Shown here: positions 1-64,000 of the stretch, piece by piece
Numbering within the stretch: the first letter of the stretch is position 1
Layout of the letters: every line of letters begins with the position of its first letter
Origin: Streptomyces laurentii
GTDB lineage: Bacteria > Actinomycetota > Actinomycetes > Streptomycetales > Streptomycetaceae
DNA: 64,000 nt
Direction: 5' to 3'
Assembly: GCA_002355495.1 (NCBI GenBank)
Contig: AP017424.1
Span: 1,860,001 to 1,924,000, forward strand
Position numbers and translations under genes: made by a program
Notes under the pieces: generated by a model
The model's input: only the letters and a program-made list of their open reading frames with translations
Database searches by the model: none
What the model was told of the DNA's origin: nothing

Positions 1-708
1 CTGGTCGGGACGCTTGTCCATGACGTGCGCGGCGACCCCGGCCTGCACGTTGACCAGCGCGATGTGGTGGGCGACCACGTCGTGCAGATCGCGGGCGATG
101 CGCAGCCGCTCCTCGGCGACCCGGCGCCGGGCCTCCTCCTCGCGGGTGCGTTCGGCGCGCTCGGCCCGCTCCCGGATGGCGTCGACGAACGCCCGGCGGC
201 TGCGGACCGCGTCGCCCGCCGCCGCGGCCATGCCGGTCCAGGCGAAGATGCCGAGGTTCTCCTGCGCGTACCAGGGGTTGGTGCCGAAGAACATCGCGCT
301 CCCGGTCAGCGCGGTCATGGTGACCAGGCCGAGACGCCAGGTGGTGGGCCGGTCGGTGCGGGAGGCGACGGTGTACAGCGCGATGACGGCGCCCATGATG
401 ACCGGCGCCGGGCGGGTGTCGCCGATCAGGTCGACCAGCGAGACGGCGGTCGTGGCGCCCAGCACCTCGATGGGCCGGTTCCGCCGCAGCACCAGGGTGG
501 CGGCCCCGGCCAGCATGAACACGATCCCGAACGTACTGGGCACCCGGTCACCGAAGGAGGCGCCGCCGTCGGGGCCGCCGTGCGGGTCGGTGAAGGACGC
601 GGCGAGCATGCAGCAGAAGACGAGGACGGCGAGCCCCGTGTCGAAGGCGAGCGGATGCGCCCGCAGCCGCTGCCGGACCCGGGGGAACAAGGCGCCGTCG
701 GTGCTCAT
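1..708 (-). CDS. Sensor histidine kinase, N-terminal part (runs off left edge)
   Basis: The first 236 codons of a two-component sensor kinase, read leftward out of the window. Residues about 20-150 contain several hydrophobic helices separated by short loops, an integral membrane sensor. A charged Arg/Glu segment (about 165-195) follows, then the phosphoacceptor motif LRIARDLHDVVAHH, whose phosphorylatable His is residue 209. This spelling is that of HisKA_3 kinases, which pair with NarL/LuxR-type response regulators, so such a regulator probably lies just outside the window (inference). The ATP-binding domain is not included. The ATG at 708 gives a short cytoplasmic N-terminus before the first helix; only a weak GGTGG precedes it. 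The signal sensed cannot be told. Confidence 0.88.
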   Translation of the reverse strand, partial: MSTDGALFPRVRQRLRAHPLAFDTGLAVLVFCCMLAASFTDPHGGPDGGASFGDRVPSTFGIVFMLAGAATLVLRRNRPIEVLGATTAVSLVDLIGDTRPAPVIMGAVIALYTVASRTDRPTTWRLGLVTMTALTGSAMFFGTNPWYAQENLGIFAWTGMAAAAGDAVRSRRAFVDAIRERAERAERTREEEARRRVAEERLRIARDLHDVVAHHIALVNVQAGVAAHVMDKRPDQ

Positions 709-795
709 CCGGCCACCGTACGGGTTCCGGCGGGAGCCTCGGGACCGTCCGTCGGATCGCGGGCCGGAGCCGTGACCGGGAGGACCGGGCCCGGA

Positions 796-841
796 ACGCA
801 CGCGTGCCCCGGCTCCGGGGCGGAGCGGGGCACGCGTGCGT
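796..841 (-). terminator. Strong hairpin downstream of pspAA
   Basis: Perfect 16-bp inverted repeat (796-811 with 826-841, arm ACGCACGCGTGCCCCG) around a 14-nt loop. It lies between the end of pspAA and the start of the histidine kinase gene, both read leftward. There is no T-tract, which is common for Streptomyces terminators. It most likely ends the pspA operon transcript. Confidence 0.7.
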
Positions 842-928
842 GGAGTGGGGCGCGCGGGATCGCGTACGGGCACGGGCGGCGTCCGCCGGAGCCCCGGGTG
901 ACGGGGCGGCCGGGCGGACGGTCCGGGG

Positions 929-1207
929 TCAGCCCGGGATGAGCCCGCCGTCGGAGAGCATGGCGCGGACCTCGTCGAGGCTCGCGTCCGGTGACGGCAG
1001 GATCAGCTCGGAGGGCTCCAGGGCATCGTCCGGGAGCGGCTCGCCGAGCCTGCGGACCGCGTCGAGGAGGGCGCCGAGGGTCCGGCGGAAGCCAGGCTCG
1101 TCACCTGCCTCGGTCTCGGCCAGAAGCTCGTCGTCGAGCGCGTTGAGCTCGGCGAAATGACTGTCGGCCAGCTTCCACTGGCCCTCCCCCATGATCCGTA
1201 CGATCAC
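929..1207 (-). CDS. pspAA: PspA-associated protein PspAA
   Basis: Small acidic protein of 92 residues, starting with GTG 9 nt after the pspA stop, so the two form one operon. Its sequence (start VIVRIMGEGQWKL, then an acidic helical body ending MLSDGGLIPG) fits the PspA-associated PspAA family, found next to pspA in actinobacteria. Members are about 90 residues and are thought to assist PspA in envelope-stress protection; the mechanism is not known. There is no signal peptide or membrane segment, so it should be cytoplasmic or peripheral. A strong hairpin follows the gene. Confidence 0.85.
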   Translation of the reverse strand: MIVRIMGEGQWKLADSHFAELNALDDELLAETEAGDEPGFRRTLGALLDAVRRLGEPLPDDALEPSELILPSPDASLDEVRAMLSDGGLIPG

Positions 1208-1216
1208 GACGACGTC

Positions 1217-2023
1217 CTACTTCTCGTAGCGCGGGTGGGACTGGTTCTGCGACGGGTTCTGCTGGTTCTGGCCGGTGGTGCCGGAACCGCCTTCGATGGC
1301 CTGCTGCTGCGCCGACGGACCGCCGGCCAGCTCGGCCTTCATCCGCTGGAGCTCCAGCTCCACGTCGTTGCCGCCGGACAGCCGGTCCAGCTCCGCCTGG
1401 AGGTCGTCCTTGGCGAGCCCCGACTGGTCGTCGAGCGCGCCGGAGGCGAGCAGCTCGTCGATCGCGCCGGCCCGCGCCTGGAGCTGCGCGGTCTTGTCCT
1501 CGGCCCGCTGGATCGCCAGGCCGACATCGCTCATCTCCTCCGAGATGCCGGAGAACGACTCGGCGATCCGGGTCTGCGCCTGGGCCGCCGTGTACGTGGC
1601 CTTGATCGTCTCCTTCTTCGTACGGAAGGCGTCGACCTTGGCCTGGAGGCGCTGCGCCGCGAGCGTCAGCTTCTCCTCCTCGCCCTGGAGGGTCTGGTGC
1701 TGCACCTCCAGGTCGCTGACCTGCTGCTGCAGGGCGGACCTGCGGGACAGCGCCTCGCGGGCCAGGTCCTCGCGGCCGAGCGCCAGCGCCTTGCGGCCCT
1801 GGTCCTCCAGCTTGGCGGACTGGCCCTGGAGCTGGTTCAGCTGCAGCTCCAGGCGCTTACGGGACGTCGCCACGTCGGCGACACCCCGGCGCACCTTCTG
1901 CAGCAGCTCCAGCTGCTTCTGATAGGAGTAATCGAGGGTCTCGCGCGGATCCTCGGCCCGGTCGAGGGCCTTGTTTGCCTTCGCGCGGAAGATCATCCCC
2001 ATACGCTTCATGACACCGCTCAT
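1217..2023 (-). CDS. pspA: Phage shock protein A (PspA/IM30/Vipp1 family)
   Basis: A 268-residue peripheral membrane protein of the ESCRT-III-like PspA/Vipp1 family. It binds stressed or damaged cytoplasmic membrane and stabilises it. The N-terminus (MKRMGMIFRAKANKALDRAEDP) is the amphipathic membrane-anchoring helix plus the first family helix. Residues about 30-225 are almost entirely charged heptad coiled coil, and the tail from about 235 is a low-complexity Gly/Gln/Ser/Asn stretch. Start ATG 2023 is used; an in-frame ATG at 2011 (MKRMGM) is an alternative with similar support. pspAA follows after 9 nt. A 25-bp inverted repeat at 2069-2093 sits 46-70 nt upstream and may be its operator. 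A DUF3043 gene diverges from it. Confidence 0.95.
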   Translation of the reverse strand: MSGVMKRMGMIFRAKANKALDRAEDPRETLDYSYQKQLELLQKVRRGVADVATSRKRLELQLNQLQGQSAKLEDQGRKALALGREDLAREALSRRSALQQQVSDLEVQHQTLQGEEEKLTLAAQRLQAKVDAFRTKKETIKATYTAAQAQTRIAESFSGISEEMSDVGLAIQRAEDKTAQLQARAGAIDELLASGALDDQSGLAKDDLQAELDRLSGGNDVELELQRMKAELAGGPSAQQQAIEGGSGTTGQNQQNPSQNQSHPRYEK

Positions 2024-2068
2024 GGGCTTCGCGCGCCCCCTTCTGACGGACTGGGCTCCAGCACTCCA

Positions 2069-2093
2069 ACATGAACCACACTACGGTTCATGT
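2069..2093. promoter_or_regulatory. Perfect 9-7-9 inverted repeat upstream of pspA
   Basis: The arms ACATGAACC (2069-2077) and GGTTCATGT (2085-2093) are perfect inverted repeats with a 7-nt spacer. They lie 46-70 nt before the pspA start in a locally less GC-rich patch. Position and symmetry suggest a dimeric repressor or activator site. It is not the Streptomyces SOS box, where GAAC and GTTC are 4 nt apart. It has the 7-nt spacing of an HspR HAIR element but a different sequence. Confidence 0.55.
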
Positions 2094-2271
2094 CTCCATT
2101 ACCGCACTGTTCGGGACCCGATGTGCTCCTCCCCAAGGACGAGTGCGCGCCGTGCGGCCTCCCGCCCAGGGAGTAGTGGATCCCTGTTCTCAAGGGCAGG
2201 GACGCCGTCCGTTAGCGGATCGTTCCCGCCCGCGCTGGGTCGTACACCCCGCACCACGTACCCTTGGCGTT

Positions 2272-2874
2272 GTGTTCCGTAGCCGTTCGAAGGATGAGAA
2301 GGCCTCCGCCCAGCAGGTGACGGCGGACCTCTCCAAGAATCCCCGTGACCCCGAGGCCCCCAAGGGCCGCCCGACTCCCAAGCGGAGCGAGGCGCAGACC
2401 CAGCGGCGCCGCGCGCAGTCCGCGCCGATGGACCGCAAGGAGGCCGCCAAGCGCCAGCGCGAGGCCCGCCGCGCGGACCTCGTCCGTCAGCGCGAGGCGC
2501 TGAACAGCGGCGACGAGCGCTTCCTGCCGGCCCGTGACAAGGGTCCGGTGCGGCGCTTCGCCCGTGACTTCGTCGACTCGCGGTTCGCGGTCGCCGAGTT
2601 CTTCCTGCCGGTGGCCGTGGTCATCCTGGTGCTGTCGCTCTTCGGCAACCGCGTCCCGCGGCTCCAGGACATCGCGCTGCTCCTGTGGGGCGTGCTGATC
2701 GTGCTGATCGTGCTCGACTCGATCGGCACCTGGATCCGTCTGCGCAAGCAGCTGAACACGCGCTTCCCGAACGAGCCGAAGCGCGGCGCGATCCCGTACG
2801 CGCTGATGCGTTCGCTCCAGATGCGCCGACTGCGACTGCCGAAGCCGCAGGTCAAGCGCGGAGAGCGACCCTGA
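2272..2874 (+). CDS. DUF3043 membrane protein
   Basis: A 200-residue protein of unknown function (DUF3043 family, actinobacteria-specific). Residues 1-95 are a highly charged cytoplasmic segment (FRSRSKDEKA..., TPKRSEAQTQRRR, MDRKEAAKRQREARR). Two transmembrane helices follow at about 110-130 and 135-155, then a basic C-terminal tail. The GTG at 2272 starts the conserved FRSRSK... sequence; there is no Shine-Dalgarno, so the mRNA may be leaderless. Upstream in-frame codons read through a non-conserved intergenic sequence. The stop overlaps or abuts the start of the methyltransferase gene, implying translational coupling. Confidence 0.88.
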   Translation: MFRSRSKDEKASAQQVTADLSKNPRDPEAPKGRPTPKRSEAQTQRRRAQSAPMDRKEAAKRQREARRADLVRQREALNSGDERFLPARDKGPVRRFARDFVDSRFAVAEFFLPVAVVILVLSLFGNRVPRLQDIALLLWGVLIVLIVLDSIGTWIRLRKQLNTRFPNEPKRGAIPYALMRSLQMRRLRLPKPQVKRGERP

Positions 2875-2900
2875 GCGCGGAGCTCACGGGGCCGGGTGAG

Positions 2901-3677
2901 GTGCTGCCCGTCGTCGGTCACGGACCTGCCGTGCCCGGCGGGCTGCGCGTCACCGTCCGCCAGGAGCTGGTGGCGCGGCAGCTCGACGAGCAGATAGCCG
3001 CCCGCTATCCCGTGGGGCAGCGGCTGCGGATCCTCGACGCGGGCATGGGCCAGGGCTCCCGGGCCCTGCGGCTCGCCCGGGCCGGGCACACCGTGACCGG
3101 CCTGGAGCCCGATCCCGCGCTGCTGCAGGCCGCCCGCGAGTCGCTGGCGACCGAACCGGCCGGCATCCGCGAGCGGGTCCGGCTGATCCACGGCGACGGC
3201 CGCGAGACCGGGGTCCACTTCCTGCCCGGCAGTTTCGACGTCGTGCTGTGCCACGGCGTGCTGATGTACGACGACGAGCCCGACGCCCTGCTCGCCGGCC
3301 TGGCCCGGATGCTGGCCCCCGGCGGGCTGCTCTCCCTGGTGGTGCGGAACGCGGAGGCGCTGGCCATGGGGCCGGGCCTCGCCGGGGAGTGGGCCGGGGC
3401 GCTCGCCGCCTTCGACTCGGACGAGTACACCGACCACGCCGGGGTCAAGGGACGGGCCGACCGGCTCGACACCCTCACCGCGACCCTGGCCGGGATCGCG
3501 GCCCCGCTGCACGCCTGGTACGGGGTACGGGTCTTCACCGACGGCCTCCCGGGCGATCTGGGCCTGCCGGCGGCGGACGAGCTGGAGCGGCTGCTCGCCG
3601 CCGAGGACCGGGCCGGCCGGATCGACCCGTACCGCCGGGTCGCGGGACTGCTGCACCTCTGCGGCGTCCGGGGCTGA
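2901..3677 (+). CDS. Class I SAM-dependent methyltransferase
   Basis: Methyltransferase with a Rossmann SAM-binding fold. Motif I is LRILDAGMGQGSRALRLA, the acidic end of strand 2 is VTGLEPDP, motif II is GSFDVVLCHGVLMY, and motif III is LAPGGLLSLVVRN. The substrate is unknown. The start is uncertain: GTG 2901 is used (258 residues), but a CTG at 2871 overlapping the DUF3043 stop sits at ideal distance from GGAGAG (2860-2865) and would add 10 residues. In either case it is cotranscribed with, and coupled to, the DUF3043 gene. Confidence 0.85.
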   Translation: MLPVVGHGPAVPGGLRVTVRQELVARQLDEQIAARYPVGQRLRILDAGMGQGSRALRLARAGHTVTGLEPDPALLQAARESLATEPAGIRERVRLIHGDGRETGVHFLPGSFDVVLCHGVLMYDDEPDALLAGLARMLAPGGLLSLVVRNAEALAMGPGLAGEWAGALAAFDSDEYTDHAGVKGRADRLDTLTATLAGIAAPLHAWYGVRVFTDGLPGDLGLPAADELERLLAAEDRAGRIDPYRRVAGLLHLCGVRG

Positions 3678-3794
3678 CCCGCCCCTTCCCCGCACCGTCC
3701 TCGCTTCGGCGGTGAGTGGCGCCCCGCCGGAACACGCACCCGATCGGGCGACTCCGCCGAGGCACGGCGGCACGGCGGCGACCAGACTCGGGGC

Positions 3795-4868
3795 ATGAGA
3801 CGTCTCCCGCGCTCCCTCGTCGCCGTGGCCGGTGCCGTCGCTCTGACCGGTGGCTGTACGGGCGGCCTCGTCCCCCGCGCCGCGCACTCCTCCCCGGCCG
3901 TCCCGCCCCGGGCGTCCTCGCCGCTGGCCGCCTCGCCGCTCGTCTCGAACCAGCTCCAGGACGACTACCAGCGGGTGATCCGGAACGTCCTGCCGTCCGT
4001 CGTCCAGATCGAGGCCTCGCAGAGCCTGGGCTCCGGGGTCGTCTACGACGTGCAGGGGCATGTCGTCACGAACGCGCACGTCATCGGCCAGGACAAGACG
4101 TTCAAGGTGTCGGCGGCGACGGGCGGCGAGACGGTGACGGCGCGGCTGGTCTCGTCGTATCCGGAGCAGGATCTCGCGGTGATCAGGCTGGACACCGTGC
4201 CGCCGGGGGTGCGGGCGGCGACGTTCGGCGACTCGTCGAAGGTCGACATGGGCCAGATCGTGCTGGCGATGGGCTCGCCGCTCGGGCTGTCCGGCAGCGT
4301 CACCCAGGGCATCGTCTCGGCGACCGGCCGCACGGTCAGCGAGGGCGGCGCGGGCGGCGGGACCGGGGCCACGATCGCCAACATGGTGCAGACCTCCGCC
4401 GCGATCAACCCGGGCAACAGCGGCGGCGCCCTGGTGAACCTGAACAGCGAGGTCATCGGCATCCCGACGCTCGCGGCGGTGGACCCGGCCCTCGGCGGCG
4501 GCTCGGCGCCGGGCATCGGGTTCGCGATCCCCGCGTCGATGGTGCGGACGGTGGCCGGCCAGATCATCCAGCACGGCCGGGTGACCGACTCGGGCCGGGC
4601 CGCGCTCAACATCACCGGCCGTACGGTGCTCGGCGACGACTACGAGCCCAACGGGGTCGCGATCGTCCAGGCCACCCCCGGCGGGGCCGCCGCGGACGCG
4701 GGGATGCGGGCCGGGGACGTGATCACCAAGGTCGGCACCACCCCGGTCACCACGATCACCTCGCTCGCCGAAGCGCTGGCGGCACACCAGCCGGGCGACA
4801 AGGTGACCGTGGCGTTCACCCGGGGGACGAAGCAGGAGCGGGTACAGGTCACGCTGGGCGAGATGTGA
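3795..4868 (+). CDS. HtrA/DegP-like trypsin-family serine protease, probable lipoprotein
   Basis: Extracytoplasmic S1C serine protease of 357 residues. A signal peptide ends in LTGGC with lipidation Cys 21. A Pro/Ser-rich spacer follows to about 50, then the trypsin-like domain with catalytic His 95 (TNAHVIG), Asp 126 (EQDLAVI) and Ser 209 (GNSGGAL). One PDZ domain lies at about 270-355 (ATPGGAAADAGMRAGDVI, then LGEM end). The family handles misfolded or damaged exported proteins, which fits its position near the pspA envelope-stress genes. Transcribed alone; start ATG 3795 gives a standard basic n-region. Confidence 0.93.
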   Translation: MRRLPRSLVAVAGAVALTGGCTGGLVPRAAHSSPAVPPRASSPLAASPLVSNQLQDDYQRVIRNVLPSVVQIEASQSLGSGVVYDVQGHVVTNAHVIGQDKTFKVSAATGGETVTARLVSSYPEQDLAVIRLDTVPPGVRAATFGDSSKVDMGQIVLAMGSPLGLSGSVTQGIVSATGRTVSEGGAGGGTGATIANMVQTSAAINPGNSGGALVNLNSEVIGIPTLAAVDPALGGGSAPGIGFAIPASMVRTVAGQIIQHGRVTDSGRAALNITGRTVLGDDYEPNGVAIVQATPGGAAADAGMRAGDVITKVGTTPVTTITSLAEALAAHQPGDKVTVAFTRGTKQERVQVTLGEM

Positions 4869-4908
4869 CCCGCGGGCTTCCCGGCTCCACGGCCCCTGGG
4901 GGCCGGTC

Positions 4909-5114
4909 TCAGCCCTCGGCGTTCAGCGGCATCGGGCCGTAGACCGTCGTGCCGTCCTCCGCGAGGGTCGCCTGGTCCGCCCCGCCGTCGAGCAGATCGC
5001 GCCAGTACTCACCGAGCCAGGACTCCGCGTCGCCCTGGGTGGTGAACTCCTCGGGGTCACCGACGGGGCGACCTCGCTGCCGTCGGACTTCTCGAACCGC
5101 CACGTCCATGCCAT
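4909..5114 (-). pseudogene. Small conserved protein with single-base frameshift
   Basis: ATG 5114 has a perfect AGGAGG five bases upstream and begins MAWTWRFEKSDGSEVAPSV. The rest of a short conserved Streptomyces-type protein (DPEEFTTQGDAESWLGEYW, then YGPMPLNAEG before the TGA at 4909) lies in another frame. One missing base between 5058 and 5059 (TCGGT-GACCCC) would restore a single protein of about 68 residues. A second ATG at 5109 opens the downstream frame, so an automatic call would give a 66-residue protein with a scrambled start. Function unknown, no membrane segment. Sequencing error or real lesion; see findings. Confidence 0.72.
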
Positions 5115-5215
5115 GTCCGCCTCCTGGGGTTTGCCGGCGCTCACCGGATGATCGGTTTGCTGCCCGCAGCGTAGCCGGGCGCGCACGGCTCGCGGCAGCA
5201 CGGGAAAATCCGATC

Positions 5216-6415
5216 GTGGAACTGACTCTGCTCGGCACCGGCGCGCCCCTCGGACTCCCCCGCCCCGACTGCCCCTGCGCCGTGTGCGCGCTGTCCCGGG
5301 GACCGGCGGCGCGGGCCTCGACCTCGCTCCTGGTGGACGGGGCGCTGCTGCTCGACCTGACCCCGGGGGCCGCGCTGGCCGCCGCCCGCGCGGGCCACTC
5401 GCTCGTGGGCGTACGGCAAGTGCTGTTGACGCGGCCGCACGACGGCCCGGCCGTGGAGATGCCGGCCGGACTGCCGACGGCCGGCCGGGTACCCGACGGG
5501 CGGGAGCTGACGCTGATCAGCGGCCACCGGGTGCGGGCGGTGCCGATGGACGCCCCGGGCACCGGGTACGAGGTGGTCTCCGCGGAGGGCGAGCGGCTGC
5601 TGTACCTGCCGCGCGGCGGGGCGCCCGCCGGCCTTCCGGACGACCACCGGGTGCCGTACGACATGGTGGTGGCGGACGTGACGGGCCGCCCGGACGCGCT
5701 GGCCCGGCTGCGGGCCACCGGCGCGGCGGCGGCGAGCACCGACGTGATCGCCGTGCACCTGGACCACGACGCGCCGGCCGGTCCCGAGCTGGACCGGCGG
5801 CTCGCGGCGGCGGGCGCGCGGGCGGTGCCGGACGGGACGACCCTGTACGTGGGCGAGTACCACGCCGTACCGGACGTCCCGCGCCGCACGCTGGTGACGG
5901 GCGGGGCCCGGTCGGGCAAGTCGGTGGAGGCGGAACGGCGCCTGGAGACCTTCCCCGAGGTCGTGTACGTGGCGACCGGCGGCACCCGCGCGGGCGACGC
6001 GGAGTGGGCGCAGCGGGTGGGCCTGCACCGGGAACGGCGGCCGGCGTCCTGGCGTACGGAGGAGACCACCGACCTGGTCCCGCTGCTGGCGGCGGACGGC
6101 CCGGCGCTGCTGATCGACTGCCTGTCGCTGTGGCTGACGGACGCCATGGACCGGGCCGGCGCCTGGGACGACGCGACCTGGGAGAACGGCGGACGGCAGG
6201 CGCTCGCCGAGCGGGTCGAGGAGCTGGTGGCGGCGGTCCGGGAGACCCGGCGCACGGTGGTGGCGGTGACGAACGAGGTGGGCTCGGGCGTGGTCCCGGC
6301 GACCGCGTCGGGGCGGCGGTTCCGGGACGAGCTGGGGCGGCTGAACGCGGCCTTCGCCGACGCGTGCGAGCAGGTGCTGCTCGTGGTGGCGGGGCAGGCG
6401 CTGGTGCTGCGCTGA
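5216..6415 (+). CDS. cobU: Bifunctional adenosylcobinamide kinase/guanylyltransferase with N-terminal metallo-beta-lactamase-like domain
   Basis: A 399-residue fusion. Residues 1-215 resemble a metallo-beta-lactamase-like fold (ELTLLGTGAPLGLPRPDCPC; LTRPHDGPAVEMPAGLP; VIAVHLDHDAP), but the canonical HxHxDH metal motif is not obvious, so hydrolase activity is doubtful. Residues 224-399 are CobU: P-loop TGGARSGKS (229-236), the RVGLHRERRP segment with guanylylated His 271, then LIDCLSLWLTD and VTNEVGSGVVP. CobU phosphorylates adenosylcobinamide and transfers GMP to it in cobalamin nucleotide-loop assembly. The start GTG 5216 has no Shine-Dalgarno. cobT follows 146 nt downstream. Confidence 0.92.
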   Translation: MELTLLGTGAPLGLPRPDCPCAVCALSRGPAARASTSLLVDGALLLDLTPGAALAAARAGHSLVGVRQVLLTRPHDGPAVEMPAGLPTAGRVPDGRELTLISGHRVRAVPMDAPGTGYEVVSAEGERLLYLPRGGAPAGLPDDHRVPYDMVVADVTGRPDALARLRATGAAAASTDVIAVHLDHDAPAGPELDRRLAAAGARAVPDGTTLYVGEYHAVPDVPRRTLVTGGARSGKSVEAERRLETFPEVVYVATGGTRAGDAEWAQRVGLHRERRPASWRTEETTDLVPLLAADGPALLIDCLSLWLTDAMDRAGAWDDATWENGGRQALAERVEELVAAVRETRRTVVAVTNEVGSGVVPATASGRRFRDELGRLNAAFADACEQVLLVVAGQALVLR

Positions 6416-6561
6416 CGACGGGCGTCCGCGCCGCCCGGCGGGTGGCGCGACGCACGGCGGTGAGCGGCGGCCGGGCGGGGTGCCCGGGTAGGGTTCGGAC
6501 GATCGATGTACGAGCCCACGACCGATTCACGACCGATTGACGTCCCTAGGCGGAACGAACC

Positions 6562-7710
6562 TTGAACCTCGACGACTTCTCCGATCTGATCCAGCGTCCC
6601 GACGGGGGAATCCGGCGTGACGCCGAGGAGCGCAGGGAGCGGCTGAGCGTCCGCCCCGGGGCGCTCGGGCGCCTCGACGAGCTGGGCGAGTGGCTGTCGG
6701 CGGCCCAGGGCCGGGTGCCGGTGCGACCGGTGGAGCAGCCGAAGGTCGTGCTGTTCGCGGCCGACCACGGGGTGGCCACCCTGGACGTGTCCGGGCGGGC
6801 CGCGGGCAGCGCGCACACGCTGGTGCGCGCCGTGCTCGACGGCGCGAGCCCGGTGGCGGTCCTCGCGCGGGCGCAGCGGGTGCCGGTACGGGTCGTGGAC
6901 GCGGGCCTGGACTGCGACCCCGGGCTGCTGCCGGCCGAGGTCACCCGGCACCGGGTACGCCGCGGCTCGGGCCGGATCGACATCGAGGACGCGCTGACGG
7001 CCGAGGAGGCGCTCGCCGCCCTCGAACTCGGCATCGCGATCGCCGACGAGGAGGCCGACTCCGGCACCGACCTGGTCGTCCTCGGCGATCTCAGCGTGGG
7101 TGGCACGACCCCCGCGTCGACGCTGATCGCGGCGCTGTGCGGGACGGACGCCTCGGTGGTGACCGGCCGCGGCGGCGCCGGGATCGACGACCTGGCCTGG
7201 ATGCGCAAGTGCGCGGCGATCCGCGACGCGCTGCGCCGGGCCCGGCCGGTGCTCGGCGACCAGCTGGCGCTGCTCTCGACGGTCGGCGGGGCGGACCTGG
7301 CGGCGATGACGGGCTTCCTGCTCCAGGCGTCGGTGCGCCGGATGCCGGTCGTGCTCGACGGCGTGGTCGGCGCGGCGTGCGCGCTGGTGGCGCAGCGGTC
7401 GGCGTTCCGGGCGCCGGACTGGTGGCTGGCGGGTCAGGTCAGCGGCGAGCCGGCGCAGGCGAAGGCGCTGGACCGGATGGCCCTCGAACCGCTGCTCGAC
7501 CACGGGGTCACGGTGGGCGAGGGAGCCGGGGCGCTGCTCGCGCTGCCGCTGGTCCGGGCCGCCGCCGCGCTGGCGGCGGAGCTGCCGGAGAAGACGGCGG
7601 ACGCCGGCGGCACGGAGGACGGCGAGAGCGCCGGGAACACGGAGGCGAGCGAGGCTTCCGCCGACACCGGGGCTGCCACCGGCACCGGGGCTTCCGCCGA
7701 CGCGCGCTGA
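6562..7710 (+). CDS. cobT: Nicotinate-nucleotide-dimethylbenzimidazole phosphoribosyltransferase
   Basis: CobT makes alpha-ribazole phosphate from dimethylbenzimidazole and nicotinate mononucleotide, which CobS joins to the CobU product. Family signatures are VVLFAADHGVATLDVSG, TLVRAVLDGASPV, GDLSVGGTTPAS, GRGGAGIDDLAWMRKCAAIRDAL, MTGFLLQAS and the catalytic-Glu segment VTVGEGAGALLALPLV. The first 345 or so residues match the family; the last 35 are a low-complexity Gly/Thr/Ala/Glu tail. The start is TTG 6562 (LNLDDFSDL). It sits downstream of cobU in the same direction. I see no B12-riboswitch B12-box in front of it. Confidence 0.93.
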   Translation: MNLDDFSDLIQRPDGGIRRDAEERRERLSVRPGALGRLDELGEWLSAAQGRVPVRPVEQPKVVLFAADHGVATLDVSGRAAGSAHTLVRAVLDGASPVAVLARAQRVPVRVVDAGLDCDPGLLPAEVTRHRVRRGSGRIDIEDALTAEEALAALELGIAIADEEADSGTDLVVLGDLSVGGTTPASTLIAALCGTDASVVTGRGGAGIDDLAWMRKCAAIRDALRRARPVLGDQLALLSTVGGADLAAMTGFLLQASVRRMPVVLDGVVGAACALVAQRSAFRAPDWWLAGQVSGEPAQAKALDRMALEPLLDHGVTVGEGAGALLALPLVRAAAALAAELPEKTADAGGTEDGESAGNTEASEASADTGAATGTGASADAR

Positions 7711-7818
7711 GCGTCCTTCACGAGACCGGGCCCGGCCGGGCGGCCGGACGGCACGGGGGCACCGCCACGCGGGTGGATCGCGAACGGTGCCCGACCCGTC
7801 ACACCATGCGATGCCCCA

Positions 7819-7833
7819 TATGATCGCGTTTTA
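7819..7833 (+). promoter_or_regulatory. -10 element TATGAT and leaderless start
   Basis: TATGAT at 7819-7824 ends 8 nt before the ATG at 7833 and no Shine-Dalgarno is present. This is the arrangement of a leaderless Streptomyces promoter, with transcription starting at or next to the start codon. Confidence 0.5.
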
Positions 7834-9593
7834 TGGGAGAAGTCCGCCTGCCCGTCGCCGGAGCCGCCCGGAGCACGGTCCGCTCGCGGCGCGGAGCCGC
7901 GATCGCCGTCTGGTATCTGCGCGCCGTCGCCTTCGTCAACTTCCTGAGCGCCGTCTGGGTGTCGTTCGGCCAGGACCTGCGGCGGCACAACCAGCACGAC
8001 TTCTTCACCCCGTACATGCTCACCGCCGGCTTCGCCTCCGGCTTCTTCACCCTCTTCCTGGCGATCACCATGCGGCGCCGCAAGCGGGCCGCGTGGATCC
8101 TGAACTTCGTCCTGTGCGGGCTGTTCCTGCTGCTCTTCGTGCTCGTCATGTTCTTCCCGGAGATCCGCGAGCACGCCCAGAACTGGGTGTCGCTCGCGCT
8201 GACGGCGGGCTTCTTCGGCGCGCTGCTCGCCGGCCGCCGGGAGTTCTACGCGAAGGGCGACCGCTCCAACCCGCTGCTGGCGGCGGTCGTGGCGGTGGGC
8301 GGGCTGCTGGTCACCTCGCTGCTCGCCGCGTTCCTGGTCACCGTCACCAACCACGCCACCGGCCCCTCGACCTTTGTGGAGCGCTGGCGGTACGGCGTGA
8401 TGCACCTGATCACCCTCGCCACCGACGAGGACCGCTTCCCGGGCATCGCGCCCCCCGGCTGGGTGGACGTGGTCATCAACGTGATGTCCACGCTGCTGCT
8501 CATCGCGGTGCTGTTCGCCGCCTTCCGGTCCCGCCGCGCGGTCGACCCGCTCACCGAGGAGGACGAGAACCGGCTGCGGGCGCTGCTCGGACGGCACGGC
8601 GACCGGGACTCCCTCGGCTACTTCGCGACCCGCCGCGAGAAGAGCGTCGTCTGGTCCCCCAGCGCCAAGGCCGCCATCGCCTACCGGGTGGTCGGCGGGG
8701 TGTCGCTGGCCTCCGGCGACCCGATCGGCGACCCGGAGGCGTGGCCCGGCGCCATCGACCCGTGGCTCGCCGAGGCGCGCGAGCACGGCTGGATCCCGGC
8801 CGTGATGGGCGCGAGCGAGGAGGCGGGCACGATCTACGCCCGGCACGGCCTGGACGCGCTCGAACTGGGCGACGAGGCGATCGTGGAGACCGCGGAGTTC
8901 ACCCTCGACGGGCGGGCCATGCGCACCGTGCGGCAGGCGTTCAACCGGGTCAAGCGGGCCGGCTACCAGGTCCGGATCCGCCGGCACGAGGAGATCCCGG
9001 CCGCCGAGATGGACGCGCTCGTGCGCAAGGCGGACGACTGGCGCGACGGCGCGACCGAGCGCGGCTTCTCGATGGCGCTCGGCCGGCTCGGCGATCCCCG
9101 GGACGGCCGCTGTGTGATGCTGGAGTGCACCGACGAGCGCGGCGAGCTGCGGGCGCTGCTGTCCTTCGTGCCGTGGGGACCGGAGGGACTGTCCCTCGAT
9201 CTGATGCGCCGCGACCGGGACGCCGAGAACGGTCTGATGGAGTTCATGGTCATCGAACTCCTGCAGCGGGCACGGGAGATCGGAATCATTCAGGTATCGC
9301 TCAACTTCGCGATGTTCAGATCCGTCTTCGAACGTGGCTCGAAGCTCGGTGCGGGGCCGGTGCTGCGGCTGTGGCGTTCACTGCTGAGCTTCTTCTCCCG
9401 CTGGTGGCAGATCGAGTCGCTGTACCGCGCCAACGCCAAGTACCGACCGATCTGGGAGCCCCGCTTCATGCTCTTCGAGAAGAGTGCCGACCTGCTGCGC
9501 ATCGGCCTCGCCGCCGGCCGCGCCGAAGGCTTCCTGGAAGCCCCGGGGCTGCCCAAGTGGCTGCACCGCAGACATCTGGAGGGCAGACGGTGA
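7833..9593 (+). CDS. Phosphatidylglycerol lysyltransferase-type membrane protein (MprF/LPG synthase C-domain)
   Basis: A 586-residue integral membrane protein. About six hydrophobic helices fill residues 25-235, and a cytoplasmic DUF2156/LPG-synthetase domain with GNAT-like fold fills 260-585 (YFATRREKSVVWSP, VVGGVSLASGDPIGDP, SLDLMRRDRDAENGLMEFMVIELL, VSLNFAMFR). The family transfers an aminoacyl group from tRNA to phosphatidylglycerol, lowering surface negative charge and raising resistance to cationic peptides; the amino acid here cannot be read from sequence. Its GTGA stop overlaps the next start, so the two products are coupled and may form a complex. Confidence 0.9.
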   Translation: MGEVRLPVAGAARSTVRSRRGAAIAVWYLRAVAFVNFLSAVWVSFGQDLRRHNQHDFFTPYMLTAGFASGFFTLFLAITMRRRKRAAWILNFVLCGLFLLLFVLVMFFPEIREHAQNWVSLALTAGFFGALLAGRREFYAKGDRSNPLLAAVVAVGGLLVTSLLAAFLVTVTNHATGPSTFVERWRYGVMHLITLATDEDRFPGIAPPGWVDVVINVMSTLLLIAVLFAAFRSRRAVDPLTEEDENRLRALLGRHGDRDSLGYFATRREKSVVWSPSAKAAIAYRVVGGVSLASGDPIGDPEAWPGAIDPWLAEAREHGWIPAVMGASEEAGTIYARHGLDALELGDEAIVETAEFTLDGRAMRTVRQAFNRVKRAGYQVRIRRHEEIPAAEMDALVRKADDWRDGATERGFSMALGRLGDPRDGRCVMLECTDERGELRALLSFVPWGPEGLSLDLMRRDRDAENGLMEFMVIELLQRAREIGIIQVSLNFAMFRSVFERGSKLGAGPVLRLWRSLLSFFSRWWQIESLYRANAKYRPIWEPRFMLFEKSADLLRIGLAAGRAEGFLEAPGLPKWLHRRHLEGRR

Positions 9594-10504
9594 GCCGCTC
9601 GACCATGCGGGCGTCCGCGCGGGCGTTCGCGCGCCGCGAGTGGGGACCGCTCTACGCGACCGTACGGGAGGCGCTGGTCGTACGGCGCCGGCGGGCGATC
9701 CCCCTGACCCTGACCGCCGTCCTGCTCACCTCGGTCCTCCAGGTCGTCCAGAACCAGGACTGGGGCTACCAGCCGGTCCAGGACCTCGGCTCGGTGCGGG
9801 CCGCGGACCCACTGTGGCTCGCGCTGCTGCGTACCCCGCTGTCCCTCTTCGTACCGGCGCTCGATCTGCCGGTGTGGGGCGCGCTGGCGCAGATCCTGCT
9901 GGTGTTCGGGATCGCCGAGATCTGTCTGGGGCGGGGGCGGACGCTGTTCCTGGCGTACGCCGCGACACTGGCCGGCACGCTGTACGCGCGGGTCGCCCTG
10001 GTGCTCGGGCCGGACACCCCGCTGGGGCTGCCCGCCACCGAGGCGCAGGTGGTGGACACCGGCCCGTCGGCGGCGGTCGTCGGGCTCGCGGTGTACGTGT
10101 GCTGGCGCCGCCGGGCGCGCTGGACGGCGATCCTCGTGGTCGTGGCGATGGTGGTGGAGGTGCTGGTCAAGAACAACCTGGCCGGCAAGGAGCACATCGC
10201 CGCGCTCGCGGCGGTGGGCGCGGTCGTCGCGGTCCAGGAGTGGCGGGCCCGGCGGCGGAACGGGGGCGGGTCCGTGGACGGGGCCGCTGACGGATCCGCC
10301 GACAAATCCACGAGCCGATCCGCGGGCCGATCCGCGGGTGCGCCTTCGTCCGAGGCCGGATCGGGGGCCGGGCCCCGGTCCGGGTCGGCGCGCGGCTCCG
10401 GTTCCGGGTCCCGGTCCGCGTTCGTGTCCGAGGCCGCGTCCGGCCCGGTCCCGCACCCCCCGCTTCAGCCCGAGGCGGAGCCGCGGCCCGGCGTGCGTTC
10501 CTGA
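9590..10504 (+). CDS. Integral membrane protein, rhomboid-like topology
   Basis: A 304-residue membrane protein, translationally coupled to the lysyltransferase gene (GTG overlapping TGA by 4 nt). About five or six transmembrane helices lie between residues 38 and 215 (LTLTAVLLTSVLQVV; LPVWGALAQILLVFGIAEI; TLFLAYAATLAGTLYARVAL; AAVVGLAVYVCW). The layout recalls rhomboid-like proteins, but I see no clear GxS catalytic serine with matching His. The last 85 residues are a Ser/Gly/Ala/Arg low-complexity tail. It may help the neighbouring lipid-modifying enzyme; this is inference from coupling only. Confidence 0.78.
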   Translation: MSRSTMRASARAFARREWGPLYATVREALVVRRRRAIPLTLTAVLLTSVLQVVQNQDWGYQPVQDLGSVRAADPLWLALLRTPLSLFVPALDLPVWGALAQILLVFGIAEICLGRGRTLFLAYAATLAGTLYARVALVLGPDTPLGLPATEAQVVDTGPSAAVVGLAVYVCWRRRARWTAILVVVAMVVEVLVKNNLAGKEHIAALAAVGAVVAVQEWRARRRNGGGSVDGAADGSADKSTSRSAGRSAGAPSSEAGSGAGPRSGSARGSGSGSRSAFVSEAASGPVPHPPLQPEAEPRPGVRS

Positions 10505-10514
10505 AAGCCGCCGA

Positions 10515-11228
10515 TCAGGTCCTGCACCTTGCGGCGCACCCGGGTCCAGCGCTTGTCGTGCCGGTAGCCGCGGATCCGGGAGCGGGCCCGGGCCCGGGGG
10601 CGGCGGCCGTAGAGCCGGCGCGCCCACCAGGAGCCGGGCGGGCGAGGCGGAGGGCGCCGACGAGGGCGACGAAGGGGACGAGCGCGCCGATCACGGCCGT
10701 CCGGAACTTTCCCTTCATCAGGGTGACGAGGACGAAGAGGAAGTTGACGAGGAGGGTGAGGAGGAAGGCGGCCCGGTTCTGGCGCTCGTCGGCGGTCACG
10801 TCGTTCACCCCGAACGGCGCGAAGCCGACGAGCCCGAGCAGGACGAGCGCGGCGGTGAACACGACCACCTCGACGCTCTTGCGGCCGTCGTCCGTCCAGT
10901 AGACGTCGTCGAGGTGCAGGATCAGCGCGAACTCGTCGAGCACCAGGCCCGCGCCGGTCCCGAAGACCACCGCGAAGATCATCGCCCCCACCCCGTACCG
11001 GCCGCTCGCCACCGCCCCGAAGCCGCCGAGCACGGTGAGCACGACGCCCGGCACCACGTGGTGGATGTGCAGCCCGCCCGAGGAGATGTTCCCGAACGGG
11101 CCCTTGCCGGCCCGGATCAGCCGGGTGACGGTCCGGGTGATCAGGAAGGTCAGCACGAACGCGGTCAGGGCGAGGAGCATCGGGAGCTTGCCGGGTTCGA
11201 CGATGTTGCGCGAGAACCAGTGACCCAT
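10515..11228 (-). CDS. Multi-pass membrane protein with C-terminal frameshift
   Basis: ATG 11228 begins MGHWFSRNIVEPGKLPMLL. Five or six transmembrane helices follow (about 15-35, 60-80, 85-105, 122-142, 158-175, 182-198), with conserved-looking loops GLHIHHVVPG and LDEFALILHLDDVYW. After LVGALRLARP the frame drifts into Pro/Gly/Ala-rich sequence, while another frame continues with a plausible basic tail (GSWWARRLYGRRPRARARS..., GYRHDKRWTRVRRKVQDLIGG). One missing base at about 10635 (CCGGG for CCCGGG on the plus strand) explains this; the repaired frame would stop at 10465, overlapping the convergent gene. Function unknown; divergent from cobS. Confidence 0.75.
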   Translation of the reverse strand: MGHWFSRNIVEPGKLPMLLALTAFVLTFLITRTVTRLIRAGKGPFGNISSGGLHIHHVVPGVVLTVLGGFGAVASGRYGVGAMIFAVVFGTGAGLVLDEFALILHLDDVYWTDDGRKSVEVVVFTAALVLLGLVGFAPFGVNDVTADERQNRAAFLLTLLVNFLFVLVTLMKGKFRTAVIGALVPFVALVGALRLARPAPGGRAGSTAAAPGPGPAPGSAATGTTSAGPGCAARCRT

Positions 11229-11328
11229 GCCACCCTCTGCCGATTGATCAGATTTCGCACGGTTTCATGCCGTTATCGACGATTCGCCGACCCTACCGGG
11301 CCGGGGACGGGGCATTAACCTTCCGCGG

Positions 11329-12093
11329 ATGGACGGCCTGCGTTTCGCCTTCGGCACCCTCACCGTGCTGCCCGCCCGCATCACCCGCTGGGACCGCGAG
11401 GCGGCGCGGTCCGGCATGCTCTGCGCCCCGCTCGCGGGGCTCGTCGTCGGCCTGTCCGCGGCCGCGGCCGGCGGGGTGGCACTGCTGCTCGGCGCGAGTC
11501 CGCTGGTCGCCGCCGTCCTCACCGCCCTGGTCCCCGCCCTGCTCACCCGCGGGCTGCACCTCGACGGCCTCGCCGACACCGCCGACGGCCTCGGCAGCGC
11601 CAAGCCCGCCGAGGAGGCGCTGCGGGTGATGAAGCGGTCCGACATCGGGCCGTTCGGCGTCCTCGCGCTCGTCTTCGCCCTGTTCGCCCAGGTCGCGGCG
11701 CTCGCCGAGCTGTACGGGGAGGGCTGGGCGCGCGGCACGGTCGCCGTCGCCGTCGCCTCGGCGACAGCCCGCCTCGCCCTCACCCTGGCGTCCCGTCACG
11801 GCGTCCCGGCCGCCCGGCCCGAGGGGCTCGGCGCGATCGTGGCCGGCACCGTCCCGCACCGCTCCGCAGCCCTCGCCACCGCCCTGGTCCTCGTCCTGGT
11901 CGCGGCGGCCGGCGCGGTCTTCTCCCCGTACGACGCCCTGCGTCACGTCCTCGCCGCGCTCGTCGCCCTCGGCACGGCCGAACTGCTCCTGCGCCGGTGC
12001 GTCCGCCGCTTCGGCGGGGTCACCGGCGACGTCTTCGGCGGCGTGGCGGAAGTCGCGGGCACGGTGACGCTGGTGGCCCTGACCCTGGGCTGA
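11329..12093 (+). CDS. cobS: Adenosylcobinamide-GDP ribazoletransferase (cobalamin synthase)
   Basis: A 254-residue polytopic inner-membrane enzyme that joins adenosylcobinamide-GDP to alpha-ribazole (phosphate), the last step of B12 assembly. Diagnostic motifs are RGLHLDGLADTADGLG (about 66-81), VMKRSDIGPFGVLAL (about 100-114) and FGGVTGDVFGGVAE near the C-terminus, with hydrophobic helices between them. Start ATG 11329 matches the usual family N-terminus (GLRFAFGTLTVLP), without a good Shine-Dalgarno. It completes the cobU-cobT-cobS set, although four membrane or lipid genes separate it from cobT. Confidence 0.95.
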   Translation: MDGLRFAFGTLTVLPARITRWDREAARSGMLCAPLAGLVVGLSAAAAGGVALLLGASPLVAAVLTALVPALLTRGLHLDGLADTADGLGSAKPAEEALRVMKRSDIGPFGVLALVFALFAQVAALAELYGEGWARGTVAVAVASATARLALTLASRHGVPAARPEGLGAIVAGTVPHRSAALATALVLVLVAAAGAVFSPYDALRHVLAALVALGTAELLLRRCVRRFGGVTGDVFGGVAEVAGTVTLVALTLG

Positions 12094-12117
12094 CGCGGGG
12101 GTCCGACACGACCCGGA

Positions 12118-12139
12118 GGGTACGGCCCGGGCCGTACCC
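12118..12139. terminator. 22-bp perfect palindrome after cobS
   Basis: GGGTACGGCCC followed directly by its complement GGGCCGTACCC, 25 nt after the cobS stop. As RNA it would form a compact hairpin, so it is probably the cobS terminator, but a protein-binding site for the downstream lipoprotein promoter is also possible. Confidence 0.5.
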
Positions 12140-12216
12140 GGAGAGATGGCCGATAGCCGCTCCCGTGTGACCGGTTCGAGGCGCAACCCTCTCGGCCGCC
12201 GGCCGGTCATGTTGCC

Positions 12217-13416
12217 ATGATCATGTTAAGAGGCTCCGTTCGCGCGGGCGCCGTGCTCGCCGCCGCCATGCTCCTGACCGCCTGCGCGGGCGGTGACGAC
12301 AGCGCCCCGGCCGCCAAGGCCACGCCCGCCAAGCACCCCGTGTTCGACCAGAAGCTCGACCGGCAGCTCCTCCTGGCGGTGCGCCAGACGAAGCAGGCGG
12401 GCAGCGCGAGCTTCGTCCACCACCTGACCTTCGCCTCGGGCAAGGGCGACGCGGTCCAGACGATGAGCGGAAGCATGGACTTCGCCGGCGGCCGCGGACA
12501 GGCCGACACGACCTGGAAGGTTCCCGGGAAACTTCCCGAGGAGGCCCGGAACGTCCTGGTCGGCATGACGGCCGGCCGCACCTCCGGCGCCCTCTCCGGC
12601 CGGTATCTGATCGACAGCGACCGGATCCACTACCGGGCCGCCCGAACCTCGTACTGGATCCGCTACACCGCCGCGGACACCCAGCAATCGCAGGACAACG
12701 CCACCCTGGAGCACCTCCATGGCACCGAGGCACCGGTCGGCGGCACGCTCTTGGAGGGCCTATCCGGAGCGGAGGCGACCAAGCGGACCGACGGCCCCGA
12801 CGGCCGCCGCGTCTACCGGGCCGAGATGCCGATGAACGCGCTGGAGGGCCTACTCCCCGACGACATCCGGAAGCACACCGACCGGGACGCCGCCGACGGG
12901 CTGCCGGTCACCGTCACCGTGGACCGGCAGGGCCGGATCCTGGACGCGCGCGCCGACCTGACCGCCGTCCTGCGCAAGGGAGACGCGCTCTCCGGCTTCA
13001 CCAAGTTCACGATGGACCTCACCCTCGGCGGTCACGGGACGTCCGCGCCGAAGGACTCCCCCGCCGGCACCGTCCGCACCGGGGCCGAGGACGTCCTGCC
13101 CCTGCGGGACGTGAAGAAGAACGCCTGTGCCGACTTCGACACCGGTCAGCGCCTGGCCCGGAACGTCGTCGGCGTGCCCTGCTCGGGACCGCACGACGTC
13201 CGGGTCTTCGCCCAGGTCCCGTTGGGTCCGGGCAGCTCGGCCGAGGACACCCAGGGCCGTGCGGACACCGCGTGCTCCATCGCGCGGGACATGGCCCGGG
13301 CTTCCCGGCTGCCCAAGAGGGACGCGTACTGGGCCTGGTGGACACCCGAGCCCCAGGGCGGCGTCGGCAAGGGCCGGGTGACCTGTTACGTGACCACCGC
13401 GCGAGGCGACTCCTGA
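12217..13416 (+). CDS. Secreted lipoprotein with C-terminal septum-formation-like domain
   Basis: A 399-residue lipoprotein. The signal peptide ends in LLTAC (lipidation Cys 23) and an Ala/Pro spacer follows. Residues about 45-275 form a beta-rich domain reminiscent of LppX/LprG-type lipoproteins (FVHHLTFASGKGDAVQTMSG; YLIDSDRIHYRAARTSYWIRY; DGLPVTVTVDRQGRILDARADL). A short spacer leads to a Cys-containing domain (NACADFDTGQRLARNVVGVPCSGPHD..., ending VTCYVTTARG) like the septum-formation/DUF4190-associated domain; the Cys pairs suggest disulfides outside the membrane. Function unknown; possibly lipid or envelope handling. Start ATG 12217 gives an MIMLRGSVRA n-region. Confidence 0.82.
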   Translation: MIMLRGSVRAGAVLAAAMLLTACAGGDDSAPAAKATPAKHPVFDQKLDRQLLLAVRQTKQAGSASFVHHLTFASGKGDAVQTMSGSMDFAGGRGQADTTWKVPGKLPEEARNVLVGMTAGRTSGALSGRYLIDSDRIHYRAARTSYWIRYTAADTQQSQDNATLEHLHGTEAPVGGTLLEGLSGAEATKRTDGPDGRRVYRAEMPMNALEGLLPDDIRKHTDRDAADGLPVTVTVDRQGRILDARADLTAVLRKGDALSGFTKFTMDLTLGGHGTSAPKDSPAGTVRTGAEDVLPLRDVKKNACADFDTGQRLARNVVGVPCSGPHDVRVFAQVPLGPGSSAEDTQGRADTACSIARDMARASRLPKRDAYWAWWTPEPQGGVGKGRVTCYVTTARGDS

Positions 13417-13659
13417 TCAACCCACCTCTCGCGTACGGGACTTCCGCCCGTCGGGGCCGTCCTCGGCGCGACTCGGGCGAGGTCCTCCGACACGTACCCC
13501 GGCCGGGTCGAGCGGGCCGGACCCACGCCGCCGTGGGCGAATCCGGCGGGCGAGCGTAGGCTCCTGTCCGGCGCTCGTCGGGCCGAAATACGATACGGCG
13601 GGCACGGTCGGCCCATCCCACGACCGCCAGGAACTCAACGGAAGCGAGAAATCACCACC

Positions 13660-15177
13660 GTGACTGCTCTCACTCTCAGCACCGCCGGCGCGGCCACGCT
13701 GCGCGCCGACGCCGTCGTCGTCGGCGTCGCCAAGTCCGGCAAGACGCTGGTCGTGGCCCCGGGCGCCGAGGCCGTCGACCAGGCCTTCGACGGCGGACTC
13801 GCCGCCGTCCTGGAGACTCTGGGCGCCACCGGCGCCGAGGGTGAGGCCACCAAGCTGCCCGCCCCGGCCGCTCTGAAGGCCCCGGTCGTCCTCGCGGTCG
13901 GTCTCGGCTCCGTGGCCGAGGACGACAAGGACGCGTCGGGCTTCGGCACCGAGGCGCTCCGCCGCGCCGCCGGCACCGCCGCCCGGGTCCTGGCCGGGGC
14001 GAAGAAGGCCGCCTTCGCGCTCCCGATCGGCTCCCCCGAGGACGTCGTCGCGATCGGCGAGGGCGCGCTGCTCGGCGCGTACGCCTACACCGCGTACCAG
14101 GAGGACGGCGAAGGCCGCAAGAAGCCGCTCGGCGAGGTCGCCCTGCTCGGCGCCAAGCCCCGCGACAAGGCCTACAAGGCCGCCGCGGAGCGCGCGGTGG
14201 CGGTCGCGGAGGAGATGAACCGCGCCCGTGACCTGATCAACCAGCCGCCGAACGACCTGACCCCGGCCGCGTTCGCCGCCGCCGCCCAGGCCGCCGGCAA
14301 GGAGCACGGCCTCAAGGTCCAGGTGCTCGACGAGAAGGCGCTCGCCAAGGGCGGCTTCGGCGGCATCCTCGGCGTCGGCGCCGGTTCGGTGAACCCGCCG
14401 CGTCTGGTCAAGATCGCCTACACGCACCCGAAGGCGGAGCGCACCCTCGCCCTGGTCGGCAAGGGCATCACCTACGACTCGGGCGGCATCTCCCTGAAGC
14501 CGGCCGGCCACAACGAGACGATGAAGTGCGACATGAGCGGTGCCGCCGCCGTGTTCGCCGCCGTCGTGGCCGCCGCCCGCCTGGGCCTCGCCGTCAACGT
14601 CACCGGCTGGCTCGCGCTCGCCGAGAACATGCCGTCCGGCTCGGCCACCCGCCCGGGTGACGTGCTGCGCATGTACAGCGGCAAGACCGTCGAGGTCCTC
14701 AACACCGACGCCGAGGGCCGCCTGGTCCTGGCCGACGCGCTGACCCGCGCCTCGGAGGAGGAGCCCGACGCGATCGTCGACGTGGCGACCCTGACCGGTG
14801 CCATGGTCCTGGCGCTCGGCAACCGCACCTTCGGCATCATGTCCAACGACGACGCCTACCGCACCGCGATCCACGAGATCGCCGGCGAGGTCGGCGAGGC
14901 GTCCTGGCCGATGCCGCTCCCCGCGGACCTGCGCAAGGGCATGGACTCCACCACCGCCGACATGGCCAACATGGGCGAGCGGATGGGCGGCGGCCTGGTG
15001 GCCGGTCTGTTCCTGAAGGAGTTCGTGGGCGAGGGCATCACCTGGGCCCACCTGGACATCGCGGGCCCGGCCTTCCACGAGTCCGCCCCGTACGGCTACA
15101 TCCCCAAGGGCGGCACCGGCTCCTCGGTCCGCACCCTGGTGCGTCTCGCCGAGCGCACCGCGGACGGCGAGATCTAA
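13660..15177 (+). CDS. pepA: Leucyl aminopeptidase (M17)
   Basis: A 505-residue cytosolic di-metal exopeptidase that removes N-terminal residues from peptides. The N-terminal macro-like domain covers about 1-180 and the catalytic domain follows. It has the metal/lysine segment LVGKGITYDSGGISLKPAGH, MKCDMSGAAAV and the family signature NTDAEGRLVLADAL at about residue 347. Length is normal for the family. Start GTG 13660 with GAGAAA some 11 nt upstream. Transcribed alone, with a candidate hairpin 120 nt downstream, just ahead of the lpd-sucB genes. Confidence 0.96.
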   Translation: MTALTLSTAGAATLRADAVVVGVAKSGKTLVVAPGAEAVDQAFDGGLAAVLETLGATGAEGEATKLPAPAALKAPVVLAVGLGSVAEDDKDASGFGTEALRRAAGTAARVLAGAKKAAFALPIGSPEDVVAIGEGALLGAYAYTAYQEDGEGRKKPLGEVALLGAKPRDKAYKAAAERAVAVAEEMNRARDLINQPPNDLTPAAFAAAAQAAGKEHGLKVQVLDEKALAKGGFGGILGVGAGSVNPPRLVKIAYTHPKAERTLALVGKGITYDSGGISLKPAGHNETMKCDMSGAAAVFAAVVAAARLGLAVNVTGWLALAENMPSGSATRPGDVLRMYSGKTVEVLNTDAEGRLVLADALTRASEEEPDAIVDVATLTGAMVLALGNRTFGIMSNDDAYRTAIHEIAGEVGEASWPMPLPADLRKGMDSTTADMANMGERMGGGLVAGLFLKEFVGEGITWAHLDIAGPAFHESAPYGYIPKGGTGSSVRTLVRLAERTADGEI

Positions 15178-15567
15178 GATCCGCCGGATCCGACCCGGCC
15201 GGATCCGACTCGGTCGGACCCGACCGCGCCGGATCTGACGTACTCGGGACGCCGACGGGCCCGCCCCGTCCGCGCCCCGCGTCGGTTCCCCGCACCGGCC
15301 CCCAGGTCCTCGGCCTGGGGCCGGCGGCGTTCACGGAGTGTTCGCCCGCGACGAAATCCGCAGGTTCCCGGGCGTGTCCCGGCCCCCCGTCCGGCCGATC
15401 CGCCGTCTCGGAGCGCGGCCCCGCGTCCCGCCGCCCGCCAACAAGTGCGAAGATGGGTTCTCGGCAGGACAGGGCCCCCACCACAGGGCCGACGAAAAGC
15501 GGCCGGACACTGAGCCGCCGCCGGTCGGGACGACCGGCGACGAGCGCATATGCATGGAGGACGTGAC
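15178..15567. other. pepA-lpd intergenic region with GGATCCGAC repeats
   Basis: No gene is supported here. The first 65 bases hold imperfect direct repeats of a GGATCCGACCCGGCC-like unit (15181-15240). A candidate terminator lies at 15295-15324. The rest should carry the lpd promoter; no clear -35/-10 pair is visible. Confidence 0.55.
15295..15324. terminator. GC-rich hairpin downstream of pepA
   Basis: CCGGCCCCCAGG (15295-15306) pairs with CCTGGGGCCGG (15314-15324) with one bulged C and a 7-nt loop. Probable pepA terminator. Confidence 0.5.
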
Positions 15568-16956
15568 GTGGCGAACGACGCCAGCACCGTTTTCGACCTA
15601 GTGATCCTCGGCGGCGGTAGCGGCGGTTACGCCGCGGCGCTGCGCGGAGCGCAGCTGGGCCTGGACGTCGCACTGATCGAGAAGAACAAGCTCGGCGGCA
15701 CCTGCCTGCACAACGGCTGCATCCCGACGAAGGCCCTGCTCCACGCCGGCGAGGTCGCCGACCAGGCGCGCGAGGCGGAGCAGTTCGGTGTCAAGGCCTC
15801 CTTCGAGGGCATCGACATCAAGGCCGTCCACACGTACAAGGACGACGTGATCGCCGGCCTGTACAAGGGTCTGCAGGGTCTCGTCGCCTCCCGCAAGGTG
15901 ACGTACATCGAGGGCACCGGCCACCTGTCCTCCCCCACCTCCGTCGACGTCGACGGCCGCCGGGTCGAGGGCCGTCACGTCCTGCTCGCCACCGGCTCCG
16001 TGCCGAAGTCGCTGCCCGGTCTCGAGATCGACGGCAACCGGATCATCACCTCGGACCACGCGCTGACCCTGGACCGGGTCCCGGAGTCCGCGATCATCCT
16101 CGGCGGCGGCGTCATCGGCGTCGAGTTCGCCTCGGCGTGGAAGTCCTTCGGCACCGACGTCACGGTCATCGAGGGCATGAAGCACCTCGTCCCGGTCGAG
16201 GACGAGAACAGCTCCAAGCTGCTGGAGCGCGCCTTCCGCAAGCGGGGCATCAAGTTCAACCTCGGCACCTTCTTCCAGTCGGCCGAGTACACCGAGAACG
16301 GTGTGAAGGTCACCCTGGCCGACGGCAAGACCTTCGAGGCCGAGGTGCTGCTCGTCGCCATCGGCCGCGGCCCGGTCTCGGCCGGTCTCGGTTACGAGGA
16401 GCAGGGCGTCGCGATGGACCGCGGCTACGTCCTGGTCGACGAGTACATGCGTACCAACGTGCCCACCATCTCCGCGGTCGGCGACCTGGTCCCGACCCTC
16501 CAGCTCGCGCACGTCGGCTTCGCCGAGGGCATCCTGGTGGCGGAGCGGCTCGCCGGTCTGAAGCCGGTGCCGGTCGACTACGACGGCGTGCCGCGGGTGA
16601 CGTACTGCCACCCGGAGGTCGCCTCCGTCGGCATCACCGAGGCCAAGGCCAAGGAGATCTACGGCGCGGACAAGGTCGTGGCCCTGAAGTACAACCTCGC
16701 GGGCAACGGCAAGAGCAAGATCCTCAAGACCGCGGGCGAGATCAAGCTCGTCCAGGTCAAGGACGGTGCCGTGGTCGGCGTCCACATGGTCGGTGACCGC
16801 ATGGGCGAGCAGGTCGGCGAGGCGCAGCTGATCTACAACTGGGAGGCGCTGCCGGCCGAGGTCGCGCAGCTCATCCACGCCCACCCGACGCAGAACGAGG
16901 CGCTCGGCGAGGCCCACCTGGCCCTGGCCGGCAAGCCTCTGCACTCCCACGACTGA
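15568..16956 (+). CDS. lpdA: Dihydrolipoyl dehydrogenase (E3)
   Basis: A 462-residue flavoprotein that reoxidises the dihydrolipoyl groups of 2-oxoacid dehydrogenase complexes with NAD. The FAD fold is [20 protein letters not shown]. The redox-active disulfide is Cys 46-Cys 51 in [13 protein letters not shown]. The NAD fold is [17 protein letters not shown], and the dimer-interface His/Glu pair is in [12 protein letters not shown] near the C-terminus. Start GTG 15568 is chosen because GGAGG stands 7 nt upstream and it begins the expected [10 protein letters not shown]; an ATG at 15550 would cover the ribosome site. sucB follows after 62 nt, consistent with one operon. Confidence 0.97.
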
Positions 16957-17018
16957 CGCTTACGTCATCACAGGGCGCGACGACCACTTTCCGCAATTCG
17001 TTAGGAGCAACTGAAACC

Positions 17019-18831
17019 ATGTCGGTTTCCGTAACCCTGCCGGCGCTCGGCGAGAGCGTCACCGAGGGCACCGTCACCCGCTGGCTCAAGGCCGAGGGCG
17101 AGCGTGTCGAGGCTGACGAGCCGCTGCTCGAGGTCTCGACCGACAAGGTCGACACCGAGATCCCCGCCCCCGCCTCGGGCATCCTGGCCTCCATCAAGGT
17201 CGCCGAGGACGAGACGGTCGAGGTCGGCGCCGAGCTGGCCATCATCGACGACGGCTCCGGCGCCCCCGCCGCCGCCCCGGCCCCCGCGGCCGAGGCCGCT
17301 CCGGCCCCCGTCGCCGCCCCGGCGCCGGTCGCCGAGGCCCCCGTCGCCGCTCCGGCCCCGTGGCCGAGGCTCCGGCCGCCCCTGCCGCCGCCCCGGCGGG
17401 TGCCGCCGAGGGCACCGACGTCGTTCTGCCGGCGCTCGGCGAGTCCGTCACCGAGGGCACCGTCACCCGCTGGCTGAAGTCCGTCGGCGACACCGTCACG
17501 GCCGACGAGCCGCTGCTCGAGGTCTCCACGGACAAGGTCGACACCGAGATCCCGGCCCCGGCCTCCGGTGTCCTCCTGGAGATCACCGTCGCCGAGGACG
17601 AGACCGCCGAGGTCGGCTCCAAGCTGGCCGTCATCGGTGTCGCGGGTGCCGCCCCGGCCCCGGTCGCCGCCCCCGCTCCGGCTGCCGCCCCGGCCCCGGT
17701 CGCCGCCCCCGCTCCGGTCGCCGCCCCGGCCCCGGTCGCCGCCCCGGCCCCGTGGCCGCGGCTCCGGCTCCGGTCGCCACCCCGGCCCCCGCCCCGGTGG
17801 CCCCGGCCGCCCCGGCCGCCCCGGCCCCCGCGCCGGTCGCCACCCCCGCCCCGGTCACCCCGGCGCCGGCCCCGGCCGTCGTCGCGGAGCCGGCCGAGGA
17901 CGGCGCGTACGTGACCCCGCTGGTCCGCAAGCTCGCCTCCGAGAACGGTGTCGACCTGTCGGCCGTCAAGGGTTCGGGCGTCGGCGGCCGTATCCGCAAG
18001 CAGGACGTCCTCGCGGCCGCCGAGGCCAAGAAGGCCGCCCCGGCCCCCGTCGCCGCCCCGGTCGCCGCCGCCACGCCCGCCGCCAAGGCTCCGGCCCTGG
18101 AGGTCTCCCCGCTGCGCGGCCAGACCGTCAAGATGACCCGCATGCGCAAGGTCATCGGCGACAACATGTTCAAGGCCCTGCACACCCAGGCGCAGCTGAC
18201 GACGGCCGTCGAGGTCGACGTCACCAAGCTGATGAAGCTGCGCAACCAGGCCAAGGACGCCTTCGCCGCCCGTGAGGGCGTCAAGCTGTCCCCGATGCCG
18301 TTCTTCGTGAAGGCGGCGGCCCAGGCGCTCAAGGCGCACCCGGTGATCAACGCTCGTATCAACGAGGACGAGGGCACGATCACCTACTTCGGCACCGAGA
18401 ACATCGCGATCGCGGTGGACTCCGAGAAGGGCCTGATGACCCCGGTCATCAAGGGTGCGGGCGACCTGAACATCGCCGGCATCTCCAAGGCCACGGCCGA
18501 CCTCGCGGCCAAGGTCCGGGCCAGCAAGATCACCCCGGACGAGCTGTCCGGCGGCACCTTCACCATCAGCAACACCGGCTCGCGCGGTGCCCTGTGGGAC
18601 ACCGTCATCGTGCCGCCGAGCCAGGTCGCCATCCTGGGCATCGGCGCCACGGTGAAGCGCCCGGCGGTCATCGAGACGGCCGAGGGCACGGTCATCGGCG
18701 TCCGTGACATCGTCGTCCTGGCGCTGTCGTACGACCACCGCCTGGTCGACGGCGCCGACGCCGCCCGCTACCTGAACGCCGTCAAGGCGATCCTGGAGGC
18801 CGGCGAGTTCGAGGTCGACCTGGGCCTGTAA
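17019..18831 (+). pseudogene. sucB: Dihydrolipoamide acyltransferase (E2) with two frameshifts in the linkers
   Basis: E2 component of a 2-oxoacid dehydrogenase, downstream of lpdA. Two nearly identical lipoyl domains ([20 protein letters not shown]; lipoyl-Lys in [15 protein letters not shown]) are followed by Ala/Pro linkers, the E1/E3-binding domain ([32 protein letters not shown]) and the acyltransferase core ending with active-site LSYDHRLVDGAD. The frame breaks at 17360/17361 and again at 17752/17753; at both places GGCCCCGTGGCC stands where GGCCCCGGTGGCC would keep the AP-rich linker in frame. Restoring one G at each gives a protein of about 600 residues. The enzyme is essential-class, so assembly error is likelier than loss. 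ATG 17019 has AGGAG upstream. Confidence 0.88.
17268..17890 (+). repeat. Ala-Pro linker repeats of sucB
   Basis: Two blocks (17268-17400 and 17650-17880) of degenerate GCCCCGGCCCCGGTCGCC-type repeats encoding APAPVA units flank the second lipoyl domain. The lipoyl-domain DNA itself is also duplicated (17037-17240 and 17421-17640). Both frameshifts lie inside the linker blocks. Confidence 0.8.
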
Positions 18832-18955
18832 GGCGCGCCGTCGCCTCCGGGCAACGTAACGAGCCTCACCTGCGGCGCCCCCGTCCGGATGTGTTTCCGG
18901 GCGGGGGCGCCGCCGTATTGTCTAGGTGACCGTGTCTCCCGAGGAGCGAGCTCAC

Positions 18956-19579
18956 ATGACCATGCCCGTCGTCCATTCGCTGCGCGAGCAGATCCGCGAG
19001 CACATCGTGGAGGGCATCGTCAGCGGCCGCTGGAAGCCGGGCGAACGGATCGTGGAGCGGCGCATCGCCACCGAGCTGGAGGTCTCCCAGACGCCCGTCC
19101 GCGAGGCGCTGCGCGAGCTGGAGTCGCTGCGGCTGATCGAGTCGGCGCCGAACAAGGGCGTCCGGGTCCGCAATCTGACCGCCGCGGACCTGGAGGAGAG
19201 CTATCCCGTACGGGCGGGTCTGGAGCAGATCGCGGCGGAGCTGGCGGCCGGCCGGCTCGCCGCCGACTGCTCGACCCTGGAGCCGCACGTGGCGGCGCTG
19301 TACGAGGCGGACGCGGCCGGGGACGGCACGGCGCAGGTGCGGCACACGGTGGCGTTCCACCGGGAGCTGGTGAAGGCGGCCGGGAACAGCGTGCTGCTGC
19401 ACACCTGGGAGGGCCTGGGCATCGAGGTGTTCACGGCGCTGTCGATCCGCTGGCTGGGCACGGTGCAGAAGTCGTACGCGGAGGAGCACCAGGAGCTGGT
19501 CGAGGCGTTCCGCCGGGGCGACCCGGACATCGGCGCGCTGGTGAAGGCGCACGTGCTGGGATGCGCGCCGCGCGCGTGA
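18956..19579 (+). CDS. GntR-family (FadR/FCD type) transcriptional regulator
   Basis: A 207-residue regulator. An N-terminal winged HTH (SLREQIREHIVEGIVSGRWKPGERIVERRIATELEVSQTPVREALRELESLRLIE) is followed by an all-helical FCD ligand-binding domain (YPVRAGLEQIAAELAAGRL; HTVAFHRELVKAAGNSVLL; EEHQELVEAFRRGDP) with His residues that bind a metal in this family. It lies between sucB and aceE, so a role in control of pyruvate or 2-oxoacid dehydrogenase genes is plausible. A GATCGATCATCGATC near-palindrome in front of aceE is a candidate target. Start ATG 18956 has GAGGAG 9 nt upstream; an in-frame GTG at 18926 is less likely. Confidence 0.88.
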   Translation: MTMPVVHSLREQIREHIVEGIVSGRWKPGERIVERRIATELEVSQTPVREALRELESLRLIESAPNKGVRVRNLTAADLEESYPVRAGLEQIAAELAAGRLAADCSTLEPHVAALYEADAAGDGTAQVRHTVAFHRELVKAAGNSVLLHTWEGLGIEVFTALSIRWLGTVQKSYAEEHQELVEAFRRGDPDIGALVKAHVLGCAPRA

Positions 19580-19594
19580 CCCGTCGCCCGCCGG

Positions 19595-19667
19595 GGGCGT
19601 GAAGCGTCGCGTGCGGGCGTTCGCGGGGCGTGAAGCACCGCGCGTGCGGGCGTGCGCGGGGCGTGAA
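19595..19667 (+). repeat. Imperfect tandem repeat, unit 31-33 nt
   Basis: The unit begins GGCGTGAAGC, continues GCGTGCGGGCGT and ends CGCGG. It occurs twice (about 19596-19626 and 19627-19659), and the start of a third copy (GGCGTGAATCC) follows. It lies just after the GntR gene stop. Confidence 0.65.
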
Positions 19668-19857
19668 TCCGGCCACGTATCGATCGAGCGGGTCCGTCGT
19701 GCACGGGCCCGCTCATTTGTGCGCGGGGCCCCTCAGGCACGCCCTCACCTGCGGAAATCCGACGCCGATCCTTCGAAAACAAGGCACCGGGTGCCCATTT
19801 AGGCGGCACCCTGTGCCTACTTTCTTGAAATCGAGAAGTTTTTCGCTTCAACGCTTT

Positions 19858-19872
19858 GATCGATCATCGATC
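19858..19872. promoter_or_regulatory. Candidate operator GATCGATCATCGATC upstream of aceE
   Basis: A 15-bp near-palindrome (one mismatch at its centre) in the AT-rich region 104-118 nt before the aceE ATG. A symmetrical site of this size would suit the GntR-family dimer encoded immediately upstream. The assignment is inference. Confidence 0.45.
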
Positions 19873-19975
19873 GGAGGATTACAGTCTTCGGCGGGCCGTC
19901 ACCCGGCCCGCCGCCCTGTCCTGCCAGACAAGGCCCCTTTATCTCCACCCCCCTCCTGTCCGGAAGGCGGCGATC

Positions 19976-22687
19976 ATGACCGATCCCGTAGGCAAGATTC
20001 CGAGCGAGCTCGACCAGCTCCCGGACCGTGACACCGAGGAGACCGCCGAGTGGGCGGCCTCCCTCGACGCCGTCACCAAGGCCGCCGGCCCTCACCGGGC
20101 CGCCTACCTGATGCGCCGCACGCTCCAGCACGCCGAGGGCGCGGGCCTGGCCCTGCCCAAGCTGCTGGAGACGGACTACCTCAACACCATCCCCACCTCC
20201 GCCGAGCCCGTCATCGACGGTGACGAGGAGATGGAGCGCCGGATCACCGCCTGGAACCGCTGGAACGCGGCCGCGATGGTCACCCGCGGCGCCAAGCACG
20301 GCGTCGGCGGCCACATCGCCACCTTCGCCTCCGCGGCCTGGCTCTACGAGACCGGCTTCAACCACTTCTTCAAGGGCAAGGACGCCAAGGACGCTCCCGG
20401 GTCCGGCGACCAGCTCTACATCCAGGGCCACGCCTCCCCCGGCATCTACGCCCGCGCCTTCCTCGACGGCCGGCTGTCCGAGGACCACCTCGACAACTTC
20501 CGCCAGGAGGCCGGCGGCAACGGCCTGCCCTCCTACCCGCACCCGCGCCGGCTGCCCTGGCTGTGGGAGTTCCCCACCGTCTCCATGGGCCTCGGCCCGC
20601 TCTCCGCGATCTACCAGGCGCGCTTCAACCGCTACCTGACCAACCGCTCCATCAAGGACGTCTCCGCCTCCCACGTGTGGGCCTTCCTCGGCGACGGCGA
20701 GATGGACGAGCCCGAGGCCACGGCGGCGCTCGCGCTGGCGGCCCGCGAGGGTCTGGACAACCTGACCTTCGTCATCAACTGCAACCTGCAGCGCCTCGAC
20801 GGTCCGGTCCGCGCCAACTTCAAGATCGTGCAGGAGCTGGAGGCCCAGTTCCGCGGCGCCGGCTGGAACGTCGTCAAGACCCTGTGGGGCAACGCCTGGG
20901 ACGAGCTGTTCGCGCTCGACACCACCGGCGCCCTGGTCCGCCGCCTCCGCGAGGTGCCGGACGCCCAGGTCCAGACGTACCAGACCCGCGACGCCGCCTA
21001 CATCCGCCAGGACTTCTTCGGCAAGGACCCGGCGCTCGTCGCGATGGCGCAGCTGCTGAGCGACGACAAGATCCTCGAGTGCTTCCACCTCTCCCGCGGT
21101 GGCCACGAGCCGCGCAAGGTGTACGCCGCGTACAAGGCCGCCCTGGAGTTCAAGGGCGCGCCGACCGTCATCCTGGCGCAGACCGTCAAGGGCTTCACCC
21201 TCGGTGAGGGCTTCGCGTCGAAGAACGCGAACCACCAGATGAAGAAGCTCTCGTCGGACGAGTTCAAGCAGATGCGTGACCTGCTCGACCTGCCGATCCC
21301 GGACGCGCGGTTCGACGACGGCCAGGTGCCCTACGGCCACCCGGGCGCCGACTCCGCCGAGGTCCGCTACCTCCAGGAGCGCCGCGCCGCCCTCGGCGGC
21401 CCCGCCCCGGCCCGCCGCGTCCACCCGCTCGCGCCGCTGCCGGCCCCGGCCGACAAGGCGTTCGCCGCCTTCGACAAGGGCTCCGGCACGCAGTCCATCG
21501 CCACCACGATGGCCTTCGTGCGCCTGGTCAAGGACCTCGTCCGGGACAAGGAGACCGGCAAGCGCTGGGTCCCGATCGTGCCCGACGAGGCCCGCACCTT
21601 CGGCATGGAGTCGCTGTTCCCGTCGCTCGGCATCTACTCGCCGAAGGGCCAGACGTACGAGCCGGTCGACCGCGACCAGCTGATGTACTACAAGGAGGCC
21701 GTCAACGGCCAGATCCTGAACGAGGGCATCACCGAGGCCGGCTCGATGGCCGACTTCATCGCCGCCTCGACGTCGTACGCGACGCACGGCGAGGCGATGA
21801 TCCCGTTCTACATCTTCTACTCGATGTTCGGCTGGCAGCGGACCGCCGACCAGATGTGGCAGCTCGGCGACCAGCTCGGCCGCGGCTTCCTCGTCGGCGC
21901 GACCGCCGGCCGCACCACCCTGACCGGTGAGGGCCTGCAGCACGCCGACGGCCACTCCCCGGTGATCGCGGCCACCAACCCGGCGGCGCTCTCCTACGAC
22001 CCGGCGTTCGCCTACGAGATCGCGGCCATCGTCAAGGAGGGCCTGCGCCGGATGTACGGCGAGGCGGCCGAGGGCGAGGACCAGAACGTCTTCTACTACC
22101 TCACCGTCTACAACGAGCCGATGCCGCAGCCGGCCAAGCCGGGCCACGCGGGCGTCGACGAGGGCATCCTCAAGGGCCTGTACCGCTTCAACACGGCCGA
22201 GTCGGCCGGCCTGGAGCTGCCCGCGAATGCCTCGCGCGTCCAGCTGCTCGCCTCCGGCACCGCGATCCACTGGGCCCTGGAGGCGCAGAAGCTGCTCGCC
22301 GCCGAGTGGGGCGTGGCCGCCGACGTGTGGTCCGCGACCTCCTGGACCGAGCTGCGCCGCGACGCGCTGGAGGCCGACGCGGCCCTGCTGCGCGGCGAGG
22401 AGCGCGTCCCGTACGTGCGCCAGGCCCTGGAAGGCGTGGACTCCCCGGTCCTGGCCGTCTCGGACTACATGCGCCAGGTCCCGGACCAGATCGCGCAGTG
22501 GGTCGAGCAGGACTACACCTCGCTGGGCGCCGACGGCTTCGGCATCTCGGACACCCGCGTCGCGTCCCGCCGCCACTTCGGCGTCGACGCCCAGTCGATC
22601 GTGGTCGCCGCCCTGGCCCAGCTCGCCCGCCGCGGCGAGGTCCAGGCCACCTCGGTGAAGGAGGCCCGCGAGCGCTACGGCCTGTAG
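19976..22687 (+). CDS. aceE: Pyruvate dehydrogenase E1 component, homodimeric AceE type
   Basis: A 903-residue thiamine-diphosphate enzyme that decarboxylates pyruvate and acetylates the E2 lipoyl group. Features are GHIATFASAAWLYETGFNHFF, the ThDP-binding motif GDGEMDEPEATAALALAAREGLDNLTFVINCN (GDG to N-N type), the transketolase-like middle domain (FGMESLFPSLGIYSPKGQ; GITEAGSMADFIAASTSYAT) and the C-terminal domain (GFGISDTRVASRRHFGVDAQSIV). Length is normal for E. coli-type AceE. Start ATG 19976 (MTDPVGKIPSELDQLPDRD) has a weak GGAAGG upstream. Transcribed alone and ended by a near-perfect terminator at 22709-22752. Confidence 0.97.
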   Translation: MTDPVGKIPSELDQLPDRDTEETAEWAASLDAVTKAAGPHRAAYLMRRTLQHAEGAGLALPKLLETDYLNTIPTSAEPVIDGDEEMERRITAWNRWNAAAMVTRGAKHGVGGHIATFASAAWLYETGFNHFFKGKDAKDAPGSGDQLYIQGHASPGIYARAFLDGRLSEDHLDNFRQEAGGNGLPSYPHPRRLPWLWEFPTVSMGLGPLSAIYQARFNRYLTNRSIKDVSASHVWAFLGDGEMDEPEATAALALAAREGLDNLTFVINCNLQRLDGPVRANFKIVQELEAQFRGAGWNVVKTLWGNAWDELFALDTTGALVRRLREVPDAQVQTYQTRDAAYIRQDFFGKDPALVAMAQLLSDDKILECFHLSRGGHEPRKVYAAYKAALEFKGAPTVILAQTVKGFTLGEGFASKNANHQMKKLSSDEFKQMRDLLDLPIPDARFDDGQVPYGHPGADSAEVRYLQERRAALGGPAPARRVHPLAPLPAPADKAFAAFDKGSGTQSIATTMAFVRLVKDLVRDKETGKRWVPIVPDEARTFGMESLFPSLGIYSPKGQTYEPVDRDQLMYYKEAVNGQILNEGITEAGSMADFIAASTSYATHGEAMIPFYIFYSMFGWQRTADQMWQLGDQLGRGFLVGATAGRTTLTGEGLQHADGHSPVIAATNPAALSYDPAFAYEIAAIVKEGLRRMYGEAAEGEDQNVFYYLTVYNEPMPQPAKPGHAGVDEGILKGLYRFNTAESAGLELPANASRVQLLASGTAIHWALEAQKLLAAEWGVAADVWSATSWTELRRDALEADAALLRGEERVPYVRQALEGVDSPVLAVSDYMRQVPDQIAQWVEQDYTSLGADGFGISDTRVASRRHFGVDAQSIVVAALAQLARRGEVQATSVKEARERYGL

Positions 22688-22708
22688 GCCCCACGTTCCG
22701 GACCCGAG

Positions 22709-22752
22709 CGAAGGAGGCCGTACCCCGTGACAACGGGGTGCGGCCTCCTTCG
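22709..22752. terminator. Strong terminator hairpin of aceE
   Basis: CGAAGGAGGCCG (22709-22720) pairs with CGGCCTCCTTCG (22741-22752), and inside it ACCCCG pairs with CGGGGT, closing a TGACAA loop. Total stem is about 18 bp with one T-G wobble, starting 22 nt after the aceE stop. Confidence 0.88.
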
Positions 22753-22792
22753 CGTGTACTCCTTCGCGCGCACGGGGTGGCAGGCTGGGCGG

Positions 22793-23770
22793 ATGCGTGC
22801 CGCCCGTCTGATCAAGTTGGTGCTTCTGCTGCAGTCCCGGCCGTCGATGACGGCCGCCGAACTCGCCGCCGAGCTGGAGGTGTCGGAGCGGACCGTCACC
22901 CGGGACGCGCAGGCGCTGTCGGAGGCCGGGGTGCCGGTGTACGCGGACCGGGGCCGGGTGGGCGGGTACCGGCTCGTCGGCGGGTACCGGACGCGGCTGA
23001 CCGGGCTCGCGCGCGGGGAGGCGGAGGCACTGTTCCTGTCCGGGGTGCCGGGGGCGCTGCGGGACATGGGACTCGCGGACGCGGCGTCGGCGGCGCGGCT
23101 GAAGGTGTCGGCGGCGCTGCTGCCGTCGCTGCGGGACGCGCCGGAGGCGGTGGGGCGGCGGTTCCATCTGGACGCGCCCGCCTGGTACCGGGAGCCGGAG
23201 ACGCCGGAGCTGCTCGCGCCGCTGGCGGAGGCGGTGTGGGGCGACCGGCCCGTGGCGGTCCGCTACCGGCGCGCGGACGGCGAGGTGGCGCGGGAGCTGG
23301 AGCCGTACGGGCTCGTGCTGAAGGCGGGGGTCTGGTACGTGTGCGCCAGGGCCCAGGGCGCGTACCGCACGTACCGGGTGGACCGGTTCACCGCGGTGGC
23401 GGTGGGCGAGGGGGAGTTCGCGCGGGATCCGGACTTCGATCTGGCGGGGTTCTGGACGGAGCGCTCCGCGGAGTTCGCGCGCTCGCTGCTGCGGACGGAG
23501 GTGGTGCTGCGGCTGACGGAGGCGGGAGCGCGGCGGCTGCCGTACGTGACGGACCGGGCGGCCGCCGAGGAGGCGCTGGCGGCGGGGGCGGCCGCCGAGC
23601 CGGGGGGCAGCGCCGGCGGCGGGGTACGGGTGACGCTGGCGGTGGAGAGCGAGGAGGTCGCTTTCGGTCAGTTGTTCGGGCTCGGACCGGAGGTGGAGGT
23701 GCTGGCGCCGGCGGGCCTCCGCGAACGGTTCGCGGAGGCGGCGCGCCGGACGGCCGGTCTCTACGCCTGA
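22793..23770 (+). CDS. WYL-domain transcriptional regulator with DeoR-type HTH
   Basis: A 325-residue regulator. The winged HTH is at residues 1-60 (ARLIKLVLLLQSRPSMTAAELAAELEVSERTVTRD), followed by a WYL domain (VRYRRADGEVARELEPYGLVLKAGVWYVCARAQGAYRTYRVDRF) and a C-terminal WCX domain. WYL domains bind nucleic acid or small ligands; targets here are unknown. Start ATG 22793 immediately precedes the HTH; upstream in-frame sequence overlaps the aceE terminator and is not credible. Convergent with the SDR gene, 4 nt apart. Confidence 0.88.
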   Translation: MRAARLIKLVLLLQSRPSMTAAELAAELEVSERTVTRDAQALSEAGVPVYADRGRVGGYRLVGGYRTRLTGLARGEAEALFLSGVPGALRDMGLADAASAARLKVSAALLPSLRDAPEAVGRRFHLDAPAWYREPETPELLAPLAEAVWGDRPVAVRYRRADGEVARELEPYGLVLKAGVWYVCARAQGAYRTYRVDRFTAVAVGEGEFARDPDFDLAGFWTERSAEFARSLLRTEVVLRLTEAGARRLPYVTDRAAAEEALAAGAAAEPGGSAGGGVRVTLAVESEEVAFGQLFGLGPEVEVLAPAGLRERFAEAARRTAGLYA

Positions 23771-23774
23771 CCGG

Positions 23775-24713
23775 TCACCGATAGTCCTCGACCCGGGTGT
23801 CCGGGTCGGCTTCCTTGGCGAGCATGAAGCCCCAGGAGTCGGGCCGGGAGCCGTCGGCGTCGGTGAAGCCGTACTCCCGGGCGAGCCCGCCGCTGTCGAG
23901 GGACCGGCCGTTCCAGCGGGCCCGGCCGGGGTCGGCGGCGAGGGCGGCGATGGCGCGGCCGACATAGACCGGGGACTCGGACACGGCGAAGTCGGGCAGC
24001 TTGGCGACGGCGTCGCGCCAGGTGTCCTCGGTGACGCCGAAGGTCTCCAGCATCTGTTCGGAGCGCAGCCAGCCGGGGCTGACACAGACGGCGGTGGCCT
24101 CGTACGGGGCGAGTTCGGTGGCGAGACCGAAGGCCATCCGGATCGGGGCGTTCTTGGCGAGGTCGTAGAAGACGTTCTCGCGGTAGTGGGTCTCGTTGTA
24201 CGCGGTGGTGCCGTCGGTGACCTCGACGAGCAGTCCGCCCGGGTGGCGGGTCAGCAGCGGCAGGGCGGTGTGGACGGTGACGACATGGGTCCGCACGCCG
24301 AGTTCGAGCATCCGCAGGCCGCCGTCGAGGCCGATCTCCCAGGTCTTCTTGCCGAAGGAGGGGCCGAGCAGGTGCTCGCCGCCCCAGACGTCGTCGACGA
24401 GGATGTCGAGCCGGCCCTGTTCGCGGTCGATCCGGTCGACGAGGGCGCGGACCTGGTCGGCCTGGAGGTGGTCGGTGGGGACGGCGATGCCGTGGCCGCC
24501 GGCGGCGGTGACGAGTTCGGCGGTCTCCTCGATGGTCTCGGTGGTCCGGCCCACCTCGCTGGCCTGGGCGCGGGTGGTGCGTCCGGTGACGTAGACGGTG
24601 GCTCCGGCGGTGCCGAGCTGGACGGCGATGGCGCGTCCGGCGCCTCGGGTGGCGCCGGCGACGAGGGCGATACGGCCGGCGAGGGGGCGGGTGCGGTCGG
24701 TGCTTTCGGTCAT
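23775..24713 (-). CDS. Short-chain dehydrogenase/reductase
   Basis: A 312-residue classical SDR. The dinucleotide-binding motif is VAGATRGAGRAIA near residue 20 (TGxxxGxG variant), with VYVTGRTTRA suggesting NADP preference through its Arg residues. The usual NNAG is replaced by VDDVWGGEHL, and the catalytic Tyr/Lys pair appears as YRENVFYDLAKNAPIRMAF instead of plain YxxxK. This matches the SDR_c1-like subgroup often annotated as oxidoreductase of unknown substrate. Start ATG 24713 faces the DUF4240 gene, so the 99-bp gap holds both promoters. Confidence 0.85.
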   Translation of the reverse strand: MTESTDRTRPLAGRIALVAGATRGAGRAIAVQLGTAGATVYVTGRTTRAQASEVGRTTETIEETAELVTAAGGHGIAVPTDHLQADQVRALVDRIDREQGRLDILVDDVWGGEHLLGPSFGKKTWEIGLDGGLRMLELGVRTHVVTVHTALPLLTRHPGGLLVEVTDGTTAYNETHYRENVFYDLAKNAPIRMAFGLATELAPYEATAVCVSPGWLRSEQMLETFGVTEDTWRDAVAKLPDFAVSESPVYVGRAIAALAADPGRARWNGRSLDSGGLAREYGFTDADGSRPDSWGFMLAKEADPDTRVEDYR

Positions 24714-24812
24714 GCGGGCAGCCTGGCAGGAAAGGACGACATCTCCTGTCCGGATTGTTTTCGGCCGTTTCCGAGTGCGCCGCCCGGCCGTACGCACGAT
24801 GCTGGACCCGTG

Positions 24813-25334
24813 ATGGACGAGACGGAGTTCTGGAAGATCATCGACTCCACCCGGGAACGCGCGGAGGGCGATCCGGAGGAGCACGCGGACCTGCTCGTCG
24901 AGCGGCTGACGGAGCTGGACCCGGACTCGGTGCTGGACTTCGCGCGCCATTTCGAGGCCCGGTACAACCGCGCGTACACCTGGGAGCTGTGGGGTGCGGC
25001 GGCGGTCCTGTTCGACGGCGCGGGCGACGAGGTCTTCGACTACTTCCGCTGCTGGCTGATCGGGCAGGGCCGGGAGGTCTTCGAAGGGGCGGTGCACGAG
25101 CCGGACGCGCTGGCCGAGCTGCTGGTCGACTTCGACGAGGAGATCGACGGGGACGGGGAGGAGCTGGGGTTCGCGGCGGACGAGGCGTACGAACGGCTGA
25201 CCGGCACGGAGGCCCCGGACCTGGGCATCCCGCCACCGGGCGCGGAGCCGGCGGGCACCCCGTTCGACCTGGACGACGACGAGGTGCTCGCGGCCCGCTT
25301 CCCGCGGCTGTGGGCCCGGTTCGGCCCCGGATAG
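24813..25334 (+). CDS. DUF4240 domain protein
   Basis: A 173-residue acidic cytoplasmic protein. The first half is the DUF4240 signature (MDETEFWKIIDSTRERA; LLVERLTELDPDSVLDFARHF; YNRAYTWELWGAAAVLF; DYFRCWLIGQGREVFEGAV). An Asp/Glu-rich second half follows (VDFDEEIDGDGEELGFAADEAYERL). The domain occurs in actinobacteria, sometimes next to toxin-immunity genes; its function is unknown. A GTG directly before the ATG is an equivalent start. Confidence 0.85.
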   Translation: MDETEFWKIIDSTRERAEGDPEEHADLLVERLTELDPDSVLDFARHFEARYNRAYTWELWGAAAVLFDGAGDEVFDYFRCWLIGQGREVFEGAVHEPDALAELLVDFDEEIDGDGEELGFAADEAYERLTGTEAPDLGIPPPGAEPAGTPFDLDDDEVLAARFPRLWARFGPG

Positions 25335-25363
25335 AACCGAGCGGCCGGGGCCGGTCCGGTCCG

Positions 25364-26224
25364 TCAGCCTCCGAGCTGGAGCTCGGGGTTCACCTGGCCG
25401 AGGATCATGTCGGTCCTCGGCTGGAGGGCGGGGAAGAGCTGCTCGGGCTGGGGTATCGCCCAGTACTTGCCCTCGGCGACCATCCGGAAGACCCGTTCGG
25501 CGTGCTCCTCGGGGGTGAGCCCGTGCGCGTCGGCGAGCTGCTGGAGCTGGTCGTTGAAGGCGGCGATCTCCGGGGGCTCGTGCTCGCCGGGGCGGGCGGC
25601 CTTGAAGATCTCGCTGTGGACCGAGCCGGGGGTCACGACGGACACCTGGATCGGCGCGCCCTTCATCCGCATCTCGTAGTGCAGCGACTCGGTGAGGGCG
25701 AGCACGCCGAACTTGGTGACGCTGTACGGGGCCATCAGCGGGCTCGGCAGCAGGCCGCCGATCGACGACACGTTGACCACCCAGGCCCGCTCGCCGCGCT
25801 CCAGCATGCGCGGGACGAAGGACCGGATGCCGTGCACGTATCCGCCGATGTTGACCCGGAGCATGGCGTCCCAGCGCTCGGCGGGGATCTCCCACGAGTA
25901 GCCCATGGCCATGATTCCGGCGTTGTTGACCAGCAGGTCGACGGTGCCGAAGCGGGCGTACGCGGCGTCGGCGAGGGCCTCGACGGAGGCGGCGTCGGCG
26001 ACGTCGGTGACCACGCTCTCGACCTCGGCACCGCCGGCCCGCAGCTCGTCGGCGAACGCGGCGAGCCGCTCGGCGGCGATGTCGGCGAGCACGAGCTTCA
26101 TGCCGAGGCGGGCCGCGTGCCGGGCGAGGCCGGAGCCGATGCCCGAGGAGGCGCCGGTGATGACGGCGACCTTGCCGCCGAAGACCTCTCCGGCCAGGTC
26201 CGTGTCCGTGGGTGCGGTGGTCAT
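25364..26224 (-). CDS. Short-chain dehydrogenase/reductase (SDR)
   Basis: A 286-residue SDR, second gene of a two-gene operon. It has the classical pattern: TGASSGIGSGLARHAA, NNAGIMAMG (the NNAG motif), SSIG with catalytic Ser, and YSVTKFG (YxxxK). A long C-terminal segment (LTPEEHAERVFRMVAEGKYWAIPQPEQLFPALQPR) resembles SDRs acting on larger hydrophobic alcohols or ketones. Its ATG shares one base with the stop of the upstream SDR (TGATG), so translation is coupled. Confidence 0.9.
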   Translation of the reverse strand: MTTAPTDTDLAGEVFGGKVAVITGASSGIGSGLARHAARLGMKLVLADIAAERLAAFADELRAGGAEVESVVTDVADAASVEALADAAYARFGTVDLLVNNAGIMAMGYSWEIPAERWDAMLRVNIGGYVHGIRSFVPRMLERGERAWVVNVSSIGGLLPSPLMAPYSVTKFGVLALTESLHYEMRMKGAPIQVSVVTPGSVHSEIFKAARPGEHEPPEIAAFNDQLQQLADAHGLTPEEHAERVFRMVAEGKYWAIPQPEQLFPALQPRTDMILGQVNPELQLGG

Positions 26225-27018
26225 CAGAAGTGCGTCCCTCCGTCGACTCGGATCTCGGTGCCGGTGATGAATCGGCCGTCCTCGGAGGCGAGCATCGCGA
26301 CGACACCGGCGACGGTCTCGGGGCCGGCGAAGCCCTGCCCGAGGGCGGGGGCCAGCTTGGCGAAGAGCGACCAGTCGGTGTCCTCGGGCAGGCCGGGGCC
26401 CATGGACTGCTTGCTGGCGCCGGAGCCGTCGGTCATGCCGGAGGAGATGGAGCCGGGCTGGACGGCGGTGAAGCGGATGCCCTCCTTCGCGTACTCGGCG
26501 GCGAGGGCGTGCGTCATGGACTGGATGCCGCCCTTGCTGGCCGCGTAGGCCGCCATGTAGGGGTGGGCGAACATCGCGGAGGTGGAGGAGAAGTTGACGA
26601 CGGCCGGGGCCTCGCCCTCCCGCAGGGCCGGTATGGCCTCGCGGATCATCAGGAACGTACCGGTGAGGTTGATCCGCAGGACCTGCTCGAACGCGTCGAG
26701 GCTGGTCTCGTGGGTGTGCGAGGAGCGCAGCACGCCGGCCGCGTTCACCAGCACGTCCAGCCCGCCGAGGGCGGCGACGGCGGCCGCGACACCCTCGCGC
26801 ACCGACGTCTCGTCCGCCACGTTCACCACGACCGTCGTGAGGCGCCCGGCGGCGTCGCCGGCCTTGGCGACGGTGTCCTTGAGGCCGTCCTCGCTGATGT
26901 CGGCGGCGACGACGGTGCCGCCCTCCGCCAGCATGCGCAGGACGGTGGCCTGGCCGATGCCGGAGCCACCGCCGGTGACGAGTGCGCGGCGCCCTTCGTA
27001 GCGGGTCAGCTGATTCAT
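26224..27018 (-). CDS. Short-chain dehydrogenase/reductase (SDR)
   Basis: A 264-residue classical SDR with TGGGSGIGQATV, the NAD-type acidic residue in VVAADIS, VNAAGVLRSS (NNAG variant), FSSTSAM with catalytic Ser, YAASKGG (YxxxK) and the typical end ITGTEIRVDGGTHF. First gene of an operon with the next SDR. A TetR gene diverges from it across 133 bp containing a TGGCA/TGCCA inverted repeat, so it is probably the regulator's target. Substrate unknown. Confidence 0.92.
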   Translation of the reverse strand: MNQLTRYEGRRALVTGGGSGIGQATVLRMLAEGGTVVAADISEDGLKDTVAKAGDAAGRLTTVVVNVADETSVREGVAAAVAALGGLDVLVNAAGVLRSSHTHETSLDAFEQVLRINLTGTFLMIREAIPALREGEAPAVVNFSSTSAMFAHPYMAAYAASKGGIQSMTHALAAEYAKEGIRFTAVQPGSISSGMTDGSGASKQSMGPGLPEDTDWSLFAKLAPALGQGFAGPETVAGVVAMLASEDGRFITGTEIRVDGGTHF

Positions 27019-27088
27019 GACGACAACCTCTCGAGGTCGAGCTTCGCGGGGCCTTCCGGATCCCGTGGCTTACCACCGTACGCCCAAG

Positions 27089-27103
27089 TGGCACGTTTTG
27101 CCA
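27089..27103. promoter_or_regulatory. Inverted repeat TGGCACGTTTTGCCA, candidate TetR operator
   Basis: Perfect TGGCA/TGCCA arms with a 5-nt centre, 71-85 nt from the SDR start and 49-63 nt from the divergent TetR start. This is the usual place and symmetry for an autoregulated TetR site. Confidence 0.6.
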
Positions 27104-27151
27104 TACCTGCACACCATGCATTCCTGGCAGGCCCCGGCGTATTCTGAGGGA

Positions 27152-27793
27152 ATGAGTGCGAAGCCCCGTCCTTCGACCCTGACCGAGCGCCGCAAGGCCG
27201 CCACACAGCACGACATCGCGCGGGCCGCGGCCGAGCTGTTCACCGAGCGGGGGCCCGACGACACCACCGCCGAGGAGATCGCCCTGCGGGCGGGTGTCGC
27301 GCTGCGCACCTTCTACCGCTACTTCCGCTCCAAGCAGGACGCGGTCGCCCCGCTGCTCGCGGGCGGCGCCGACCGCTGGCGCGCCGCGCTCGCGGCGACC
27401 GAGCCGGGCGTCGCGCTGCCGACCGCCCTGGAGCGGTCCATCGCCGACTCGCTCACGGCCCGGGACGCGGCCGAGGAGGAGGGCCTGCGCTGGACCCGCG
27501 GACTGCTGCGCGCGGCCGAGGACGATCCGGCGCTGCGGGCCGTCTGGTACCGCGTCAACCAGGAGTCCGAGGAGCGTCTGCGCCTCGTCCTCGGCGGCCT
27601 CGCGGGCCCGGACGCCGACCCCCTCGCCCTCCGTCTGGCCGCCGCCGCGGCCACCGACGCCATCCGCATCGCCCTGGAGACCTGGTCCGAATCGGACGCC
27701 CCGACCTCCGGCGAGGGCGCCCCGGCCGACCTCGCCGTGCGCTGCCTGCGCGAACTGATGGGCGTCACGAGACTGCTGACCCGGGAAAGCTAA
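27152..27793 (+). CDS. TetR-family transcriptional regulator
   Basis: A 213-residue repressor. The N-terminal HTH is TQHDIARAAAELFTERGPDDTTAEEIALRAGVALRTFYRYFRSKQDAV, followed by a helical ligand-binding domain. Divergent from the two-SDR operon, which it presumably represses until a substrate-like ligand binds. Start ATG 27152 follows GAGGG closely; an upstream in-frame ATG at 27116 would extend into the candidate operator. The stop overlaps the convergent GNAT gene by 4 nt. Confidence 0.9.
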   Translation: MSAKPRPSTLTERRKAATQHDIARAAAELFTERGPDDTTAEEIALRAGVALRTFYRYFRSKQDAVAPLLAGGADRWRAALAATEPGVALPTALERSIADSLTARDAAEEEGLRWTRGLLRAAEDDPALRAVWYRVNQESEERLRLVLGGLAGPDADPLALRLAAAAATDAIRIALETWSESDAPTSGEGAPADLAVRCLRELMGVTRLLTRES

Positions 27794-28284
27794 AGCGCCC
27801 GCCCCATCAGGATGTCGTCCACGTACTCCCCGTCCAGCAGGAACTCCCCCGGCAGGACCCCTTCCACCGCGAAGCCCTCGGAGGCGTAGAGGGCCCGGGC
27901 GGGAGCGTTGTGCCCGAGCACCCTGAGCGTGAGCCGGGTGGCCCCCTCGCCGCGGGCGCGCTCCCCCGCGGCCCGCATCAGCGCCCGCGCCACCCCACGA
28001 CCCCGCGCGGCGGGGTCGACCGCGAGCCCCTGGATCTGCCGCACATGCGCGTTGCAGGCCAGCGGCGTGGACGACCCGACCCGCACATACCCGACCACCC
28101 CCAGGTCCTCCGTCTCGGCGACCAGGTAATGCGCGGGCACATGCCGCTCGTCGAAGAACTCCTGCCCCGGCTCAGGCCGGGGCATCACGGCATGCGACGG
28201 CGACCAGGTCTCCCGATCAAGCCGGGCGAGCACCTGCTCGTCCCCGGCCACGGCTTCACGAATCTCTACCCCACTCAAGATCAT
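27790..28284 (-). CDS. GNAT-family N-acetyltransferase
   Basis: A 164-residue acetyl-CoA-dependent acetyltransferase. Motif A is IQGLAVDPAARGRGVARALMRAAGERA with the acetyl-CoA pyrophosphate loop; motif B is LRVLGHNAPARALYASEGFAVEGVLPGEF. This resembles RimI/RimJ-like and small-molecule acetyltransferases; the acceptor is unknown. ATG 28284 has GGAGGG 7 nt upstream, and that ribosome site lies inside a run of four G-tracts that could fold into an RNA G-quadruplex (see the 28288-28501 entry). The 3' end overlaps TetR convergently by 4 nt. Confidence 0.87.
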   Translation of the reverse strand: MILSGVEIREAVAGDEQVLARLDRETWSPSHAVMPRPEPGQEFFDERHVPAHYLVAETEDLGVVGYVRVGSSTPLACNAHVRQIQGLAVDPAARGRGVARALMRAAGERARGEGATRLTLRVLGHNAPARALYASEGFAVEGVLPGEFLLDGEYVDDILMGRAL

Positions 28285-28287
28285 GAG

Positions 28288-28501
28288 CCCACCCTCCCCC
28301 ATCCCCTCCCGCCACTCCACCCCCACCCGCACCTTCCTCACCCACCCACCCCAGCCACCCACCAGCCCGCCCCGCGCCCGCGCCCCCACGACCACCACCA
28401 GCGCACCGCCCAACGCACCGCGCGCCCCACCCGCACACCCCCGCACCAGCGCGCTCCGCGCGCCCCCGCACGCGCGCTCCTCCCCACCCCTCCCCACCCC
28501 C
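28288..28501 (-). promoter_or_regulatory. Strand-asymmetric leader with three G-quadruplex motifs
   Basis: About 210 bases are almost only C and A on the plus strand, so the GNAT-sense RNA is G-rich. Three stretches fit the G3+N1-7 quadruplex pattern on the minus strand: 28288-28306, 28341-28360 and 28482-28501 (perfect four-G runs with one-base loops). The first includes the ribosome-binding site of the GNAT gene. No gene is supported here. Confidence 0.6.
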
Positions 28502-28587
28502 TACTCTCTTGCGAACTCCGGCATTCCGGGGACGTGTTGGGGGCATAGGCCTCCCACATGAAGCGCGAACGACCTGGGGAGGGGCAC

Positions 28588-29952
28588 GTGCGCGACTACT
28601 CGGACGTCGTCGTGGTGGGAGCCGGAATCGCCGGTCTCGCGGCGGCTCATCAGCTGACCACGGCGGGGCTCTCGGTCACGGTCCTGGAGGCCGCGCCGCA
28701 CGTCGGCGGCCGGCTGGCGACCGACGTCGTCGACGGCTTCCGGCTGGACCGGCTCGGGCCGCTGTTCACGTCGCCGGAGGTGGCGGGCGTCCCGTTGCGG
28801 CCGTTCACGCCGGGTGTGCTGGTGCATCAGGACGGACGGTACGGACGGTGGGGCGCGCCGCACGCGCGCTGGAGCCCACGGGGCACGACGGGTGGCCGGG
28901 GCGCGGCGGTGCCGTGGGGCACGACGGGCGCACGGAGCACGACCGGCGTACGGGCCGCGGGCGGCGGCGCCCGCGGGGTGGCGCGCGCGCTGGCCGGCGC
29001 GCCCCGCAATCCGGCGGCGTCGCTGGACCAGGCGCGGCTCGGCGCCTCGCTGGTGCGGCTCGCCACGACGCCGGCGCAGCGGATCCTGACCCGCGCCGAG
29101 CGGACGGCCCGGGAGGCCCTGACGGTCCGGCTGCCCGGCCGTACGGTCCACGGGGTGCTGCGTCCGCTGCTCGGCGCGCTGCTGGGCGATCCGGACATGG
29201 CGACGTCCAGCCGGCGCGCGGATCTGGCGCTGCGGTCCTTCGCGCGGGGCCGGCTGGGAGTACCCGAGGGCGGTTCGGGCGCGCTGCTGGAGCGGCTGGT
29301 GGCGGCGCTGCCGCCGGGCACGGTGCGGACCGGGGTGCGGGTCACGGAGGCGTCGATCTCGCGGGTGACGACGGCGGAGCACGGGGTGTTCCGGTGCCGT
29401 TCGGTGGTGGTGGCGACGGGCGGCCGGTCGGCGGCGGAGCTGCTGCCGGGGCTGCGGGTGCCGGAGTACCGGGCGGCGACGGTGGTGCACCACGCGGCAC
29501 CGCTGGCGCCGATGTCCGAGCCGGTGCTGCTCCTGGAATCGGATCCGGGCGGCCCGGTGGCGTACACGGCGGTGATGAGCGCGGTCGATCCGGCACGGGC
29601 CCCGGCGGGCCGGGCCCTGGTCACGTCGACGGTGCTGGGCGGGCCGCCGGACGGCGACGACACCGAGCGCCGGGTGCGCAAGCATCTGGCGACGCTGTAC
29701 GGGGTGTCCACGGACGACTGGGAGCCGCTGGCGGTGCGGCACACCCGGGACGCGTTCCCGGTGATGCGCCCGCCGTTCGACCCCGAGCGCCCGGTACGGG
29801 TCCTGTCGGGCCTGTACGTGTGCGGTGACCACCGGGCGACGGGCACCCCGTTCGGCGCGCTCACGTCCGCCGGCCGCGCCGCCACCGCGCTCCTCGCGGA
29901 CCTGGGCGCGCGTCCGGCCGAGCCGTCCCGGCCGGACGCGTCGGCGGCGTAG
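28588..29952 (+). CDS. FAD-dependent oxidoreductase (amine oxidase/phytoene desaturase-like)
   Basis: About 454 residues. The N-terminal FAD-binding beta-alpha-beta fold is DVVVVGAGIAGLAAAHQL with VLEAAPHVGGRL, and the C-terminal FAD motif is LYVCGDHRATGTPFGALTSAGRAATALL. It fits the NAD(P)-binding Rossmann/amine-oxidase family acting on hydrophobic or amine substrates. An insertion at about 95-130 is Gly/Thr/Arg low complexity. GTG 28588 has GGGAGG 4 nt upstream and begins RDYSDVVVV; an ATG 10 codons earlier (28558) lacks a ribosome site but is possible. Transcribed alone. Confidence 0.85.
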   Translation: MRDYSDVVVVGAGIAGLAAAHQLTTAGLSVTVLEAAPHVGGRLATDVVDGFRLDRLGPLFTSPEVAGVPLRPFTPGVLVHQDGRYGRWGAPHARWSPRGTTGGRGAAVPWGTTGARSTTGVRAAGGGARGVARALAGAPRNPAASLDQARLGASLVRLATTPAQRILTRAERTAREALTVRLPGRTVHGVLRPLLGALLGDPDMATSSRRADLALRSFARGRLGVPEGGSGALLERLVAALPPGTVRTGVRVTEASISRVTTAEHGVFRCRSVVVATGGRSAAELLPGLRVPEYRAATVVHHAAPLAPMSEPVLLLESDPGGPVAYTAVMSAVDPARAPAGRALVTSTVLGGPPDGDDTERRVRKHLATLYGVSTDDWEPLAVRHTRDAFPVMRPPFDPERPVRVLSGLYVCGDHRATGTPFGALTSAGRAATALLADLGARPAEPSRPDASAA

Positions 29953-29989
29953 TCCCAAGCCGGGCCGCGAAGAGCCCAGGCCCCCGAGA

Positions 29990-31477
29990 TCAGCCCAGCG
30001 CGGCCACCCGGTCGCGGTAGGTGCGGACCGCGGGGGCGTCGCGGTACGGCTCCAGGCGGCGTTCGAAGTCGCGTACGTACTCCACCGCCCGCGCCGACCG
30101 CATCTCCGCGGCCTGCTGCGCCGCCTCCGCGCCGAGGGCGCACGCCTGGTCCAGCTCGCCGAGCGCGAGCCGGGCCGAGGCGAGCACCACCCGGCAGAAC
30201 AGCCGGCTGCGGGCGTGGCCGGGGCCGCGGAGCTGGAGCGCGCGTTCGGCGTGCTGGGCCGCGGCCCGGTACTGCTGGAGGTCGCGGTGGCAGTGCCCGA
30301 AGTCGTCGGCGAGCTGGGCCTCGTCGTAGAACTTGGCCCAGTACGGCACCTCGTCGCCCGGCCTGGCCGCGTCCAGCGCGCGTTCGGCGCGGGCGAGGGC
30401 CGCCCCGCAGGCGCGCGCCTCGCCGAGCACGCCGTGCCCGCGCGCCTCGACCGCGTGCAGCAGGGCCTGGACGACGGGCGGCGCGGCCGAGCCGACGCCC
30501 TGCTGGGCGACCCGGGCGAGCTGGACGGCCTCGCGGCCGTGCCCGAGGTAGACGGCCTGGTGACTCATGGTGATGAGGACGTACGAGCCGTACGCCCGGT
30601 CGCCGGCGGCCTGGGCGAGCCTCAGCGCCTGGACGAAGTACCGCTGGGCGAGCCCGTGCGCGGCGATGTCGTACGAGGTCCAGCCGGCCAGCCGGGTGAG
30701 GTCGGCGACCGCGCCGAACAGCCGGCGCCCGACGCTCTCGCCGTAGGTGCCGCGCAGCATCGGCTCGGCCTCGTGTTCGAGGTAGCGGACCAGGGCCTGG
30801 CGGGCGTGGCCGCCGCCGTAGGCCTGGTCGAGGGTGCGGAACAGTTCGCCGACGGAGCGCAGCGCGGCGATGTCGCCGCTGGAGACCCGCTGTCCGGGGC
30901 CCCGGTCGGTGCCGCGCTGGCGGGGCAGCCCGTACCGGCCCTGCGGCGGGACCCGCGGCTCGGCACCCGTACCGGATCCGGTGCCTCCGCCGGAAGCGCC
31001 CGGCGCCCCGCCGCCCGGATCACCGCGGGCCACGCGCTCGTCGGCGCGGCCGATCAGCCAGTCGCGGCTGGGCACGACGAGCCCGGCCGGGGTGAAGGCG
31101 ATCTTGCGCAGTTCGGCGTGGCTGCCGGAGTCCTTGCGCCACAGGCCGCTGACGATGTCGACGGCCTCCTCGGGGGTCGCGGCGAACTCCAGGCCCGCGT
31201 AGACGGGCGCGCAGGCGTCGAGTCCCAGGTCCTGGGCGGACAGCCGGCGGCCGAGCCGGCGGGTGAAGACCTCGGCGATCAGGGCCGGGGTGGTGCCGCG
31301 TGGCTGCTGGCCGCGCAGCCATCGGGTCACCGAGGTCTTGTCGTACCGCAGGTCGAGTCCGTGCTCCAGGCCGAGCTGGTCCACCCGCCTGGCGAGACCC
31401 GCGTTCGAGAAGCCGGCTTCGGCGATGAGCGCGGCGAGCTGGCGGTTCGGCATGCGCTGCGAGGGTCGTTCCGTCAT
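29990..31477 (-). CDS. NsdA-like regulator: N-terminal HTH plus TPR repeats
   Basis: A 495-residue cytoplasmic protein. Residues 1-75 carry an HTH-like region typical of the NsdA/NsdB group (RQLAALIAEAGFSNAGLARRVD, then YDKTSVTRWLRGQQPRG). After a Gly-rich linker (about 155-190), tetratricopeptide-type helices run from 220 to the end. In Streptomyces, NsdA is a negative regulator of sporulation and antibiotic production; this gene is a family member, not necessarily the orthologue. The partner or ligand is unknown. Divergent from lipB. Confidence 0.82.
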   Translation of the reverse strand: MTERPSQRMPNRQLAALIAEAGFSNAGLARRVDQLGLEHGLDLRYDKTSVTRWLRGQQPRGTTPALIAEVFTRRLGRRLSAQDLGLDACAPVYAGLEFAATPEEAVDIVSGLWRKDSGSHAELRKIAFTPAGLVVPSRDWLIGRADERVARGDPGGGAPGASGGGTGSGTGAEPRVPPQGRYGLPRQRGTDRGPGQRVSSGDIAALRSVGELFRTLDQAYGGGHARQALVRYLEHEAEPMLRGTYGESVGRRLFGAVADLTRLAGWTSYDIAAHGLAQRYFVQALRLAQAAGDRAYGSYVLITMSHQAVYLGHGREAVQLARVAQQGVGSAAPPVVQALLHAVEARGHGVLGEARACGAALARAERALDAARPGDEVPYWAKFYDEAQLADDFGHCHRDLQQYRAAAQHAERALQLRGPGHARSRLFCRVVLASARLALGELDQACALGAEAAQQAAEMRSARAVEYVRDFERRLEPYRDAPAVRTYRDRVAALG

Positions 31478-31822
31478 CAGCTGTGCGGTCTCCTGCCTTC
31501 CGGGCCCGGGGTGGCAGCCCGTATGGACCTATATGGCCCTCATGGAACGGCGCGAATTTAGCCCTCTTCACCGCGTTTACCGGCAGCTTTTCCGCACATT
31601 CATCCGATCGTGTGAGGATCGGCGACCCGCTGACGCGGCCTCCCGCGCGACCCCGGAACACCCTCCCGCCCCGCCGTGGCCCGGCTCCCGCCCCGCGCAC
31701 CTGCCCGGGGGCGGCCGGTCATACCGCCGTACAGTTGCGTCGGCGTGATTGACGCATGGCGCCGAGCCGGCTCCCGCCCCGGGACGACCCCCGGAACCCG
31801 GCTCCGGCACCCAGGAGGAGGC
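31478..31822. other. Divergent promoter region between NsdA-like gene and lipB
   Basis: No gene is supported. There is an AT-rich patch at 31520-31600 (CCTATATGG, GAATTTAGCC, CGTTTACCGG) on the regulator side, and a TACAGT at 31730-31735 that could be the -10 of lipB. I see no clear symmetric operator or terminator. Confidence 0.45.
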
Positions 31823-32680
31823 ATGGCCGTGAGTGAGCTGCGATTCGTCCGTGTGGGCTTCGGCGAGGACGCCGTCGACTACCAGGTGGCGTGGGACAAG
31901 CAGCGCGAGGTGCACGCCGCCCGGTTCGCGGACGAGATCGAGGACACCTGCCTGCTCCTCGAACACCCGCCCGTGTACACCGCCGGCCGGCGCACCGAGG
32001 ACAGCGAACGACCGCTGGACGGGACGCCCGTGGTGGACGTGGACCGCGGCGGCAAGATCACCTGGCACGGCCCCGGCCAGCTGGTCGGCTACCCGATCAT
32101 GAAGCTGCCCCGCCCGGTCGACGTGGTCGCGCACGTGCGCCGCCTGGAGGAGGCGCTGATCCGTACCGCCGCCGGCTTCGGCCTGGAGACCACCCGCATC
32201 GAGGGCCGCAGCGGCGTCTGGGTGCTCGGCGACCCCGTCGAGTCCCGCCCGGCGATCGGCGGCCTGTCTCTGGACCTCGCCCCCGGGATCGAGCCGGCGG
32301 CCGACCCCCGGCTCACGGACAGCGAGTTCGACCCGCGGCTCAACGGCCCCGAGTACGCCCCGTCCAACGCCGGCCAGCGCCGCGAGGACCGCAAGCTCGC
32401 GGCCATCGGCATCCGGGTCGCCAAGGGCGTGACGATGCACGGCTTCTCGTTCAACGTGAACCCGGACAACACCTGGTTCGACCGGATCATCCCGTGCGGC
32501 ATCCGCGACGCCGGCGTCGCCTCGCTCGCGAACGAACTGGGCCGCGACATCACGATCGAGGAAGTCCTCCCGGTCGTCGAACGGCATCTGCGCGACGTGA
32601 TGGCCGAGGCGACGCCGAAGCCGCGGGACGTCGAGGCGGAACAGCGGGCCGTACACGAGCACGAGCGGGCCTCGGCCTGA
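31823..32680 (+). CDS. lipB: Octanoyltransferase
   Basis: A 285-residue cytosolic enzyme that moves octanoyl from acyl carrier protein to the lipoyl-domain Lys, the first step of lipoate assembly. Motifs are [48 protein letters not shown] with the catalytic Lys, and [14 protein letters not shown] with the acyl-thioester Cys. An extra segment of about 45 residues between VWVLGD and KLAAIGI (ending NAGQRREDR) makes it longer than the E. coli type. Start ATG 31823 has GGAGGAGG just upstream. lipA follows 102 nt downstream. The pair serves SucB and other lipoylated proteins. Confidence 0.96.
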
Positions 32681-32782
32681 GGAATGCCAGGCTCGGGCCA
32701 GAGGTTGGCCAGAGCGTCAAGGCATAAGAAGCAACGGGCGTACCCTGGTGTGCGCCGAAGAATCGAAGCTACAGGAGCCGAT

Positions 32783-33772
32783 GTGTCCGCAGTCGCACCC
32801 GACGGACGCAAGATGCTGCGCCTGGAGGTCCGGAACAGCCAGACCCCCATCGAGCGCAAGCCCGAGTGGATCAAGACCCGGGCGAAGATGGGGCCCGAGT
32901 ACACGAAGATGCAGAGTCTCGTGAAGAGCGAGGGCCTGCACACGGTCTGCCAGGAGGCGGGCTGTCCCAACATCTTCGAGTGCTGGGAGGACCGCGAGGC
33001 GACCTTCCTCATCGGTGGCGACCAGTGCACCCGGCGCTGCGACTTCTGCCAGATCGACACCGGCAAGCCGCAGGCCCTGGACCGGGACGAGCCGCGCCGC
33101 GTGGGCGAGTCCGTCGTCACGATGGACCTGAACTACGCCACCATCACCGGCGTCGCGCGCGACGACCTGGAGGACGGCGGCGCCTGGCTGTACGCGGAGA
33201 CCGTGCGCCAGATCCACCAGCAGACCGCGGAGCGCGCCGCCGGCCGCACCAAGGTCGAGCTGCTCGCCCCCGACTTCAACGCGGTGCCGGAGCTGCTCCA
33301 GCAGGTCTTCGATTCCCGCCCCGAGGTCTTCGCGCACAACGTCGAGACGGTGCCGCGGATCTTCAAGCGGATCCGTCCGGGCTTCCGGTACGAGCGTTCC
33401 CTCGACGTCATCACCCAGGCGCGGGACTACGGTCTGGTCACGAAGTCCAACCTGATCCTCGGCATGGGCGAGACCCGCGAGGAGATCAGCGAGGCGCTGC
33501 AGCAGCTGCACGACGCGGGCTGCGAGCTCATCACCATCACGCAGTACCTGCGGCCGTCGGTCCGGCATCACCCCGTGGAGCGCTGGGTGAAGCCGCAGGA
33601 GTTCGTGGAGCTGAAGGAGGAGGCCGACGAGATCGGCTTCTCCGGTGTCATGTCGGGCCCGCTGGTCCGCTCCTCGTACCGCGCGGGCCGGCTGTACCAG
33701 CAGGCCATGGAGCGGCGCGGCGAGACCGCGGGCGCGGCCACGGCCGTCGCCAACGCGACGCAGGCCGTCTGA
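32783..33772 (+). CDS. lipA: Lipoyl synthase
   Basis: A 329-residue radical-SAM enzyme that inserts two sulfurs into the protein-bound octanoyl group. The auxiliary cluster motif is [12 protein letters not shown] (CxxxxCxxxxxC), the radical-SAM motif is CTRRCDFC (CxxxCxxC), and the C-terminal RSSY motif, whose Ser ligates the auxiliary cluster, is present. Start GTG 32783 has AGGAG 6 nt upstream and begins [14 protein letters not shown]; the ATG at 32781 is out of frame. A strong terminator follows at 33817. Confidence 0.97.
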
Positions 33773-33816
33773 CGACGCCTTTCCTCATGACGCCTTCCGC
33801 GCGCCCTGAGCCCTTT

Positions 33817-33853
33817 CCGGTGGCCGTCCGTACCTCGTACGGGCGGCCACCGG
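33817..33853. terminator. Terminator hairpin of lipA
   Basis: CCGGTGGCCGTCCGTAC pairs with GTACGGGCGGCCACCGG (17-bp stem with one T-G pair) around a CTC loop, 44 nt after the lipA stop. Confidence 0.85.
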
Positions 33854-34030
33854 CCGTTGGGGCGGTGGGCGCGGCGGGGTCACGGGGCCGGGGCGTCCGG
33901 GCCGGGGGCATCCGGACCGGTGGGCGGCACGGTTTCACCTGTGTTTGACCGCCGGGTCACGTCCTGGTAACACCGATTTGTGAGTGTGTACGCACGCACC
34001 GCAACCGAGTGCCCACGGAGGTCCCCTCCC

Positions 34031-34240
34031 ATGCAGGCCGCGCACGTCCGAACCCTGCCGTTCCCGTCCATCACCGGCGCCCTCCGGGCCGTCGAGGCCC
34101 TGCTGCTCGCACGCGGCCAGCGCACCGCCCGGCGCAACGCGTGGAACTCGGTCCTGGAGGACCGGCGCCGCGCGAAGGACCGGGTGGAGGCCCAGCGCGT
34201 GATGGAGGCCGTGGCGGGGCCCGCCTCGCGGGCCACGTAA
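34031..34240 (+). CDS. Small basic conserved protein
   Basis: A 69-residue protein, MQAAHVRTLPFPSITGALR..., with a strongly basic central helix (GQRTARRNAWNSVLEDRRRAKDRVEAQRVMEA). GGAGGT at 34017-34022 is well placed before ATG 34031, much better than the upstream GTG/ATG codons. No signal peptide or membrane helix. Function unknown; the charge suggests a nucleic-acid or membrane contact. It ends 10 nt before the DUF4191 start, so they are likely cotranscribed. Confidence 0.75.
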   Translation: MQAAHVRTLPFPSITGALRAVEALLLARGQRTARRNAWNSVLEDRRRAKDRVEAQRVMEAVAGPASRAT

Positions 34241-34250
34241 ACTTCAGGAC

Positions 34251-34961
34251 ATGGCGAGGAAGGCAAACACGGGCGGCGCTGACGCCGCGAACCCCGGGCG
34301 ACTGAAGCAGATCGCCCTCACGTACAAGATGACCCGGAAGGCCGACCCGATGGTCGGTCTCGTCGTCGCGGGCGTGGGCATCGTCGTACTCGGTGTCCTC
34401 CTCGCGATCGGTTTCCTCATCGGACACCCGCTCTACCTGGGCATTCTCGGTTTCGTCCTGGCGTTCCTGGCGATGGCCATCGTCTTCGGCCGGCGTGCCG
34501 AGAAGGCGGCTTTCGGCCAGATGGAGGGCCAGCCGGGCGCCGCCGCGGCGGTGCTGCAGAACGTCGGGCGCGGCTGGACCGTGACCCCGGCGGTGGCGAT
34601 GAACCGCAGCCAGGACGTGGTGCACCGGGCGGTCAGCCGCGCGGGCATCGTGCTGGTGGCGGAGGGCAACCCGAACCGGGTGAAGCCGCTGCTCGCGGCC
34701 GAGAAGAAGAAGATGGCCCGGATCGTCCTCGACGTGCCGGTGACCGACATCATCGTCGGTGACGACGAGGCCGCCGGTCAGGTGCCGCTGAAGAAGATCC
34801 GAACGAAGATGCTCAAGCTGCCGCGCGTGCTCGCCGGCCCCCAGGTGACGGCGGCCAACGACCGGCTGCGCGCGATGGGCGACCTGATGAGCAACATGCC
34901 GCTGCCCAAGGGTCCGATGCCGAAGGGCATGCGGATGCCGCGCGGCGGAAAGATGCGCTGA
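34251..34961 (+). CDS. DUF4191 integral membrane protein
   Basis: A 236-residue protein of the actinobacterial DUF4191 family. A short basic N-terminus (KANTGGADAANPGRLKQIALTYKMT) leads to two transmembrane helices at about 35-56 and 60-80. A cytoplasmic domain follows (AAAVLQNVGRGWTVTPAVAMNR; IVLVAEGNPNRVKPLLAAEKKK), with a tail rich in Met, Pro, Gly and Lys (LPKGPMPKGMRMPRGGKM). Function unknown; the usual neighbours in actinobacteria are lipA and glnA, as here. A strong terminator follows. Confidence 0.9.
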   Translation: MARKANTGGADAANPGRLKQIALTYKMTRKADPMVGLVVAGVGIVVLGVLLAIGFLIGHPLYLGILGFVLAFLAMAIVFGRRAEKAAFGQMEGQPGAAAAVLQNVGRGWTVTPAVAMNRSQDVVHRAVSRAGIVLVAEGNPNRVKPLLAAEKKKMARIVLDVPVTDIIVGDDEAAGQVPLKKIRTKMLKLPRVLAGPQVTAANDRLRAMGDLMSNMPLPKGPMPKGMRMPRGGKMR

Positions 34962-34989
34962 GGCTCACGCTCTCTGGCTACACGCTCAA

Positions 34990-35034
34990 GAGGGGCGTCC
35001 CGGACCTGTCGATGGTCCGGGGCGCCCCTTTTCT
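34990..35034 (+). terminator. Intrinsic terminator with T-tract
   Basis: GGGGCGTCCCGGACC (from 34992) pairs with GGTCCGGGGCGCCCC (to 35028) around TGTCGAT, followed by TTTTCTT. This classical rho-independent form ends the DUF4191 transcript. Confidence 0.9.
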
Positions 35035-35186
35035 TGTACGCGTCGTGTGCGCAGATGACGGACTGATCAAGGGATCGGACCGAATCCGATCACGGTTTCA
35101 CCGGTCCGAACCGGACGAGGCCGGGTCGGACGGGAGTTGACCGGAGACGACAGGAGACGACCGGATCAGGCAACATCGACCCCGGT

Positions 35187-35206
35187 CGGATCGGATCGGA
35201 TCGGAT
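35187..35206. repeat. (CGGAT)4 short tandem repeat
   Basis: Four perfect CGGAT units end at the last codon of the RDD gene; GATC-containing repeats continue at 35207-35216. Short enough to be chance in this GATC-rich spacer, but it touches the gene's 3' end. Confidence 0.6.
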
Positions 35207-35673
35207 CAGATCCTGACCTGGACGGCTCCGGAGAAGCGGTCGTGCAGGCCGCGCCCGTCGCGGTCCCAGATGAGGGCCGGGATGGCGAGGCAGACGAGGG
35301 CGCTGCGCAGGATCACGCGCAGGACGCCGAGCCGGCCGCCGCGCGCGGAGACGACGCGCAGGCCGAAGAGCCGCTTGCCGGGGGTGAAGCCGACGGTGCC
35401 GACCATGAGCACGCTCATGACGAAGAGGATGAGCACCGCCCAGTTCCCGGTGGCCTGGGTGTACCGGTGGGTGATCAGGCCGTACGAGATGAGCATGCAC
35501 AGCGCCCAGTCGACGGTGAGGGCGCCGAGGCGGCGGCCGGGCCGGGCGATGGAGCCGGGACCCTCCTCGGGCAGGCCGAGCTGCTGCCCGCGGTAGCCGA
35601 AGTCGACGCCCGCTTCTTCGGCCGCGGCGCGGGGGCCGGACAGCCACGATCCAAGTGCTTGCCTGTTGTCCAC
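35206..35673 (-). CDS. RDD-family membrane protein
   Basis: A 155-residue membrane protein. The cytoplasmic N-terminus covers about 1-45, then the RDD domain: [21 protein letters not shown] (first helix), [31 protein letters not shown] (second helix and conserved GKRLFGLRV), and [32 protein letters not shown]. Transport or membrane-stress roles are proposed for the family; unproven here. The start is GTG 35673. Divergent from glnA. Confidence 0.88.
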
Positions 35674-35784
35674 CCGACCACGGTACTGTGCCCGATTTCG
35701 ATCACTTCCGGCCGGGGGCGCCGGGAGCGCGCGACGCGTGGCCGGTTCCGCACGTGGCCTACCCCGGCCCTGCCACCGGCTCGG

Positions 35785-35822
35785 TTAACTTCGACGAAAC
35801 AAATGGGTCATGCTGGAGAAAT
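35785..35822 (+). promoter_or_regulatory. GlnR box upstream of glnA
   Basis: TTAAC-N6-GAAAC-N6-GTCAT-N6-GAAAT at exactly 6-nt spacings matches the actinobacterial GlnR tandem site (gTnAC-n6-GaAAc repeated). GlnR is the global nitrogen activator/repressor, and glnA is a known target in Streptomyces. A TATGGT -10-like hexamer lies 10 nt downstream (35833-35838). Confidence 0.88.
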
Positions 35823-35921
35823 CCGGTCTGCCTATGGTCGGGTCCAGCGTGGGCCACCACCCTGGCCGACACACCGAGCCGCAGCCCCGCCCCTCCCCGG
35901 GCCGGGCGTAGGAGGAGTTGG

Positions 35922-37331
35922 ATGTTCCAGAACGCCGACGAGGCCAAGAAGTACATTCAGGACAATGACGTCAAGATGGTCGACATCCGCTTCTGCGACC
36001 TTCCCGGCGTCATGCAGCACTTCACGATCCCGGCGACGGCGTTCGACCCGGCCGAGGAGCTCGCCTTCGACGGCTCGTCGATCCGCGGCTTCCAGGCCAT
36101 CCACGAGTCGGACATGGCGCTGCGCGCCGACCTGTCGACGGCCCGCCTGGACCCGTTCCGCCGCGACAAGACGCTGAACATCAACTTCTTCATCCACGAC
36201 CCGATCACGGGCGAGCAGTACAGCCGCGACCCGCGCAACATCGCGCGCAAGGCGGAGGCGTACCTGGCGTCCACGGGTATCGCCGACACCGCGTTCTTCG
36301 GCCCCGAGGCCGAGTTCTACGTGTTCGACTCGGTCCGCTTCGAGACGTCGGCGAACCAGGGCTTCTACCACATCGACTCCGAGGCCGGCGCCTGGAACAC
36401 CGGCAAGGAGGAGGACAACCGGGGCTACAAGGTCCGCTACAAGGGCGGCTACTTCCCGGCCCCGCCGGTCGACCACTTCGCCGACCTGCGTGCGGAGATC
36501 TCCCTGGAGCTGGAGAAGGTCGGCCTCCAGGTCGAGCGCCAGCACCACGAGGTCGGCACCGCCGGCCAGGCGGAGATCAACTACAAGTTCAACACGCTGC
36601 TCGCCGCGGCCGACGACCTGATGCTCTTCAAGTACATCGTGAAGAACGTCGCCTGGCGCAACAACAAGACCGCGACCTTCATGCCGAAGCCGATCTTCGG
36701 CGACAACGGCTCGGGCATGCACGTCCACATGTCGCTGTGGGCGGCCGGCGCCCCCCTGTTCTACGACGAGGCCGGCTACGCGGGCCTGTCGGACATGGCC
36801 CGCCACTACATCGGCGGCATCCTGAAGCACGCCCCGTCGCTGCTGGCCTTCACCAACCCGACGGTGAACTCCTACCACCGCCTGGTCCCCGGCTTCGAGG
36901 CCCCGGTCAACCTGGTCTACTCGCAGCGCAACCGCTCCGCCGCCATGCGCATCCCGATCACGGGCTCGAACCCGAAGGCCAAGCGCGTCGAGTTCCGCGC
37001 GCCGGACCCGTCCTCGAACCCGTACCTCGCCTTCTCCGCCCTGCTCCTCGCGGGCCTCGACGGCGTGAAGAACAAGATCGAGCCGGCCGAGCCGATCGAC
37101 AAGGACCTCTACGAGCTGGCGCCCGAGGAGCACGCGAACGTCGCCCAGGTCCCGACCGACCTCTCCTCCGTCCTGAAGGCGCTGGAGGACGACAACGAGT
37201 ACCTCCAGGCCGGCGGTGTCTTCACCTCCGACCTGATCGAGACCTGGATCGACTACAAGCGCACCCAGGAAATCGCCCCGATCCAGCTCCGCCCGCACCC
37301 GCACGAGTTCGAGCTCTACTTCGACCTCTAA
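35922..37331 (+). CDS. glnA: Glutamine synthetase type I
   Basis: A 469-residue dodecameric enzyme condensing glutamate and ammonia with ATP. It has the beta-grasp start ([28 protein letters not shown]), [49 protein letters not shown], the NRSAAMRIP active-site segment, and the adenylylation region DLYELAPEE with Tyr 397, so activity should be controlled by adenylyltransferase GlnE. ATG 35922 has GGAGGAG upstream. A GlnR box in the promoter indicates nitrogen control. A terminator follows 14 nt after the stop. Confidence 0.98.
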
Positions 37332-37344
37332 AGATCGCGCGCGC

Positions 37345-37384
37345 AAGAGCCCTGCCCCTCTCCCCGGAGAGCGGCAGGGCTCTT
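37345..37384. terminator. Terminator of glnA
   Basis: AAGAGCCCTGCC pairs with GGCAGGGCTCTT (12 bp) with a second small stem CTCTCC/GGAGAG inside the loop; a short T run follows. Confidence 0.88.
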
Positions 37385-37385
37385 T

Positions 37386-37689
37386 GCCGTGGCGCCCGAC
37401 GGCCCCCGGCGGGGCTTCGTCGCCTCCGGCTCGTCCTGCGCGTACGTCGGCAGTGCCATTCGAGAGGCTGGGTCGTTGCTCAGGGCACCACCGCGTTGTT
37501 CGCCGAGGAAGGACGACGCCGTGACCGTCGCCCCGAGCACCGGCCGCGACTTCCTCTGACCCAGCCCCAGGCCCCTGGCGCGTGGCTTCCAGGGAGCGTC
37601 ACACCACCTCGATCGCGAGGGGTCAGGGGAGCTCCCCGGATGTCCGATCACCGCGGATACAGGATCCTCCCGCCCAGATGGAGGGCATT
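37386..37689. other. glnA-toxin intergenic region
   Basis: No convincing gene. A 12-codon reading frame at 37521-37559 has GAGGAAGG in front but nothing recognisable. The toxin-pair promoter must lie here; no clear -10 or palindrome is seen. Confidence 0.45.
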
Positions 37690-38085
37690 GTGAGTCCTAC
37701 ACCACCGCCGTACCGCCTTCGGATCGTCCCGGAGGTCCACGAGTGGTTACGAACACTGCGCGCGATCGACCGGCAGGCATCCCGGTGGGTCGCCGAAGCC
37801 CTCGGTGCACTGATCGAGCGAGGACCCGCACTCGGACGCCCGTTGGTGGACACTCTGAGTGAAGGGAAGAAACCCACATACCCGAACCTGAAGGAGCTGC
37901 GCCCGCACTCAGGGCACGAAAGCGCGCCGCGAATCTTGTTCATCTTCGATCCCGACCGTAACGCGGTCCTGCTGGTGGCTGGCGACAAGGCGGGGAACTG
38001 GGCACAGTGGTACAGGGAGATGATCCCCTTGGCGATCGAACGATACGAGGACTACCTGAAGAAGGCGGAGGCGGACGGTGAGTAA
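37690..38085 (+). CDS. RelE/HigB-like (ParE superfamily) putative toxin
   Basis: A 131-residue protein whose core (IVPEVHEWLRTLRAIDRQASRWVAEALGALIERGPALGRPLVDTL; NLKELRPHSGHESAPRILFIFDP; NAVLLVAGDKAGNW) is typical of RelE/ParE-superfamily toxins of the HigB/DUF891 kind. These cut mRNA on ribosomes or act on gyrase. Start GTG 37690 has GGAGGG 4 nt upstream; ATG 37678 is an alternative adding 4 residues. Its stop overlaps the next gene by 8 nt, the toxin-first order of higBA-type modules. Toxic activity is inferred. Confidence 0.8.
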   Translation: MSPTPPPYRLRIVPEVHEWLRTLRAIDRQASRWVAEALGALIERGPALGRPLVDTLSEGKKPTYPNLKELRPHSGHESAPRILFIFDPDRNAVLLVAGDKAGNWAQWYREMIPLAIERYEDYLKKAEADGE

Positions 38086-38578
38086 GGGATACGTGGAAAT
38101 CGGCTCCACGGACGAGCTGCTGGACGCCTTCGTGGCCCCCGCAGACCACCGGGCCGTACGTGAGGGAACCGCCCGCCTCGTCGCCGAAGACCGTCGCAGG
38201 GAGTTCTCGGACACCCTTCTGAAGCTCCTTGAAGTCTCCTCGCCCAAGGGGGACGACCACGAGGTGATCGAGTGGCTCCTTGATCGTCTGGCGGCCCTGC
38301 GGGAAGAAGCGGAGGCATTGCACCACACCCTTCCGACCGCGACTCCACTCCGGCCATCCGCGCCGGTTCTCCCGTCGGATCCTCCGGCCGCGGATCTGCC
38401 GGTCCTCCGAGCCGAACAGGCGGCGCTCGTGGAGGAGTCCTTGAGCGAGGCTCGGGACGCCGCGGAGCATCAGGCCCCCGTGAGCATGTCACTCCTCATG
38501 CGGATGCTGACCGCGATCGGCGTGGACGACATCGAACTCACCGGCAAGGTGCAGGGCCGCAGGGTCCGCATCGTCTGA
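38078..38578 (+). CDS. Putative cognate antitoxin lacking a visible HTH
   Basis: A 166-residue acidic protein coupled to the toxin gene by an 8-nt overlap (GTG 38078). It is mainly helical: an N-terminal segment (VEIGSTDELLDAFVAP; VREGTARLVAEDRRREF), a middle helix (DDHEVIEWLLDRLAALREEAEALH), a Pro-rich linker, and a C-terminus SMSLLMRMLTAIGVDDIELTGKVQGRRVRIV that recalls the last helix and strand of HigA/Xre antitoxins. I see no canonical HTH, unlike usual HigA partners. The antitoxin role is inferred from context. A strong terminator follows. Confidence 0.65.
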   Translation: MSKGYVEIGSTDELLDAFVAPADHRAVREGTARLVAEDRRREFSDTLLKLLEVSSPKGDDHEVIEWLLDRLAALREEAEALHHTLPTATPLRPSAPVLPSDPPAADLPVLRAEQAALVEESLSEARDAAEHQAPVSMSLLMRMLTAIGVDDIELTGKVQGRRVRIV

Positions 38579-38615
38579 GTTTCCGCCGCCTCGAAGCCCG
38601 CCCCCGCCGATGCCG

Positions 38616-38657
38616 GCCGGCCGTGCCCTTCCCCTGGTGAGGAAGGGCACGGCCGGC
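38616..38657. terminator. Bidirectional terminator between convergent genes
   Basis: GCCGGCCGTGCCCTTCC-like arm (38616-38632) pairs with GGAAGGGCACGGCCGGC (38641-38657), 17 bp perfect, loop CCTGGTGA. It lies between the antitoxin-like gene and the convergent small gene. Confidence 0.88.
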
Positions 38658-38673
38658 GTGCGTCACCGACGCG

Positions 38674-38949
38674 TCAGCGGCTGTAGCGGATCAGGGCGCG
38701 GACCATGTGGCAGGTGGTGTCGGAGGGCGGGTGGATGCCGAGTTGGGCCGCGGTGGTGCGGATGCGCGCGTTGGTGGCCCGGGACGGGAGGTAGACACCC
38801 GCGTCCAGCAGGGCTATCGCGAGGCGCATGGCCTTCAGTCGGCGGTTGTGGGTGACGTACCACTCCCGCGGGCGGCCCGCGGGGAGCGGCTGCTTCTGGA
38901 GGGGCTTCCAAGGTTCGATGGACGGTGTCCGGATCGTGGCGACAGCCAT
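38674..38949 (-). CDS. Small conserved hypothetical protein
   Basis: A 91-residue basic protein (MAVATIRTPSIEPWKPLQK...; REWYVTHNRRLKAMRLAIALLDAGVYLPSRATNARIRTTAAQLGIHPPSDTTCHMVRALIRYSR). ATG 38949 has a perfect AGGAGGT 6 nt upstream, which settles the start. It is helical with no membrane segment. The middle (MRLAIALLDAGVYLP...IRTTAAQLGIHPPSDTTC) could be a small helix-turn-helix, so DNA binding is possible but unproven. Transcribed alone. Confidence 0.78.
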   Translation of the reverse strand: MAVATIRTPSIEPWKPLQKQPLPAGRPREWYVTHNRRLKAMRLAIALLDAGVYLPSRATNARIRTTAAQLGIHPPSDTTCHMVRALIRYSR

Positions 38950-39097
38950 GGGCGACCTCCTGGCGGACGGTGGGCGGGGGCCCTCCCCGGGACCCTCGCC
39001 TTCATCCATGATTTTAGTGGGGACCACTGACAATCGCCCCTGGCCAGCACGGTTTTGTGCGGGGAATCGGGGGTGGCTTCGGCGGTACGTTGGGGGC

Positions 39098-39457
39098 ATG
39101 GAGATCTGGATCAATCCCGCCTGTTCCAAGTGCCGCAGCGCGCTGACCCTGCTGGACGCCGAGGGTGCCGACTACACCGTGCGCCGCTACCTGGAGGACG
39201 TGCCGTCGCCGGACGAGATCCGGGAGGTGCTGGAGCGGCTCGGCCTGGAGCCGTGGGACATCACGCGGACGCAGGAGGCCGAGGCCAAGGAGCTGGGGGT
39301 CAAGGACTGGCCCAAGGACGCGGCGAACCGGGACCGGTGGGTGGAGGCGCTGGCGGCGCGTCCGAAGCTGATCCAGCGGCCCCTCATCACCGCCGAGGAC
39401 GGCACGGCCGTCGTGGGCCGGTCCGAGGAAGCCGTGCGGGACGCGCTGTCCCGCTGA
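39098..39457 (+). CDS. ArsC/Spx-family thioredoxin-fold protein
   Basis: A 119-residue protein of the ArsC/YffB family. The N-terminal motif IWINPACSKCRSALTLL carries Cys 9 and Cys 12 at the active-site loop. Further family features are YTVRRYLEDVPSPDEIREVLERLG and the conserved RPLI before the C-terminal helix (PKLIQRPLITAEDG, GRSEEAV). ArsC-type members reduce arsenate; many of this size with a CxxC only have thiol or glutathione-related roles, so arsenate reductase is not certain. ATG 39098. Convergent with the next gene. Confidence 0.87.
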   Translation: MEIWINPACSKCRSALTLLDAEGADYTVRRYLEDVPSPDEIREVLERLGLEPWDITRTQEAEAKELGVKDWPKDAANRDRWVEALAARPKLIQRPLITAEDGTAVVGRSEEAVRDALSR

Positions 39458-39471
39458 GCCGGACCGGCGCC

Positions 39472-39506
39472 GGAGCGCCGTCCGCCTGGTGGGCGGGCGG
39501 CGCTCC
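39472..39506. terminator. Bidirectional terminator
   Basis: GGAGCGCCGTCCGCC pairs with GGCGGGCGGCGCTCC (15 bp, one T-G pair), loop TGGTG, between two convergent genes. Confidence 0.82.
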
Positions 39507-39536
39507 CGCGAGCGAAAGCGAACGGTGTGTGCCGCT

Positions 39537-40457
39537 CTACGCTTCCGGCTGCCCGGCGGCCTCGGCCTGGCTTTCCGCTTCGGCGAGGATCTCGGTGAGC
39601 CGGGCGCCGAAGCGGATGTCGCAGGGGTGCGGGCGGCCCGTCCGTATCGATTCCAGGAGGGCGTCCACCGCGTTCCCGAACGCGTCGAGGGCGCCGTTCC
39701 AGTCCGGCATGGTCACCCGGCCCCCCTCGCCGTACAGGGACAGCGCGGCCTCGGAGGCGGCCGGCGGGGCGCTGAGGGTGAGGGTCATGGTGGTGCTCGC
39801 GCCCGAGGCGTGGCGCAGCACCAGATGGCGGGTGTCCGCCCGGCCGGCGGCGCAGGTGACGGAGGTGACGTCGCCGAGGATCGGCAGGTAGACGGAGAGG
39901 ACGTGCGGGCCGACGTCCCACAGGCCGCCCTTCTCGCGCCGCCAGGGCGAGGCCGCGTACGGGCTGTCCGCCTCGGGGGAGAAGAGCGCGCCCAGCCAGT
40001 GCGCCTCGCCCAGGAACCAGCCGCCGGCCGCCGTCTGCTCCTCGATCCAGCGGGCGGTCGGCTCCGCGAAGCGCAGGGTGCAGAACACCACGGACGCGAC
40101 CCCGGCCGCCGTCACCGCGTCCGCGGTCTTCCGGGCCGGCGCCGCGTCGGTTGCCACCGGCTTGTCGAGCAGCACATGGCAGCCCGCGGCCGCCGCGCGC
40201 GCCGCGAGCGGGGCCTGGACGTCCGGCGGCAGGGCGAACGCGACGGCGTCGCAGGCCGCGAAGAGGGCGTCCACGTCCTCGTACGCCGTGGTGCCGTGCG
40301 CCGCCGCCAGCGCCGCGGCGGCCTCGGGGCGCCTGCCCCACACCCCGGCGAACTCCACGCCCGGATGCGCGGCGAGCGCGGGCGCGTGGGTGCGCCCGGC
40401 CCAGGGGCCGGTGCCGAGGAGACCGATGCGGGGCTTGGGGCCCGGGAGGTTCGTCAT
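39537..40457 (-). CDS. Gfo/Idh/MocA-family oxidoreductase
   Basis: A 306-residue NAD(P)-dependent dehydrogenase-like protein. The N-terminal Rossmann fold is PRIGLLGTGPWAGRTHAPALAAHPGVEFAGVWGRRPEAA, followed by CDAVAFALPPDVQAPLAARAAAAGCHVLLDKPVA with the conserved Lys-Pro of the family. The C-terminal alpha/beta domain includes GGLWDVGPHVLSVYLPILGD with the catalytic-type Asp and His. Substrates are usually sugars or inositols; unknown here. Start ATG 40457 is adjacent to the glnII promoter region. Transcribed alone. Confidence 0.92.
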   Translation of the reverse strand: MTNLPGPKPRIGLLGTGPWAGRTHAPALAAHPGVEFAGVWGRRPEAAAALAAAHGTTAYEDVDALFAACDAVAFALPPDVQAPLAARAAAAGCHVLLDKPVATDAAPARKTADAVTAAGVASVVFCTLRFAEPTARWIEEQTAAGGWFLGEAHWLGALFSPEADSPYAASPWRREKGGLWDVGPHVLSVYLPILGDVTSVTCAAGRADTRHLVLRHASGASTTMTLTLSAPPAASEAALSLYGEGGRVTMPDWNGALDAFGNAVDALLESIRTGRPHPCDIRFGARLTEILAEAESQAEAAGQPEA

Positions 40458-40609
40458 GCCCTCCAGTCTGCCGGGCGCGTACGACAGGCGGAATGCGGGA
40501 TTTCCCTGACGCACCCCTGGTCCGCCCCGGTGCCACCCCTGGAACCGGACCTGGGGAGACCCCGGACACCGGCCCGGGGATGCCCCGGAGCCCGGGGACG
40601 GGAGGCCCG

Positions 40610-40647
40610 TTAACACGGGGTTCACAATCGGGCAACGGGTGGGAAAT
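40610..40647 (+). promoter_or_regulatory. GlnR box upstream of glnII
   Basis: TTAAC-N6-TTCAC-N6-GCAAC-N6-GAAAT keeps the exact 6-nt GlnR spacing. The first and last half-sites are good matches and the middle two are weaker. It ends 98 nt before glnII, a known GlnR target in Streptomyces. Confidence 0.78.
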
Positions 40648-40745
40648 CCCGTCTTGCGAAGCTTCGGGCAGACACCGCCCCGCCCGGGCCGCCCCCTCAC
40701 GGCGAGCCACCGGGCACCGCACCACCCGCTAAGGATGACGTTCCC

Positions 40746-41777
40746 GTGACCTTCAAGGCCGAGTACATCTGGATCGACGGCACCGAGCCGACCGCGAAGC
40801 TCCGTTCCAAGACGAAGATCATCGCGGGCGCCGGTCTGCCGCTGGAGGAGCTCCCGCTGTGGGGCTTCGACGGGTCCAGCACGAACCAGGCCCGGGGGCA
40901 CGCCTCGGACCTCGTCCTGAAGCCGGTCTACTCCTGCCCGGACCCGATCCGCGGCGGAAGCGACATCCTCGTGCTGTGCGAGGTCCTCAACACGGACATG
41001 ACGCCGCACGACACCAACACCCGCGCCGCCCTCGCCGAGGTCTACGCGAAGTACGCCGGCCAGGAGCCGATCTTCGGCATCGAGCAGGAGTACACGTTCT
41101 TCGAGGGCACCCGCCCGCTCGGCTTCCCCGAGAACGGCTTCCCGGCCCCGCAGGGCGGCTACTACTGCGGTGTCGGCGCGGACGAGATCCACGGCCGTCC
41201 GATCGTCGAGGCGCACCTGGAGAACTGCCTGGCCGCGGGCCTCGGCATCTCCGGCATCAACGCCGAGGTCATGCCGGGCCAGTGGGAGTTCCAGGTCGGC
41301 CCGCTGGCGCCGCTGGAGGTCTCCGACCAGCTGTGGGTGGCCCGCTGGCTGCTCTACCGCACTGCCGAGGACTTCGAGGTCTCCGCGACCCTGGACCCGA
41401 AGCCGGTGAAGGGCGACTGGAACGGCGCGGGCGCGCACACCAACTTCTCCACCAAGGCGATGCGCGAGGGCTACGACGCGATCATCACCGCCTGCGAGTC
41501 GCTGGGCGAGGGCTCGAAGCCGCTCGACCACGTCAAGAACTACGGCGCGGGCATCGACGACCGCCTCACCGGTCTGCACGAGACCGCCCCGTGGGACGAG
41601 TACAAGTACGGCGTGTCCGACCGCGGCGCCTCGGTCCGCATCCCGTGGCAGGTCGCCCGGGACCAGAAGGGCTACATCGAGGACCGCCGCCCGAACGCCA
41701 ACGTCGACCCGTACACGGTGACCCGTCTGATGGTCGACACCTGCTGCGAGGCGCTGGAGAAGGCCGGCCAGATCTGA
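40746..41777 (+). CDS. glnII: Glutamine synthetase type II (eukaryote-like GSII)
   Basis: A 343-residue GSII, a second glutamine synthetase besides glnA. Signatures are AEYIWIDGTEPTAKLRSKTKI, LWGFDGSSTNQARGH, FGIEQEYTFFEG, NAEVMPGQWEFQVG, WNGAGAHTNFST and GVSDRGASVRIPW. GSII is shorter than GSI, not adenylylated, heat-labile, and found in Streptomyces and rhizobia. The start is GTG 40746. The upstream GlnR box points to nitrogen control. Two tandem terminators follow. Confidence 0.97.
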   Translation: MTFKAEYIWIDGTEPTAKLRSKTKIIAGAGLPLEELPLWGFDGSSTNQARGHASDLVLKPVYSCPDPIRGGSDILVLCEVLNTDMTPHDTNTRAALAEVYAKYAGQEPIFGIEQEYTFFEGTRPLGFPENGFPAPQGGYYCGVGADEIHGRPIVEAHLENCLAAGLGISGINAEVMPGQWEFQVGPLAPLEVSDQLWVARWLLYRTAEDFEVSATLDPKPVKGDWNGAGAHTNFSTKAMREGYDAIITACESLGEGSKPLDHVKNYGAGIDDRLTGLHETAPWDEYKYGVSDRGASVRIPWQVARDQKGYIEDRRPNANVDPYTVTRLMVDTCCEALEKAGQI

Positions 41778-41800
41778 GCCGCCCGACCCGGACCGGTTTG

Positions 41801-41843
41801 AAGGGGCGTTCGCCGTACCACGTGTACGGCGGGCGCCCCTTCG
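41801..41843 (+). terminator. First terminator of glnII
   Basis: GAAGGGGCG pairs with CGCCCCTTC and, inside, CGCCGTAC pairs with GTACGGCG, loop CACGT; the two stems are separated by a TT/GG mismatch. Confidence 0.85.
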
Positions 41844-41856
41844 GCGTCCTCCCCAC

Positions 41857-41906
41857 CGAACGGCCGTCCCCGACCCCGAACCGGCGGGCGGGGACGGCCG
41901 TTCGGG
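41857..41906. terminator. Second terminator hairpin of glnII
   Basis: CCGAACGGCCGTCCCCG and CGGGGACGGCCGTTCGG are perfect 17-bp arms around a 16-nt loop, just after the first terminator. Confidence 0.82.
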
Positions 41907-41965
41907 CGGTCCGCGGTCGAACACCAGGGCTGCCCACGGGACTTCCCTGCTGCTTTAATAGGGAT

Positions 41966-42088
41966 ATGGCCAGCATCGGGAACGACACCGCGTCGGGGCG
42001 TCACGACCTCGAGCCGTTCTGGCCGTCCCGTCAGCACCACGACTACGACCGGTGCTGTCGGCGCGTAGGGAACGCGTCGGCCCTCTAA
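41966..42088 (+). CDS. Putative 40-residue peptide gene
   Basis: ATG 41966 to TAA 42088 encodes MASIGNDTASGRHDLEPFWP... and ends CCRRVGNASAL. The peptide is hydrophilic, has two adjacent Cys and His-rich middle (SRQHHDYDRCC), with no signal or membrane helix. TTTAATAGGG, which contains a -10-like TAAT element, directly precedes the ATG, so a leaderless transcript is plausible; only weak AGGG could act as ribosome site. It lies between the glnII terminators and the winged-helix gene. It could be a leader peptide or small metal-binding protein; function unknown. Confidence 0.58.
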   Translation: MASIGNDTASGRHDLEPFWPSRQHHDYDRCCRRVGNASAL

Positions 42089-42186
42089 AGCCCCGCCGGA
42101 TCCGTGTCCGGCCCCTGGCCTTCGGCCGCCGCGCATCGCGTACGACTCCGTCCGCCCTCCCTCGCGCGAAAGAGCTGAGCTTCCCC

Positions 42187-42783
42187 ATGGCCCACACCCG
42201 TGCCGTCGCCCCGCCCCACTCACTTCTCCGCCCCCGCCTGCGCGCCGTCGCCCCCGCTCAGAGCCCCCTTCAGGCCCCCGCCCCGATCCCGGTCCAGACC
42301 CCGGTCAGTACCCCGGCCGCCCCGCCCGCCGATCTCCGGGACCGGCTCGCGGAGGTCGCCGAGTACCTGCCGCCGGGCGCCACGCTGCTGCCCGCGCCGC
42401 AGCACACCCTGCCGGCGCTGCCCGGTCGCCCGCCGATGGTCGGGTACCTGGTGCTGCTGCCCGCCGGGCCTGAGACGGCGGCCGCCCCGCCCACCGCCGA
42501 GGAGGGCCCGGTGACCGTCGACGGCGAGCGGCGCGTCGCCCGTGTCGACGGGCGGCCGCTCGACCTCACGTATCTGGAGTTCGAACTGCTCGCCCACCTG
42601 GTCGCCCATCCGCACCGGGTGCACTCCCGGGACCAGCTGGTGCGGACGGTGTGGGGGTACGGGCACGTGGGCGACGGCCGGACCGTCGACGTGCACGTGG
42701 CGCGGCTGCGCCGCAAGCTCGGCGCCGAGCACCGGCACACGATCCAGACCGTGCGGCGGGTCGGCTACAAGTACCTGCCCTGA
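42187..42783 (+). CDS. Winged-helix DNA-binding regulator without receiver domain
   Basis: A 198-residue protein. The N-terminal half is Pro/Ala-rich, with a segment LRDRLAEVAEYLPPGATLLPAPQHTLPALPGRPPMVGYLVLLPA. The C-terminal half (about 110-198) is an OmpR/PhoB-type winged helix: DLTYLEFELLAHLVAHPHRVHSRDQLVRTVWGYGHVGDGRTVDVHVARLRRKLG, then IQTVRRVGYKYLP. A receiver domain is missing, so no phosphorylation is expected; actinobacteria have several such orphans, including nitrogen and uroporphyrinogen-linked ones. Start ATG 42187. A tyrosine phosphatase gene follows after 60 nt. Confidence 0.88.
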   Translation: MAHTRAVAPPHSLLRPRLRAVAPAQSPLQAPAPIPVQTPVSTPAAPPADLRDRLAEVAEYLPPGATLLPAPQHTLPALPGRPPMVGYLVLLPAGPETAAAPPTAEEGPVTVDGERRVARVDGRPLDLTYLEFELLAHLVAHPHRVHSRDQLVRTVWGYGHVGDGRTVDVHVARLRRKLGAEHRHTIQTVRRVGYKYLP

Positions 42784-42843
42784 CCTTCGGCTACGGTGCG
42801 GGAAAGGCACCGAAGCGCCGCAAAAGGGTCGAGGAGTCGACGT

Positions 42844-43644
42844 ATGCCCGCCATTCCCGCAGCCACCGTCGCCAACCTCCGCGACCTCGGCGCCGTGCCC
42901 CTCGGCGGCGGGCGGAGTGTGCGCGCGGGTCTGGTGTTCCGTTCCGGGCAGCTCGACCGGCTCGATCCGGCCGAGCCGGTGGTGGCCGCGCTGGGCATCC
43001 GTACGGTCGTCGACTTCCGTACCGCGCGCGAACGGGCCGAGCGCCCCGACCACGTGCCGGTGGGCGCCCGGCCGCTGGTCGCGGACGTGCTCGCCGACCA
43101 GCTCGCGGCCAGCGGACTGCCGCCCGCCGCCCGGCTGAAGGCGCTGCTCGCCGATCCGGTGCTCGCCGAGCAGTCGCTGGGCGGGGGCCGGGCGCGGACG
43201 GCGTTCGCCCGGACGTACCGGGCCTTCGTGCACAGCGCGTCGGCCCGCGCCTCCTACCGGGCCTTCCTGACGGAGCTGGGCGATCCGTTCGCCGGGCCGC
43301 TGCTCTTCCACTGCTCGGCGGGCAAGGACCGGACCGGGTGGGCGGCGACGATCGTGCTCGCGCTGCTGGGCGCGGACGAGGAGACCACGATGGCCGAGTA
43401 CCTGGCGGTCAATCCGGGGGTACGGACGGCGTTCGCGCCGCTCATCGAGGGGTTCACGGCCCAGGGCGGCGACCCGGAGCTGGCGCTCTCGCTGGTCGGG
43501 GTGCTGCCGGAGTACCTGGAGGCGGCGCTGGAGGAAGTGGCGACGCGGTACGGGACGATGGAGCGGTACGTACGGGACGGGCTCGGCGTCCCGGACGAGG
43601 CCGTCACCGTCCTGCGGGAACGGCTCACGGTGTACGCGGCCTGA
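42844..43644 (+). CDS. Tyrosine/serine protein phosphatase (Tyr_phosphatase3/IphP type)
   Basis: A 266-residue cytosolic phosphatase. The P-loop HCSAGKDRTGWAATIVLALLG has the HCx5R active site (nucleophile Cys in HCSAGKDR), preceded by the family N-terminus NLRDLGAVPLGGGRSVRAGLVFRSGQLDRL and VVDFRTARERAERPD. Such enzymes dephosphorylate phosphotyrosine/serine or phosphoinositides; the natural substrate is unknown. ATG 42844 has GAGGAG 7 nt upstream. Same direction as the winged-helix gene. Confidence 0.92.
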   Translation: MPAIPAATVANLRDLGAVPLGGGRSVRAGLVFRSGQLDRLDPAEPVVAALGIRTVVDFRTARERAERPDHVPVGARPLVADVLADQLAASGLPPAARLKALLADPVLAEQSLGGGRARTAFARTYRAFVHSASARASYRAFLTELGDPFAGPLLFHCSAGKDRTGWAATIVLALLGADEETTMAEYLAVNPGVRTAFAPLIEGFTAQGGDPELALSLVGVLPEYLEAALEEVATRYGTMERYVRDGLGVPDEAVTVLRERLTVYAA

Positions 43645-43773
43645 CTCCTCGGGAGCGCCCCGCCCGAGGCCCCCATCCGAAGCCCCTGTTCGAACCGACG
43701 AACCCGCCCTTCCCGGCGAGAAGTCCGTGCCCGACCCCTGGCACCCCGCCCTACCCCTCAGTACATTGACGCC

Positions 43774-44661
43774 ATGTCTAATACGCAGCCTGCACCGGTG
43801 GCGTCCGAGCACATCGAGCTCAAGGCCCGCAAGGTCTCCTTCGACTGGGAGGAGACCCCGCTCCACTGGGTCCCCGGCGACCCGTTCACCACGCACACGA
43901 TCAACGTGCTGCACCTGCTGCTTCCGGCCGGCGAGCGCTGGTTCGTGCACGTCTACAAGCAGGTGCTGCCGTACATCACCGACGAGCGGCTGCGCGCGGA
44001 CGTCATCGGCTTCATCGGTCAGGAGGCCGTCCACTCCCAGGCCCACGACGACGTCCTGCCCCACCTCAAGCGGCTGGGGCTCGACCCCACCCCGTACACC
44101 GCGCAGGTCGACTGGTTCTTCGAGAAGCTGCTCGGCGACCGGACCCTGCCGCCCGGCCGGCCGCGCCGCTGGTGGCTGATGGAGCGGGTCGCGCTGATCG
44201 CCGCCATCGAGCACTACACCGCCTTCCTCGGCAACTGGGTGCTCAACGCCGACGAACTCGACCGGGTCGGCGCCGACCCCGTCATGCTCGACCTGCTGCG
44301 CTGGCACGGCGCCGAGGAGGTCGAGCACCGCTCGGTCGCCTACGAACTCTTCCTGCACCTCGACGGCGGCTACCGGCGGCGCGCCCGCACCTGGGCCGCG
44401 GCGTTCTCCGCGCTCGTCTTCATGTGGCAGCGCGGGGTGCGGTTCTTCATGGAGAACGACCCGACACTCCTCGACGCCAAGCCGAGCGTCGGGCAGTTCG
44501 TCCGCAAGGGCCGCGAGGGCGTGCTGCCGTCGACACCGGACATGCTGCGCTCCATCCCCCGCTATCTGAGCCGGAGTTACCACCCCTCCATGGAGGGGTC
44601 CACCGTCCAGGCCGCCGCCTACCTCGCCGCCTCCCCCGGCGCGAACGGAGGCCGGCACTGA
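43774..44661 (+). CDS. Metal-dependent hydrolase family protein, ferritin-like di-iron fold
   Basis: A 295-residue protein of the PF10118 metal-dependent hydrolase family. Candidate metal ligands form a ferritin-like pattern: FIGQEAVHSQAHDDVLPHL (E..H..H), ALIAAIEHYTAFLGNWVLN (E-H), and LRWHGAEEVEHRSVAYELF (H..EE..H). The helical C-terminus contains SALVFMWQRGVRFFMEND. Its stop shares a base with the start of the ferredoxin-type reductase gene (TGATG), which suggests the protein is an oxygenase or desaturase-like enzyme receiving electrons from that reductase rather than a hydrolase. This is inference from motif and coupling. Confidence 0.85.
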   Translation: MSNTQPAPVASEHIELKARKVSFDWEETPLHWVPGDPFTTHTINVLHLLLPAGERWFVHVYKQVLPYITDERLRADVIGFIGQEAVHSQAHDDVLPHLKRLGLDPTPYTAQVDWFFEKLLGDRTLPPGRPRRWWLMERVALIAAIEHYTAFLGNWVLNADELDRVGADPVMLDLLRWHGAEEVEHRSVAYELFLHLDGGYRRRARTWAAAFSALVFMWQRGVRFFMENDPTLLDAKPSVGQFVRKGREGVLPSTPDMLRSIPRYLSRSYHPSMEGSTVQAAAYLAASPGANGGRH

Positions 44662-45757
44662 TGGCGCTCCCGCTCCCCCGCCTGCGTACCGTCGTCCTCG
44701 TCGCGGGTGCCGCGCTGCTCGCCAAGCGGGCGCTGCACCGACGGATCACCGACTCGCCGCTGTGGCCGCTGCCCGCGCTCGACGCACCCGTCTCGGGGTA
44801 CGGGCGCCAGGCCACCGTCACCCGGCGGGTCCGGGTCGCCGCGCGCGCCGAGCCCGCCGAGGGCGTGGCCCAACTCCGCCTGGAGGGAGCCGGTCTGCCC
44901 GCCTGGCAGCCGGGCGCCCACATCGACCTGGTGCTGCCCTCGGGGCCGTACGGCAGTACTCGCTGTGCGGCGACCCGGCCGACCGCGCCGCGTACACGAT
45001 CGCCACCCGGCTGATCGACGAGTCGGCGGGTGGCCGCGGCGGCTCGCGCGAGGTGCACGAACGGCTGTCCGTCGGCACGGAGATCGAGATCCGCGGGCCG
45101 CGCAACCGCTTCCCGCTGGCCCCCGCGCCCGCATACGTCTTCGTCGCCGGCGGCATCGGGATCACGCCCGTCCTGCCGATGGCACGCGCCGCCGAGGCGG
45201 CGGGCGCGGAGTGGCGGCTGCTGTACTGCGGGCGCAGCCGGGCCACCATGCCGTACGCCGAAGAGGCCGAGAAACTCGGGCAGTCGGGGCACTCGGGACA
45301 GAGCGGCGGCCGGACGACGGTCGTCGCCGAGGACTCGGACGGGCGGCCCGACCTGTCCTTCCTGGGCGACCTGCCCGCCGGGACGGAGGTCTACTGCTGC
45401 GGCCCCGAGGGGCTGATGGACGCCGTCGGCGCCGCGCTGCCCGCGGACCGTACGCCGCGCCTGGAGCGCTTCTCCGCCGCGCGCGCCGAGGACGGGACGG
45501 CCTTCGAGGTCGAACTGCGGCGTACGGGACGGACGGTGGAAGTGGCCGCCGGCCAGTCGGTGCTGTCCGCCGTACGCGAGGCGGTGCCGGGTCTGCTCTA
45601 CTCCTGCCAACAGGGGTTCTGCGGCACCTGCCGACAGCGGGTCCTGGAAGGCGAGGTGGACCACCGGGACGAGCTGCTCACCGACGAGGAGCGGGCCGGT
45701 TCCATGCTGATCTGCGTCTCGCGCTGCACGAGCGAGCGGCTGGTGCTCGACCTCTGA
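44661..45757 (+). pseudogene. Ferredoxin-NAD(P)H reductase-type oxygenase reductase, single-base frameshift
   Basis: About 365 residues once repaired. A hydrophobic N-terminal anchor (TVVLVAGAALLAKRALH) is followed by an FAD domain (LPAWQPGAHIDLVLPSG, then RQYSLCGDP in another frame), an NAD domain (AYVFVAGGIGITPVLPMARAA, VYCCGPEGLMDAV) and a C-terminal [2Fe-2S] ferredoxin (YSCQQGFCGTCRQRVLEGEVDHRD... MLICVSRC, four Cys). This is the Vanillate-O-demethylase/PDR reductase layout. The frame breaks at 44943-44947 (CGGGGCCGTACGG); one missing base restores PSGxVRQYSL. Coupled to the upstream di-iron-like gene. Assembly error is likely. Confidence 0.85.
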
Positions 45758-45776
45758 GCGGGCCGCCCTCGCGCGG

Positions 45777-46271
45777 TCAGGGCAGCAGCCAGTCCATCGC
45801 GAGGGTCGCGGCCAGACCGCCGGCGAGGAGGTAAGTGGCCAGCCGGGTCCGGCCGTTGCGGGAGAGTTCGATGACGATCCCGCACAGGATCATCGCGAGC
45901 CCGTACACGCCGACGACCAGGACGGACGTATGGGCCGCGAGGCGGACCACCAGGACCACGGCCATCGCCACGAGCACGACCGAGCCGGCGGCTATCCGCG
46001 CCAGGCGGGCCTGGCGCGGGGTGAGACCGGTCCGCTCGTCCACGGCCTCCCCGTCGGTCACGGCCTCCCCATCGGTCACGACCTCCCCGGCGTCCGCCGG
46101 CTCCCCCACGTCTGCCGGCTCCCGGGCGTGCGCCGACTCCCCGACCTGCACCGGCTCCCGGGCGTCGACGGCCTCGGGCGTCCCGGCGGCCTTCGGCGTG
46201 TCCGCGGTCTCCGGCGTCTCCTCGGTGTCCGGCCTGCGGGTGTCCTGGGTGTCCTGCTCGGAAGCGCTCAT
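45777..46271 (-). CDS. Small membrane protein with repetitive acidic N-terminus
   Basis: A 164-residue protein. Residues 1-80 are a disordered Thr/Glu/Pro/Ala/Val-rich segment with repeats (REPVQVGESAHAREPADVGEPADAGE; TDGEAVTDGEAVDE). Three transmembrane helices follow at about 93-113, 116-136 and 146-163 (AAGSVVLVAMAVVLVVRLA; VLVVGVYGLAMILCGIVIEL; TYLLAGGLAATLAMDWLLP). Function unknown. Divergent from a TetR gene only 38 bp away, so it may be regulated by it. Confidence 0.8.
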   Translation of the reverse strand: MSASEQDTQDTRRPDTEETPETADTPKAAGTPEAVDAREPVQVGESAHAREPADVGEPADAGEVVTDGEAVTDGEAVDERTGLTPRQARLARIAAGSVVLVAMAVVLVVRLAAHTSVLVVGVYGLAMILCGIVIELSRNGRTRLATYLLAGGLAATLAMDWLLP

Positions 46272-46309
46272 ATGCCGGGAGGGTAACGGACTCCCGATAG
46301 GCTGTTCGC

Positions 46310-47083
46310 ATGACGACCGGAGTGCGCCGCAGGATGGGCGTCGAGGAGCGCAAGCAGCAACTGATCGGGGTGGCCCTGGAGCTGTTCAGCCACCGCTCCC
46401 CCGACGAGGTCTCCATCGACGAGATCGCCGCGGCCGCGGGCATCTCACGGCCGCTGGTCTACCACTACTTCCCCGGCAAGCAGTCCCTGTACGAGGCGGC
46501 CCTGCGACGCGCCGCCGACGAGCTGGCGGCACGCTTCGTCGAGCCGCCGCACGGCCCGCTCGGGGCGCGGCTGCTGCGGGTGATGGTCCGGTTCTTCGAC
46601 TTCGTCGACGAGCACGGGCCGGGGTTCGCGGCGCTGATGCGCGGCGGCCCGGCGGCCGGCTCGTCGAACGCCAACGCGATGATCGACGAGGTCCGGCAGG
46701 CCGCGTACGAGCAGATACTCGCGCACCTGGACGTCGAACGACCCTCGGCGCGGCTCGAACTGGTCGTCCGTTCCTGGGTGTCGCTCGCCGAGTCGACGGC
46801 GCTGCTGTGGCTGGACGGGCGGCGGGTGCCGCGCGAGGAGCTGGAGCGGCAGCTCGTGCACGACTTCGCGGCGCTGGCGGCGGTGAGCGCCGCGTACGAC
46901 ACGGAGATGGCGGGCATCCTGGTCCGGATCCTCGCCGACGAGCCGGCCGACGGTCCGTTCGGCGAGCTGGTGGGCCGGCTCGCGGCGCTCGCGCCGGAAC
47001 TGCCGGGCCCGGCACACGCACCCGAGGCTCCCGTCGAGCCCGGCCCGGCGGCGGGTCAGGCAGCCGGTCAGCGCTTGGCGTAG
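46310..47083 (+). CDS. TetR-family transcriptional regulator
   Basis: A 257-residue regulator. The HTH is KQQLIGVALELFSHRSPDEVSIDEIAAAAGISRPLVYHYFPGKQSLYEAAL; the C-terminal helical domain carries FVDEHGPGFAALMRGGPA and WVSLAESTALLWLDGRRVPREEL, common in actinobacterial fatty-acid-type TetRs. A Pro/Ala tail ends the protein. Divergent from the small membrane protein gene across 38 bp. The 3' end overlaps the convergent tautomerase gene by 16 bp. Confidence 0.9.
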   Translation: MTTGVRRRMGVEERKQQLIGVALELFSHRSPDEVSIDEIAAAAGISRPLVYHYFPGKQSLYEAALRRAADELAARFVEPPHGPLGARLLRVMVRFFDFVDEHGPGFAALMRGGPAAGSSNANAMIDEVRQAAYEQILAHLDVERPSARLELVVRSWVSLAESTALLWLDGRRVPREELERQLVHDFAALAAVSAAYDTEMAGILVRILADEPADGPFGELVGRLAALAPELPGPAHAPEAPVEPGPAAGQAAGQRLA

Positions 47084-47400
47084 GACGGGTCGAGGTCGCG
47101 TACCTCGGCGCTCAGGGTGACGCCCTCGGTCTCCTTCAGATAGCCGGGCAGCAGGTCGAGCACGGCCGCCGACAGACGCGCCTTGGCCTCGGGGCTGCGG
47201 CCCGCGAACAGGGCGATGTCGACGTGGACGAGGGCGCCCGCGCCCGTACCGTCGCCACTCACGGTCTCCTCCACCTCGCGGAAACTGGTCACGCAGGCCG
47301 CGAGGCGCGCGCCGGCCGTCTCCACGACGATCGGGTGCAGGGCGAGGGCGAAGCCGCGCCGGTCGAGGGGCGCGGAGTAGTCGACGGTGATCTGGGGCAT
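47068..47400 (-). CDS. 5-carboxymethyl-2-hydroxymuconate delta-isomerase-like (tautomerase superfamily)
   Basis: A 110-residue protein with the N-terminal catalytic Pro 2 (MPQITVDYS) and the CHMI-type pattern FALALHPIVVETAGARLAACVTSFREVEE, ALVHVDIALFAGRSPEAKARLSAAVL. CHMI acts in homoprotocatechuate degradation, but no other genes of that pathway are near, so the physiological substrate is open. Divergent from a GNAT gene 56 bp away; overlaps the TetR gene tail. Confidence 0.85.
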   Translation of the reverse strand: MPQITVDYSAPLDRRGFALALHPIVVETAGARLAACVTSFREVEETVSGDGTGAGALVHVDIALFAGRSPEAKARLSAAVLDLLPGYLKETEGVTLSAEVRDLDPSYAKR

Positions 47401-47456
47401 GGCGGGGGTCGCTCCTGGTGGTACGGATGTCCTGGCACACCTTTACGGTGATCGCC

Positions 47457-47966
47457 ATGACGGTACAAGTGACCTTCCGGCAGGCGGACGCCCGCGACCT
47501 CGACGTATTGGTGCGGCTGCACGACGACGCCGCGCGCTGGATGCTCCGCCACGCGATCGACCAGTGGCGGCCGGGGACGCGCGGCCCCGGGCATTTCGCG
47601 GCACGGATCGCCGCGGGCGAGGTGTGGCTGGCGGAACGCGAGGGCCGGGTGGCCGGCGCGTACGAGCTGTGGTGGGAGGACGCGTCGGTGTGGGGGCCGC
47701 GGCCGCCGGAGGCCGGGTACGTGCACCGGCTGATGACCGACCGGACGGTGGCGCCCGCCGGGACCGGGCGGGTCCTGCTCGCGCACGCGGAGGAGCGGAT
47801 GGCGGCGGCGGGCCGGCAGCTGGCCCGGCTGGACTGCGAGGCGGGCGATCCGCGGCTGCGGACGTACTACGAGGGCGCGGGGTACGCGGTCACCGGGCGT
47901 CTGGAGAAGGTGGCGGCGGACGGGCGGGAGTACGCCGTCACGCTCATGGAGAAGACGCTGGCCTGA
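47457..47966 (+). CDS. GNAT-family N-acetyltransferase
   Basis: A 169-residue acetyltransferase: VTFRQADARDLDVLVRLHDDAARWM, YVHRLMTDRTVAPAGTGRVLLAHAEERM (motif A), LARLDCEAGDPRLRTYYEGAGYAVTGRLEK (motif B). The W-rich acceptor region (YELWWEDASVWGP) is typical of small-molecule acetyltransferases. Substrate unknown. Start ATG 47457. Transcribed alone, ended by the shared hairpin at 48019. Confidence 0.88.
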   Translation: MTVQVTFRQADARDLDVLVRLHDDAARWMLRHAIDQWRPGTRGPGHFAARIAAGEVWLAEREGRVAGAYELWWEDASVWGPRPPEAGYVHRLMTDRTVAPAGTGRVLLAHAEERMAAAGRQLARLDCEAGDPRLRTYYEGAGYAVTGRLEKVAADGREYAVTLMEKTLA

Positions 47967-48018
47967 GAAACGGCCGGCGCCGTCGCGCCGGTGGAGAAGC
48001 CCCTGGTCCGGGACACGG

Positions 48019-48054
48019 CCGTGCCCCCTCCCGCCGGAGCGGAAGGGGGCACGG
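48019..48054. terminator. Bidirectional terminator
   Basis: CCGTGCCCCCT pairs with AGGGGGCACGG (11 bp perfect) around a 14-nt loop that can itself form a small stem. Lies between the convergent GNAT and amylopullulanase genes. Confidence 0.8.
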
Positions 48055-48072
48055 GTCACGCGCGGGTCGCGC

Positions 48073-53400
<5,328 letters not shown>

Positions 53401-53483
53401 GGGGGTTGGCTCCCAGGAGGTGCGGGTCTGGTGGTACGGGAGGGCGGGGCGGCGCGGGCTGCGGGTCGTGGGTCCCTGGGGGG

Positions 53484-54869
53484 TCAGCAGCCTCGGGCAG
53501 CCGTGTGGAGGGCCACTGCCGTGTTGGGGGCGAGGGTGGCGGTGAATTTGCCCGTCGCGTCGACCGTCACCCGGGTGTTGTCGCGCTGGACGTCGCAGTA
53601 GGCGCCGGCGGGCAGGGAGGTCTGGAAGGTGCGGGTGAGGGACGAGGGCTCGTGGTTGATCGCGACGTAGGCGGCGTTGCCGCGGCCGAAGGCGATGGCG
53701 TCGTTGCCGTTGTCCCACCAGTTGGTGACGCCCTGGCCGCGCGCGGTGTTGCGGAAGCCGACCATGGAGGAGATCTCGCGCCAGGCGTGCTGGCACTTCC
53801 AGCCGTTCTGGTAACAGGCGCTCACCTGGTGGTTGTTGGGGGCTCCGGCGTCCTTGCTGGTCCACTCGTAGCCGGAGTTGACGTCCGGGGAGCCGTACGG
53901 CCAGGCGAGCATGAAGACGTTGGCGAGGGTGTAGTCCGCGCCGTTCTTGTAGTTGAGGGTGTCGCCGCCGCGCTCGGTGTCGTGGTTGTCGACGAAGACG
54001 GCGGACTGGCCCGAGGGCATGTAGGCCCAGCCCTCGCCGTAGTTGTTCAGATAGGCGAGCTTCTCGTTCTGGAAGACGCGCTTGAGGTCGCGGGCGTAGC
54101 GGAACTCCTGGACGTCGCCGTTGCCGAGGTACTCGGTCGGGGACACGGCCTCGCCGGCGCCGTAGATGGCCTCCTGCTTCCAGTAGACGGAAGGCTTCGT
54201 CAGCCGGGACTTGATGTTCGCGAGGTCGGCGGCCGGCATGTGCTTGGCGGCGTCGATCCGGAAGCCGTCGGCGCCCAGTGACAGCAGGTCGTCGAGGTAG
54301 CCGGCGATCCGGCCGCGGACGTAGTCCTCGCCGGTGTCGAGGTCGGCCAGGCCGACGAGTTCGCAGTTCTGGACGTTGGCGCGGTCCTGGTAGTTGGTGA
54401 TCTCCGCGCGGCAGTCGTCCATGTCCCAGCCGGAGTACAGGCCGGGGTAGTCGTACTTGGAGTACGTGCTGCCGCCGGTCCCGGTGCCGGAACCGGCGGA
54501 CATGTGGTTGATCACGGAGTCCACGACGACCTTCACGCCGGCGGCGTGGCAGGTGGAGACCATGGACGAGAACGCGGCGCGGTCGCCGAGCGGGCCGGCG
54601 ATCTTGTAGCTGACCGGCTGGTACGCGGTCCACCACTGCGTGCCCTGGATGCGCTCCTGGGGCGGCGAGACCTGCACGTAGCCGTAGCCGGCCGGGCCGA
54701 GCTGGTCGGTGCAGGCGCGGGCCACGGAGGCGAAGTTCCACTCGAACATCACGGCGGTGACGTCCTTGGTGCCGGGAGGCGCGGCCTGGGCGGCGGGCGC
54801 GGGCGCCGTCACGGCCAGGGCGGCTCCCGCCGCGAGGGCGAGCGTGGCGGACACGGTCTTTCGGGCCAT
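53484..54869 (-). CDS. Secreted alpha-amylase (GH13)
   Basis: A 461-residue extracellular enzyme. The signal peptide [20 protein letters not shown]... ends near [10 protein letters not shown]. Catalytic Asp is in [12 protein letters not shown] (about 206), Glu in [12 protein letters not shown] (about 231), Asp in [12 protein letters not shown] (about 293); VVDSVINHM is the first conserved region. The compact Streptomyces alpha-amylase form lacks a separate starch-binding domain. ATG 54869 has AGGAGG 5-6 nt upstream; an in-frame ATG at 54908 would bury the ribosome site. CTTGC/GCAAG repeats upstream suggest MalR-type control. The amylopullulanase gene follows after 83 nt. Confidence 0.96.
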
Positions 54870-54897
54870 GACTTCCTCCTGTGCGGCTCCCCGACCA

Positions 54898-54935
54898 CTT
54901 GCCGACACCAGCGGTTCGCAAGATGTTGCCGCAAG
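54898..54935. promoter_or_regulatory. GCAAG/CTTGC repeats upstream of alpha-amylase
   Basis: CTTGC at 54898-54902 and GCAAG at 54918-54922 and 54931-54935 (13 nt apart) lie 29-66 nt before the amylase start. The same pentamers occur in the malE-malR region. In Streptomyces such repeats are the targets of MalR/Reg1 LacI-type repressors on amylase genes. Confidence 0.68.
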
Positions 54936-55039
54936 CGACAGAAACGGATTTCAGCCGTGACCGTAGGGGCGTACAGGTGTGCGGTCAACCCTTTCCGCAC
55001 GTCCGGGCGGAACCCGGGGGCCACCCACGGGAATACGAC

Positions 55040-55069
55040 GGGACCCCGGCGAACATCCGCCGGGGTCCC
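55040..55069. terminator. Terminator of the aglA-lacI transcript
   Basis: GGGACCCCGGCG pairs with CGCCGGGGTCCC (12 bp perfect), loop AACATC, 10 nt beyond the LacI gene stop. Confidence 0.85.
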
Positions 55070-55078
55070 GGGGGTTGG

Positions 55079-56134
55079 TCAGAGACCGGTGGGGCGCTGG
55101 GCCGTCGAGCCGCGGACCACCAGTTCCGGCTGGAAGACGAACTCCGTGCGCTGGACCGGGTTTCCCTCGATCTCCTCCAGGAGCGTGCCGACGGCCGCCG
55201 TCGCCATCGCCTGCACCGGCTGCCGGACCGTGGTCAGCGGCGGGTCGGTGAACGCGATGAGCGGGGAGTCGTCGAAGCCGACCACCGACACGTCCCGGGG
55301 CACGTCGAGCCCGCGGGCGCGGGCCGCCCGGACGGCGCCGAGCGCCATCAGGTCGGAGCCGCACACGATGCCCGTACAGCCCTCGTCGAGCAGCAGGTCG
55401 GCGGCGGCGTGCCCGCCCTCCACGCCGAACAGGGTGGGCCGGACGAAGCGTTCCGCCTCGTCCCGGGCGATGCCGAGCCGGGCGTGGAGTTCGGCGGCGA
55501 AGCCCTCGGCCTTGCGGCGCGAGGGGACGTACCGGACCGGTCCGATGGCCAGGCCGATCCGCTCGTGGCCGAGGTCGGCGAGATGGCGTACGGCCATCCG
55601 GGCCGCGGCCCGGTCGTCGGGCGAGACGAAGTTGGCGTCGACGCGCTCGTTGAAGCCGTTGACGAGGACGAACGGCACCCCGCGCGCGGCGAGCCGGGTG
55701 TAGCGGGCCGGGTCGGCGGAGGCGTCCGCGTGCAGCCCGGACAGGAAGACGATGCCGGCCACCCCACGCTCCACCAGCTGCTCGACCAGCTCGTCCTCGG
55801 TGGCGCCGCCGGGCATCTGGGTGCACAGCACCGGGGTGTAGCCGTGCCCGGCCAGCACCTGCTCGATGACCTGCGCGAACGCCGGGAAGATGGGGTTGGT
55901 CAGCTCGGGCACGACCAGGCCGATGAGGCCCGCGCTGCGCCGTTTCAGCCGTACGGGACGCTCGTAGCCGAGCACGTCGAGCGCGGCCAGCACCTTGTGC
56001 CGGGTCGCGCCGGCCACGCCCGCCTTGCCGTTGAGGACCCGGCTGACGGTGGCCTCGCTCACCCCCGACTGGGCCGCGATGTCCGCGAGCCGCGGAGCGC
56101 CCCCTCCGGCGCCCCGCGGCGGGGGAATCGTCAC
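55079..56134 (-). CDS. LacI-family regulator, close paralogue of MalR
   Basis: A 351-residue repressor. The HTH and hinge are PRLADIAAQSGVSEATVSRVLNGKAGVAGATRHKVLAALDVLGYERP; the sugar-binding core has GLVVPELTNPIFPAFAQVIEQ, SVVGFDDSPLIAFTDPPLTTVRQP and FVFQPELVVRGST. The DNA-binding part is almost identical to that of the MalR-like gene at 61665, so they likely share operators, and effector specificity may differ. GTG 56134 overlaps the alpha-glucosidase stop by 4 nt, so the regulator is coupled to the enzyme. Confidence 0.93.
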   Translation of the reverse strand: MTIPPPRGAGGGAPRLADIAAQSGVSEATVSRVLNGKAGVAGATRHKVLAALDVLGYERPVRLKRRSAGLIGLVVPELTNPIFPAFAQVIEQVLAGHGYTPVLCTQMPGGATEDELVEQLVERGVAGIVFLSGLHADASADPARYTRLAARGVPFVLVNGFNERVDANFVSPDDRAAARMAVRHLADLGHERIGLAIGPVRYVPSRRKAEGFAAELHARLGIARDEAERFVRPTLFGVEGGHAAADLLLDEGCTGIVCGSDLMALGAVRAARARGLDVPRDVSVVGFDDSPLIAFTDPPLTTVRQPVQAMATAAVGTLLEEIEGNPVQRTEFVFQPELVVRGSTAQRPTGL

Positions 56135-57816
56135 ACCGCCCACCAGACTGTCGTGTCGGCGGGCAGCTCGACGAACTCCTCGCCGGCGAGGACGGCGGAC
56201 GCGCCGACGGCCTCGCTGGCGAGCAGGAACCGGCCGGGCCGCGGGACGGTGATGACCCGGCCGGTGGTGTTGGCGGTGCAGACGAATCCGTCGCGGCGGA
56301 AGGCCAGGACGCCCTCGGGGGCGTCCAGCCACTCCACGGAATCGCCCGCGCCGAGCCCGGGTCGCGTCCGGCGCACGGCGAGCGCGGCGCGGTACAGCTC
56401 CAGGGTGGAGGCGGGGTCGCCGGTCTGCGCCTCGACGCTGAGGGCGCCCCAGGTGGCGGGCTGCGGCAGCCAGGAGCCGCCGGCGCCGAAGCCGTACGAG
56501 CCGCCCTCGACGGTCCACGGGATCGGCACCCGGCAGCCGTCGCGGAAGCCGTCCTGGCCGGTGGCGCGGAAGAAGGACGGGTCCTGACGGACCTCGTCGG
56601 GCAGGTCGGTGACGTCGGGCAGGCCGAGTTCCTCGCCCTGGTAGACGTACGCGGAGCCGGGCAGCGCGAGCATCAGCAGGGTCGCGGCGCGGGCCCGGCG
56701 CAGGCCGAGGGCGCGGTCGCCCGGGGTGCGCAGCTGGGTGCCGAGGCCGGCCGGGTTGGCGAAGCGGGTGGCGTGCCGGGTGACGTCGTGGTTGGACAGC
56801 ACCCAGGTGGTGGGGGCGCCGACGGGGCGCATCGCGGCGAGCGAGGCGTCGATCACGAGCCGCAGCTCGGCCGCGTCCCACGAGGTGCCCAGGTACTGGA
56901 AGTTGAAGGCCTGGTGCATCTCGTCGGGGCGCACGTAGTGGGCGGTGCGCTCGACGGTCGGGGTCCAGGCCTCGGCGACCAGGACGCGGTCGTCGCCGTA
57001 CTCGGCGAGGACGGTGCGCCAGGAGCGGTAGACCTCGTGCACGCCGTCCTGGTCGAAGAAGGGCATGACGTCGTTGCCGAGCAGCTTGAGCTGGTCGTGG
57101 CCGCCGATGTCGGGCAGGCCCTCGGCCTTGACCAGGCCGTGGGCGACGTCGACGCGGAAGCCGTCGACGCCCATGTCGAGCCAGAAGCGCAGGATGGAGC
57201 GGAACTCGTCGCGGACGGCCGGGTGTTCCCAGTTGAAGTCGGGCTGCTCGGGCGCGAAGAGGTGCAGATACCAGTCGCCTGGGGTGCCGTCCGGGTTCTC
57301 GGTGCGGGTCCAGGCGGGGCCGCCGAAGATGGACTCCCAGTCGTTGGGCGGGAGTTCGCCATCGACGCCCTGGCCGGGGCGGAAGTGGTAGCGCTCGCGC
57401 AGCGGGGAGCCGGGGCCCTCGGCGAGGGCGCGGCGGAACCACTCGTGCCGGTCGGAGGAGTGGTTGGGGACCAGGTCGACGATGATCCGCAGGCCCAGGG
57501 CGTGGGCCTCGCGGATGAGGGCGTCGGCGTCGTCCAGCGTGCCGAACATGGGGTCGATGGTCCGGTAGTCGGAGACGTCGTAGCCGGCGTCGGCCTGCGG
57601 GGAGGCGTAGAAGGGCGAGAGCCAGACGGCGTCGACACCGAGGTCCCGGAGGTACGGCAGCCGGCTGCGGACGCCCGCGAGGTCGCCCATGCCGTCGCCG
57701 TTCCCGTCGGCGAAGCTGCGCGGATAGACCTGGTAGATCACCGCGTCTCTCCACCAGTCCGACTGCGTGCCGGTGGCGGGGGCGGCGTCGGTGGCGGTGG
57801 TGAGGTGCTGGGTCAT
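56131..57816 (-). CDS. aglA: Alpha-glucosidase (GH13)
   Basis: A 561-residue cytosolic enzyme (no signal peptide) that cuts imported maltose and maltodextrins to glucose. It has WWRDAVIYQVYPRSFADGNGDGMGDLAG, VDLVPNHSSDRHEWF, catalytic Asp in DGFRVDVAHG (about 220), Glu in VLVAEAWTP (about 278) and Asp in VLSNHDVTRH (about 340). This is the oligo-1,6/alpha-glucosidase subgroup. Upstream malG ends 224 nt away beyond a terminator. The LacI-type gene is coupled downstream. In S. coelicolor the gene at this place is called aglA; the symbol is by position and family. Confidence 0.94.
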   Translation of the reverse strand: MTQHLTTATDAAPATGTQSDWWRDAVIYQVYPRSFADGNGDGMGDLAGVRSRLPYLRDLGVDAVWLSPFYASPQADAGYDVSDYRTIDPMFGTLDDADALIREAHALGLRIIVDLVPNHSSDRHEWFRRALAEGPGSPLRERYHFRPGQGVDGELPPNDWESIFGGPAWTRTENPDGTPGDWYLHLFAPEQPDFNWEHPAVRDEFRSILRFWLDMGVDGFRVDVAHGLVKAEGLPDIGGHDQLKLLGNDVMPFFDQDGVHEVYRSWRTVLAEYGDDRVLVAEAWTPTVERTAHYVRPDEMHQAFNFQYLGTSWDAAELRLVIDASLAAMRPVGAPTTWVLSNHDVTRHATRFANPAGLGTQLRTPGDRALGLRRARAATLLMLALPGSAYVYQGEELGLPDVTDLPDEVRQDPSFFRATGQDGFRDGCRVPIPWTVEGGSYGFGAGGSWLPQPATWGALSVEAQTGDPASTLELYRAALAVRRTRPGLGAGDSVEWLDAPEGVLAFRRDGFVCTANTTGRVITVPRPGRFLLASEAVGASAVLAGEEFVELPADTTVWWAV

Positions 57817-57976
57817 GTCTTCCTAGCGTCGAAAGGAGCGTGCGGACACGGGACGGCGGTGCGGGCGGGACGGCGGTACGGGCGGGACAGCGCGGTTCCG
57901 CGGGTGCGGCGGCGGTGCGGCAGGGGCGGCCGGGCAGGACGGCACGGCCGCACGGCCGCGTAGTGGCGGTGCGGGA

Positions 57977-58011
57977 CACCGGCGTACATCCTGGGCGGGT
58001 GTACGCCGGTG
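57977..58011. terminator. Terminator of malEFG
   Basis: CACCGGCGTACA pairs with TGTACGCCGGTG (12 bp perfect) around an 11-nt loop, 29 nt after the malG stop. Confidence 0.85.
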
Positions 58012-58040
58012 CCCCGGCCGGGACTTCGCGAAGTGGGGGC

Positions 58041-58949
58041 TCAGCCCTTCACGGCACCGGCGGACATGCCGGTCACCAGGTGGCGCTGGGCGAAGAGGAA
58101 CACCAGGGCGGCGGGGACGGCGATGAGCACGGAGGCCGCGGACATCGGGCCCCACTGCGCGCTGTACTGGTTGACGAACTTCTGCAGTCCGCCCGCGAGG
58201 GTGAGGTTGTCGTCGCCGACCATGAAGGCGGAGGCGTAGGCGACCTCGCCCCAGGCCGTGATGAAGGAGTAGAAGGCGGTCACGGCTATGCCCGGCTTGG
58301 CGAGCGGCAGGATCAGCCGCCAGAAGGTGCCGAACGGGTTGAGGCCGTCGACGTATCCGGACTCGTCGATCTCGCGCGGGATGCTGTCGAAGAAGCCCTT
58401 CATCATCCAGGCGCAGAACGGCACGGCGATCGTCATGTAGGTGACGACCAGGCCGGCCGCGTTGTTGAGCAGGCCCATCGACGCCAGGATGTTGTAGATC
58501 GGCACGATGAGGACGGCGACCGGGAACATCTGGGTGATGAGCAGGGTCCACATCAGTCCGCGCTTGCCGGGGAAGCGGAAGCGGCTGACCGCGTAGCCGG
58601 TGGTGCAGGAGATGAAGACGCCGAGCGCGGTGGTGAAGGCGGCGATCACCACCGAGTTGCCGAACCAGGTGAGGAACGGGGTGTCCCCCAGCAGGTTCGT
58701 GTAGTTGTCGAGCGTCGGCTCCTTGAAGAAGTCCGTGGTGGTCGCGTACGTCGCGGGCTTGAGCGAGGTCAGCAGGACCCACAGGGCCGGGAAGACCGCG
58801 ATCACGGACGCGACGATCAGCGTGAGGTGCAGGGCGACCGACGCGAGCGGCGAACGCTCGCCGCGGCGGCGCGGCCTGCCCGCGCGGCGCGTGTCGGCGG
58901 AGGCGGGAGCGGTCGTGGGGGCCGTGGTGGGGGCGGGGGCGGTGGTCAC
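58041..58949 (-). CDS. malG: Maltose/maltodextrin ABC transporter permease MalG
   Basis: A 302-residue inner-membrane permease with six transmembrane helices (LHLTLIVASVIAVFPALWVLL; WFGNSVVIAAFTTALGVFISC; LITQMFPVAVLIVPIYNIL; and later) and the EAA loop ESGYVDGLNPFGTFWRLILPLAKPG that contacts the ATPase. The N-terminus is Pro/Thr-rich. Start GTG 58949 overlaps the malF stop by 4 nt (GTGA). No ATP-binding subunit gene is in the window; in Streptomyces the shared MsiK serves this (established for S. lividans and S. coelicolor). Confidence 0.95.
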   Translation of the reverse strand: MTTAPAPTTAPTTAPASADTRRAGRPRRRGERSPLASVALHLTLIVASVIAVFPALWVLLTSLKPATYATTTDFFKEPTLDNYTNLLGDTPFLTWFGNSVVIAAFTTALGVFISCTTGYAVSRFRFPGKRGLMWTLLITQMFPVAVLIVPIYNILASMGLLNNAAGLVVTYMTIAVPFCAWMMKGFFDSIPREIDESGYVDGLNPFGTFWRLILPLAKPGIAVTAFYSFITAWGEVAYASAFMVGDDNLTLAGGLQKFVNQYSAQWGPMSAASVLIAVPAALVFLFAQRHLVTGMSAGAVKG

Positions 58950-59959
58950 CAGACTTCTCCCTGCTTGCGGAGGACCCGGCGGTAGACCGCGGCGAAGGCC
59001 ATCAGGAGGATCAGGATCAGCACGCCCCACGTCGAGGACTGGGCGAAGTCGCGGGGGCTGATCTCGAAGGAGAACTTGAACGCCTGGGTCACCAGGATCT
59101 GGGTGGCCTCGCCCGGTCCGCCCCGGGTGAGCAGGAAGATCACCGGGAACTGGTTGAAGGTCCAGATGACGGAGAGCAGCGTCACCGTCGAGGACACCGA
59201 CCGCAGGCCGGGCAGGGTGATGTGGCGGAAGCGCTGGAAGGCGTTCGCGCCGTCCATCTCGGCGGCCTCGTACAGCTCGCCGGGGATGGACTGGAGCCCG
59301 CCGAGGAGGGCGACCATCATGAACGGGACGCCGATCCAGACGTTGACCGCGATGACCGAGACCTTGGCCCAGGTGGGGTCGTTGAGCCACGGGATCGCGT
59401 CGATGCCGCCGCCCGCGAGGATCTTGTTGAGCAGGCCGTTGTCCTTGTTGTACAGGAAACGCCAGGAGAAGACGGAGACGAAGCCGGGCACCGCCCAGGG
59501 CAGGATCAGCAGCGTCCGGTAGACGGAGCGGCCGGCGATCCTGCGGTTGAGCAGGACCGCGAGGCCGAGTCCGAGGCTGAAGGTGACGGAGACACAGGCC
59601 ACCGTCCACAGCAGCGTCCAGCCGAGCGTGCCGAGGAACTGGTCGCCGGTGATCGCCGCGGTGTAGTTGTCGAGCCCCACGAACTCGTACGTCGCGGGGA
59701 TGTGGTTGACCCCGATGGAACGCTCGACGTTGCGTTCGTTGGCGTCGGTGAGCGACAGCCAGATACCGCGGACCAGCGGGTATCCGATGATCACGCCGAT
59801 CACGAGTACGACCGGCGCGACCATCGCCCCGGCGTACCAGTGGGTGGCCAGGGAGCACTTGCCCTTCCCTCGCCGCTTGCCAGTTCCGCGGCTCCGGCCG
59901 CGGGCGACGTCGTCGCCCGCGGCCTTCGCCACCGACTGGCTGCTGGTTTCCACAGCCAT
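58946..59959 (-). CDS. malF: Maltose/maltodextrin ABC transporter permease MalF
   Basis: A 337-residue permease. The basic cytoplasmic start (about 1-40) is followed by six helices (YAGAMVAPVVLVIGVIIGYPL; GTLGWTLLWTVACVSVTFSLG; TLLILPWAVPGFVSVFSW) and the EAA loop ELYEAAEMDGANAFQRFRHITLPGL. A periplasmic-type loop at about 80-110 (YEFVGLDNYTAAITG) is typical of sugar permeases. It follows malE after 87 nt and overlaps malG by 4 nt. Confidence 0.96.
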   Translation of the reverse strand: MAVETSSQSVAKAAGDDVARGRSRGTGKRRGKGKCSLATHWYAGAMVAPVVLVIGVIIGYPLVRGIWLSLTDANERNVERSIGVNHIPATYEFVGLDNYTAAITGDQFLGTLGWTLLWTVACVSVTFSLGLGLAVLLNRRIAGRSVYRTLLILPWAVPGFVSVFSWRFLYNKDNGLLNKILAGGGIDAIPWLNDPTWAKVSVIAVNVWIGVPFMMVALLGGLQSIPGELYEAAEMDGANAFQRFRHITLPGLRSVSSTVTLLSVIWTFNQFPVIFLLTRGGPGEATQILVTQAFKFSFEISPRDFAQSSTWGVLILILLMAFAAVYRRVLRKQGEVW

Positions 59960-60046
59960 CAGCCGGTCCGCCTTCCCTCTTCCCGCTTCACCGTGTCCCG
60001 CTTCACCGGGCCGCGCGGCTCGTGCCGCGCGGCCCGCCGCTTTCCG

Positions 60047-61327
60047 TTACTTCCAGCCCTTGAGGAGCTTGCGGTACGCGTCACCCGTCGACTTGACGCC
60101 CGCCTCGGGGCTGGTCTGGTTGGTGAGGACCTTCGTGTACTCGGTGACGAGCGGGGCGAAGAGGCTGCCGGTCTCCGGGATCCAGGGACGCTCGACGGCC
60201 TTGTCGACGACCGGCTTGAAGAACGTGATCAGCTCGTTGGAGGCCACGTCCGGCTCGCCGTAGACCGAGGTACGGGTCGGGAGCAGGCTCAGCTCCTTGG
60301 CCGTCTGGGCCTGGACCTCGGGCGAGCTCATGTACTCGACGAAGGCGTAGGAGGCGTCCAGGTTCTTGGAACCGGCGTAGACGGCGAGGTTGTGGCCGCC
60401 CTGCGGGGCGCCCTGGCCGGCCGAACCGGCCGGGACCGGGGCGATGCCCAGGTTGGCCTTGTCCGTGAACTCCTTGCCGGCGTAGGTGTCGGCGACGGCC
60501 CACGGGCCGTTGATCATCATGGCGACCTTGCCGTCCTTGAAGGCCGTCTGCATGTTGTTGAAGCCGTCGGTGGCGTCGGTCTTCGCGGCGCCGGAGTCGA
60601 CGAGGTCCTTGACGACCTTCATCGCCTTCACGCCGGCGGCGTTGTCGACGGTGACCGTCTTGGTGTCGGCGTTGACCAGGTCGCCGCCCTCGCCGTAGAG
60701 GAAGGAGAGGAACCAGTAGGCGTCGTCACCGCGCAGGTAGAGACCGGTCTTGCCGGTCTTCTTCTTGATCTGGGCGGAGACGGACTTGAGGTCGTCGATG
60801 GTCTTGGGGACCTCGACACCGGCGTCCTTGAAGATCTTCTTGTTGTAGAAGATGCCCATGGAGTCGATGACCTGCGGCACGGCGTAGGTCTTGCCGTTGT
60901 ACTTGGTGGACGCGGCGGCCTGCTTGAGGAAGTCGCCCTCGTCCTTCAGCGCGGCGGTGCCGTCGAGCGGCGCGAGGTAGCCGAGGTTCGCGAAGTCCGG
61001 GGTCCAGGCGACCTCGGAGCGGATCACGTCAGGAGCGCCGGAGCCGGACTGGGCGGCGTTCTTGAACTTGTTCTGCGCGTCGCCGAAGGGGACGTTGACG
61101 TACTCGACCTTCACCTTGGGGTGCTTCTTGGTGAAGTCCTCGGCGAGCTTCTTGAAGACCTTGTCCTCGGAACCGACCGTGGAGGTGTCCCACCAGGTGA
61201 CCGTGCCGGAGAGCTCGCCCGAGCTCTTCGAACCGCCGCCGGACGAACCCTTGTCGTCGCTTCCGCACGCCGCCAGGGTCACGCCCAGGGCCGCGACCAG
61301 CGCGGTGGCCGCTATGCCACGCCGCAT
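60047..61327 (-). CDS. malE: Maltose/maltodextrin-binding lipoprotein MalE
   Basis: A 426-residue solute-binding protein of the ABC importer, attached to the membrane by lipid at Cys 21 (GVTLAAC). The mature part is a family-1 sugar-binding protein: GTVTWWDTSTVGSEDKVFKKLAEDFTKKHP, DVIRSEVAWTPDFANLGYLAPLD, AMMINGPWAVADTYAG, and a C-terminus TSPEAGVKSTGDAYRKLLKGW. ATG 61327 has AAGGAG 6 nt upstream. First gene of the malEFG operon and divergent from malR over 337 bp with GCAAG/CTTGC sites, so it should be repressed by MalR and induced by maltodextrins. Confidence 0.96.
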   Translation of the reverse strand: MRRGIAATALVAALGVTLAACGSDDKGSSGGGSKSSGELSGTVTWWDTSTVGSEDKVFKKLAEDFTKKHPKVKVEYVNVPFGDAQNKFKNAAQSGSGAPDVIRSEVAWTPDFANLGYLAPLDGTAALKDEGDFLKQAAASTKYNGKTYAVPQVIDSMGIFYNKKIFKDAGVEVPKTIDDLKSVSAQIKKKTGKTGLYLRGDDAYWFLSFLYGEGGDLVNADTKTVTVDNAAGVKAMKVVKDLVDSGAAKTDATDGFNNMQTAFKDGKVAMMINGPWAVADTYAGKEFTDKANLGIAPVPAGSAGQGAPQGGHNLAVYAGSKNLDASYAFVEYMSSPEVQAQTAKELSLLPTRTSVYGEPDVASNELITFFKPVVDKAVERPWIPETGSLFAPLVTEYTKVLTNQTSPEAGVKSTGDAYRKLLKGWK

Positions 61328-61445
61328 GTGAACTCCTTCAGATGGTCCCGGTTGGACGAGGGCCTTGACCTTCCTCATGCGACCGCTCCCTCGCGGCGCG
61401 CCGGGCTGGCAGGAACGTAACAGGCTTGAAAACCGGCCGAAAGAC

Positions 61446-61466
61446 CTTGCGGGAATTTTCTGCAAG
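61446..61466. promoter_or_regulatory. MalR-type inverted repeat CTTGC-N11-GCAAG (malE side)
   Basis: CTTGC at 61446-61450 and GCAAG at 61462-61466 flank an AT-rich GGGAATTTTCT centre. Lies 119-139 nt before malE, where its promoter is expected. Confidence 0.65.
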
Positions 61467-61544
61467 AAGGATCGATCGTTACATTCGCGTGTCCCGAAGG
61501 TTGCCGACGTGCCGCTTGACAGGGGCGGAACGGTGTCACCTTCT

Positions 61545-61561
61545 GCAAGAACTTGCGCAAG
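61545..61561. promoter_or_regulatory. MalR-type operator GCAAGAACTTGCGCAAG
   Basis: Three pentamers, GCAAG, CTTGC and GCAAG, stacked so that GCAAG-AA-CTTGC and CTTGCGCAAG are both perfect inverted repeats. Lies 104-120 nt before malR. LacI-family dimers bind palindromes of this size; MalR is the obvious candidate. Confidence 0.7.
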
Positions 61562-61664
61562 AACGATACGGGCCCGTGTACGGGGTGTACCGAGGGCGGG
61601 CGCCGGACCGGCTCAGAGGCGGGCGCTGCGCACGCACGATCCGTACCCGGTACAGTCCCGTTCC

Positions 61665-62690
61665 ATGACCGCGCGGCTCGCCGACATCGCAGCCCAGGCG
61701 GGGGTCAGTGAAGCCACAGTCAGCCGCGTGCTCAACGGCAAGCCCGGTGTGGCCGCGGCCACCCGTGAATCCGTGCTGGCCGCACTCGACGTGCTCGGCT
61801 ACGAGCGCCCGGTCCGGCTGACCCGGCGCAGCGCGGGCCTCGTCGGGCTGATCACCCCCGAACTGGACAACCCGATCTTTCCCGCGCTCGCGCAGGTCAT
61901 CGGGCAGGCCCTGACCCGGCAGGGATACACCCCGGTGCTCGCCACCCAGACCCCCGGCGGGTCCACGGAGGACGAGCTGACCGACATGCTGGTGGAGCGC
62001 GGCGTCGCCGGCATCATCTTCGTCTCCGGTCTGCACGCCGACACCACCGCCGACACCTCGCGGTACGACCGACTGCGCGGCAAGGGCGTCCCGTTCGTCC
62101 TCATCAACGGCTTCTCGCCGCGCGTGCGGGCCCCGTTCGTCTCCCCCGACGACCGGGCCGCGATGGTGCTCGCGGTGACGCACCTGGCGGCGCTCGGCCA
62201 CACCCGGATCGGCCTCGCGGTCGGCCCGGTGCGGTTCGTGCCCGTCCTGCGCAAGATCGAGGGCTTCACCAAGGGGATGCGGGAACGGTTCGGGCTCTCC
62301 CCCGAGGAGACCGAGGGGCTGATCCAGCACTCCCTCTACAGCCTGGAGGGCGGGCAGGCGGCGGCCGGCGCGCTGATCTCCAAGGGCTGCACCGCGGTGG
62401 TGTGCGCGAGCGACATGATGGCGCTCGGCGCGATCCGGGCGGCCCGGGAGCGGGGGCTGCGGGTGCCGCAGGACGTCTCGGTCGTCGGCTTCGACGACTC
62501 CCCTCTCATAGCGTTCACCGATCCGCCCCTGACCACCATCCGGCAGCCGGTCCAGGCGATGGGCCAGGCGGCGGTACGCGCTCTGCTGGAGGAGATCGGC
62601 GGGACGCCCGCCCCGCACACCGAGTTCGTCTTCATGCCGGAGCTGGTGGTCCGGGGGTCGACCGCGTCGGCGCCGCCCGCGTCCGCCTAG
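61665..62690 (+). CDS. malR: Maltose operon repressor MalR (LacI family)
   Basis: A 341-residue repressor, divergent from malEFG. HTH plus hinge are ARLADIAAQAGVSEATVSRVLNGKPGVAAATRESVLAALDVLGYERP. The effector domain has GLITPELDNPIFPALAQVIGQAL, ERGVAGIIFVSGLHADTT and SVVGFDDSPLIAFTDPPLTTIRQP. Established in S. coelicolor: MalR represses malEFG. ATG 61665 has no Shine-Dalgarno and a TACAGT -10-like element at about 61650-61655, so translation may be leaderless. The gene at 55079 is a close paralogue. Confidence 0.94.
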   Translation: MTARLADIAAQAGVSEATVSRVLNGKPGVAAATRESVLAALDVLGYERPVRLTRRSAGLVGLITPELDNPIFPALAQVIGQALTRQGYTPVLATQTPGGSTEDELTDMLVERGVAGIIFVSGLHADTTADTSRYDRLRGKGVPFVLINGFSPRVRAPFVSPDDRAAMVLAVTHLAALGHTRIGLAVGPVRFVPVLRKIEGFTKGMRERFGLSPEETEGLIQHSLYSLEGGQAAAGALISKGCTAVVCASDMMALGAIRAARERGLRVPQDVSVVGFDDSPLIAFTDPPLTTIRQPVQAMGQAAVRALLEEIGGTPAPHTEFVFMPELVVRGSTASAPPASA

Positions 62691-62857
62691 CTCCCGTACG
62701 GCGGTTCGGGGCGGAACCACCCCCTCGGGCCGCCCCGGCCCCGAGACCTGCGCGGAGCCCCCGGGAGCCCCCTACTCCGGAAGTCGGAGAGGGTGCGCCT
62801 CTCACCCGACCGAGGGATGATCGGTCGAGGGGATGCGATCTGGCAGACTCTCCTCTC

Positions 62858-63871
62858 ATGGGTGAAACGACCGTGAAGACTTCGGAATGTCGGACGACCC
62901 CGTCGTCGTCACCCATCGTGGCCGACGACCGGTCCGATGCCGGGTCCTGGCGTGCCGCGTGGGCGGCCCGCGTACCGCGCCGGCCGCGTATCTGGTTCGA
63001 GATCCTGCTCATCGCGGTCAGCTACTGGACGTACTCGCTCATCCGCAACGCGGTGCCCGAGCAGAAGGCCCAGGCGCTGAAGAACGCCGACTGGATCTGG
63101 CAGACCGAGCACGCGCTCGGTCTCGCTTTCGAGCACGCCGTCAACCAGGCCGTGAACTCGGTGACCTGGCTGATCGTCGGCATGAACTACTACTACGCCA
63201 CGCTGCACTTCATCGTGACGATCGGTGTGCTCGTGTGGCTGTACCGCTGGCAGCCGGGCCGTTACGCGGCGTTCCGCACGGCCCTGTTCGCCACCACCGG
63301 CGTCGCGCTGGTCGGTTACTACCTGTTCCCGCTCGCGCCGCCGCGGCTGATGAACGGCGGGCAGTTCGTCGACACCGTCCTGGTGCACCACACCTGGGGT
63401 TCGATGGCCTCGGGCAACCTCAAGCACATGTCGAACCAGTACGCGGCGATGCCGTCGATGCACATCGGCTGGTCGCTGTGGTGCGGGCTGACCATCTTCC
63501 TGCTGGCGAAGGCGCCGTGGGCGCGGATCCTCGGTCTGCTCTACCCGACGGCGACCCTGGTCGTCATCGTGGCCACCGCCAACCACTTCTGGATGGACGC
63601 GGTGGGCGGCACGCTCTGCCTGACGTTCGGCTTCGCGGTCTCGTACTTCTGGTACGGCGCGCATCCGCACCGGCTGCCGAAGCTGGTGGAGCCCGCGGCG
63701 TCGACGGCGCGCGGCGCCCGGCCGGTCCTGGTGGCGGCGGAGCGGGAGGCGGGGACGGCGCCGAGGACGCGGATCCGGCCGACACCGGTATACGGGACTC
63801 CCCGGAGCGGGTGGGTTCCGGGCGGTAGCGGGGGCCGGCAGCGGGACGTCCTCATCGGGCCCGTCACCTGA
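62858..63871 (+). CDS. PAP2-superfamily membrane phosphatase/inositolphosphotransferase-like protein
   Basis: A 337-residue membrane protein. The cytoplasmic start covers about 1-45, then helices at about 48-65, 100-130, 140-160 and several between 205 and 275. The PAP2-type catalytic parts are YYLFPLAPPRLMNG (motif 1-like), MPSMHIGWSLWCGL (SxxxH) and TANHFWMDAVGG (HxxxD). This PAP2_3 form is close to bacterial inositolphosphorylceramide-synthase-like enzymes and uses lipid phosphates. A Pro/Arg-rich tail follows. ATG 62858; the CTCTCATG context lacks a clear ribosome site. Confidence 0.88.
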   Translation: MGETTVKTSECRTTPSSSPIVADDRSDAGSWRAAWAARVPRRPRIWFEILLIAVSYWTYSLIRNAVPEQKAQALKNADWIWQTEHALGLAFEHAVNQAVNSVTWLIVGMNYYYATLHFIVTIGVLVWLYRWQPGRYAAFRTALFATTGVALVGYYLFPLAPPRLMNGGQFVDTVLVHHTWGSMASGNLKHMSNQYAAMPSMHIGWSLWCGLTIFLLAKAPWARILGLLYPTATLVVIVATANHFWMDAVGGTLCLTFGFAVSYFWYGAHPHRLPKLVEPAASTARGARPVLVAAEREAGTAPRTRIRPTPVYGTPRSGWVPGGSGGRQRDVLIGPVT

Positions 63872-63917
63872 AGCGGTTCAGGACGACGGGCCTTCCTCAC
63901 CCCCCACTATTCATGGT

Positions 63918-63939
63918 GTGTATACACCGTACGTATAGT
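63918..63939 (+). promoter_or_regulatory. Promoter with GTGTATACAC palindrome in the spacer
   Basis: TATAGT at 63934-63939 is a good -10 box; 8 nt later the GTG at 63947 can serve as a leaderless start. The perfect 10-bp palindrome GTGTATACAC (63918-63927) lies between -35 and -10, a position where a bound repressor would block RNA polymerase. GTATAC-centred sites are typical of GntR-type regulators. Confidence 0.6.
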
Positions 63940-63946
63940 CGCGTTC

Positions 63947-64000
63947 GTGATCCTCGTATCGCGGGCGCTGAAAACGCTCGCCGTCGCCTCGCTCGCCGTC
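63947..64000 (+). CDS. Start of a further gene (cut by window end)
   Basis: Eighteen codons are visible (MILVSRALKTLAVASLAV): a basic n-region followed by a hydrophobic stretch, as in a signal peptide or first membrane helix. Starts with GTG 8 nt after TATAGT, no Shine-Dalgarno. The product cannot be identified. Confidence 0.5.
   Translation, partial: MILVSRALKTLAVASLAV

Follow-up and report, generated by a model that had tools for sequence, protein, structure and literature searches.

The perfect 25-bp inverted repeat that precedes pspA in Streptomyces laurentii is tentatively read here, in preference to a DNA operator, as the stem-loop of a pspA leader started from an upstream sigma-E-type promoter (P1), the loop of which would also provide the -10 box of a second promoter (P2). 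Across some 100 genomes the complementarity of the two arms has been kept more than at non-partner positions, and G-T is tolerated on the pspA strand, as RNA predicts. Judged from these comparisons, the way in which the arms have evolved fits an RNA stem of the pspA strand better than an operator bound by the different regulator that had been suggested in a first-pass annotation of this DNA.

The repeat would thus be put to two uses. As DNA, its centre would be the -10 box of housekeeping-type P2; as RNA, it would form a 9-bp stem-loop in the longer P1 message only, the presumed start of which lies about 100 bp upstream. Messages from P2 would be without the left arm, because transcription from P2 is expected to begin inside the right arm or immediately past it. 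A structured leader would then set the stress-induced message apart from the basal one, and the stem, if it forms in the cell, would most likely keep the part of the P1 leader that precedes the ribosome site folded in a defined way and protected, an effect that we infer; in this strain the arms have turned fully Watson-Crick. A fuller version, in which one DNA stretch is coded twice, with its centre as the basal -10 box and its flanks as the stem arms of the sigma-E-driven message only, these flanks being kept by selection where P1 is present and giving the stress message a stability or translation of its own, is possible, if doubtful.

The pspA locus

The window, by which we mean the whole stretch of 64,000 nucleotides that was analysed, contains the features listed in Table 1. 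The minus-strand gene order is pspA, pspAA, a HisKA_3 kinase, a LuxR-type response regulator (the next gene after the kinase, beyond the window edge) and an AcrB-type transporter. A LiaRS/VraRS-like two-component pair (HisKA_3 plus LuxR-type) starts two genes downstream of pspA, as would be expected of a psp locus under LiaR/VraR control, and in this respect the first-pass annotation, which had invoked a different regulator, was incomplete. Judged by position and type, the pair corresponds to AbrB1/B2 (SCO2165/66). No ClgR-like protein was found among the six neighbouring proteins scanned.

Table 1. Features in and around the pspA upstream region; positions are those of the window.
Feature	Position	Strand	Basis or remark
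9-N7-9 inverted repeat, proposed P1-leader stem-loop	2069..2093	minus	Sequence, conservation, pairing counts
P2 -10 box TAGTGT (most likely), in the loop of the repeat	2078..2083	minus	TANNNT kept in the genus; by eye, in sister genera/families
Presumed P2 -35 region GTGCGG, 18-bp spacer, poor match to TTGACA	2102..2107	minus	Orthologue comparison
Conserved promoter block AACAGTGCGGTAATGGA, candidate activator site, single in genome	2095..2111	minus	Conservation
P1, sigma-E-type promoter GGAACGATCCGCTAACGGACGG-CGTC	2201..2226	minus	Pattern, conservation, sco2168 entry in PMC6767563
Possible further ECF-type promoter GGGAG-N17-CGTCC	2137..2163	minus	Pattern alone; fixed spacing from P2
pspA (PspA/IM30 family)	1217..2023	minus	Pfam PF04012, E 1.5e-29
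pspAA	929..1207	minus	Pfam PF22743, E 4.7e-38
Sensor kinase gene, 5' part, HisKA_3, AbrB2-like by position	1..708	minus	Cut by window edge
Divergent DUF3043 gene	2272..2874	plus	Pfam PF11241, E 1.3e-62

Two further elements were seen in the locus. A perfect 15-bp inverted repeat, CGCACGCGTGCCCCG/CGGGGCACGCGTGCG, read from the sequence at 797-840 between pspAA and the kinase gene, is perhaps a terminator that would keep the kinase operon apart from pspA-pspAA. At 2018-2044 (minus strand), where the ribosome site and start codon of pspA lie, AGAAGGGGGCGCGCGAAGCCCATGAGC is almost invariant in many family rows, a conservation that exceeds the needs of a ribosome site, and a GGGC here is able to pair with GCCC beside the start codon.

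Sequence and rarity of the repeat

Read on the pspA strand, the repeat is ACATGAACC-GTAGTGT-GGTTCATGT (full 25-mer ACATGAACCACACTACGGTTCATGT) and spans the stretch 46-70 bp ahead of the pspA ATG at 2023. Its 9-bp arms are perfect, as the first-pass annotation had reported. A genome search for the motif, one of the checks which that annotation proposed, returned a single 0-mismatch match to the core ATGAACC-N7-GGTTCAT in 8,032,664 bp, so that no family of sites for the core was found in this genome. In the window the 25-mer pattern has one match at up to 3 mismatches, and the exact pattern has none in 100 shuffles; a pattern scan of GTDB contigs gave 0 matches, although records of this genome may have been left out there. 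In this strain the left arm carries an ATG that opens a 23-codon frame (2020-2091, minus strand), the stop of which overlaps the pspA start (ATGA).

That the repeat stands out in a GC-rich region was borne out for its A/T composition but not for its symmetry. It alone, among the 85 perfect 9-bp dyads with spacers of 0-20 in the window, has at least 5 A/T per arm (the mean in shuffles is 0.3, all 3 cases coming from one of 10 shuffles). However, perfect 9-bp dyads are frequent: the 85 compare with a shuffle mean of 26.5, and the 5 with an N7 spacer with a mean of 1.4 (10 shuffles). Because such dyads are common in the GC-rich window, the dyad by itself is only mildly improbable, and the weight rests on the place and evolution of the repeat and not on the dyad alone.

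The repeat had also been said not to match the ClgR motif, and this was upheld: two patterns which we take to be the ClgR motif had 0 matches on both strands of 2024-2271, where the looser CGC-N5-GCG occurs once. The repeat likewise gave no match to GAAC-N4-GTTC and CTTGAGT-N7-ACTCAAG, presumably the LexA box and the HAIR (HspR) motif.

The two presumed promoters and the conserved blocks

Comparison of 30 orthologous upstream regions places the repeat in a strongly conserved block that runs from GAACAGTGCGGTAATGGA to CAGGGCCCGTACTGTGGGTTCTGT. The hexamer in the loop varies among relatives (TACTGT, TAGGCT, TAGTCT, TACACT, TAGGGT) with TANNNT kept throughout, and in sister genera and families TANNNT is present and the dyad absent, as judged by eye. 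Since TANNNT recurs in relatives, including those which have no dyad, its most likely role is that of -10 box in a pspA promoter of the housekeeping type, P2. A TTGACN -35 was not found for P2, which has GTGCGG instead, and there were 0 sigma-70 consensus matches in 1900-2500.

P1 takes the form GGAAC-N17-CGTC about 100 bp upstream of the repeat on the strand of the gene, and so has the -35 (GGAAC), the -10 (CGTC/T) and the 16-18 bp separation of a sigma-E promoter. GGAAC-N16-18-CGTC/T occurs in 27 of the 30 orthologous regions, lying 110 to 196 bp upstream of the P2 -35 region, and is missing from L018, L026 and L033; the strict P1 pattern is present in 63 of 101 rows. The first-pass annotation had stated that the site is not a SigE promoter, which is true of the repeat itself, but overlooks the sigma-E-type promoter that lies before pspA. 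The same block is listed for sco2168 (pspA), 262 bp upstream, in a sigma-E study of S. coelicolor (PMC6767563); sco2168 appears in the target table of that study, which validated 17 targets by S1 mapping or in vitro transcription. The conservation analysis in its Figure 8 spans 200 bp upstream of genes, and a pspA promoter at 262 bp would therefore fall outside it. As the S. coelicolor counterpart of P1 is a listed sigma-E target, sigma-E probably has a part in this region.

Between the two promoters, the CTACTCC block just upstream of 2137-2163 and the TCGTCC block both keep a fixed spacing from P2, and the region is possibly a further ECF-type promoter or a protein site. CTACTCC is present in 61 of 63 rows with P1 and in 32 of 38 without. 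The idea, taken from a consensus fold, that it acts as an anti-Shine-Dalgarno element of the P1 leader was set aside as an argument for a P1 RNA, as the block is about as common without P1 as with it.

The block AACAGTGCGGTAATGGA at 2095-2111 bears on whether the repeat is instead the site of the neighbouring LiaR/VraR-like regulator AbrB1, which would activate pspA as LiaR does liaH. An activator site overlapping a -10 box is unusual, and the 2095-2111 block suits better as a candidate site for the neighbouring regulator than does the repeat; no family of sites for it was found in the genome (1 exact, 3 more at 3 mismatches). The gene order pspA-pspAA-kinase-regulator speaks for AbrB1, as does the description of AbrB1/B2 as a VraRS/LiaRS homologue with a role in vancomycin resistance (PMC7581861). 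However, the available parts of the literature on AbrB1/B2 gave no AbrB1 binding site, and we consider AbrB1 binding at the repeat highly improbable.

Conservation of the repeat

A lack of conservation upstream of pspA in other Streptomyces had been named as grounds for rejecting the site. The exact core is found at pspA in only 1 of 199 genus genomes, the perfect form being this strain's own, whereas 306 of 392 have the surrounding promoter core when 2 mismatches at most are allowed. In a second motif-bearing genome (G296) the motif lies on another contig than the pspA promoter. An imperfect form, CAGGGCCC-GTACTGT-GGGTTCTG, is common at the same place, and near relatives have intermediates such as CAGGAACC-N7-GGTTTCTG; the common left arm CAGGGCCC is without the ATG seen here. 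A second, overlapping dyad (2078-2110, minus strand) reads ACAGTGCGG-N15-CCGTACTGT in relatives and CCGTAGTGT here. By Watson-Crick share among 390 geometries in the promoter block this dyad comes first, and the repeat third with 9-bp arms or second with 7- or 8-bp arms; the overlapping dyad showed no additional types of Watson-Crick pair.

Pairing of the arms across relatives

A G-T combination on the pspA strand makes a pair only if the RNA has the sequence of that strand. The arms of this strain are fully Watson-Crick and hence give no means of choosing between the strands, so relatives were compared. A set of 149 rows, made up of 107 loci and 42 forms among the matches listed (207 of 392 genomes matching), held 95 distinct forms, and in these the non-Watson-Crick partner cells on the pspA strand were G-T in 170 cases, A-C in 28 and other in 109. 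The core pattern fitted 41 of 91 family loci, and the pair counts cover these, the 50 others lying outside them.

Parsimony counting on a pspA tree was used to allow for shared descent (tree 1, 100 pspA rows; tree 2, 101 rows; the short loci L037-L096 and the other families L098-L116 stand outside both). On tree 1 the changes from Watson-Crick at the 9 partner pairs were 26.8 to G-T, 8.8 to A-C, 16.2 to other and 4.0 to another Watson-Crick pair, compared with 62.3, 59.1, 114.4 and 4.1, respectively, at the 72 non-partner pairs of the same columns. The proportion of draws with permuted partners that reached the observed value was 0.8% for the sense strand and 57% for the antisense strand, while the G-T share alone was matched by 15% of permutations. 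Tree 2 gave 25.0, 13.2, 18.7 and 2.6 (1.4% sense, 41% antisense), and, once the window's row and a doubled genome were removed, 22.1, 13.0, 17.7 and 1.8 (1.1% sense, 46% antisense). Some genomes are repeated (G009 has two rows in each tree and G187 two in tree 1, and several recur in the 149-row set); distinct forms were counted once in the form-based pairing and covariation counts.

These counts bear on a core-promoter account, in which promoter strength or the needs of the start site preserve the flanks of the -10 box and the symmetry is incidental, having become perfect here by chance. The many perfect 9-bp dyads of the window, the overlapping dyad that outranks the repeat by Watson-Crick share, and the sister genera and families which, by eye, keep TANNNT without the dyad are all in keeping with it, and the two-sided changes described below lean on the window's own row. 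Against it stands the partner-specific conservation seen relative to both non-partner pairs and permuted partners, which persists without that row, and we regard this account as somewhat unlikely.

Association of pairing with P1

Only a start upstream of P2 can yield an RNA that has both arms, and for this reason pairing was compared in rows with and without P1 (63 and 38 of 101 by the strict pattern, a split chosen after seeing the data; other genera of the family are among the P1-less rows). Seven or more of the 9 pairs were present in 62 of 63 rows with P1 (61 of 62 with G009 counted once) against 18 of 38 without, and all 9 in 41 of 63 (40 of 62) against 2 of 38. The 29 distinct P1-bearing forms had 90.4% of cells paired, a level reached in 0/500 shuffles (covariation 1/500), whilst for the 27 distinct P1-less forms the figure was 70.0% (151/500; covariation 149/500). 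Leaving out the window's row, the P1-bearing forms were still 90.1% paired (2/500), with covariation at 17/500. Two-sided compensatory changes in these forms were matched by 6/500 shuffles with the window's row; without it they number 3 pairs, matched by 174/500 shuffles (cells 71/500). On tree 2, G-T and A-C departures from Watson-Crick stood at 14.6:1.0 with P1 (11.9:1.0 without the window's row) and 10.3:12.5 without P1, a post hoc difference for which Fisher's test on rounded counts gave p = 0.002.

This association should be considered with caution. Partner permutation confined to P1-bearing rows gives a fraction of 0.052 to 0.055, and the sense pairing of P1-less rows likewise exceeds permutation (0.036). 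P1 changes 5 times on the tree, giving 3 independent pairs only, too few for a test, and 33 of the 38 P1-less rows fall in one clade. L239 has P1 inside this mostly P1-less clade and has 9 pairs; in a nested P1-less clade L118 and L123 have 6 pairs each and L120 keeps 8. Counterexamples are L135 and L241, with 9 pairs and no P1, and L132, with 6 pairs and P1.

The same data weigh on the operator, in which a dimeric repressor on the dyad across the P2 -10 box and start site would block RNA polymerase until envelope stress. Such a site would account for the perfect symmetry in this strain, with arms flanking the -10 box, for the imperfect dyad of many relatives, and for the antisense reading of P1-bearing forms, which also pairs above shuffles (74.7%, 2/500; covariation 13/500). 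However, the departures from symmetry in P1-bearing rows are for the most part G-T on a single strand, not what would be expected of symmetric binding to DNA, and no regulon is apparent: the exact site is single in the genome, and CAGGNCC-N9-GGNCCTG has 0-1 sites in each of 6 genomes, below the 5-10 of a reversed control, in a search whose pattern also misses their own pspA sites. The half-sites, about 16 bp apart, would probably sit on opposite faces of the helix. We therefore think an operator unlikely.

Predicted folding

Folding predictions are neutral as to strand for this strain, the perfect repeat giving -11.6 and -11.3 kcal/mol on the two strands. The stem is present in the consensus fold of 27 leaders, but among 63 leaders folded singly only 13 have it in their best prediction, and a 117-nt stretch around the repeat is no more stable than its shuffles (z -0.55). 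No T run or terminator-like site follows the stem at the repeat, so an intrinsic terminator is not indicated, and the one Rfam match was far below cut-off and off the repeat.

Comparison with known systems

The comparison draws on passages of PMC3098853, PMC9739842, PMC11237479, PMC7581861 and PMC6767563, and little was found on pspA control in Streptomyces beyond sigma-E in a search that had most subscription papers outside its reach. The closest precedent is the sigma-E promoter of S. coelicolor pspA (sco2168), which has the same gene and promoter block, with its window counterpart at 2201-2226; no mention of P2, the dyad or a leader hairpin, the features described here, was found in the available account of sco2168 (PMC6767563).

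The mycobacterial clgR-pspA-pspM-pspN system is likewise an actinobacterial pspA system tied to envelope stress, but here there is no ClgR-like neighbour among the six proteins, and the patterns that we take for ClgR are absent from the intergenic region. LiaRS-liaIH of Bacillus and VraSR likewise have a PspA-family gene near a LuxR-type two-component pair. In contrast to these, the pair described here lies downstream after pspAA, is a candidate for LiaR-type control by gene context, and is joined by a sigma-E-type promoter that would form a second input.

More generally, a test that distinguishes the strands is advisable before an inverted repeat near a promoter is taken for an operator. Should the hairpin exist in RNA, a single gene would have stress and basal messages of different structure, owing to an element with a second role in the promoter. 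Stem-loops in the 5' leader that differ between alternative transcripts of one gene are of a known general kind, and the present case would likewise have its structure in the longer transcript only; it would differ from them in its loop, which is at the same time the -10 box of the promoter downstream.
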